From positions 1-36,808 of the forward strand of contig JAPHRO010000077.1 in the NCBI GenBank assembly GCA_026195895.1: 36,808 nucleotides of DNA, written 5' to 3'. The notes beneath the pieces were generated by a model. The model worked only from the letters and a program-made list of their open reading frames with translations. It searched no databases and was not told the origin of the DNA. The translations under genes were made by a program, and so were the position numbers. Shown here piece by piece: positions 1 to 36,808 of this stretch (position 1 is the stretch's first letter; the number at the start of each line of letters is the position of its first letter). This DNA is from Gammaproteobacteria bacterium. GTDB lineage: Bacteria > Pseudomonadota > Gammaproteobacteria > SZUA-229.

Positions 1-125
1 CAGCACGATGATTGTTTCTTGTCCTGTACTTACTTAACGTAAGCACCCACACAAATTATCTAATCTCTATTTTTAAATAACATCGCTCCAGGCGAGCCGG
101 ACATTATAAGAAAACCTTTATTAAA

Positions 126-141
126 AAGAAAGCGCTTTCTT
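126..141. repeat. perfect 16-bp palindrome downstream of rlmI
   Basis: AAGAAAGCGCTTTCTT reads the same on both strands. On the minus strand it is followed by TTTAA, so it could fold into a 6-bp stem with a GCGC loop and act as a weak terminator for rlmI. A second small dyad, CTGTCA-N5-TGACAG, lies at 163-179. I see no gene in positions 1-234. Confidence 0.4.
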
Positions 142-234
142 AAATTCCTTTCCGGATATTCACTGTCATTCCGTGACAGAGGCGCGCATTCTACAGTCTT
201 GTGCAGGAAGGTCAACAGCTTTATTACATTTTTT

Positions 235-1425
235 TTATACCGGTATAATTCGGGCAAAAATAGCCTTGAGATATTCGGTTTCCGGGATAGCTGGATGCAC
301 TGGATGATCGGGCCCCTGGTAACCCTGCGCCAGTATTTGCATATTACGATCCAGATGGCGGGCCGCCTGCAGCATAGTCTTCTGCAACTCGCCTCGGGGC
401 AAATGATACGAGCAGGAACCGGACACCAGGATACCGTCTTTACTTAACAACTGAATAGCCATTCTATTCAGCCGCTGGTAGGCCTCGCGCCCCTGTTTGA
501 AATCTTTCTTACGCTTGATAAAAGCCGGCGGATCCACAATAACCACATCAAATTTCTCCCTTTCTTCGCGCAATTCCTTCAGCGCCTTAAATGCATCGCC
601 CTGAATACCCGACATTCTATCTGCCACATTATTCAGTTCCGCATTCACACCCGCCTGCTCCAATGCCTGCGCAGAGGCATCCACACAGACCACTTCTGTG
701 GCACCTTCCACCGCCGCTTTGACACCCCAGGCACCAATATAACTGAATACATCCAGCACTCTCTGGCCTGTTGAAATATCTGTCAGCAGCTTACGATTCA
801 TTCTCTGATCATAAAACCAGCCGGTCTTCTGACCTGACTGAATCGGCACCTGATATTTCACACCCATATCTTCGATTATCACCTGCTCGGGCACCTCACC
901 CAATACAGACTCTATATATACAGGCAGGCCTTCCCGCTCACGAGCCGAACTATCATTGCGCAACAGTATCGAATTGGGCCGGATAACTTTTTCCAGAGCC
1001 GCAATGATTTCAAGCTTCATCATTTCCATACCGGCGGTGGTAATCTGCACCACCAGCACGTCGCCATACCTGTCAACCACCAGTCCCGGCAGGAAATCAC
1101 TTTCACCAAACACCAGTCGATAATAAGGCTGTGCAAAAAATCGCTCGCGCAAAGACAATGCCATTTTAATGCGGTGCACCAGCAACGACTGACTGGGTGG
1201 ATGTTTCGGATCACGACTCATAATGCGCGCGCAGATCAGCGATATCGGATTGATATAAGCAATACCCAGCGACTTGTCGCCAGCAGATCGAACATCTACT
1301 AATTGCCCAGATTCAAATTGATCAAAGGGAGACACTTTTGTATCCACCTCATTACTAAACACCCACAGATGACCCGCGCGAATTCTACGATCTTCATTTT
1401 TTTTAAGCTTTAATACCGGATACAT
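235..1425 (-). CDS. rlmI: class I SAM-dependent rRNA methyltransferase, RlmI-like (23S rRNA m5C)
   Basis: At 396 aa this matches the usual RlmI length. The N-terminus (about residues 1-80, containing RRIRAGHLWVFSNEV) is the PUA RNA-binding domain. The central and C-terminal part is a Rossmann methyltransferase: the SAM-binding stretch VLDVFSYIGAWGVKAA, then the catalytic-type motif DPPAFIKRKKDF, and finally GSCSYHL with the cysteine typical of m5C enzymes. The family methylates C1962 of 23S rRNA in E. coli. The gene starts 5 bp after the stop of the upstream minus-strand BrkB gene, so the two are probably cotranscribed. No strong ribosome-binding site is visible before the ATG. The family call is firm; the exact target base is inferred from homology. 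Confidence 0.93.
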   Translation of the reverse strand: MYPVLKLKKNEDRRIRAGHLWVFSNEVDTKVSPFDQFESGQLVDVRSAGDKSLGIAYINPISLICARIMSRDPKHPPSQSLLVHRIKMALSLRERFFAQPYYRLVFGESDFLPGLVVDRYGDVLVVQITTAGMEMMKLEIIAALEKVIRPNSILLRNDSSAREREGLPVYIESVLGEVPEQVIIEDMGVKYQVPIQSGQKTGWFYDQRMNRKLLTDISTGQRVLDVFSYIGAWGVKAAVEGATEVVCVDASAQALEQAGVNAELNNVADRMSGIQGDAFKALKELREEREKFDVVIVDPPAFIKRKKDFKQGREAYQRLNRMAIQLLSKDGILVSGSCSYHLPRGELQKTMLQAARHLDRNMQILAQGYQGPDHPVHPAIPETEYLKAIFARIIPV

Positions 1426-1430
1426 TTTAT

Positions 1431-2222
1431 TTAATTCTCAAAACGACACTGCAAATAGAAACAAAGCCTTAGACCATGTAACAACATGAACCAGGAAAGA
1501 TAAACCCACAATAGAAAGAACAACATTACACTGAATGAACCATACAATGAAGCATAGGTTTTATTGATGACCACATAATATACGAAAAACATTTTAGCAA
1601 TTTGCCAGACCACAGAAACGACAAAGGATGAAAGCAGCGCGACTCTTATACTAATGCGCATGTTCGGCGAGACCTTGTAAATCACAAAAAACAATAGCCA
1701 TATCATCAGATAAGACAGACTGGTAAATACACCAATAGCACTATCATATTCACCAAGCACACGATGCAAATAATCAGAAAAATAAAAGGAACCGCCAAGC
1801 GTCAACGGCATAAGGACAGCGAGTATCAAATAAGTTTCCAAAGCATGCAAAAAACTGGTATTTGCCACATGGAATATTTTATTTACAACATACTGGTAAT
1901 TCTGATAAAAAATCAGAGAAGCCACCGCCACGTAGATAAAACCCCACAAGCCCATTTTTCTGGAATTTTCCAGAAACTCGTCAAGATAAATACTGACCGC
2001 TTCAGTATGAGTCGGTATGAGATTAACAATAAGAAACGACTTAACCCCAAGATAGTAAACTGAAAATGCATCGAACTTGCTCAATACAAATAACAGCACC
2101 CACAACATAGGAATAACTGAAAAAATCGTGTAAAAGCTGAGGCTAGCTGCAAAATACCCCAGATCATCCCCCAGAATATGCCCGAGCTTTTCCAATCCAG
2201 TGCGCAAACGATCTAGAATCAT
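1431..2222 (-). CDS. YihY/BrkB family inner-membrane protein
   Basis: A 263-aa polytopic membrane protein with about six hydrophobic segments. The early stretch DDLGYFAASLSFYTIFSVIPML is the hallmark of the YihY/BrkB family, once called ribonuclease BN, a label since withdrawn for this family. The molecular function is unknown; the family has been discussed as transporters. The ATG is preceded by AAAGG at a suitable distance. It is the first gene of a minus-strand pair with rlmI (5-bp gap) and is divergent from the thioredoxin-domain gene. Length is slightly shorter than E. coli YihY (about 290 aa) and looks complete. Confidence 0.9.
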   Translation of the reverse strand: MILDRLRTGLEKLGHILGDDLGYFAASLSFYTIFSVIPMLWVLLFVLSKFDAFSVYYLGVKSFLIVNLIPTHTEAVSIYLDEFLENSRKMGLWGFIYVAVASLIFYQNYQYVVNKIFHVANTSFLHALETYLILAVLMPLTLGGSFYFSDYLHRVLGEYDSAIGVFTSLSYLMIWLLFFVIYKVSPNMRISIRVALLSSFVVSVVWQIAKMFFVYYVVINKTYASLYGSFSVMLFFLLWVYLSWFMLLHGLRLCFYLQCRFEN

Positions 2223-2360
2223 GACAACCTTTAATATAGTGTCGACAACTGATTATGGGTTAATTAACATGTACCCACAAATTCTTTCATGTTTTTATAT
2301 TGTCGCCTAAGGATAACGGCTGCGCTATAGTTAAAAACCCTCCAATTGAAACCAGCACCT

Positions 2361-4448
2361 ATGAACAAGCCGGACAACAAACTAAGCCAGGAAACCAGTC
2401 CCTACTTGCTACAACATGCTGATAACCCGGTAAACTGGCGCGCATGGAACCAGGACGCACTGGACGAGGCACAACACAAAAACAAACCCATTTTATTATC
2501 CGTTGGATATTCTGCCTGCCACTGGTGTCATGTAATGGCGCATGAATCGTTTGAAGACAAAGAGACAGCTCGCATCATGAACGAGCACTTCATCAACATT
2601 AAAGTTGATCGCGAAGAAAGACCCGATCTTGACAAAATTTATCAACACGCCCATTCAATGCTTACCGGACGCCCAGGCGGCTGGCCCCTCACGGTTTTTC
2701 TAACACCCGCTGACCAGATGCCATTTTTTGCTGGCACCTATTTCCCCAAACAGCGCAAATACAACATGCCTTCTTTTCAGGAAATCATGGCCACTGTTAG
2801 CAATGTATTCAGCTCAAGAAAAGATGATATTGAAAAACAGAACACATCTTTAAAATCCATGCTGAACCAGATAACCCAGCATGACAAAAACACCGCAGCT
2901 TCACTAAATGCGTTACCGCTGGATCTGGCACGCAAACAAATGCTGACGGAATTCGATCATATTCACGGCGGCTTCAGCGGCGCACCCAAATTTCCGCATC
3001 CAGCCATGCTAGAACGCGCCATGCGTCACTGGGCACTCAGCCGACAACAGCAACACAATGACGAGGATATTTTAGACAGCGCCATTTTCACGCTTCAAAA
3101 AATGGCCATGGGTGGCATATTTGATCATATCGGCGGTGGATTTTGTCGCTATTCAACCGATGAACTATGGATGATTCCACATTTTGAAAAAATGCTATCT
3201 GACAATGGCCAGTTGCTGCCGCTTTATGCCTATGCATACCAGATAACCAGACTGCCATTATTTAAACATGCCGCAATACAAACCGCAGACTGGGCACAAA
3301 GAGAAATGCAGTCAACCGAAGGCGGTTACTATTCCGCAATAGATGCCGACTCCGAAGGAGAAGAGGGTAAATTTTACGTATGGTCTCCGACTGAAGTTAA
3401 AAACTTACTTGCCGCAGAAGATTATGAAATATTTGCTCACTGCTATGGCCTGGATAAAACCGAAAATTTTGTAGGACACTGGCATTTACACGCGTATATT
3501 TCCACAGAAAAGCTGGCAGAAAAATTCAACATCAGTGAACAGGATATATTCAACACGCTGAACAGGTGTAGAAAGATATTATTCGACCAGCGATCAAAGC
3601 GCATTACTCCTGGAATAGACGATAAAATACTCTGTTCATGGAACGCGCTAATGATACGGGGCATGTGCATTGCCGGTAAGTTGCTCGATAAACCCGAATA
3701 CATCCACTCAGCTCAGCGCGCCCTTGAATTCATCAAGAATACCCTATGGGATGACCAACACTTACTGGCAACATATAAAGACAACAAAGCCCACTTAAAC
3801 GCATATCTTGATGACTATGCATATTTATTGAATGCATTAATAGAGTATTTACAGTGCACCTGGGATAACGACATGCTTGACTGGGCAAATAACATTGCCG
3901 CCACGCTATTAAATAATTTTGAAGATAAAAATAAAGGCGGCTTCTATTTTACCAGCCATGAGCATGAGAAACTGATCCAGCGCAGCAAAACTTTCGCCGA
4001 TGAAGCTATACCCTCCGGAAACGGCATCGCGGCTTTTGCTTTACAGCGACTCGGCTTACTACTCGGCAACACCGATTATTTAAATGCTGCAGAAAACTGT
4101 ATAAAAGCCGGTTCAAATGACTTCCAGCAACATGCAATAATGAATTGCAGCTTACTTAATGGACTGGAAGAATTATTGCATGCTCCAGTCATTATTATTA
4201 TACGCGGGAACGCCAGTGATTTAACTCAATGGAAAACGGTTTGCGATGCATTTTATCATCCTGCCATAATTAGTTTTGCCATAGCCTCAGATATAAAACC
4301 AGCAACACCGATTGACAACAAAAAACCACTGACTTCTACCAGCGCTTATATCTGCGAAGGCTCAAGCTGCTTACCACCGATTACCGATTTAGATGATTTA
4401 AAATCCTACATTCATCAGCACAGCGCTCACCAGAAATCCAGACCATGA
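2361..4448 (+). CDS. thioredoxin-domain protein, YyaL/DUF255 (SPATA20-like)
   Basis: A 695-aa protein of the DUF255/YyaL family, homologous to human SPATA20. The N-terminal thioredoxin-like domain (about 1-170) opens with the conserved ETSPYLLQHADNPVNW and carries the CxxC-type motif SACHWCHVM. The remainder is an alpha/alpha six-barrel like that of glycoside hydrolases or epimerases, including GGGFCRYSTDELWMIPHFEK and YYSAIDADSEGEEGKFYVW, both typical of the family. The biochemical activity is not established. The ATG at 2361 is preferred over the in-frame TTG at 2346 because family members start just before this motif; neither has a good ribosome-binding site. The stop overlaps the next start (ATGA), so it is coupled to the downstream cupin gene. 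Confidence 0.93.
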   Translation: MNKPDNKLSQETSPYLLQHADNPVNWRAWNQDALDEAQHKNKPILLSVGYSACHWCHVMAHESFEDKETARIMNEHFINIKVDREERPDLDKIYQHAHSMLTGRPGGWPLTVFLTPADQMPFFAGTYFPKQRKYNMPSFQEIMATVSNVFSSRKDDIEKQNTSLKSMLNQITQHDKNTAASLNALPLDLARKQMLTEFDHIHGGFSGAPKFPHPAMLERAMRHWALSRQQQHNDEDILDSAIFTLQKMAMGGIFDHIGGGFCRYSTDELWMIPHFEKMLSDNGQLLPLYAYAYQITRLPLFKHAAIQTADWAQREMQSTEGGYYSAIDADSEGEEGKFYVWSPTEVKNLLAAEDYEIFAHCYGLDKTENFVGHWHLHAYISTEKLAEKFNISEQDIFNTLNRCRKILFDQRSKRITPGIDDKILCSWNALMIRGMCIAGKLLDKPEYIHSAQRALEFIKNTLWDDQHLLATYKDNKAHLNAYLDDYAYLLNALIEYLQCTWDNDMLDWANNIAATLLNNFEDKNKGGFYFTSHEHEKLIQRSKTFADEAIPSGNGIAAFALQRLGLLLGNTDYLNAAENCIKAGSNDFQQHAIMNCSLLNGLEELLHAPVIIIIRGNASDLTQWKTVCDAFYHPAIISFAIASDIKPATPIDNKKPLTSTSAYICEGSSCLPPITDLDDLKSYIHQHSAHQKSRP

Positions 4449-4807
4449 ACAAACTGACTCGCTACAACGACATTTCAACTTACACAACAAAGGATGGATC
4501 ATATATCAAAGAATTAATGCATCCTGCGACACATAGTAGCCGGCAACAAAGCCTCGCCGAAGCCACTATCCCCATAAATACAGAAACCGTCTTACACAAA
4601 CACATTAATAGCGAAGAGCTTTACCATATCACCGACGGCAAGGGACTGATGACCCTGGGCAGCAGTTCTTTCGAAGTTATCAGGGGCGACACTATATGTA
4701 TCCCTCCCAACACCGCACACAAAATAAAAAACATCGGGACAACCGAGTTAAAAATTCTGTGCTGTTGCGCGCCCGCCTACTCCCATAAAGACACCATCCT
4801 GATTTAA
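4445..4807 (+). CDS. small cupin-domain protein
   Basis: A 120-aa single-domain cupin. The two cupin motifs are visible: LHKHINSEELYHITDGKG (metal-binding His/Glu pattern HxH...E) and GDTICIPPNTAHKIKN (second histidine). The fold binds a metal and small acids or sugars; the substrate is not evident. Its ATG overlaps the stop of the YyaL-like gene by 4 bp, so it is translationally coupled, and a strong hairpin terminator follows 30 bp after its stop. The C-terminal CCC run is unusual but lies outside the cupin core. Confidence 0.88.
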   Translation: MNKLTRYNDISTYTTKDGSYIKELMHPATHSSRQQSLAEATIPINTETVLHKHINSEELYHITDGKGLMTLGSSSFEVIRGDTICIPPNTAHKIKNIGTTELKILCCCAPAYSHKDTILI

Positions 4808-4827
4808 ATCGCAGATAAAAATCAGAC

Positions 4828-4859
4828 AAAAAAAAACCCCATTAGATGGGGCTTTTTTT
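4828..4859. terminator. bidirectional rho-independent terminator
   Basis: The stem CCCCAT-TAG-ATGGGG (4837-4851) is flanked by a run of nine A on the left and seven T on the right. It can end both the plus-strand cupin operon and the minus-strand SPOR lipoprotein gene that finishes at 4874. Confidence 0.88.
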
Positions 4860-4873
4860 GACAAGGCCAGCTA

Positions 4874-5482
4874 TTACTGAATAGCTACCGCCTGCAATGA
4901 ACCAACTGACCTAATCCACGGACTCGTATCCAGCTCCCCCTGTACCGAAGCGAGCGCATCATTGGCTTCGGTCTTCGTTGGGTAAACACCCAACAACAGA
5001 ACAAACCATGTTTTACCATTCACAGATGTTTCTGCCGTCCATTGATCAGACAACTGGTGCTGCCTGGCAAAAGCTCTCAAACCTTCCATGCTGCTTGAGG
5101 CAACCACCTGTACGGCATAATGATTCGCTGGCTGTGACATAACACCGCCACTCGCCGCTGGCATTGGCTCAGCTTCCATCATTGGCATCGGTTCGGGCTC
5201 GGGCTCTGCCATGACTACCGGCTGCGGCTCGACCATATCACCCGGCTCGACAGGATATTCCGAATCTTCTGCCGACGCTGCAGATTCCATGGCAGACATA
5301 CCAACTGGCTCTAAAGGCTCGGCTTCTGCAACCGGCTCCACTTCTGCCTGCCTGCTATCCCAGGGTGACGCTTGCTGAGACCACGGTGAAGGTTTGCTTG
5401 CACACGCAGCAAGCGTAATAGTTGCGCCAACTACCAGCGCTGCGTATAAATTCTGTTTTATAATTTTGGTATCCAATGTCAT
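4874..5482 (-). CDS. SPOR-domain lipoprotein (downstream paralogue)
   Basis: A 202-aa protein. An N-terminal signal peptide ends in the lipobox LAAC (about residues 24-27), so it should be lipidated and held in the envelope. A low-complexity linker rich in Glu, Pro, Ala and Met (EPEPEPMPMMEAEPMP) follows. The last 80 residues form a SPOR-like domain (YAVQVVASSSMEGLRAFARQ, then WFVLLLGVYPTKTEANDAL), a fold that binds denuded glycan strands of peptidoglycan, often at division sites. The next upstream gene is its paralogue: same layout, same KPSPWSQQ / EPSPWTKQ sequence after the lipobox, and the same terminal RSxGSLQ. The ATG has GGGGA immediately upstream, closer than ideal. Confidence 0.85.
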   Translation of the reverse strand: MTLDTKIIKQNLYAALVVGATITLAACASKPSPWSQQASPWDSRQAEVEPVAEAEPLEPVGMSAMESAASAEDSEYPVEPGDMVEPQPVVMAEPEPEPMPMMEAEPMPAASGGVMSQPANHYAVQVVASSSMEGLRAFARQHQLSDQWTAETSVNGKTWFVLLLGVYPTKTEANDALASVQGELDTSPWIRSVGSLQAVAIQ

Positions 5483-5558
5483 TTCCCCATTTTTATATGA
5501 CCTACCACACAGTCTAGCTTATGTGGCATTGACGTCAAAATATCTGCCAAATTAATGT

Positions 5559-6161
5559 CTACTGCATCAACTTCTGTAAAGACCCCAGACTGCGTACCCA
5601 GGGTTTAGTGCTCAACGTATCTGCCACTTCCGCCATGCCTGCTTTGGCAGATGAATAATCAGGATAAACATCAAGCAACAGCACATACCAGGTCACGCCA
5701 TCACGAACCGTTGGAATAGCATAGCGCACGGATAACTGATTTTGCTCAGCGAATCGATACAGACGATCGATATCAACAGAGGCAAACAACTGGACTGTGT
5801 AATAATCTGCTGGTTGATTCAGTATTTCATCTTCGGCAGTCATGGCTTCTGGTGGCGCCTCAACTGCTGATTCCATTGGCTCTGCCACTGCTTCTTCGGC
5901 TGTTACAGGTGCTGCACTCTCCACCTGCTCTGTCTGGTAACTCAATTCAACTTCACTAGCACTGGTAGCCTGATCTACTGCCGCCAGATCCTGCTTATAC
6001 TGGTCAGCGGCAGGCGCCGCCGACGGGGCATCACGTCGCTGATCCCAGAGGTTTGACTGCTTGGTCCATGGCGAAGGCTCGCTGGCACAAGCGCTTAGCA
6101 CCATCAACACACCGGTAATTCCTAATAAAGAAAATATCTTATGACTTACTATTGTTTTCAA
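5559..6161 (-). CDS. SPOR-domain lipoprotein (upstream paralogue), TTG start
   Basis: A 200-aa paralogue of the neighbouring lipoprotein gene. It has a signal peptide ending in the lipobox LSAC, a PWTKQSNLWDQRR segment, an acidic and Ala-rich linker, and a C-terminal SPOR-like domain (YTVQLFASVDIDRLYRFAEQ, WYVLLLDVYPDYSSAKAGM). The start codon is TTG at 6161: it sits 7 bp after AGAGGA, and no in-frame ATG occurs before the end of the signal peptide, so the rare start is well supported. The two paralogues are separated by 76 bp, are on the same strand and probably form a short operon. The role is presumably in peptidoglycan or division-site organisation, by family. Confidence 0.84.
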   Translation of the reverse strand: MKTIVSHKIFSLLGITGVLMVLSACASEPSPWTKQSNLWDQRRDAPSAAPAADQYKQDLAAVDQATSASEVELSYQTEQVESAAPVTAEEAVAEPMESAVEAPPEAMTAEDEILNQPADYYTVQLFASVDIDRLYRFAEQNQLSVRYAIPTVRDGVTWYVLLLDVYPDYSSAKAGMAEVADTLSTKPWVRSLGSLQKLMQ

Positions 6162-6219
6162 GACAGCATCCTCTGATTTGTCTGTATTTTGTTCGAGTGT
6201 AGCTGATTATAGACCATTC

Positions 6220-6369
6220 TTAAAGTATTACATTAAGAATACCATCTAAAAATAAATTGCCGCAGCAGCCTATGGCTATCGGCATTAAGAATTTATAATA
6301 CTGCCCATAAAAATATCCTGACAAAATTAAACTCAAGCCCGAATATCCCAACAGGTAGCCAGAATCCAT
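6220..6369 (-). CDS. possible small two-helix membrane peptide (uncertain)
   Basis: A 49-codon frame opening MDSGYLLGYSGLSLILSGYF and ending LDGILNVIL. It is almost entirely hydrophobic and could span the membrane twice, and it would fill the gap upstream of the SPOR gene pair on the same strand. Its ATG overlaps the divergent ATG at 6368, and no ribosome-binding site is visible. I list it only as a candidate; it could equally be chance. Confidence 0.2.
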   Translation of the reverse strand: MDSGYLLGYSGLSLILSGYFYGQYYKFLMPIAIGCCGNLFLDGILNVIL

Positions 6370-7105
6370 GCTTAATTTTTTTAACCAGAAACCGCCTCTG
6401 GACAGTGAAACCACGGACTGGCTATTTGCCGCCTACAACTGGGCATTTGATAATTTTGGTTCCGATGTGTTCTTCAAGCAGACTCAACTGATACTCCCTA
6501 CCAACACTTTTTTTCCTGGCCAGACGGATAACGCCTACGACATGGCACACATCATTTTTGAAAACGTTGTTCGGCATTCGCAGCTTGAGAACATCCCCTG
6601 GAAACTGGTCGCACAAGGACCGGAAGCCAGACAGGGCATTAGCCCCCTACTGGGAACCGATGAAAAAAGTGAGCACACTACAGCCATCATCACCTACGAT
6701 CCGATTCAATCCAGAGACCCGGAAAGCCTCATTGCGAGCTTCGCCCACAAACTCGCTCATTATCTATACGCTCAGGCAAACCAGGCGCCACCAGGCAATG
6801 AAGACCATATCCCTCTGGCCATAGAACTGATGACCGTCTTTATGGGATTCGGCATTATGATGACAAACACGGCTCAATTGTCGCGCTCACTTTCATGTGC
6901 CAGTTGCCAGGGACCGTCAACTCAGCGACTGTCTTTTCTCACCCAGCATGAAACAACCTATTCCCTGGCCATATTTTGCGTATTAAAAAACATACCTGAC
7001 AAGCTAGTCCTCCAGCATCTGAAAAACCCACTAAAATCCTATTACAAAAAATGTGTCAACCATGTCAATATGCACAAAGACGCAATAAAAACGTCCTGCG
7101 CCTGA
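6368..7105 (+). CDS. zinc-peptidase-like protein with degenerate HExxH (HKLAH)
   Basis: A 245-aa soluble-looking protein. In the middle, SFAHKLAHYLY is followed about 20 residues later by PLAIELMTVFMGFGIMMTNTA. This matches the pattern of uncharacterised bacterial gluzincin-like proteins (HELxH, then a TDLLTVFLGFG-type helix carrying the third zinc ligand), except that the catalytic glutamate is lysine. A CASC pair follows, which could bind metal or be structural. The C-terminus is basic. The substrate and function are unknown. The next gene, polB, starts 30 bp downstream on the same strand, so the two may be cotranscribed. The start is the only reasonable ATG, but its ribosome-binding site is weak. 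Confidence 0.75.
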   Translation: MLNFFNQKPPLDSETTDWLFAAYNWAFDNFGSDVFFKQTQLILPTNTFFPGQTDNAYDMAHIIFENVVRHSQLENIPWKLVAQGPEARQGISPLLGTDEKSEHTTAIITYDPIQSRDPESLIASFAHKLAHYLYAQANQAPPGNEDHIPLAIELMTVFMGFGIMMTNTAQLSRSLSCASCQGPSTQRLSFLTQHETTYSLAIFCVLKNIPDKLVLQHLKNPLKSYYKKCVNHVNMHKDAIKTSCA

Positions 7106-7135
7106 TGACTCTTCCCATAAACCCACAGCCCCCCC

Positions 7136-9502
7136 ATGACAGTAACTAGAGCTTTTTTACTAACCCGGCAGTGGCAGGACACATCCCACGGCATAAAGCT
7201 CGAACTATGGTTCAGCAGTGACACCGGGCCTGTTCTGGTCGAGATAGAACAGCAGCAAACAATCTTTTTTATTCTGCAAACAGACATAAGCCTGGTCACA
7301 GAATTATTGTCTCGGCTAAATAATGTACAGATAAAACCGCTGCAATTGAAAAGCTTTAACTTTGAAGATATTGCCGGGGTTTATTTTTCATCGCAGCAAC
7401 AACTTTATCGTGCGCGAGATATTTTACAAAAAAATGATATTCGTTGTTTTGAATCCGACATCAGGCCTGCCGAACGTTTTCTGACGGAACGATTTATTAC
7501 CGGTCCCGTGAAATTTAACACAAACAACCACAGACCAAATAAAGCACTAAAAAACCCCAAACTGTTACCCAGCGAATACATCCCTCAATTAACAGCACTC
7601 TCTCTGGATATTGAAACCGCTTACGACAGCAATGAGCTGTACTCAATTGCTTTTGTTTCAAAAAAAATTCAACGCGTATTAATGATTGGTAATGACAATA
7701 ACTCAAATAATATTGAGTACCTGGAAAATGAAAAATCCCTGTTAATGCGCTTTTTATATTGGGTGGAAACCATTAACCCTGATATTTTCATTGGCTGGAA
7801 TGTAGTTAATTTTGATTTTAGATTTTTACAGAAAAAAGCTGACCAACATCGAGTCCCTTTAAATCTTGGCAGAAATAAAAATTCTATTAGCTGGCGACAG
7901 GCACAGACTGATACCGGTCATTATTTTTTACATATTCCAGGCCGAATAGTACTGGATGGTATAGATACATTAAAAAGCGCCACTTACCAATTCAGCAGCT
8001 TCTCTCTTGACTCTGTTGGACAACAGTTACTTGGCCGCGGAAAACTCATTCAAGCAGACAACAAACAGGACCCTCTTTATAAGGCAAAAGAAATAAAACA
8101 TCTGTTTCATAATGACAAAACCGCACTGGCCGCGTACAACCTGGAAGACTGCCAACTGGTCTGGGATATTTTCGAACACACGGATCTCATTAATTTTGCA
8201 ATAGAACGTGCTCGACTTACTGGACTTGAAATGAATCGTAGCGGCGGCTCTGTGGCTGCCTTTGATAACCTGTATCTACCCCGCCTGCATCGTAAAGGTT
8301 TTGTTGCACCAAATATTGGCGACTACCATGACCAACTATCCGCCCCCGGCGGATACGTAATGAATTCAAAACCAGGACTGCATAACAGCGTTATAGTGCT
8401 GGATTATAAAAGTCTGTACCCCAGTATTATCCGAACCTTCAAAGTTGACCCCTATGCCCGCATAGCAGCCAAAAACACCCGCAGCGATGACATTATTCCC
8501 GGCTTTAATGGTGCTACTTTTTCTAAAAAAGAAAATATATTACCCGCAATAATCGAACAACTCTGGCAGGCAAGAGACAAAGCCAAACATGAAAACAACA
8601 ATGCTCTGTCGCAAGCAATTAAAATTATTATGAATTCGTTTTATGGCGTACTCGGCACACCCGGCTGTCGTGTCCATGATGCTCGACTAACCAGCTCGAT
8701 CACCAAACGCAGTCATCAGATAATTAAACAGACGGTAAAATTAATTGATCAGCAAGGTTATACCGTCATATACGGTGATACAGATTCCGTATTTGTCTCG
8801 CTGGAAAAGCAAGTCAACAATGAAGATGCCGACAAAATCGGTAAGCAGCTAGTAGATAATGTCAACAGCTACTGGAAAAACCAGCTGCAACTGGAGTTTG
8901 GTATTGAATCATTCCTGGAAATGGAATATGAAACGCATTTTATACGCTTTTTTATGCCGACAATTCGCGGCTCTGAAAAAGGTAGCAAGAAGCGCTATGC
9001 CGGTTTAATAAAAAACACAGACGGCACTACAAAAATTGTTTTCAAAGGCCTGGAAACCGTACGTACAGACTGGACTGAACTGGCCCGCAGTTTTCAACAA
9101 ACATTGTATAAATTAATTTTTAACAATCAGTCTTTTGAAGATTATATACGGCAGACAGTCTGTGATCTGAAGCAGGGCAAACTGGATCAGCAACTAACTT
9201 ACAGAAAACGCCTGCGACAGAAACTAAGCGACTACAAAAAAAATATTCCACCCCATGCGCGCGCAGCCATTAAAGCAGAAAGTATTTTTCACTCCAATGG
9301 CTCTCCCTCACTCTACAAAAATACCGGCTGGATAGAATATGTCATTACGGTGCATGGCCCAGAAACACTGGAATGCCAGACATCGCCGCTGGATTATGAA
9401 CATTATATCGACAAACAGCTAACGCCTATCGCAGACACCATCTTAAATGTCATCGGCCATTCCATGACACCCATCATCCAGAATCAGAAAGAATTGTTTT
9501 AA
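7136..9502 (+). CDS. polB: DNA polymerase II (family B)
   Basis: A 788-aa family B polymerase, the expected size for E. coli Pol II (783 aa). All exonuclease and polymerase motifs are seen in order: Exo I (LSLDIETAYDS), Exo II (FIGWNVVNFDFRFLQ), Exo III (YNLEDCQLVWDIF), polymerase motif A (LDYKSLYPSIIRTFKVDP), motif B (KIIMNSFYGVLGTPGCR) and motif C (YGDTDSVFV). Both catalytic aspartates and the proofreading residues are present, so it should be active. Pol II acts in replication restart and translesion synthesis and belongs to the SOS response in E. coli; I did not find a convincing LexA box here. Start context: CCCCCC precedes the ATG and no ribosome-binding site is visible. Confidence 0.97.
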   Translation: MTVTRAFLLTRQWQDTSHGIKLELWFSSDTGPVLVEIEQQQTIFFILQTDISLVTELLSRLNNVQIKPLQLKSFNFEDIAGVYFSSQQQLYRARDILQKNDIRCFESDIRPAERFLTERFITGPVKFNTNNHRPNKALKNPKLLPSEYIPQLTALSLDIETAYDSNELYSIAFVSKKIQRVLMIGNDNNSNNIEYLENEKSLLMRFLYWVETINPDIFIGWNVVNFDFRFLQKKADQHRVPLNLGRNKNSISWRQAQTDTGHYFLHIPGRIVLDGIDTLKSATYQFSSFSLDSVGQQLLGRGKLIQADNKQDPLYKAKEIKHLFHNDKTALAAYNLEDCQLVWDIFEHTDLINFAIERARLTGLEMNRSGGSVAAFDNLYLPRLHRKGFVAPNIGDYHDQLSAPGGYVMNSKPGLHNSVIVLDYKSLYPSIIRTFKVDPYARIAAKNTRSDDIIPGFNGATFSKKENILPAIIEQLWQARDKAKHENNNALSQAIKIIMNSFYGVLGTPGCRVHDARLTSSITKRSHQIIKQTVKLIDQQGYTVIYGDTDSVFVSLEKQVNNEDADKIGKQLVDNVNSYWKNQLQLEFGIESFLEMEYETHFIRFFMPTIRGSEKGSKKRYAGLIKNTDGTTKIVFKGLETVRTDWTELARSFQQTLYKLIFNNQSFEDYIRQTVCDLKQGKLDQQLTYRKRLRQKLSDYKKNIPPHARAAIKAESIFHSNGSPSLYKNTGWIEYVITVHGPETLECQTSPLDYEHYIDKQLTPIADTILNVIGHSMTPIIQNQKELF

Positions 9503-9689
9503 ATCGTATAAATTTCAATATTACGCTATTCAATCACCCTGCAGCAGCAATTATCTCAATATCGACGCTATTCATTGCCCCCCGGATAGAATATATAAAT
9601 AATCATTCATCCTAAACCCAACAAACATACACGCTTATAGAATCATGGACTATATTTAAGGCAACTAACAAAAACAAGCAGCATAAACC

Positions 9690-10754
9690 ATGACCACCTA
9701 TTTTCTGCGTTCCCCCAGACTACTATTTTCAGTATTAATTTACCTGTCAGCAATACCATACGCAGCAATGGCCCTGCCAGTGGTGAGCGAGAAAATTATT
9801 TTCCTGAATGAAGATGGCAAAAACTATGTACGCTATGACACCTCGCGAACCAATCATCCCAGTTACAGCATATGGTTTGAGAAAGACGAGTCATCATCAC
9901 CCGAGGACCATCTAAAAGATTACTTATATATTTACCCCAACCAGTATAAATGGGATACGACATCACAACCAGGTTATGACTTACTCAAAATCGCTTCTGG
10001 CAACTATGCCACTCTGGTACAGGAAAAACTGGACAGGAATAACGAGATCACTATCGGCGAGGATGGTGTATACACCTATACCAACTGGGATAATAAAACT
10101 CGAACTCCGGAAAACCACTATGGTATCTGGAACAAACCAGAAAATTTTTCTCAACTGGTGTATGCCTGGGTATTTCCTCAAAATTTCAATATCATCAGTT
10201 ACCACTCCAACCGTAAGGGCAACTGGGTAAAACGTAATAACACCATCACCTATTACGGTAACAACGTCAATGATCTGGTATTCACAATCAAATACCAGCC
10301 ACGCACTAATCTAATGTATAGAGAACTGGTCAAAACCCTGAATGAGCTGGAACAGATAAAATTAGAACAGGATACAAAAGGCGTTAAAATAACGCTGGCA
10401 GCAACCGTACTATTTTCTTCAGGCAGCAGTGAACTTAGTCACAGGGGAAAATCCATTTTAGCCCGGCTATCCAGCGCACTACGCAATCAGAACGACACCA
10501 GAATCATTATTGAAGGCCACACTGACAACATTGATATCAGGGGCAAACTGGAAAGAAAATACAAAACCAACTGGGAACTGTCTGCAGCACGTTCTTTAAA
10601 CGTGCTACATTATTTAGCTGAAAATAAAATATCTGAGACACGGCTTGAAGCAAGATCACATGGCGCACAACGACCTGTCGCATCGAACGACACCAGACAG
10701 GGCAGAGCCAGAAACCGTCGCATTGAAATAATGATAAAAAACATACCGCAGTAA
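9690..10754 (+). CDS. OmpA-family protein with a novel N-terminal domain
   Basis: A 354-aa exported protein. Residues 1-30 form a signal peptide ending near AMA-LP. Residues 31-205 are an aromatic-rich domain (IWFEKDESSSPEDHL, YTNWDNKTRTPENHYGIW) that I do not recognise. The C-terminal 130 residues are an OmpA/MotB peptidoglycan-binding domain: ATVLFSSGSSELSHRGKSI, then IIIEGHTDNID, WELSAARSLNVLHYL and GRARNRRIEIMI. It is expected to be periplasmic or outer-membrane-associated and anchored to murein. It lies 187 bp after polB and has a hairpin downstream. Confidence 0.88.
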   Translation: MTTYFLRSPRLLFSVLIYLSAIPYAAMALPVVSEKIIFLNEDGKNYVRYDTSRTNHPSYSIWFEKDESSSPEDHLKDYLYIYPNQYKWDTTSQPGYDLLKIASGNYATLVQEKLDRNNEITIGEDGVYTYTNWDNKTRTPENHYGIWNKPENFSQLVYAWVFPQNFNIISYHSNRKGNWVKRNNTITYYGNNVNDLVFTIKYQPRTNLMYRELVKTLNELEQIKLEQDTKGVKITLAATVLFSSGSSELSHRGKSILARLSSALRNQNDTRIIIEGHTDNIDIRGKLERKYKTNWELSAARSLNVLHYLAENKISETRLEARSHGAQRPVASNDTRQGRARNRRIEIMIKNIPQ

Positions 10755-10770
10755 TTGCATTTAATAACCA

Positions 10771-10804
10771 GCAAAGCCAGGCAGCAATACCTGCCCGGCT
10801 TTGC
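10771..10804. terminator. hairpin between convergent genes
   Basis: GCAAAGCC and GGCTTTGC arms with a further inner GGCAG/CTGCC pairing form a strong stem with one mismatch. No clear T-run follows on either strand, but its position between the OmpA-family stop (10754) and the convergent small gene stop (10831) fits a shared terminator. Confidence 0.5.
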
Positions 10805-10830
10805 CGAATAAGACTTTATAAAATCAATAA

Positions 10831-10974
10831 TCAATCATAGTAGTCACTATCAGTGATATCGGTCGGTTCCTGATATTCGTGGTTACACCCTGCCGAGGCA
10901 CTACCAGAAAATAGAACTGAAGATGCAAACATTGCAGCAATCATTGCAAAAATAAAACGTAATTTAGTATTCAT
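10831..10974 (-). CDS. 47-residue secreted peptide, unknown function
   Basis: A small gene of 47 codons. The start region MNTKLRFIFAMIAAMFASSV continues LFSGSASA, a textbook signal peptide with a signal-peptidase site after ASA. The mature part is only about 19 residues: GCNHEYQEPTDITDSDYYD, very acidic with a single cysteine, a histidine and three tyrosines. The ATG is preceded by AGGAG at 9-bp spacing, which makes a chance frame unlikely. The cysteine right after the cleavage region could be a lipidation site, though the lipobox (SAGC) is poor. It is convergent with the OmpA-domain gene. I do not recognise the family. Confidence 0.65.
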   Translation of the reverse strand: MNTKLRFIFAMIAAMFASSVLFSGSASAGCNHEYQEPTDITDSDYYD

Positions 10975-11179
10975 ATTATTTAACTCCTGGGGAGGTAATA
11001 TTTATATGCACGATATTCATTGCACACTTTCTAAGACTTGATTAATGGCCTACAGTTCAAAAAACATACTGATGGCTTTAATCACTCACAAGTCATTTAT
11101 CTCTATTACTACAAATAAACAACTAACAATATAGACCTCGGAAGTGGTTTTATTATTCCCGGGACAGGCCATAAACTTT

Positions 11180-11208
11180 TTGTGTCATTAGTCAAACATT
11201 GCTATAAG
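11180..11208 (+). promoter_or_regulatory. putative sigma70 promoter of fdxA
   Basis: TTGTGT (11180-11185), a 17-bp spacer, and TATAAG (11203-11208), about 70 bp before the fdxA start. The rest of 10975-11179, between the small peptide gene and this promoter, is AT-rich and shows no gene. Confidence 0.5.
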
Positions 11209-11285
11209 TAAAGTCCATAAGGCTGGTATCTATATAAGCAATCTCGACTATGCTTGAATAACATCTTTAGCGACAAGGAACCTCT

Positions 11286-11609
11286 ATGACCTATGTAGTG
11301 ACCGAAAACTGTATCAAGTGCAAATATACCGATTGCGTAGATGTCTGCCCCGTAGACTGTTTTCATGAAGGGCCTAACTTTCTGGTCATAGACCCTGAAG
11401 AATGTATTGATTGCCAGTTATGTGAACCGGAATGCCCGGTTAATGCCATCTATGCTGAAGACGATCTGCCACCAGATCAGCGAAATTTCCTGGCTATAAA
11501 TGCAGAACTGGCTCCGCAGTGGCCGGTGATAAATGAAATCAAATCGCCGCCGGCAGATGCCAAAGACTGGGAAAATGTTGAGGGAAAATTAAAATACCTG
11601 GAAAAATAA
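11286..11609 (+). CDS. fdxA: 7Fe ferredoxin (3Fe-4S/4Fe-4S), FdxA type
   Basis: A 107-aa ferredoxin of normal length for the FdxA/Azotobacter FdI class. Cysteines C9, C17, C21 and C25 in the first motif ([19 protein letters not shown]) and C40, C43, C46 and C50 in the second ([13 protein letters not shown]) provide ligands for a [3Fe-4S] and a [4Fe-4S] cluster. It carries low-potential electrons in the cytoplasm; the partner is not evident here. A good ribosome-binding site (AAGGA) lies 7 bp before the ATG. The last 71 bp overlap the convergent cyclic-nucleotide-binding gene, with no terminator visible between the two. Confidence 0.96.
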
Positions 11610-12087
11610 TCAGTTGAAGCTGATCATCGATCTCATGCTGGTTCAAGCCCCAGGCAAACAGACTACTGCTACGCTCATTGGATTTGCGTAAATCCCTTGC
11701 CAGACGCTGCAGCCATTCTTTGAACAGGTGATAGGCCTCCTTCGGGTGTGCATCCAGATAATCAATCAACACATCACGATTGAGCCTGACCAGTTTGACA
11801 TCATCACTGGCCACTACTGAAGCACTGCGAGGAGAACCATCAAACAAATTTAATTCTCCAAAAGTATCCCCTGGCGCAAGCTCACTAAAACCTGATTGAA
11901 TATGGCGGCCATCATGCAAAACTACGCGTTTATTGATTCTCACATGGCCTTCAAGAATATAATACACATCCAGGCTTTCTTCACCTTCCAGCATAATACG
12001 TGAACCGGATTTGTATTCCATAAATTTACAGGCGTTTGAATTCGTAAATTCTGGCGTTTCAAGAAATTTTTTTAATATTGATGACAT
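11539..12087 (-). CDS. cyclic nucleotide-binding (CAP-ED) domain protein
   Basis: 182 aa from the ATG at 12087; an in-frame TTG at 12102 would add five residues and is less likely. The core (about residues 20-130) is a cNMP-binding beta-roll: [27 protein letters not shown], then the phosphate-cassette-like [24 protein letters not shown] with the GELxLFDGxPRSA pattern of true nucleotide binders. No DNA-binding helix-turn-helix follows; instead a helix and a tail (about 25 residues, [14 protein letters not shown]) are encoded antisense to the end of fdxA. It is therefore probably a stand-alone sensor or regulatory subunit rather than a transcription factor. Confidence 0.85.
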
Positions 12088-12138
12088 GCTGCTACCACTC
12101 AAGTACTCAAATAGTTTTATCTATATTATTACAGAACG

Positions 12139-12152
12139 ATAACACTTGTTAT
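12139..12152. repeat. inverted repeat upstream of the cNMP-binding gene
   Basis: ATAACA-CT-TGTTAT, 6-bp arms, about 50 bp before the start of the minus-strand gene. This is a possible operator. The surrounding interval 12088-12300 is AT-rich; a plus-strand 70-codon frame inside it looks spurious. Confidence 0.3.
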
Positions 12153-12300
12153 ACAACAATATTTACATCACTGCTTTTAGTCATTATTTTTTCATACGAC
12201 TTAAACCCACTGCTATCCCATAAACTTATAAAAAGAAGGCTTAACTCCTTACTGATTGATCAGTTTTTTGTTTCAGAGACTTCACTTTGATGTGAATATA

Positions 12301-12328
12301 AACCGCGGCCATCTGGTCGCGGTTTTTT
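12301..12328 (+). terminator. strong terminator without an obvious upstream gene
   Basis: AACCGCGGCC-ATCT-GGTCGCGGTT is a 10-bp stem (one G-T pair) with a 4-base loop, followed by six T in total, and is strongly directional for the plus strand. The nearest plus-strand gene, fdxA, ends about 690 bp earlier, so it may end a long fdxA read-through or an unrecognised transcript. Confidence 0.8.
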
Positions 12329-12373
12329 ATTTATTGCTGTCAATTCAGATAATACTATTTATGCATCCCGGCA

Positions 12374-12389
12374 GCTCCGGGCCCGGAGC
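12374..12389. repeat. perfect GC-rich 16-bp palindrome
   Basis: GCTCCGGGCCCGGAGC is a perfect palindrome in an AT-rich gap, about 70 bp past the end of the minus-strand cusA-like gene. It could help end the efflux operon transcript, but no T-run follows. The remainder of 12329-12460 shows no gene. Confidence 0.45.
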
Positions 12390-12460
12390 AATTAAAGCAA
12401 GCCATATTTATAATATTCCATTTTCTCAGTAGCAGAGATTGTTTTGAAATAAAAAACTTC

Positions 12461-15400
12461 CTACATTTTTAGTCCTGATTTTTTCCATAGTAAAAATACC
12501 GCAGGAATAACCATCAGGGTTAACACAGTAGCGCTCACCATGCCCCCCACCATCGGTGCGGCAATCCGCCGCATCACTTCTGAACCAGTACCACCACCTA
12601 ACATAATGGGCAATAAACCCGCTATAATCGCAGCGACTGTCATCATAATAGGCCGCACACGCAACAGGGCGCCTTCGGTGACGGCCGCGCGCAAATCATT
12701 CAGATTTAAAGCTCTTTTCTCCTGCCGCGCCCTTGCTTCATGTTCACGTAGCGCCTGATTCAAATACACCAGCATAATCACGCCAATTTCCACCGCCACG
12801 CCGGCCAGCGCAATAAAACCCACACCTACCGCAACCGACATGTTGTAATCCAGCAAATACAGCAACCAGAAACCGCCAATCAAAGCCAGCGGCAAGGTAC
12901 CCATAATAATCAGCACCTCACTGAACTTGCGGAAATTTAAATACAGCAACAGCACGATAATAATCAACGTCACCGGCACCACTGTGGTGAGTCTTTCTTT
13001 GGCGCGCACCATATATTCATATTGGCCAGACCAGGCGATTGAATACCCCGGCGGTAATTTAACCTGCTGATTGACTATTGCCTGGGCCTCCGATACATAA
13101 GAACCAAGATCACGTCCTTTGATGTCAACAAAAACCCAGCCATTGGGTCGCGCATTTTCACTTTTAATCATCGCCGGGCCGTCATCCACTTTTATCTCCG
13201 CCACTTCACTTAAAGCGATGTGCGCACCTATCGGTGTCACAACAGGCAACTGTTTTAATTTTTCCAGCGAATCACGAATATCTCTTGGATAACGAATATT
13301 AACCGGGTAGCGTTCCAGTCCTTCTATCGTCTGGGTAATACTCATGCCACCAACCGCAGTACGAATAACCTCCTGCACATCTGCAATGTTCAAGCCGAAA
13401 CGCGAAGCGGTTAACCGATCGATATCAACGGTAACATAGCGACCACCGGCTACGCGTTCAGAATATGCCGACACTGTGCCATCAACTTTTAACACTGCAT
13501 CTTCAACCTGTTTACCAATTTTTTCGATGACCGATAAATCCGGCCCAGATACCTTTATCCCAACCGGAGTTTTTATGCCGGTAGCCAACATATCGATGCG
13601 TGTTTTAATTGGCATCACCCAGGCATTGGTTAAACCGGGAAACTGAACCAACTGATCCAGCTCCTGTTTTAACTTATCCATAGTCATACCTTCTCGCCAT
13701 TGATCTCTGGGTTTTAACTGGATAGTGGTTTCGATCATGGTTAAAGGCGCAGGATCGGTGGCTGTTTCAGCCCGTCCCACTTTGCCAAAAGTACGTTTAA
13801 CTTCCGGTACGGAGCTAATTAACTTATCGGTTTGTTGCAATAGCTCCTGCGCCTTACCCACCGAGACACCCGGGAAAGTCGTTGGCATATACATCAGATC
13901 TCCCTCATCCAGATCCGGCATAAATTCGGAACCGATCTGCGTGACTGGCCAGAAACCGACAACCACTAATAACAGTGCAACACTCAAAACTATTTTTGGT
14001 GCCTTGAGTATGGAATTGATAAAAGGACGATAAGCCGCTATCAAAACTCGGTTAACAGGATTCTTATGTTCGGGCGTGATTTTTCCACGAATAAAATATC
14101 CCATAAGCACCGGCACCAGGGTAATAGACAATCCCGCAGCCGCCGCCATGGCAAAGGTTTTCGTATAAGCTAATGGCGCAAACATACGACCTTCCTGCGC
14201 TTCCAGCGTGAATACTGGCAGAAAACTTAGCGTGATAATTAACAGGGAAAAGAACAGTGCCGGCCCGACTTCAATTGACGCTTTAGCAATTAATGCCCAG
14301 CGATTTTCGTTTGTCAGACCTTCACGCTCGATATGTTTATGTACATTTTCAATCATCACGATGGCCGCATCCACCATGGCACCAATCGCGATAGCAATAC
14401 CGCCCAGGGACATAATGTTGGCATTAATACCCTGCTGATACATAATGACGAAAGCGCAGAGTATGCCGACGGGCAAAGACAGAATAACCACCAACGATGA
14501 ACGCAGGTGAAATAGAAATACAGCACACACCAGGGCCACCACCAGAAATTCTTCGATTAATTTACCTTCCAGTGTTTCCACTGCACGGTTAATCAAACTG
14601 GAGCGATCATAGGTTTCAATTATTTCAACGCCTTCGGGCAATCCATTTTTTAATACTTCGAGTTTTGCTTTTACCTTACTGATCACTGTCAGTGCATTTT
14701 CGCCCCAGCGCATAACAACGATACCGCCAACCACTTCGCCCTCGCCATCCAGTTCAGCAATGCCGCGACGAAGACGGGGCCCCAGACGAATTTCCGCCAC
14801 ATCTTTCATTAAAATCGGCGTCCCCGATTTATTCATTCCCAGCGGAATATTTTCGAGATCTTTTTTATTACTAAGATAACCGGTAACCCGAACCATATAT
14901 TCCGCTTCGGCCATTTCAATAACCGAACCACCGACTTCCTGATTGGCTCTTTGAATGGCTTTGCGAATTTTCCCTAAGGGTATGCCATAGGCGCGTAGTC
15001 GGTCCGGATCCAGCACCACCTGATACTGTTTCACCATGCCGCCGACGGTAGCGACTTCCGAAACACCCGGTACAGTTTGCAATTCAAATTTTAAAAACCA
15101 GTCCTGCAGGGAGCGTAACTGTGACAAATCATGCTGCCCGGTTTTATCAACCAGGGCATATTCATAAACCCAGCCCACACCGGTGGCGTCAGGCCCTAAC
15201 TGGGGTTTTGCCTGCGCCGGTAATTTACTGGCCACCTGGCTTAAATATTCCAGCACCCGAGCACGCGCCCAGTAAAGATCAGTACCATCTTCAAAGATCA
15301 CATAGACATAAGAATCACCAAAAAAAGAGTAGCCGCGAACATTAACCGCTTTCGGCACCGACAGCATTGCTGTGGTTAATGGATAAGTTACCTGATCTTC

Positions 15401-15583
15401 TACCACTCGCGGTGACTGGCCGGGGTAAGGTGTTTTAATAATGACCTGCACATCAGATAAATCCGGTATCGCATCAAGCGGCGTATTTTTTACCGAATAA
15501 ATACCCAGACCGGTCAACAAGACCGTCAGCAACAAAACCAGAAAACGATTTTTAATCGACCATAAAATAATATTGGCAATCAT
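12461..15583 (-). CDS. cusA: CusA-type Cu(I)/Ag(I) RND efflux pump
   Basis: A 1040-aa inner-membrane RND permease of the heavy-metal efflux class, full length. The opening (NTPLDAIPDLSDVQVIIKTPYPGQ) is characteristic. TM4 carries GAMVDAAIVMIENVHKHIE, with the proton-relay aspartate at residue 405, the same number as in E. coli CusA. The three methionines that bind copper in E. coli CusA (M573, M623, M672) have counterparts at M566 (YMPTTFPG), M616 (LTMIETT) and M665 (RIDMLATGIK), a constant offset of seven. This favours monovalent copper/silver over the divalent Czc substrates. A GGAGGA ribosome-binding site overlaps the end of the adaptor gene 4 bp upstream. It forms a tripartite pump with the next two genes. 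Confidence 0.95.
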   Translation of the reverse strand: MIANIILWSIKNRFLVLLLTVLLTGLGIYSVKNTPLDAIPDLSDVQVIIKTPYPGQSPRVVEDQVTYPLTTAMLSVPKAVNVRGYSFFGDSYVYVIFEDGTDLYWARARVLEYLSQVASKLPAQAKPQLGPDATGVGWVYEYALVDKTGQHDLSQLRSLQDWFLKFELQTVPGVSEVATVGGMVKQYQVVLDPDRLRAYGIPLGKIRKAIQRANQEVGGSVIEMAEAEYMVRVTGYLSNKKDLENIPLGMNKSGTPILMKDVAEIRLGPRLRRGIAELDGEGEVVGGIVVMRWGENALTVISKVKAKLEVLKNGLPEGVEIIETYDRSSLINRAVETLEGKLIEEFLVVALVCAVFLFHLRSSLVVILSLPVGILCAFVIMYQQGINANIMSLGGIAIAIGAMVDAAIVMIENVHKHIEREGLTNENRWALIAKASIEVGPALFFSLLIITLSFLPVFTLEAQEGRMFAPLAYTKTFAMAAAAGLSITLVPVLMGYFIRGKITPEHKNPVNRVLIAAYRPFINSILKAPKIVLSVALLLVVVGFWPVTQIGSEFMPDLDEGDLMYMPTTFPGVSVGKAQELLQQTDKLISSVPEVKRTFGKVGRAETATDPAPLTMIETTIQLKPRDQWREGMTMDKLKQELDQLVQFPGLTNAWVMPIKTRIDMLATGIKTPVGIKVSGPDLSVIEKIGKQVEDAVLKVDGTVSAYSERVAGGRYVTVDIDRLTASRFGLNIADVQEVIRTAVGGMSITQTIEGLERYPVNIRYPRDIRDSLEKLKQLPVVTPIGAHIALSEVAEIKVDDGPAMIKSENARPNGWVFVDIKGRDLGSYVSEAQAIVNQQVKLPPGYSIAWSGQYEYMVRAKERLTTVVPVTLIIIVLLLYLNFRKFSEVLIIMGTLPLALIGGFWLLYLLDYNMSVAVGVGFIALAGVAVEIGVIMLVYLNQALREHEARARQEKRALNLNDLRAAVTEGALLRVRPIMMTVAAIIAGLLPIMLGGGTGSEVMRRIAAPMVGGMVSATVLTLMVIPAVFLLWKKSGLKM

Positions 15584-15587
15584 TTGC

Positions 15588-16931
15588 TCACTCCTCCATT
15601 CGCATCAGGCTAGCTTTTAAACTGGCTTCTGAATCAATGAGGAACTGACCGGACACAACCACCGTGTCATTTTCCCTGAGACCTTCGATAATCTCTACCC
15701 AGTCTCCCGACTCCATGCCGGCGATAACTTTATTTTGTGCGAAACGACCGTCACCGAGATCAACAATAACTCGCTGCTCCTGACCGGTTCGAATCAGGGC
15801 TTCGCGGGGAATATGTAAAATATTTTCTTTTGCGCCACCATAAATTCTTACATGGGCATACATATTGGGTTTTAGTTCTTCACTGGGATTATCAAACTGC
15901 AAGCGTACTTTTAAAGTACGCGTTTTCGGATCGAGACTGGGATAAATATATTCAACTTTTCCTTCCCACTGCTTGCCTGGCAGATAACTTAGACTGACAT
16001 CGGCTGTCTGACCAAGTGCCACCCAATCCACCTGGTTTTCAAACACCTCGGCCAGTATCCAGACACGAGACAAATTGGCCAGTCGCATGATTTCCGTTGC
16101 AGGTTTCACAAACATTCCTTCGCGCACTTTCAAGCTCGCAACAACACCGTCCTGCTGTGCATATATGGCGACAGTTTGTGGTACTTTTTTATTTTTATTT
16201 AGATTATTGATTTGCCTGTTTGAAATACCCAATGAAATCAAACGATCTCTGGATGCTGACACCAGCCGCCGGTTACTGCTATTAAATGCCTGCACGTATT
16301 CTTCCATTGCATTTACCAGTGTTGGCGAATAGACATTAAACAGGCGATCGCCTTTTTTAACACGCTCACCTTCTGAGCGTACGGCGAGTTTTTCTATCCA
16401 GCCTTCGGTGCGTAAATGAATATGGCTGACGCGAGACTCATCATAGTCAACCGTGGCTACTGTATCGATACGACGCCATAGTTTACCGCGCTCGACTTTT
16501 GCCGTACGCACACCCATGTTGTTAATAACCGCGGGAGATATGCGCACATTAACACCATCATCAGCATCGTCATAAACGGGAATCAAATCCATTCCCATCG
16601 GCGACTTCCCGGGCTGATCACGACGATAACTGGCATCCATTGGTGCCACCCAGTAAAGAATTCTTTTTTCCTGTTCAGCTTCATTTTTTACCGCCACCAG
16701 ATCCATGCCACAAATCGGACAGTTGCCCGGTTCACCGCGGATAATCTGGGGGTGCATGGGACACACATAATTAGCATCAAGATGTTTTTCTGCATGCTCC
16801 AGCGCCGTTTCTTTTGAATCCATCGTTAATGATTTATTTGAGCTGTTCTGTTCTGCAAAAAACCACCCGGCCAGCAACACAACAATCACGACAATAAAAA
16901 TGGCTATAATGTTATTAGTTTTGTTACTCAT
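15588..16931 (-). CDS. cusB: CusB-type periplasmic adaptor with heavy-metal-binding domains
   Basis: A 447-aa membrane-fusion protein. An N-terminal anchor helix (about residues 8-27) precedes two heavy-metal-binding motifs: YVCPMHPQI..GNCPICGMDLV at about 55-80, and a degenerate copy (APMDASYRRDQPGKSPMGMDLIP) that keeps methionines but has lost the cysteines. The body is the usual barrel-hairpin-lipoyl arrangement, e.g. RTEGWIEKLAVRSEGERVKKGD and IYAQQDGVVASLKVREG. It links the CusA pump to the CusC channel and hands over Cu(I)/Ag(I). The ATG overlaps the stop of cusC (ATGA), so translation is coupled. Confidence 0.93.
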   Translation of the reverse strand: MSNKTNNIIAIFIVVIVVLLAGWFFAEQNSSNKSLTMDSKETALEHAEKHLDANYVCPMHPQIIRGEPGNCPICGMDLVAVKNEAEQEKRILYWVAPMDASYRRDQPGKSPMGMDLIPVYDDADDGVNVRISPAVINNMGVRTAKVERGKLWRRIDTVATVDYDESRVSHIHLRTEGWIEKLAVRSEGERVKKGDRLFNVYSPTLVNAMEEYVQAFNSSNRRLVSASRDRLISLGISNRQINNLNKNKKVPQTVAIYAQQDGVVASLKVREGMFVKPATEIMRLANLSRVWILAEVFENQVDWVALGQTADVSLSYLPGKQWEGKVEYIYPSLDPKTRTLKVRLQFDNPSEELKPNMYAHVRIYGGAKENILHIPREALIRTGQEQRVIVDLGDGRFAQNKVIAGMESGDWVEIIEGLRENDTVVVSGQFLIDSEASLKASLMRMEE

Positions 16932-18229
16932 TGCTCTGCCTCCACTGACAGTTGTGCCGTCATTAAATTTTCACCGGCAAAATAACGAATATCGGCATAA
17001 GCGATGGCCTGCTCAACATTTAATTTCAAACGCTGCAATTTTGCTTTTAGCTCCGCACTTCTTGCCCGGGTTAAAGTAAAAAAAGACACCACGCCAGACT
17101 GATACCCATTGAGTGCTGCAACCGCATTCTGTTTTGCCTGCGGCAATACTTTTTCATCATATAACTGGAGGCGTGTTTTTAATTTTTCCCAGCGTGCATA
17201 AACCTGCTCAAACTCGGACTGTAATTGTAAAAATGCATCCTGCTTTTCATAGCGCCTGGCCTGTAACTGTTTTGTTCTCGCTGCGACCACTCGATCCTGG
17301 CTATGCTCGGTAAATATCGGAACATCCAGATTCACCATGGCACTTAGAAAATCTGCACGGTCGCTACCATCCATATTTTCGCCATCGCGTTTGCCATAGG
17401 TCACATCAAATCCCCATTGCGGACTGTATTTCTGCCGGGCAAGGCTCAACTGTTTCTGGCTGGCTGAAATATTCGCCGACTTCTTTTTTAATAGCGGGTG
17501 CAGTTTCAGTAACTCAGCCAGACTTCCAGGCGTATGCTGAATATCTGTATTGAACGGCTGTCTGTTTTCTAACAGTGAATAGGTAGCGGCATCGGCTCCT
17601 ACCCATTGGGACAGGCCCGCTCTCGCCTGATCGAGTTTTGACGCAATCTGTTGCAACTGATCATCCAGTAGCGACAACTCCAGTTCCGCCTGTAGCACAT
17701 CCTGTTGCTGTTTACGTCCAGCCGCATAGAGCGACTGACTGACATCCAGTTGCTGTTTAAACAAATATCGATTTTGTTGAATGATTTTTTCTGATGCTTC
17801 CTGCAAATACACCTTCAGCCAGGCCTTGCGCACATTGCGCCTGACCGTGCGCTGGCGCAACGCCATATCAGCCCGTTTTATGATGGCTTTGGCCTGCATA
17901 AAACCGGCGGCATGTTGCAGGCTATCGCCACGCGGGATCATCTGGCTATAACCCAGCACCAGCTGGGTCATCGGCTCCTGATCAAGATCGTAACTATCGG
18001 TAGGTACCGAAAGAAATCCAAATTTAATTTTAGGATCTGGCCATTGATCACTGGCAACAGCCTGTTCTTCGAACGCCTGTGCATGCTGATGGAAACTTTT
18101 CGTCAACGGATCATTTTGCAACGCAAGCTGTTCCGCTGCAGCCATGCTCAGCCCAGGGGCAGCCATGATTTGACCCGATTGAATCAATATAAAAAGACCC
18201 AGGACTGGAAAATAATTGGTGGGTTTCAT
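16928..18229 (-). CDS. cusC: CusC-like outer-membrane channel (TolC family)
   Basis: 433 aa from the ATG at 18229, which has AGAGGA 8-9 bp upstream; an in-frame TTG at 18247 would add six residues and destroy that logic. The signal peptide ends near IMAAPG. Two OEP repeats are visible: helices rich in Q, A, L and R (RAGLSQWVGADA, then LARQKYSPQWGFDVTYG). It is the trimeric exit duct of the efflux pump. No lipobox cysteine is present, unlike E. coli CusC, which is a lipoprotein. It is the second gene of the minus-strand copper operon, after the small Met/Cys-rich protein. Confidence 0.9.
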   Translation of the reverse strand: MKPTNYFPVLGLFILIQSGQIMAAPGLSMAAAEQLALQNDPLTKSFHQHAQAFEEQAVASDQWPDPKIKFGFLSVPTDSYDLDQEPMTQLVLGYSQMIPRGDSLQHAAGFMQAKAIIKRADMALRQRTVRRNVRKAWLKVYLQEASEKIIQQNRYLFKQQLDVSQSLYAAGRKQQQDVLQAELELSLLDDQLQQIASKLDQARAGLSQWVGADAATYSLLENRQPFNTDIQHTPGSLAELLKLHPLLKKKSANISASQKQLSLARQKYSPQWGFDVTYGKRDGENMDGSDRADFLSAMVNLDVPIFTEHSQDRVVAARTKQLQARRYEKQDAFLQLQSEFEQVYARWEKLKTRLQLYDEKVLPQAKQNAVAALNGYQSGVVSFFTLTRARSAELKAKLQRLKLNVEQAIAYADIRYFAGENLMTAQLSVEAEQ

Positions 18230-18311
18230 ACCCGAATTCCTCTGCAAATTTTTTTCAAGGCACAGTAAAGCGCCCGCGATACGCGAATGCGTAGATTAAG
18301 CAGAAACGGGT

Positions 18312-18722
18312 CTAAATTAGCAGAATGGTATTTAGCAGCAGGGGCGGCGGACTGGTCTCTCGATAAAGCTGATCAGACCGGTCCAGATAAATGGCCTGTT
18401 GACTTGCAACAGTTTGATCACTGTAGATATGGGTAAAAACAATGTGAAAATAAATATTATCGACTGAGGCATTATTAACGCCATCCATTGACTGATCGTC
18501 AATAGCAACCACCGTTTCACACAGCGGTGGTGGACAATGGCAGTTAACCATGTCCGTCTGATGCCCCATGTTCATCTGCATCTTGCTTTGCAGCATGGCC
18601 GCATGGGATGGCATCTGAAAAACCAGATTGATCCAGGAAACCACAAACACAAACAGTACCCAGCGCGCTAAGCGCCTGATGTGTTTGTATTGATAGCTGC
18701 TAAAAATCATCGTTGTATTCAT
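18312..18722 (-). CDS. small exported Met/His/Cys-rich protein leading the Cu efflux operon
   Basis: A 136-aa protein. Residues 18-41 are hydrophobic (ARWVLFVFVVSWINLVF) and end at SHA-A, a probable signal peptide or anchor. Directly after this comes MLQSKMQMNMGHQTDMVNCH followed by CPPPLCE: seven Met/His and three Cys in about 27 residues, an obvious soft-metal ligand set. The C-terminus has SPPPLLLNTILLI. I do not recognise the family. Position (first gene after the promoter of the Cus-like operon, 82 bp before cusC) and composition suggest a periplasmic copper chaperone or sensor; this is inference. Confidence 0.75.
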   Translation of the reverse strand: MNTTMIFSSYQYKHIRRLARWVLFVFVVSWINLVFQMPSHAAMLQSKMQMNMGHQTDMVNCHCPPPLCETVVAIDDQSMDGVNNASVDNIYFHIVFTHIYSDQTVASQQAIYLDRSDQLYRETSPPPLLLNTILLI

Positions 18723-18748
18723 GGCCAGTGGACTATAGGTTTAATGAC

Positions 18749-18776
18749 AGTATATTTGAATAAATGTTCAAAGCAA
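18749..18776 (-). promoter_or_regulatory. putative promoter of the Cu efflux operon with a dyad in its spacer
   Basis: On the minus strand: TTGCTT (18776-18771), a 16-bp spacer, then TATACT (18754-18749), about 20 bp before the predicted transcript start codon region. An 18-bp inverted repeat, TTTGAA-N6-TTCAAA (18755-18772), fills the spacer, the place where metal-dependent activators or repressors often bind. Confidence 0.5.
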
Positions 18777-18852
18777 CCAGCAATCAGCTGGTCAGCCAGG
18801 CTATATTAATAAACAATAAATTACCTATGTTGCTGATTAATTTGAAAATTTG

Positions 18853-18864
18853 ACCCATATGGGT
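18853..18864. promoter_or_regulatory. perfect palindrome ACCCATATGGGT
   Basis: A 12-bp perfect dyad in the divergent region between the copper operon and the Crp/Fnr gene. It may be an operator; the protein that binds it is unknown. Confidence 0.4.
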
Positions 18865-18912
18865 GTGTTGCCTGGGCTGCTGAAACAAATATAATTGGAC
18901 CCTGGCGGTTTA

Positions 18913-18928
18913 TGTAACATATATCACA
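18913..18928. promoter_or_regulatory. CRP/FNR-like binding site
   Basis: TGTAA-CATATA-TCACA matches the CRP consensus TGTGA-N6-TCACA at nine of ten arm positions. It lies about 80 bp before the Crp/Fnr-type gene, so autoregulation or control by a CRP homologue is plausible. Confidence 0.5.
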
Positions 18929-19010
18929 TACATCGTCTAAATGACCTACCTATTATAAACCCTACAAGTACACCAGGTATTATTGCATCAGTATTGGGCG
19001 GGGATGTTTT

Positions 19011-19748
19011 ATGCATAATTCTAATATAGCCGGAATTAAATCCAGCGAAGTTGAATCTATTGATATCCAGGACGATAGAAAACGTGAACTCGAAGCATCC
19101 TACCCTATGCTGGGTTCAATTAATGATCCCGAGTGGATCAGCACAATTAATAAAGCCAGAAACCTCGATTTCAATCCCCACACCGTGATGTTCAGTGGCT
19201 CGGCACCCTGTAACAATTTCATGTTCATCCTGAAAGGCATTATCCGTATTTACCAGACTGCGGAAGATGGCCGCGAACTGACCCTTTATCGCGTGGAAGC
19301 GGGCGACCTTTGCATTTTAAGTTTAAACAGCATGCTGCAGAACCAGTCATTTAATGCCATTGCTGAAACGGAAACCGATGTCACTGCACTGGTATTAAAT
19401 GCCGACGATTTCAAAGTTGCCATGAACGGCTCAGAAACTTTTCGCAACTATGTAGTCACCACGCTCACTGAACGCCTGTGTGAAACCATGTATCTGATTC
19501 AAAATACCGCATTCAATCATTTAAATATGCGTCTGGCCTGTATGTTAGGCAGCCTGTTTGAACGAAATCAGGGACCGGTTCTAAAAATTACCCATCAGGA
19601 TCTGGCCCACGAATTAGGTACTACTCGCGAAGTTATCAGTCGTATTCTAAAAGAATTTGAACGCCAGGACTGCATCAAATTATCGCGTGGTTATATCAAA
19701 CTTGCGTCAGCCGAAGGGCTTGAGTGGTTTTCAAATAATCCAAAATAA
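19011..19748 (+). CDS. Crp/Fnr-family transcription regulator
   Basis: A 245-aa regulator with the classical two-domain layout. Residues 50-170 are a cNMP-type beta-roll sensor (MFSGSAPCNNFMFILKGIIRIYQ, LYRVEAGDLCILSLNSML). Residues 190-235 are a Crp-type winged helix: ITHQDLAHELGTTREVISRILKEF, where TTREVxSRxL is the recognition helix. The N-terminal FNR iron-sulfur cysteines are absent, and the arginine/serine pair of true cAMP binders is not evident, so it may sense another ligand (haem/NO or redox). The ribosome-binding site GGGGA lies 6-7 bp before the ATG. It is divergent from the copper operon; whether it controls it is unproven. Confidence 0.9.
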   Translation: MHNSNIAGIKSSEVESIDIQDDRKRELEASYPMLGSINDPEWISTINKARNLDFNPHTVMFSGSAPCNNFMFILKGIIRIYQTAEDGRELTLYRVEAGDLCILSLNSMLQNQSFNAIAETETDVTALVLNADDFKVAMNGSETFRNYVVTTLTERLCETMYLIQNTAFNHLNMRLACMLGSLFERNQGPVLKITHQDLAHELGTTREVISRILKEFERQDCIKLSRGYIKLASAEGLEWFSNNPK

Positions 19749-20032
19749 ATTACTTTTAAAACATCACATGGATGTAAGTAATTTACTTAAATAATTTTCC
19801 GCACTGTATCATTTGTCACAGACATATATCTAATTGCAAATTATATTTGGAATCAGGATTTCATTAAAGCTGAATAATTTATTCAGGCGCAACAGGGAAT
19901 TTTATTTGCTCAGAGCCTGATAGCAGTTTGCAACATCATTTAGCATCACAGGGAAGTGAGTATTTTTTTCTGGTTATCTCTCGGCAACTTCATCAGCACC
20001 TGACACCGGTTACACAATACTTGCTGTAAAAA

Positions 20033-20599
20033 TTAATCCTCAACGATGGACAAACCATCGGTATTGGGAGGCGGTGGCGACTCTTTTTCTTCATGCTCAG
20101 CCAGATCACTGCCGGGGGCTGCCATACTGATCGAACTGATATCCAGTTCAGGCGGCGCAACTTCTTTGATTTCATCCTGTACATCACTGCCTGGTGGCGC
20201 CAGCGTGGCGGACAATTCGCTAATCTGGTCACCGGTTATATGTAGTGGATCTGTATCAGGTGCCGGTGGGATACCCTCCCGAACCGGCGTATTACTCGTT
20301 GTTGCCGTTGCGGGCACGGCAGACGCGGCAAGCACACTGCTCTCCGCTGGCACAGGTATGGTCTCAGACAGGTTTTTTACTTCACAAATCGCGCCCGCAT
20401 TTTCCAGTGCCACCTTATATTTCGTCGCCGTCGCCTGATCAATATTTTTCTTGATCACCACACGTTTACCCGAAAACAGGTGAGCCAGCTTGGCGGCATC
20501 CGCTTTAAACATTTTGCCAATACTGGCCCTGACCTGTTCGGCATCAGCACCCGCTGCTATTTCGCCGCGAAACGCGACTTCGTACATATCTCCACTCAT
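20033..20599 (-). CDS. hypothetical protein with an L7/L12-like N-domain and repeat tail
   Basis: A 188-aa acidic protein. Residues 1-75 form a compact domain (YEVAFRGEIAAGADAEQVRA, then MFKADAAKLAHLFSGKRVVI and ATKYKVALENAGAICEV) found at the N-terminus of many uncharacterised gammaproteobacterial proteins. The remainder is disordered, with tandem degenerate repeats of the form APPGSD-x-(D/E)-x5-PPxxD: LAPPGSDVQDEIKEVAPPELD, then MAAPGSDLAEHEEKESPPPPNTD. There is no signal peptide. AGGTG lies 6 bp before the ATG. The gene is divergent from ppnN; the function is unknown. The 284-bp interval 19749-20032 shows nothing recognisable. Confidence 0.78.
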   Translation of the reverse strand: MSGDMYEVAFRGEIAAGADAEQVRASIGKMFKADAAKLAHLFSGKRVVIKKNIDQATATKYKVALENAGAICEVKNLSETIPVPAESSVLAASAVPATATTSNTPVREGIPPAPDTDPLHITGDQISELSATLAPPGSDVQDEIKEVAPPELDISSISMAAPGSDLAEHEEKESPPPPNTDGLSIVED

Positions 20600-20745
20600 G
20601 GATCACCTTTCTATGTCCAGCCATCGACACAACAATGTAATGTATACACTATAATCTAGTTAAAAGAATCCGCTGACTCAAGCAATAGTTGTAAGTTTTA
20701 ATAGACTCCTACAAACAGGTCACTCTCTAGAAAGCAGTTAATTGA

Positions 20746-22119
20746 ATGAATAAACATAGTATTACATCACGCATCGCGCCACAGGATCGCCTCAACATCC
20801 TGTCTCAAATCGAAGTAAACAAGCTGATTGAAGTCAGCGCATCCGGTGGTTATTACGATATTTACCGTCTTTGCTCGCTGGCGGTGCTCAACGTAGGCAG
20901 CGTAGTAGACGACACTAAAGCCGTACTGGAAAAGTATAAAAATTTCGATATTCATGTCATCCAGCAGGAGCGTGGCGTCAAGCTCGAAGTAGAAAATGCG
21001 CCGAGCAGCGCCTTTGTTGATGGCCAGATGATTACCGGTATCCAGGAACATTTATTTTCCGTATTGCGCGATATTGTTTATGCCAAAAATGAAATCGAAA
21101 CACGAAAAAAGTTTGATCTGAATTCTCGCGATGGCATTACCAATGCAGTGTTTCACATATTACGCAACGCCAATATCCTGGAACCAAACAAAGTACCCAA
21201 TATGGTCGTCTGCTGGGGTGGCCATTCCATTAGCCGTGAAGAATATGACTACACCAAAGAAGTGGGCCATGAAATGGGGCTGCGCGGCTTAAATATCTGC
21301 ACCGGCTGTGGCCCGGGAGCCATGAAAGGCCCGATGAAAGGCGCCACCATCGGACATAACAAACAGCGCGTTTATAATGGCCGATATATCGGTATTACCG
21401 AGCCAGGAATCATCGCTGCCGAATCGCCCAACCCGATCGTTAATGAGCTGGTGATTCTGCCCGATATTGAAAAACGCCTGGAAGCTTTTGTGCGCACTGG
21501 TCATGGCATTGTGGTATTTCCGGGTGGTGCTGGCACCGCCGAAGAAATACTCTATATACTTGGCATCTTGTTGCACCCTGATAATGCTGAACTGCCTTTT
21601 CCATTAATTTTTACCGGTCCTAAAAGTTCTGAAGAATATTTCAGACAAATCCATCATTTCATTGAAATGACCCTGGGCTTTGAAGCTCAGCAACGCTACA
21701 AAATTATTATTAATGATCCGGCACTGGTGGCTCGCGAAATGAAATCGGGGATGGAAGCCGTGAAGGATTTTCGGCGGGCTAATTCCGACGCTTATTATTT
21801 CAACTGGATTCTTAAAATCGAAAATGAATTCCAGCAGCCGTTTGATCCCTGTCACGAGAACATGGCGAACTTACAGCTTCATAAAGACCAGAAGCGACAC
21901 CTGCTTGCAGCAAATCTGCGTCGGGCATTTTCTGGCATCGTCGCAGGTAACGTCAAAGAAGACGGCATTCAGGCCATCGAAGAACACGGGCATTTTGAAA
22001 TTCGGGGTGATAAATCCATTATGCAACCGCTGGATGCCCTGCTGGAATCTTTCGTACAACAACACCGCATGAAACTACCCGGAAAAAAATACATTCCCTG
22101 TTACAAAGTTGTAACCTGA
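20746..22119 (+). CDS. ppnN: pyrimidine/purine nucleotide 5'-monophosphate nucleosidase (LOG family)
   Basis: A 457-aa PpnN (YgdH) homologue; the E. coli protein is 454 aa. The N-terminal domain (about 1-140: LIEVSASGGYYDIYRLCSLAVLN) and the central Rossmann-type LOG domain are both present. Key motifs are GHSISREEYDYTKEVG, CTGCGPGAMKGPMKGATIGH and the signature FPGGAGTAEEILYILG. The enzyme hydrolyses nucleoside monophosphates to base and ribose 5-phosphate and is activated by (p)ppGpp in E. coli. A TATAAT box lies at 20650-20655, but its -35 partner is unclear. The gene is monocistronic. Confidence 0.94.
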   Translation: MNKHSITSRIAPQDRLNILSQIEVNKLIEVSASGGYYDIYRLCSLAVLNVGSVVDDTKAVLEKYKNFDIHVIQQERGVKLEVENAPSSAFVDGQMITGIQEHLFSVLRDIVYAKNEIETRKKFDLNSRDGITNAVFHILRNANILEPNKVPNMVVCWGGHSISREEYDYTKEVGHEMGLRGLNICTGCGPGAMKGPMKGATIGHNKQRVYNGRYIGITEPGIIAAESPNPIVNELVILPDIEKRLEAFVRTGHGIVVFPGGAGTAEEILYILGILLHPDNAELPFPLIFTGPKSSEEYFRQIHHFIEMTLGFEAQQRYKIIINDPALVAREMKSGMEAVKDFRRANSDAYYFNWILKIENEFQQPFDPCHENMANLQLHKDQKRHLLAANLRRAFSGIVAGNVKEDGIQAIEEHGHFEIRGDKSIMQPLDALLESFVQQHRMKLPGKKYIPCYKVVT

Positions 22120-22266
22120 TATTCTATGCTCAGCTACGGTTAAAAAAACACAACATAAACACTGATAAAACAAGTGTAGAAGTCGATATCTGGTATGCTA
22201 TTTGCTGGATTTTAAGCGTATCCAAACTATACTATTAACCACATATTAAATTTAGGGGAAGGGAAT

Positions 22267-22848
22267 ATGACTGGAGGACAACCCGTACCATTAATACTCA
22301 CACTGGATAATGCGGGCCGGCCCATTGACTGGCTGCACTGGCAGGATGTGGTTAATTTATATGTCCGTGAGCAGGTTGCCTGGACGGCCAGTAACACAAC
22401 GATTCGCGTGTTTGGCGGTATCAATCAAATTTCAGGTCAACAATCCTTCCTTGATTTAAACACCATCATCGCCGTTCGCGGTGCTCAGGCAAAACACAAT
22501 AAAGATGTCGGACCGCCGTTAACCAATCGCGCTTTGTTTGAACGTGATCGACATATCTGTATTTACTGCGGCAATAATTTTAAAACGTCGCTATTAACAC
22601 GCGATCATGTTCGCCCCCGAGCCCAGGGTGGTAAAGATCACTGGAAAAATGTGGTCACTGCCTGCAAAGCCTGCAATGTAAAAAAAGGTTGTCGCACTCC
22701 CGGCGAAGCCCATATGCCACTGCTCGCCTTGCCCTATATTCCCAACAAAGCGGAAGCAATGATTTTGTCCAATCGTCGCATTCTGGCTGACCAGATGGAT
22801 TTTTTACGCTCGCACGTACCCCACGACCGCAGAGATTCGTTTAATTGA
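22267..22848 (+). CDS. HNH endonuclease family protein
   Basis: A 193-aa protein. Residues 90-140 hold an HNH domain: CIYCGNNF, then TRDHVRPRAQGGKDHWKNVV with the metal-binding His and Asn, then CKACNVKKG. Two CxxC pairs bind a structural zinc. The N-terminal 85 residues (LILTLDNAGRPIDWLHWQDV) match the HNH_5-type housekeeping proteins common in proteobacteria; no phage or restriction neighbours are present. The ribosome-binding region is GGGGAAGGGA just before the ATG. It overlaps the convergent cupin gene by 8 bp at the 3' end. The substrate is unknown. Confidence 0.88.
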   Translation: MTGGQPVPLILTLDNAGRPIDWLHWQDVVNLYVREQVAWTASNTTIRVFGGINQISGQQSFLDLNTIIAVRGAQAKHNKDVGPPLTNRALFERDRHICIYCGNNFKTSLLTRDHVRPRAQGGKDHWKNVVTACKACNVKKGCRTPGEAHMPLLALPYIPNKAEAMILSNRRILADQMDFLRSHVPHDRRDSFN

Positions 22849-23116
22849 AGCGATAATGTTTTTTTACATCCTGCTTAATTAACCAGCTGCAGGACATCCC
22901 CTCTGGAAAAGTCACCAGATCCCCTGCCCCCATTTCTACCGGCTGCCCACCATCAGGCGTCACTATCACTGCTCCATCAAGAAAATAACAAACTTCCTCT
23001 GCATCATAGGTCCAGGGAAATTCTGACGCTGCTTTAGTCCAGACATCCCAGTCACTGACACCCAGTTCATCGAGTCTTTGCTGGTCAGGCTTATGCTCTA
23101 TTTTTATTCCACTCAT
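22841..23116 (-). CDS. cupin-domain protein (DUF861/cupin_3 type)
   Basis: A 91-aa short cupin. The pattern WTYDAEEVCYFLDGAVIVTPDGG followed by MGAGDLVTFPEGMSCSWLI is typical of cupin_3 (EutQ-like) proteins: a Glu rather than the usual His-rich motif 1, and no clear second-motif histidine. It lies 37 bp downstream of the SDR gene on the same strand, so the two are probably cotranscribed. The function is unknown. Confidence 0.85.
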   Translation of the reverse strand: MSGIKIEHKPDQQRLDELGVSDWDVWTKAASEFPWTYDAEEVCYFLDGAVIVTPDGGQPVEMGAGDLVTFPEGMSCSWLIKQDVKKHYRFN

Positions 23117-23153
23117 TTAAATTAACTCTTTTCTTTTATTAGATAAATTAGCT

Positions 23154-24035
23154 TTAAATATTCTTCAATCCCGCATCAAGATCAGGATACTGAAAAACAT
23201 AATTAAAATCTTTCAATAATTTTTCATTGGAGATGCGTTTCGATTCTGCAAGATAGGACATCATACCCGGCGACAATTCTTCCCCCGCCTGCTGCATCGA
23301 AATTTCTGGCGGCCGGGGCAAGCCAAGCGTATCGGCAACTTTCATAAAATAGTCATTCATGGTGCTCGGATTGCCATCGCAACAATTATAAATACCTGAA
23401 ATTTTATCATCGACAATTGCCTGCGCACAGATATTAGCCAGATCAATGGCATGAATCCGATTACTGAAACCGGAGTCTTCGGCACGCACGATTGGCTCAC
23501 CGGATTTAATACGTTTTATCGGTAGTTTACCCGACCCATAAATACCGGGCACGCGTAAGACCACCAGTGGAATATGTTTTTTTTTGCAATAAGCGGCAGC
23601 CTGTTGTTCCGCATCCAGCCGCCGCCGAGCGCGATCAACCTGAGGGTTGGCCGGAGTGTCTTCATTAATCCATTTGCCTTCGCAATCACCATAAACACCG
23701 GTAGTGCTAATGAGTACCATTTTTTCCGGTGCACTATGTTTTAACAAATTTAAAAAATTGTGGATACGGCTATCGGATGCTCCGCTTCGAGGCGGTGGCA
23801 CCAGATATAATATACGCCCTGCCGTGCCAGTAAACTTTTCTGGCAATTCCGCAGCTTTATCATCGAGATCAATCTTATATGAACTTAGCTTTTGCGCCGC
23901 GCATTTTTTCAGGCTCGTATCGGTATGCACCATTGCGCTAACATTTACATTTTTGTCAGCTAATTCACTGGCAACTAGCTGACCAATATACCCGCAACCC
24001 ATAATAATTATGTTCGAAGCATGCTGCTGTTTCAT
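23154..24035 (-). CDS. NAD(P)-dependent SDR/epimerase, YeeZ-like
   Basis: A 293-aa atypical short-chain dehydrogenase. The nucleotide-binding turn GCGYIGQLVASEL sits at residues 14-26 (GxGxxG type), and STTGVYGDCEGKWINEDTP at about 110-128 is the conserved motif of the YeeZ/YfcH-like group. The usual YxxxK catalytic pair is not clear: the corresponding region reads RARRRLDAEQQAA. The second half (VLRVPGIYGSGKLPIKRIKSG and RIHAIDLANICAQA) is typical of extended SDRs. The substrate is unknown. The minus-strand cupin follows it. Confidence 0.88.
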   Translation of the reverse strand: MKQQHASNIIIMGCGYIGQLVASELADKNVNVSAMVHTDTSLKKCAAQKLSSYKIDLDDKAAELPEKFTGTAGRILYLVPPPRSGASDSRIHNFLNLLKHSAPEKMVLISTTGVYGDCEGKWINEDTPANPQVDRARRRLDAEQQAAAYCKKKHIPLVVLRVPGIYGSGKLPIKRIKSGEPIVRAEDSGFSNRIHAIDLANICAQAIVDDKISGIYNCCDGNPSTMNDYFMKVADTLGLPRPPEISMQQAGEELSPGMMSYLAESKRISNEKLLKDFNYVFQYPDLDAGLKNI

Positions 24036-24089
24036 TTGATTATTCCGAATTCAATATTGATATAGTATATTTTTTATCTGGCACAAAAA

Positions 24090-24112
24090 AGCCCGACATA
24101 AAGTCGGGCCTC
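24090..24112 (-). terminator. rho-independent terminator of the Cys-rich secreted protein gene
   Basis: GCCCGAC-TTTAT-GTCGGGC followed by TTTTTT when read on the minus strand. It lies about 30 bp past the stop at 24140 and before the SDR gene start. Confidence 0.85.
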
Positions 24113-24139
24113 AATCACCATCACCATAATGACGAATGC

Positions 24140-24541
24140 TTAAAACTGGTCATCACAATGTTTAACTCGCGCATCATAATACCGTTCACAGGTATAAGCA
24201 TCACCTCCACGGGCATAACACTGACCGCGTTGCTTGTATGAATATTCACGACAATGCCCCCAGGAATTGCTTAACTGAAGCATTTTCCCCTGGTGTACCT
24301 GCTGACGATTTTTCTTCGCCGCCCAGGGATTATTATTCAGCTTCTGAAACGCACCTTTTTTGGTTGCGCTAAACTGGGTTTTGAATTCCGCATTCATTTT
24401 TTTCTTTTCCCGGTCGGTTAACTCATGTTGCCCGGGGGTTTTATTTTTGAATATGCCACGATCGGCTGCATTGGCAACTGATAACTGGAAAAATAATACT
24501 AAAATAGCAGCAGACAAAGTTACAAAACGACTAAAACTCAT
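24140..24541 (-). CDS. small secreted cysteine-containing protein, unknown function
   Basis: 133 aa from the ATG at 24541 (AGGTG 7-8 bp upstream); an in-frame GTG at 24550 is less likely. The signal peptide ends at VANA-AD. The mature protein is basic, with NPWAAKKNRQQV in the middle and four cysteines near the C-terminus: GHCREYSYKQRGQCYARGGD, then YTCERYYDARVKHCDDQF. The even cysteine number and the export signal suggest two disulfides in the periplasm. I do not recognise the family. It is monocistronic, with its own terminator. The gap 24551-24780 upstream of it shows no gene. Confidence 0.75.
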   Translation of the reverse strand: MSFSRFVTLSAAILVLFFQLSVANAADRGIFKNKTPGQHELTDREKKKMNAEFKTQFSATKKGAFQKLNNNPWAAKKNRQQVHQGKMLQLSNSWGHCREYSYKQRGQCYARGGDAYTCERYYDARVKHCDDQF

Positions 24542-24771
24542 TACTAACACCTACAAGAATCCAGGCCTGTAAAGGCAGGATATTAAAAATAACATTATCC
24601 ACGCCACCATCCGGTGAAAAATTATATATTAGGGAAAATGCACGTCGTCAGGCATTCCTGACCTGGGATAATTCATTTGCCGGGACTTGTAGAGATCAGC
24701 TCTGACCAGGTTCCGGGTGCTCTGCCGGGTCGAAATAATCTTGCCCAGGCAGAAAACGGCAACGATTATAT

Positions 24772-24813
24772 AAAAAAAAAAGGCACCTATCAAACCGGAT
24801 ACAGTCTTTGCCT
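24772..24813 (-). terminator. putative terminator of the sortase operon
   Basis: On the minus strand an imperfect AGGCA...TGCCT stem with an inner TATC/GATA pair is followed by ten T. It sits just past the sortase stop at 24826. The stem is weak, but the T-run is long. Confidence 0.45.
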
Positions 24814-24825
24814 GCCCCGTTTGGG

Positions 24826-25440
24826 TTAAATGCTGGTAGATTCGTTGATTTTTTCCGTGGTCACTACATAGCGTAAACTGCCGCCACTGCTCATGGCATC
24901 AAATGGATAACAGGTAACCAGTAGCAACTGATGCTGCGAGCTGGTCAAATTAAGCCGGTGAGTCTGACTATCCACAATAGTCCTATCAATTACCCGATAA
25001 ACCACATCGCCCTGCAGTGTATTGATCACGATTTCATCGCCCAGGCGCAAATCCCGCAACACAGAAAAATGTGTATCTCGATGCGCCGCCACAACCGACA
25101 CACCCTGACTGCCGGGCATAGCACTGGCTTTCATCCAGCCAGGCCCAAAAGCCAGCGTGCTACCAGTCGCACCCGCCAACACTATATAATCCCTGTTCTG
25201 CCGGGAAAATTTCAGTTGCGCCACAGGCCAGGTATCCGCCCAGGGCCAGGGCGTGATGTGTTTATGTTCAATTTTTGACCCCGGGTGATTTTTTTGACGA
25301 CTCAACTGCGCTGTCCACGCCTGCTCCACCAGATACTGGGCAAGTTCGGCTTTTGCATGAATGTAAGCCGCAGAACCGAATCCCCAGACAGAGATCACAC
25401 AAAGTAGAAACACGAGCACGCTGAATTTTTTGCTGTTCAT
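24826..25440 (-). CDS. class GN sortase (transpeptidase of the proteobacterial dedicated sortase system)
   Basis: A 204-aa membrane-anchored sortase. Residues 7-27 are an N-terminal transmembrane helix. The catalytic triad of sortases is present: H120 (VVAAHRDTHF), C177 (LLVTCYPF) and R190 (GGSLRYVV). The family cleaves an LPxTG-like signal near the C-terminus of its single partner and transfers it to an acceptor; in Gram-negative bacteria the acceptor is not known. Its ATG overlaps the stop of the target-protein gene (ATGA), so the pair is translationally coupled, as expected for a dedicated sortase. Confidence 0.94.
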   Translation of the reverse strand: MNSKKFSVLVFLLCVISVWGFGSAAYIHAKAELAQYLVEQAWTAQLSRQKNHPGSKIEHKHITPWPWADTWPVAQLKFSRQNRDYIVLAGATGSTLAFGPGWMKASAMPGSQGVSVVAAHRDTHFSVLRDLRLGDEIVINTLQGDVVYRVIDRTIVDSQTHRLNLTSSQHQLLLVTCYPFDAMSSGGSLRYVVTTEKINESTSI

Positions 25441-27632
25441 TTTTCATAGTGACGCTTAATCATTAAAAATGTGATAGCCAGTAGCCCACAACAAAATGCC
25501 AGCAATAAATACATGCGTGACATGGTCGCCCCCTGTGGAAAGCCATAAGCCTGTATATTTTGCTGTGAGCCGGCAGGCAGTAAATTCGCCACGGCAGTTT
25601 TATTTAATAACTCATCTGCTGGACGCACCGGCAGCGGATCAACTACCACCAGGCTGGTATATTGACTAACCAGCCGATGCTGCAGAGCGATATCGGTAAC
25701 CTGCTGTTTTATCTGTTGCGCATCTCCACCATGAACATGTTGATCCATTAAATCGGCAATTTTGTTTCGCGCCCAAAGCGATGCAATGCCTTCATTATTC
25801 TGATCACTTTTTAAATTTAATTTTTTCTGCCACTGTTTACCCAGAATTTTTCCTGTCAGTACTAACTGCTCATTCGAGTCAGAAAGTTTTGCTGTAATCA
25901 GCAACGGTTGTGCGCGATATAAATCGGGGAGTCGTCGTGGCCATATTTCAGGCTGCTCAGCACCCGACCAGACAAGTTCAAGATCGGTCAACACCGGCGC
26001 CTGCAATTTTTTAAATAACATCTGCATTCGACTGGCTATTTCATCCTGCGCACTGATAAAGGTATAACTACCGCGACCAAACTGGGCAGCTTTGCGCATA
26101 AAGTAACTGTTTGGCGCCGCGCCGATGCCGACGGTAAACAAACGACTGTTAGCCAGTTTATTTTCGATCAAAGCAAACAGCTCTGATTCATTGCCGACAC
26201 TGCCATCGGTCATAAAAATTACCTGCCGCACATACCCGTCCAGTTCAGAAGTCTCCAGTGCGCTGCGAATTGCCGGCGCCATTTCGGTGCCACCATCGGC
26301 CTGTAGATTATTGACAAACTGCATGGCTAACTGCACCGACTGGGAATCGGCAAACACCGGCTGGGTAAACAGGCTGCGCGTTATGGAATTAAATTCAATA
26401 ATATTGAAGCGATCATTCGCGGTCAGCGTTTGCAGCGCCATGTTAAGCGCCTGCTTTGCCTGGCGGATTGCAACACCCGCCATCGAACCCGAAGTATCAA
26501 TAATAAAAACCACTTCACGGGGCAAGGTTTTTTGCATTTCGACCAGTGCATTATCGATCTGTGGTGGCATAAGCATAATCAGCCCATAATTTTCGCCATT
26601 AATATTTTCTGTAAAAAATGCAGCATTCGGTTCTGTTCCTGCAGCAGCCTGCCAGACCAGTTCAAAGTCACGATCCATGGGCACCCTTCCCTGTTGCAGT
26701 TCAATGTCATATACATTCTGTTGAAGATTCGACTGGCGGCTAAGCTGAATATCATGATAAAGACTATTCACTTTAGCCAGTGGAAAACCGGTGGTGAGTC
26801 TGGCGCTAATATGCACCGAATTTTGTTCGCGGGAAGTTAAGCTTTTCACTGGCGGCGTAATGCGTGAAGCATCCGGCACGCTGCTGGTATTGGGTGACCA
26901 GCCAAAACCCTGCACCGTCTGTGGTGGACTATCTGTAGCTGATTGCTTTAAATCCGGCTGCCCCGGAATATAACGCGGCGTAATCGTCATCGGAAACCGC
27001 AGACTGAATCGCCCGTTTTGATATTGCAATAATTGCTGATAGGCGATTTCAACAACAATCGTTTCGCCAGGGCCTATATTCGCCACCGACGTAGTAAACA
27101 TATTAGGCCGTTCCTGTTCAACCAGTGCCGCACGTTGTCCACTGGCTCTGGCTGTGCGATAAATATTTTTTGCTGCTGCTTTTTCCCTGATAACGCCTTC
27201 GATTATGCGCTCGCCGACACGTATTCGTAGTCGATCAACGGCCGCGTTATCCGGCAATGGAAAAACATAAATACCTTCCACCCATTCAGCAGAATCATTT
27301 TTAAAATGTTGTTTCAATTTAGTCCGCGCCAGCAGACCGCTGATATCAAACTGAACATCCGTTTCCAGTCGCAGTGCGGGCTGCAATTCACCCGTCGCCT
27401 GTTTAACAAACAGGCTGCCCGCCGTAATATTTTCCGGCAGCGGACTGGCCAGCACCAGCCCAGGTAATAATCCGAGCAACACAATCAACAGCAGGCCCTG
27501 CAAGATATGCAGGCGTCGATATTCACTTTTCGAAATCACAATATATTCTGTATGCGGTTCCGGCCCGGCTTTAGCTGAACTGAAACTCGGTGATTTCCCC
27601 ACAATCAAATTACGCTGATTAACTAGTTGCAT
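25437..27632 (-). CDS. sortase target protein (VIT + von Willebrand A domains)
   Basis: 731 aa from the ATG at 27632, which has AGGGAG 9 bp upstream; a longer frame from 27755 adds 41 residues of non-homologous sequence. Layout: an N-terminal hydrophobic segment (LLLIVLLGLLPGLVL), a VIT domain (about 60-190; EGIYVFPLPDNAAVDRLRI), a vWA domain with the MIDAS motif DTSGSMAG starting at D379, and a C-terminal sorting region GFPQGATMSRMY, then a hydrophobic helix (LLLAFCCGLLAITFLMI) and the basic tail KRHYEK. The recognition site reads FPQGA rather than canonical LPxTG. Likely a surface or periplasmic adhesin-like protein that binds divalent cations; the ligand is unknown. Confidence 0.93.
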   Translation of the reverse strand: MQLVNQRNLIVGKSPSFSSAKAGPEPHTEYIVISKSEYRRLHILQGLLLIVLLGLLPGLVLASPLPENITAGSLFVKQATGELQPALRLETDVQFDISGLLARTKLKQHFKNDSAEWVEGIYVFPLPDNAAVDRLRIRVGERIIEGVIREKAAAKNIYRTARASGQRAALVEQERPNMFTTSVANIGPGETIVVEIAYQQLLQYQNGRFSLRFPMTITPRYIPGQPDLKQSATDSPPQTVQGFGWSPNTSSVPDASRITPPVKSLTSREQNSVHISARLTTGFPLAKVNSLYHDIQLSRQSNLQQNVYDIELQQGRVPMDRDFELVWQAAAGTEPNAAFFTENINGENYGLIMLMPPQIDNALVEMQKTLPREVVFIIDTSGSMAGVAIRQAKQALNMALQTLTANDRFNIIEFNSITRSLFTQPVFADSQSVQLAMQFVNNLQADGGTEMAPAIRSALETSELDGYVRQVIFMTDGSVGNESELFALIENKLANSRLFTVGIGAAPNSYFMRKAAQFGRGSYTFISAQDEIASRMQMLFKKLQAPVLTDLELVWSGAEQPEIWPRRLPDLYRAQPLLITAKLSDSNEQLVLTGKILGKQWQKKLNLKSDQNNEGIASLWARNKIADLMDQHVHGGDAQQIKQQVTDIALQHRLVSQYTSLVVVDPLPVRPADELLNKTAVANLLPAGSQQNIQAYGFPQGATMSRMYLLLAFCCGLLAITFLMIKRHYEK

Positions 27633-27819
27633 GCGATCGACTCCCTCGGTATCTGTCGGTGATATGTATTTATTTAACCAGCAGAATCCGGCATATACGG
27701 GCAGCAAAAATGGCAATATAAAGGGCAATTGTGATGAATTGTGGCAGCAGTGCATTTTGTAACTAATTCAGGCTATCATTCCAGCACAGCAGCAGTATTC
27801 AGTAGCAACGGGGAATTAC

Positions 27820-28515
27820 ATGGCTCACCACATTGCCATCGTCGAAGACGAGATGACTTTACGGGAAAATTATCGTGACGTACTCAATACCCATGGTTAT
27901 CAGGTGAGCCTTTACGCCAACCGTGTTGATGCTATGGCGGCTTTCGAAAAGCAGCTGCCCGATCTGGCTATTATCGATGTTGGTCTGGAAGATGAAATTG
28001 AAGGCGGTTTTGAGCTGTGTCGCGATCTGCGAGCGCTGGCACCGCAGCTTCCGATTATTTTCCTCACTGCCAGAGATTCCGAACTGGATGCCATTTCCGG
28101 TCTGCGTCTGGGCGCCGATGACTACCTGACCAAAAATATCAGCCTGCCGCATCTGGTAGCGCGCATTGTTGCTCTACTGCGTCGCATCGACACCATCAAA
28201 CACCAGCCGGCCCAGCAAAACACGCTGACACAGAATGCGCTGGTCATGGATATGGATCGGATGAATGCCAGCTGGAAACAGCAACAGCTACCGCTGACAC
28301 TGACTGAATTCTGGCTGTTACACGCGCTGGCAAAACACCCGGGCCATGTCAAAAATCGTCAGCAGCTTATGGATGCCGCCAACGTGGTGCTGGATGACAA
28401 CACCATTACCTCCCACATCAAACGCATCCGAAAGAAGTTCTCGGCACTGGACAGGGAATTTTCCGCCATAGAAACTGTGTATGGATTCGGTTATCGTTGG
28501 CATACCGATACCTGA
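27820..28515 (+). CDS. pdsR: response regulator of the dedicated sortase system (OmpR/PhoB type)
   Basis: A 231-aa regulator. The receiver domain has acidic residues E9/D10, phospho-acceptor D53 (LAIIDVGLED) and K133 in DYLTKNISLP. The C-terminal winged helix (about 150-230) contains TLTEFWLLHALAKHPG and NTITSHIKRIRKKF and ends VYGFGYRWH, as in OmpR/PhoB proteins. A ribosome-binding site GGGGA lies 6 bp before the ATG. It is divergent from the sortase/target pair (187-bp shared region), which it probably controls. The kinase gene follows 18 bp later. Confidence 0.92.
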   Translation: MAHHIAIVEDEMTLRENYRDVLNTHGYQVSLYANRVDAMAAFEKQLPDLAIIDVGLEDEIEGGFELCRDLRALAPQLPIIFLTARDSELDAISGLRLGADDYLTKNISLPHLVARIVALLRRIDTIKHQPAQQNTLTQNALVMDMDRMNASWKQQQLPLTLTEFWLLHALAKHPGHVKNRQQLMDAANVVLDDNTITSHIKRIRKKFSALDREFSAIETVYGFGYRWHTDT

Positions 28516-28533
28516 TAGCCATCACTAATTACC

Positions 28534-30648
28534 TTGAAACTACGCACCCAGCTGATATTTGTTAGTCTACTGACCCTGGCGCTGCCCTGGGCGGGCTGTG
28601 AATACATTCGCGAAATGGAAAATACCCTGCGACAGGGACAGGCTCAGGGTCTATTAACCACCACCAGAACCATCGCTCATGTGCTGTCCCATGAAGACAA
28701 AATGCTTTTTCAGCATGAAAAATTAAACCCGGAAAATAACCGGGCCGACAATAATATCTACACCTTTCTACTGGATGGCAAACCCAGGCTCGATGGTTAT
28801 GCCGATGACTGGGGACATCTAAAAGATGATTTACGTTATTTTAATAATCAACAGCCATCCTCTGCGGCAGACAATAGCGTTGGCTTTATCGCCGGGCGTC
28901 ATAAAAAATTTGTTTATTTTTTTATTCAGGTTAAAGACAACAATGTCATTTATCACAACCCCTCGCAGGGTTTTGTTAACGGTGACCGATTACAGTTACT
29001 CATCACACAGAAAAATGGTACGCCACGAAAATATTTTCTACAAACCAGCGCGCCGGGGAAAATTACTGCCTCTTATATAACCGCGGAACAAAGCCTTAAT
29101 CCAGTACGCAGAAAACAGCATCTTATCCAGGGACAGTGGCAGGATACGGCCGAAGGTTACAATATTGAAATTCGCATCCCGGACAAACTGATACCTTCAA
29201 ATATTAACTTTTCAGTGGTCGATATTGACCAGCCCGATACTGAAACCAGCAGTGGCTGGTATGGAAGCTGGGATCAGTACACCAGTCTCAACAATGGTGT
29301 ACTCATTCAGCCATCGCAACAACTGGCATCGCTGTTAGCAAAATTAAAACAGGAAAATGCACGCTTAAGAATTGCCGATATGCAGGGCTGGTTACTGGCC
29401 AGTGCCGGTTCACCGCACAGGCAATCGGCGACAACGGAAAAAATAAAACTCAATGAAACACTACTGGAAATTTTAACCCAGCTATACCGGTTTATAATGA
29501 ATACACCGAATCAGGCTACGACTGCCATTCAGTTGCGCCAGGGAAAAATTTCCGGCACATTGGCCGAACAGGCACTGGCAAATCAGAGCGGCACCTCGTG
29601 GTACAAACCTGAAAAATCCAACAATGCCATTGTGTCAGCCGCACACCCGGTCATCATTGATAATGAAACCGTGGCAATTGTCATCGCCGATCAGAATAGT
29701 GATGCCATTCTAACCCTCACATCCCAGGCACTCAGCCGGCTAATTTCACTCAGTTCCATCGCGATATTTGTCGCGGTATTTAGTTTACTGGTTTATGCCA
29801 CATATTTATCAATGCGTATTCGAAAATTGCGCGACATCAGCGAACAGATCATTTCCGCTGAAGGCACTATTGGTGAAACCTTCAAGCCGTCTAAAGCCAG
29901 AGACGAACTGGGTGATTTATCACGCAGTTTTGCAACCATGCATCAGCGACTTGCAGAATATACGCAATATCTGCGGACACTGGCATCAAAATTATCCCAC
30001 GAATTACGCACCCCGCTTGCCGTTGTACAGTCATCGCTGGACAATCTCGCCAGCGATGATTTAGCTGATGATAAAAAAGTTTATGTACAACGGGCACGGC
30101 AAGGCAGCGAACGGCTCAGCAGGATTATCACGGCGATGAGTGAAGCCAGCCGCGTAGAACAAAGCATTCTGTCATCCGATACAGAAATTTTTGATTTATG
30201 CGCCGTTGTTAGCAGCAGCATCGCTGCCTACAAAGATATTTATCCTGCACGAAAATTTGCAGAAATTCATTGCACGGGCGACTGCCTGCTAAAAGGTTCG
30301 CCGGAGCTGATCGTGCAGCTACTGGATAAACTGGTCGACAATGCCGTTGACTTTAGCACCGAGCACAGCACCATCAACATTGAAATTATTAATGATGACT
30401 CCCAGGCATGGCTTTTCGTTAAAAACGAAGGCTCATTACTGCCCGCACACATGCAAAATCAGCTGTTTGACTCGATGGTGAGTCTGCGAGATTCAAAAAC
30501 AGAGCAACCTCATCTTGGTCTGGGCCTGTATATTGTTAAGCTGATTGCCGATGCCCATGGCGGTAATGTCAGCGCACAGAATCGCCATGATGTTGCCGGA
30601 ACCGAATTTGTTATTTCATTTCCCTGCATAGAAACCACACTGGATTAA
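28534..30648 (+). CDS. pdsS: sensor histidine kinase of the dedicated sortase system
   Basis: 704 aa, TTG start at 28534. An N-terminal transmembrane helix (about 6-20), a large periplasmic part containing a CBM9-like beta-sandwich (about 70-240; FIAGRHKKFVYFFIQVKDNN and GYNIEIRIPDKL), and a second helix (about 405-425) precede HAMP, HisKA and HATPase_c domains. The phospho-acceptor is H489 (KLSHELRTPLAV); N-box NAVDFS and G-box GLGLYIVKLIADAHGG are seen. The CBM9-like fold suggests it senses a carbohydrate or glycan at the envelope. The start has no clear ribosome-binding site, so translation may be coupled to pdsR. Confidence 0.92.
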   Translation: MKLRTQLIFVSLLTLALPWAGCEYIREMENTLRQGQAQGLLTTTRTIAHVLSHEDKMLFQHEKLNPENNRADNNIYTFLLDGKPRLDGYADDWGHLKDDLRYFNNQQPSSAADNSVGFIAGRHKKFVYFFIQVKDNNVIYHNPSQGFVNGDRLQLLITQKNGTPRKYFLQTSAPGKITASYITAEQSLNPVRRKQHLIQGQWQDTAEGYNIEIRIPDKLIPSNINFSVVDIDQPDTETSSGWYGSWDQYTSLNNGVLIQPSQQLASLLAKLKQENARLRIADMQGWLLASAGSPHRQSATTEKIKLNETLLEILTQLYRFIMNTPNQATTAIQLRQGKISGTLAEQALANQSGTSWYKPEKSNNAIVSAAHPVIIDNETVAIVIADQNSDAILTLTSQALSRLISLSSIAIFVAVFSLLVYATYLSMRIRKLRDISEQIISAEGTIGETFKPSKARDELGDLSRSFATMHQRLAEYTQYLRTLASKLSHELRTPLAVVQSSLDNLASDDLADDKKVYVQRARQGSERLSRIITAMSEASRVEQSILSSDTEIFDLCAVVSSSIAAYKDIYPARKFAEIHCTGDCLLKGSPELIVQLLDKLVDNAVDFSTEHSTINIEIINDDSQAWLFVKNEGSLLPAHMQNQLFDSMVSLRDSKTEQPHLGLGLYIVKLIADAHGGNVSAQNRHDVAGTEFVISFPCIETTLD

Positions 30649-30695
30649 ATGCTATTATCTGATTAACTAAAGCCACCTGGAATTTCAGACTTACC

Positions 30696-31415
30696 ATGTC
30701 CAGAGAACGACTAAAAAAACTGCGCGACCAGATAAAATATCTGTTTTTTTCTGGTGACAGAAACACCAAGAAACAAAGACTGGACATAGCTGCTGACGTC
30801 GGTAATGCAATCACACAGTTCCTGGGCACACCACAGCACCAAGCCATTTCTCTGGGCCAGAACTGTACATCGGCCTGGTATCTAAAACAGGTTGAAGTTA
30901 AAAAACAATCCTATCCTTTCGACTGGATTATCAGTTCAGCCGAAGTGCTTGAATCCTGCCTTGATGATAATTTCGCCACCTTCATGAACAAAGAACACAT
31001 GTTTTCCTTTGATGACGGCAAGCGTGCCGGGCATAAAATTTATCACGAAAAACTTTTTAATCATCGAAACCCATTAATTAATCAGCAGGATTACGAATAT
31101 TACCAACGTTGTGTTACAAGATTTCTTAACTTTCTGGATTCAACCACGCCGGTGGTTTTTGTGTGCACTCTGTTTCAGAACACAATAACTGACTACCATC
31201 GCTGTCAGGAAAAAATGCTGGCTCGTAATCCAAATATAAAGTTCGTTTTTATGGAACAGAAACTGAAGGGTGAATTCAATTTATTTCACAAAGAAATTAA
31301 CCCTCATACACTGCTGATTCATTTTACATCGCAAGATATAAATCGCGGCAAACGCTATCGCAATCAACTGGATGACCGTGTCATCAAAACAGTATTCTCT
31401 GCTTTCAGACAATAA
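30696..31415 (+). CDS. DUF1796 putative papain-like cysteine peptidase
   Basis: A 239-aa cytoplasmic-looking protein with no signal peptide. The N-terminal half contains ISLGQNCTSAWYLKQVEV with the candidate nucleophile C57, and SYPFDWIISS (P74-W77), both hallmarks of the DUF1796 family, described by prediction as papain-like. A possible histidine lies in HEKLFNHRN, and VVFVCTLFQNT follows. The basic N-terminus (RERLKKLRDQIKYLFF) is unusual. It starts 47 bp after pdsS on the same strand, so it may be read from the same transcript. In other bacteria the family is found in surface-polysaccharide loci. Its relation to the sortase is unproven. Confidence 0.8.
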   Translation: MSRERLKKLRDQIKYLFFSGDRNTKKQRLDIAADVGNAITQFLGTPQHQAISLGQNCTSAWYLKQVEVKKQSYPFDWIISSAEVLESCLDDNFATFMNKEHMFSFDDGKRAGHKIYHEKLFNHRNPLINQQDYEYYQRCVTRFLNFLDSTTPVVFVCTLFQNTITDYHRCQEKMLARNPNIKFVFMEQKLKGEFNLFHKEINPHTLLIHFTSQDINRGKRYRNQLDDRVIKTVFSAFRQ

Positions 31416-31459
31416 AAAAGCCGACCGGTCACTGGTGAGGTACAGTGACGCGGATCGGC
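31412..31459 (-). terminator. long hairpin terminator of pdsO
   Basis: GCCGA/TCGGC outer and GTCACT/AGTGAC inner arms form a long stem (31420-31459), followed by TTTTTT on the minus strand. It ends the minus-strand OmpA lipoprotein gene and separates it from the convergent DUF1796 gene. Confidence 0.85.
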
Positions 31460-31479
31460 AACAGACCCCCTTGCGTGGT

Positions 31480-32136
31480 TTAGAAACTGCTTTCGGTTAA
31501 GCGGGTTATTGCAGAATATTCCAGCTCGACCCGACGATCATAAATGGCATGCTCGTAACCGGTAGTCGGATAATCTTCACCCAGGCTTTCGGTAACAATT
31601 TGCGCTGGCTGCACACCATATTCGATTAATACTGCAGCAACAGACTGAGCACGTTGTTCAGCCAGCTGCTGATTATATTCACGGCTACCACTCTGATCAG
31701 TATGACCGGATAATTTCAGTTTCATATCCGGGTGTTTGATTAAATATTCCGCGTGGGCAATTAATTTTTCATAATCGGCCTGTTTCACATCCGTCTGGTT
31801 ACTGGCGAAATAAAACTGCAGCTCATCCGGTTGCGCGGTTTCTTCCTGCGCGACATCGACAGTGGAAATTTGCTCAGGAGCTGCTTCGGCTATTTCAACC
31901 ACCATGGGTGTCATATCGCCTTCCACCGGCACGTCTGTTTCATTGGTCTCGATGCTATTTTGTTCAACTGTAGCTTCAGCCGCCGGTGAATCGGACGGCA
32001 CCGACTCCATAGCAAACTGTTCGGCCAGCAGCGACTCATCGCTCATCGAATGACTTTGCCTGACACCATTGCAACCGATGGCGACAAACGCCGACAGTGT
32101 TACACCCATTGCGCTAATTAATGCTTTTCTATTCAT
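31480..32136 (-). CDS. pdsO: OmpA-family lipoprotein of the sortase system (PdsO type)
   Basis: 218 aa from the ATG at 32136 (GGAG 8 bp upstream); an in-frame GTG at 32163 is less likely. The signal peptide ends in AIGC, a lipobox. A variable acidic linker precedes a C-terminal OmpA domain: ELQFYFASNQTDVKQADYEK, LKLSGHTDQSGSREYNQQLAEQ and YDRRVELEYS. It should be lipidated and bind peptidoglycan. Its location at the edge of the sortase locus, with the same overall layout as PdsO proteins of the dedicated sortase system, supports the assignment; the OmpA domain itself is generic. Confidence 0.78.
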   Translation of the reverse strand: MNRKALISAMGVTLSAFVAIGCNGVRQSHSMSDESLLAEQFAMESVPSDSPAAEATVEQNSIETNETDVPVEGDMTPMVVEIAEAAPEQISTVDVAQEETAQPDELQFYFASNQTDVKQADYEKLIAHAEYLIKHPDMKLKLSGHTDQSGSREYNQQLAEQRAQSVAAVLIEYGVQPAQIVTESLGEDYPTTGYEHAIYDRRVELEYSAITRLTESSF

Positions 32137-32445
32137 GGCTTTTCTCCAGCTTTGAAAATTCACAACACTTATGTGCTGCTCTGGTATAAGAATGTAAGCT
32201 TCGGATATGGCGATACGATGCAGGCAATCTGGAAATCCGCTGATGAATAGTGGTCAATTGTGGCAGGTCAATTTCTTATCCATGAATATCCATATAATAA
32301 AGCGAACTCAATCAAGCGCCTGATATTTAACCAGTGTCAGCCGCGCTAAAAATTTTAATGCTGCGCTATAAATCCCTGATTGGCCTGTTACCGGCCCAGG
32401 GTTTATCATGCAAAGCCCTGTTAATCACGACTGAACAAAGCCATT

Positions 32446-34362
32446 ATGGAAAAAATCCTCGAAATACGTGATGGGTGTAATACCCCTGGTCAACTACTCC
32501 GAAGCCTGGCCTTCTCCCGCTTTCTGAAAATTTATAAAGCAGAATTTATCGAGGATCTTGGGCGACGCTCCCAGAATCAGAGATATGAAGCCGAACACAA
32601 AATCGACTTTATTAAAAAAATACGCACCAGCGATCTGATCAAGATTCTCGAATCCAGTGGCTTTGAAACCCGACAACAGGAAGAACAGGCCCGCGAACTG
32701 GTGCGCTTTATCGATGGCGCCTTCCACCATTATCGAGGCAAAGGCTATACCCGCCTGGTGCGCCTGCAAAATGACGTGGTATCCACCGGTATAGAGACAC
32801 CGGAAACGGTAAAAGACAAGGTTTCGGGCAAAGCCCAGATCGTTGATGACCTGATTATTGAAACCCGCCGCGAACTGTTAAACAAAGTAGGGCTCGACCA
32901 GGGCGTGCGCCGCACCCCGGGAATGGATGCATCACCCAATGTCACCGCCGGCGAAATCTCCGGGCACTATTTTAATTACCCGGCCGAATACGCACTGTTG
33001 TCACATATTCCGCTCACCATAGCGGCTGACATGAAAACCGGCGTTGATTACTCCACACCCTCCAACAAGCGCGCCAAACCGTTTTATGAGCTGGACCACA
33101 ACCCACTGGACCAGTCCAAAATCGACATCGACGACTGGGTATCCGTGCCGCTGCAGGTAGGCACCTCACTCATCATTACCTTCATCCACAAATCCCGCGG
33201 CTGCATCGAAATGGAACCGGGCCTGTTGAACCTGTTCCCATTCACCAAAACCGCCGACCTGATCAACCAGCGCAAGGCCGACGGTATTTTCTTCTTCGGC
33301 ATGCCGGACTCCGATCTATCCGACCTGGGCTACTTCTACGATGAAGAGAATAAATTGCTTATCGGTGTGGTACCCGATATTGATGAACTGAAATATTTTG
33401 GCTACTGTAAAAAACCCATCCTGACCCTGCACAATGTGCTGGCCATTTTGAATGGCGACCTGCCACTGCACTGTGGCTGCACTCGCTACGTAGTGCGCTT
33501 CGATGAAGACGAGGAAGTCTACATCGCCGAAATGCTGATCAAAGCCGATGACATGGGCAAGATCAGCCTGGTTAAAAACGAACAGGACAAAATCACCCGC
33601 CCCATCTTCACCGGCACCGAAACCGGCGCCTTTGCCTGTCTCGACGGTTTCAGCGACCAGGCCAAACTGCAAATGGCCGGCCGCGAAGTGGGCTACAACA
33701 AAGACACCGGCTCCAATGCCCGCCAGATCGTACCGGTTACCGATGTCGATGAACTGTTCCGCGACGATCCACTGGACGTGCTGCTGTACATGAACAACTT
33801 CACCCTGATGGAGCCCGGTGAGTCCACCATCCAGGCCGACATGCACATCGAAACCGCACTGGAGCATTTCCGTCTCGGCGAACGTGTCGCCGCAGGCTCC
33901 ACCCAGACTCACCGCGGTGCCAAGGAAAGCAGTTACTGGGCCAACCCCTTTCCGCTATTAGTGGATAACAACGACGAGATTTTACACCCGGCACTGTATG
34001 AAAAATTTTCCGACAACGAAAAAGGTTTCATCGGCGACATGAACATCCTGATTAACCGCGGCGAATTAAAAGTAGGCGTTGCCCACAGCCAGTTAATGGC
34101 CGGCGCCTATGAAGGCAGCAGCGATGAAGACATCACCCGCTGCGGTTTTGCGAATCGCGAGAGCGTCGAACAGGAAGGTCCAGTACGCCTGGCAGAAGAC
34201 CTGATCGGCCTGATCAAACAACAGGCTATAGAAAAACGTAAACGCATGCCAGGCAGACCTTCGGAAGTCAGCATCACCGTGGCACTGGTGGGCGATAGCC
34301 GCACCGGCAAATCGGAAACCGCGGAAAAAATGGAAGGCATACTGCGACTGCAACTGGTTTAA
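32446..34362 (+). CDS. PEPCK/HPr-kinase-superfamily-like protein with a C-terminal P-loop
   Basis: A 638-aa soluble protein. The Walker A sequence VALVGDSRTGKSETAE lies at residues 612-626, only twelve residues from the stop. By eye, the middle and C-terminal parts run parallel to ATP-type PEP carboxykinase: LPLHCGCTRY (342-345) with MHCSAN, GSNARQIVPV (from 422) with TENTRVSYPI, HFRLGERVAAGST (from 474) with HFLSGFTAKLAGTE, LHPALYEKF (514) with LHPTQYAEV, then a NILINRG segment with YLVNTGW. In PEPCK the P-loop precedes these; here it follows them. The N-terminal 200 residues are not recognised. Function unknown; it may be a kinase. The gene is intact and is followed at once by a hairpin. 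Confidence 0.6.
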   Translation: MEKILEIRDGCNTPGQLLRSLAFSRFLKIYKAEFIEDLGRRSQNQRYEAEHKIDFIKKIRTSDLIKILESSGFETRQQEEQARELVRFIDGAFHHYRGKGYTRLVRLQNDVVSTGIETPETVKDKVSGKAQIVDDLIIETRRELLNKVGLDQGVRRTPGMDASPNVTAGEISGHYFNYPAEYALLSHIPLTIAADMKTGVDYSTPSNKRAKPFYELDHNPLDQSKIDIDDWVSVPLQVGTSLIITFIHKSRGCIEMEPGLLNLFPFTKTADLINQRKADGIFFFGMPDSDLSDLGYFYDEENKLLIGVVPDIDELKYFGYCKKPILTLHNVLAILNGDLPLHCGCTRYVVRFDEDEEVYIAEMLIKADDMGKISLVKNEQDKITRPIFTGTETGAFACLDGFSDQAKLQMAGREVGYNKDTGSNARQIVPVTDVDELFRDDPLDVLLYMNNFTLMEPGESTIQADMHIETALEHFRLGERVAAGSTQTHRGAKESSYWANPFPLLVDNNDEILHPALYEKFSDNEKGFIGDMNILINRGELKVGVAHSQLMAGAYEGSSDEDITRCGFANRESVEQEGPVRLAEDLIGLIKQQAIEKRKRMPGRPSEVSITVALVGDSRTGKSETAEKMEGILRLQLV

Positions 34363-34369
34363 AAAACTC

Positions 34370-34398
34370 ACCGCCCCTGATCATTAAAAAGGGGCGGT
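34370..34398. terminator. hairpin between the PEPCK-like gene and intI
   Basis: CCGCCCCT and AGGGGCGG arms with an 11-base loop. A T-run follows on the minus strand only (after TGAG), so it fits the integrase transcript best, but it can also end the plus-strand gene. Confidence 0.75.
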
Positions 34399-34402
34399 AT
34401 TA

Positions 34403-35773
34403 TCACAACACATCCAGCGGACTGTTCACACTCACTCCCGGCTTGTTCAACACGTGAGTGTAAATCATCGTTGTCGACACATCCGCATGACCGAGTAACT
34501 CCTGCACTGTACGAATGTCATAGCCCGACTCCAGTAAATGGGTGGCAAATGAATGGCGCAATGTATGTGATGTTACTCGTTTGTTAATACCCGCCTTCTC
34601 AGCTGCAATCCTGATGGCCCGCTGAATTGCGCTTTCATGCAAATGATGTCGGCGTATTTTCTGGCTTCGCGGATCGTCCGCCAGCTTTGAAGCCGGAAAC
34701 AGATATTGCCACTTAAGCTGTTTACCAGCACCGGGAAACTTTTTCGCCAAAGCACCTGGCAAATGAACCCCATCATAGTTAACCGCCAGATCACCCTGAT
34801 GAACCTCAGCCACGTGCCTAAGCTGTTCACGCAACTGATCGACCAGGCTCGCAGGCAATGGCACCATCCTGTCCTTACCACCTTTTGCACTTCGTATGGT
34901 GATCTGCGCATAATCAAAATCCACATCGCATATTCGCAAACGTACGCACTCCATTAGCCTCATCCCCGTGCCATACATCAGTGTTGCCATCATGCGATAG
35001 AAATCATTGGCAAAGGATGCAAACAGCGTCCGGACCTCCGGCTTTGATAATACAACCGGCAATCGCCTCGGACGTTTAGGCCGCGCATACTCACTTAACT
35101 CAATATTGTTCTTTCCCAGCACATGCTTAAACAGAAAAATAATCGCATTCAGGGCCTGATTTTGTGTATTTACCGCCACATTTCGCTTAATGGCCAGATG
35201 CTCCAGATACTCGGTGATATGGTGTGCATCCAGCTTTTCAGTTTCAGCCTCGCCCGTAAACAGTAAAAATCGCCCTGCCCATCCCACATAAGACTGCTCA
35301 GTTTTAATCGAATACTGGCGCATCCTGATTTCTATTATCAGACGCTCAAACAGGCTGGGAAATTTTCCCATTATTGTTTTGTTAAACTTTCCAGCCTGCG
35401 CAATAGAAAAATCATCGACTGATTCTGATCTGGCAATGGTCCCATGACTGGCCGGTAGTTCACGGGCAGCTCCTCGCCAGTAGTCCCATTGAAATTCAAC
35501 TGCCCAGCCCGTCGCCAGCATATGTACAAACAATATATGCAGGGCATCAACTACCTGCACAAACTGCCAGTCTTTTAAATGAGATTGTCTACCTATCTCC
35601 TCAAGGTAATGCTCCAGCATCTGCGGAGTATGCTGAGCCAGACGCACCGACGAATGCACTTTAATATAGTCCTCAGCACGTTTCACATACCATCGAACAA
35701 CATTCGGCTTAACACCATAAGATATTGATTTTTTAATATAATTATCCCAGAAACGGGAAACGGAAGAATCCAT
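34403..35773 (-). CDS. intI: integron integrase with an extended N-terminus
   Basis: A 456-aa tyrosine recombinase. The catalytic residues are R272 (GTGMRLMECV), H403 and R406 (HTLRHSFATHLL), H429 (LLGHADV) and the nucleophile Y438 (TTMIYTHVL). The integron-specific extra segment is present (KKFPGAGKQLKWQYLFPA), together with RRHHLHESAIQRA and the C-terminal VNSPLDVL. Typical IntI proteins have 320-340 residues; this one has about 120 more at the N-terminus (FWDNYIKKSISYGVKPNVVR and LKDWQFVQVVDALHILF), resembling a duplicated SAM-like DNA-binding domain. AAGGAG lies 7 bp before the ATG. It faces away from the cassettes, the usual orientation. Confidence 0.95.
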   Translation of the reverse strand: MDSSVSRFWDNYIKKSISYGVKPNVVRWYVKRAEDYIKVHSSVRLAQHTPQMLEHYLEEIGRQSHLKDWQFVQVVDALHILFVHMLATGWAVEFQWDYWRGAARELPASHGTIARSESVDDFSIAQAGKFNKTIMGKFPSLFERLIIEIRMRQYSIKTEQSYVGWAGRFLLFTGEAETEKLDAHHITEYLEHLAIKRNVAVNTQNQALNAIIFLFKHVLGKNNIELSEYARPKRPRRLPVVLSKPEVRTLFASFANDFYRMMATLMYGTGMRLMECVRLRICDVDFDYAQITIRSAKGGKDRMVPLPASLVDQLREQLRHVAEVHQGDLAVNYDGVHLPGALAKKFPGAGKQLKWQYLFPASKLADDPRSQKIRRHHLHESAIQRAIRIAAEKAGINKRVTSHTLRHSFATHLLESGYDIRTVQELLGHADVSTTMIYTHVLNKPGVSVNSPLDVL

Positions 35774-35818
35774 TGCAATCTCCTTTGCAGCTTATTTCCA
35801 TAAAATCCATTTACATGT

Positions 35819-35847
35819 ATTATGTTCTACAAAAGGGAGAATAACAA
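35819..35847 (-). promoter_or_regulatory. putative intI promoter
   Basis: On the minus strand TTGTTA (35847-35842), a 17-bp spacer and CATAAT (35824-35819), about 46 bp before the integrase ATG. No clear LexA box is seen nearby. Confidence 0.5.
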
Positions 35848-35890
35848 AAGTGATACATGGACATCCACCTATCCCCCGCAAACACGACAT

Positions 35891-35911
35891 CAACCTAATA
35901 CACTGTTATGT
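35891..35911 (+). other. attI site of the integron
   Basis: CAACCTAATACACTGTTATGT ends in GTTATGT (35905-35911), identical to the right end of the attC at 36711-36717, and the CAAC on the left gives the inverted L/R core-site pair of a simple site. The first cassette begins with TTATGTGTA here. The exact limits of the full attI, upstream toward 35774, are not known. Confidence 0.7.
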
Positions 35912-35939
35912 GTAAAAACAACAATCAAGGAGAAACTCA

Positions 35940-36320
35940 ATGAGTGAGCTATATTCCGAACATCCAGTCATGTTCAAAAACAACCCAATCGGGTTCATTA
36001 TTACTCTACTGCTGATACCAGTGTTCGGTTTAGGCTTGCTAATCTTACTTGTCTGGCATCTTCAAAACAAAGCATCAAAATTAACTGTGAAAGAAAATGA
36101 AATTCTTTTTGAAAAGGGCCTTCTGAGTAAAGAACGTTCAGAGGTTAATATTAGTAGTGTGAGAACCACAAAAGTTAAGCAGTCATTTTTCAATCGAATA
36201 TTTGGTGTAGGAGCTATCGAAATATATACAGCCGGAGATTCAGCAGAAATTGTCGCAACCGGAATGCCTGACCCAAATAAAATTCGTGAGCTTATTAAAG
36301 CACGCCAGAATGGTGGGTAA
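35940..36320 (+). CDS. cassette gene: PH-domain (bPH2/DUF304) membrane protein
   Basis: A 126-aa protein. Residues 17-42 form one or two hydrophobic stretches (IGFIITLLLIPVFGLGLLIL), followed by a bacterial PH domain: LTVKENEILFEKGLLSKERS, then ISSVRTTKVKQSFFNRIFGVGAIEIYTAG. YdbT-type PH domains occur in membrane-stress and export proteins, but this short version has no assigned role. AAGGAG lies 8 bp before the ATG. It is the first gene of the first cassette, 29 bp after the attI crossover, so it may be read from the integron cassette promoter. Confidence 0.85.
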   Translation: MSELYSEHPVMFKNNPIGFIITLLLIPVFGLGLLILLVWHLQNKASKLTVKENEILFEKGLLSKERSEVNISSVRTTKVKQSFFNRIFGVGAIEIYTAGDSAEIVATGMPDPNKIRELIKARQNGG

Positions 36321-36325
36321 TCATT

Positions 36326-36640
36326 ATGGTTGGCGAAACAGACAATAAAGACAAAGATGAGTCCCGAAAAATAGCAATAGCCCTTATTGCTTTGGTTTTG
36401 GTGTTAGGGGTCGCTATTTTGCTAATGCTCCCAATGCTGTCGGAGATAGTGACGGTTCATCTTTCACCAGGTCTAGGGCTTAAGGACTCTGCGGTAATAT
36501 CTTTCTTTGTTACGGTAGTAATAATGATAGTGTTTGCAATCACTTCCGGTGATGGGCTGTTGGGTGAAATTCAGTTTATTCTTGGCGGGTTCTTTCTTTT
36601 CTTTGTAATTATCTGGCTTTTAGTTGCGTGGATATTCTGA
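36326..36640 (+). CDS. cassette gene: small three-helix membrane protein
   Basis: A 104-aa protein with a charged N-terminus (GETDNKDKDESRK) and three hydrophobic segments: IAIALIALVLVLGVAILLML, AVISFFVTVVIMIVFAI and ILGGFFLFFVIIWLLVAWIF. No family recognised. It starts 5 bp after the PH-domain gene within the same cassette, with GGTGGG upstream, so the two genes form a small operon. It ends 10 bp before the attC. Confidence 0.75.
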   Translation: MVGETDNKDKDESRKIAIALIALVLVLGVAILLMLPMLSEIVTVHLSPGLGLKDSAVISFFVTVVIMIVFAITSGDGLLGEIQFILGGFFLFFVIIWLLVAWIF

Positions 36641-36650
36641 GAAATAAAAC

Positions 36651-36717
36651 ACATAACAATGCCTTCCAGCGGACGCAGTCGCTGACGCGCCTGCTCCGCT
36701 GAAGGCAGACGTTATGT
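36651..36717 (+). other. attC site (59-base element) of the first cassette
   Basis: Outer core ACATAAC (36651-36657) and GTTATGT (36711-36717) are exact complements. The inner arms are TGCCTTC-CAGCGGA and TCCGCTG-AAGGCA, complementary apart from one extrahelical C, with a loop of about 20 bases. One unpaired base on one side is the strand-selection feature of attC hairpins. The cassette therefore spans about 35906-36711. Confidence 0.92.
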
Positions 36718-36733
36718 GTAGCAAGGAAAAATA

Positions 36734-36808
36734 ATGGAATATAAATCAAAATGCCCAAATTGTAATACCCACCAGTCAAGGTGGGATGCATTGGAGCCAT
36801 TCCCTGGC
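36734..36808 (+). CDS. partial gene of the second cassette, zinc-ribbon start
   Basis: The first 25 codons of a gene cut by the window end: MEYKSKCPNCNTHQSRWDAL and on. CPNC suggests a zinc-ribbon or CxxC motif. AAGGA lies 7 bp before the ATG, and the gene begins 17 bp after the attC, as expected for a cassette gene. Nothing else can be said. Confidence 0.6.
   Translation, partial: MEYKSKCPNCNTHQSRWDALEPFPG

Follow-up and report, generated by a model that had tools for sequence, protein, structure and literature searches.

The window, the 36,808-nucleotide stretch of DNA analysed here, carries an integron cassette that holds an obligate two-gene unit, and elsewhere the same unit stands alone as a chromosomal operon. 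Gene 1 encodes a small PH-domain protein and gene 2 a three-helix membrane protein (Table 1). The pair's operon has been captured once as a promoterless cassette and is otherwise found as a bare operon. We favour, at a probability of about 0.4, a role for the pair in membrane protection or tolerance of peptide stress.

Table 1. Features at the integron end of the window (positions are those of the window).
Feature	Position	Strand	Assignment or remark
intI, integron integrase, 456 aa	34403..35773	-	TIGR02249
attI-side crossover ACACTGTTATGTG	35900..35912	+	predicted cleavage between G35905 and T35906
Integrated cassette, 806 bp	35906..36711	+	attI crossover to attC R'
Gene 1, bPH_2 PH-domain protein, 126 aa	35940..36320	+	PF03703
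Gene 2, three-helix inner-membrane protein, 104 aa	36326..36640	+	no known family
attC of the cassette	36651..36717	+	perfect 7-mer R''/R' arms
Start of the next cassette's gene MEYKSKCPNCNTHQSRW...	36733..36808	+	cut by the contig end

The integrase gene lies next to the cassette in divergent orientation, and the cassette is the first captured unit beside it. Its product matches the integron integrase profile TIGR02249 over residues 147–456 in an NCBIfam search (E 2.4e-127, 424.7 bits); PF00589 and PF13495 also match in a Pfam search, and IntI and tyrosine-recombinase motifs can be read directly in the translation. An N-terminal extension of about 140 residues precedes the standard integrase and falls outside every profile match. 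Extensions of this type, 31–34% identical, are present on integrases in Candidatus Thiodiazotropha genomes (L065 and L067), and a literature search on the extension returned nothing specific.

The limits of the cassette follow from its two crossover sites. The attI-side core GTTATGTG, with its G at 35905, is located 132 bp upstream of the intI start codon and is identical to the R' core at 36711, which is the pattern expected for both ends of an integrated cassette. Because the same GTTATGTG thus stands at the 5' end and in the attC R' core, the cassette can be bounded as given in Table 1. In single-stranded form the attC has a folding energy of -27 to -31 kcal/mol (z -7.7 to -9.4), and 0 of 200 shuffled sequences equalled it. 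A rule-based scan of window positions 33000–36808 found this attC as its sole attC-like site and none between the PH and membrane ORFs, so both genes share one cassette. The sequence-only reading had placed the cassette, its attI point, its attC and the spacing of its genes exactly, and the intervening attC that it proposed as a check on its claim was not found.

At the scale of the whole genome, a loose attC pattern matched 88 sites, compared with 54 in a reversed control, and a search for a second array detected no close match to the window attC elsewhere in that genome. An Rfam search returned no match above threshold. The array is visible only as far as the end of the contig at 36808, 76 bp into the gene of the next cassette. 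That cassette's protein (MEYKSKCPNCNTHQSRW...) is small, with a CPNC motif, and is possibly a zinc ribbon.

Within the cassette, the PH ORF precedes the membrane ORF on the plus strand with 5 bp between them. The leader before gene 1 is 34 nt long and includes an AAGGAG ribosome-binding site, and no promoter above chance level was found in the cassette. Since the leader is this short and promoter signals do not exceed chance, transcription of both genes would start at the promoter that the integron has beside attI, with translation of gene 2 probably coupled to that of gene 1. The sequence-only reading regarded the pairing as unusual for a cassette; cassettes with two ORFs are indeed not the rule, yet they have been described before (PMC12444791).

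The PH-domain assignment of gene 1 is well founded. The protein matches bPH_2 (Pfam accession PF03703) with an E value of 2e-16 and 60.4 bits against a curated cut-off of 22, and it consists of a hydrophobic N-terminal segment followed by a single bPH_2 domain. A model of its close relative from L034 has short helices at residues 16–24 and 31–45, forming a short hairpin, and then the PH fold. The best PDB matches for this PH fold are the bacterial PH domains 3dcx and 3hsa, and no solved structure related to gene 1 by sequence was found. The gene 1 alignment comprises 25 relatives. Two copies carry lesions: gene 1 is frameshifted in L060 (L060:3001-3374), and in L047 (L047:3001-3369) an in-frame stop truncates it two codons ahead of the next stop.

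Gene 2 matches no family in Pfam or NCBIfam and has no PDB relative by sequence or by fold. Its AlphaFold2 model consists of three long helices, so the combination of a PH-domain and a three-helix membrane protein proposed from the DNA alone is borne out. A motif, GDG-[LI]-[LI]-GE-x-QF, is located between helices 2 and 3, and within it G75, D76, G77, G80, E81 and Q83 are invariant in an alignment of 28 sequences; one further relative, L085, has E in place of D76. Residues K8, K10, R14 and K15 precede helix 1, from which we infer by the positive-inside rule that the N-terminus and the GDG loop lie on the cytoplasmic side, as does the PH domain.

Gene 1 was searched for in 84,980 species genomes (GTDB), which yielded 28 loci at 59–89% identity. 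Gene 2 is directly downstream in 28 of 28 by tblastn (one copy is cut by a contig end), and order and strand of both genes are the same at all of these loci and in three further genomes (G180, G689 and G712). The gap between the genes, where measured, ranges from -11 to +22 bp and includes ATGA-type overlaps. When sets of 398 and 369 genomes were searched by profile for gene 2, the only hits besides the window were G180, G399, G689 and G712, each with gene 1 adjacent; G180 carries the two genes at 74% and 79% identity, and the G399 locus was left out of the extra count because its flanks are the same as those of L057. Counting the window genome, gene 2 is present in 4 of 369 genomes of the class and 2 of 398 of the phylum. 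We saw no gene 2 without gene 1 in the loci and genomes searched, and more distant PH proteins (21–43% identity) lack the three-helix partner. A specific PH subfamily is thus tied to gene 2, and the pair is an obligate two-gene operon. The suggestion that the two genes form a genuine coupled module, which would have failed had their homologues never been found together, is therefore upheld.

Purifying selection on both genes is strong, and the two are co-inherited. Their dN/dS values, from comparisons of the window with L034 or L035, are 0.03–0.08. The correlation between the protein distance matrices of gene 1 and gene 2 is r 0.76, a value reached in 0 of 2000 permutations; this shows co-inheritance, which linkage alone would also produce.

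The hosts are mostly Gammaproteobacteria, mostly marine and scattered, with one additional record from the Thermodesulfobacteriota. Among 193 relatives of the window genome searched, gene 2 was found only in G180, which shares no rank with it below class. The scattered hosts (including the Desulfofustis record L052) and the near-absence of gene 2 from these relatives indicate that the pair has probably spread patchily by horizontal transfer, and single odd-host cases could derive from mis-binned contigs. In a search for the donor lineage by tree, no supported branch includes the window, whose closest rows are L035 (Porticoccaceae) and L034. A phage, plasmid or viral origin of the pair was rejected, since the phage, plasmid and viral-contig collections searched contained no gene 2 homologue; 67 viral pattern matches for gene 2 were all rejected by tblastn.

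Outside the window, the pair is flanked by unrelated chromosomal genes that differ from host to host and are mostly housekeeping-like, which suggests that it works as a self-contained unit. Neither strict nor relaxed scans detected an attC beside any other copy. The strict scan recovered attC-like sites near other integrases as a positive control (L062, L069, L070 and L073), and the relaxed scan, with a total of 5 sites against a shuffled mean of 5.3, gave no sign of hidden attC sites and found only the window's own. Co-occurrence outside integrons, which the sequence-only reading had put forward as a check, is thus seen at chromosomal loci that have no attC, and the window copy is the sole intact cassette among the copies found.

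One partial exception may be the Porticoccaceae copy at L035 (L035:3700-4313). At this locus the sequence ACATAACAAGGCG downstream of the pair resembles an attC left half, and beyond it lies a broken integrase gene that has lost part of its middle. This copy may be a decayed cassette. L040 was considered as a second integron copy and rejected: its integrase is upstream of the pair, and its pair-side flank matches that of the integrase-free L038.

A stable chromosomal site is seen in Porticoccaceae and related marine bacteria (L039 and L041–L044), where the pair sits after a MAPEG gene. Across L041, L042, L043 and L044 the DNA downstream of the pair differs, holding an unassigned ORF with hydrophobic stretches, a DUF3024 gene, nothing, or a 297-aa ORF. 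With the MAPEG-side flank constant, the DNA after the pair in these loci looks like a small insertion hot spot.

We propose that the two proteins build one inner-membrane complex. A short hairpin at the N-terminus would anchor the PH protein in the membrane and leave the PH domain on the cytoplasmic side, and the partner's N-terminus and invariant GDGLxGExQF loop, facing the same compartment, would serve as a docking or working site. A read-through model of L034, in which gene 1 and gene 2 are joined, has a pTM of only 0.54 and comes without an interface score. As the least certain step, the complex may guard or repair the inner membrane, with membrane-active peptides as one possible threat, a role that has also been suggested for the YdbS/YdbT pair of Bacillus. 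Against this membrane-protection role, no regulator or stress-gene neighbour recurs beside the pair, gene 2 lacks known relatives and is distinct from YdbT, and the analogy with characterized systems draws on a very widespread domain. The stress device envisaged by the sequence-only reading is kept, by analogy, as a possible function. The fuller proposal, that the pair is an undescribed two-component membrane-protection complex spread between distant bacteria as a bare operon and in at least one cassette, with membrane-stress tolerance gained in a single recombination step, is one that we advance tentatively.

Less probable than the membrane-protection role, though the likeliest of its rivals, is that an ordinary membrane-maintenance operon was captured by chance and confers no benefit within the integron. 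Integron capture is blind to a gene's function, the pair is otherwise a chromosomal operon, and the window genome holds only this one copy, all of which would fit a chance event. The intact reading frames and low dN/dS, on the other hand, argue that the captured lineage remained functional, and the pair lies in the first cassette of the array, where expression is normally highest.

We consider it unlikely that the pair is an anti-phage defence system, in which the PH protein would sense an infection-related change in the membrane and the three-helix protein would act on the membrane. Such a role, also raised by the sequence-only reading, is compatible with the patchy spread of the pair in its class and phylum and with carriage in a cassette, and gene 2 gives a weak PADLOC match to a CARF/LolE-TM model of 1791 positions (E 0.002, 13.5 bits). 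This does not amount to a real PADLOC match, gene 1 has none, and we found no positive evidence for defence. The neighbours across hosts are housekeeping rather than defence genes, gene 2 is strongly conserved rather than diversified, and searches of phage and plasmid records did not find it.

Similarly unlikely is that the pair assists an exporter of the SMR (Gdx-like) type or otherwise serves as a transport accessory. An SMR gene adjoins the pair at L054:2522-2992, L057:2666-2992 and L018:2218-2538; in two Gilvimarinus species it precedes the pair by 9 bp, in G180 it follows the pair after about 20 bp, and the L057 gene matches PF00893 with an E value of 8e-32. These two independent juxtapositions, in opposite order, favour a link, as does the frequency of SMR genes as cassette cargo. 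However, in most hosts no SMR gene adjoins the pair, and SMR genes are common enough that chance adjacency is possible. A toxin–antitoxin-like stabilising cassette, of the kind that stabilises large arrays (PMC11551772), is very improbable: the pair does consist of two small coupled genes in a cassette with one small membrane protein, but searches of Pfam and NCBIfam assigned neither product to a toxin or antitoxin family, selection is comparably strong on the two, each of which is an integral membrane protein, and the pair is mainly chromosomal, with no gene 2 in the plasmid records searched.

The source of most cassette genes is not traceable. Here, the same two-gene operon is visible outside integrons in about thirty species and in an intact cassette in one, which makes it a good case for how chromosomal operons become cassettes. 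Our analysis also defines a conserved, obligate gene pair that carries a strongly conserved loop motif, probably cytoplasmic, has no family name and is simple to test. In the open-access literature searched we found neither this pair described nor its occurrence as both chromosomal operon and cassette; two-ORF cassettes as such were already known.

Among known PH-protein systems, the closest functional parallels to the pair are YdbST and DdE/DdF. The lone bPH_2 protein WP_040175341.1 of the Phaeobacter piscinae plasmid pS26_106 is 42.6% identical to gene 1, whereas it has no adjacent three-helix partner. The PH proteins DdE/DdF are required for export of enterocin DD14, a membrane-active bacteriocin (PMC8657885). 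They resemble the pair in that a small bPH_2 membrane protein acts with a second membrane protein, and differ in that no bacteriocin or ABC transporter genes are present here and the partner's architecture is unrelated. In Bacillus, YdbST is encoded by a sigma-W regulated operon, for which protection against amylocyclicin has been reported (PMC3498285, PMC8144471). On the basis of its architecture, gene 1 is like the YdbS half of the Bacillus subtilis system: both are short, combine N-terminal membrane segment(s) with one bPH_2 domain, and are paired with a second membrane-protein gene. YdbT, by contrast, has 493 aa, six TM segments and three PH domains (PMC8657885), whereas gene 2 encodes a 104-aa three-helix protein with no PH match, so the pair is not a YdbST system. 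Finally, the cassette itself departs from a typical integron gene cassette in carrying two coupled ORFs rather than one, and conforms to it in its integrase, crossover sequence, attC, short leader and first position.
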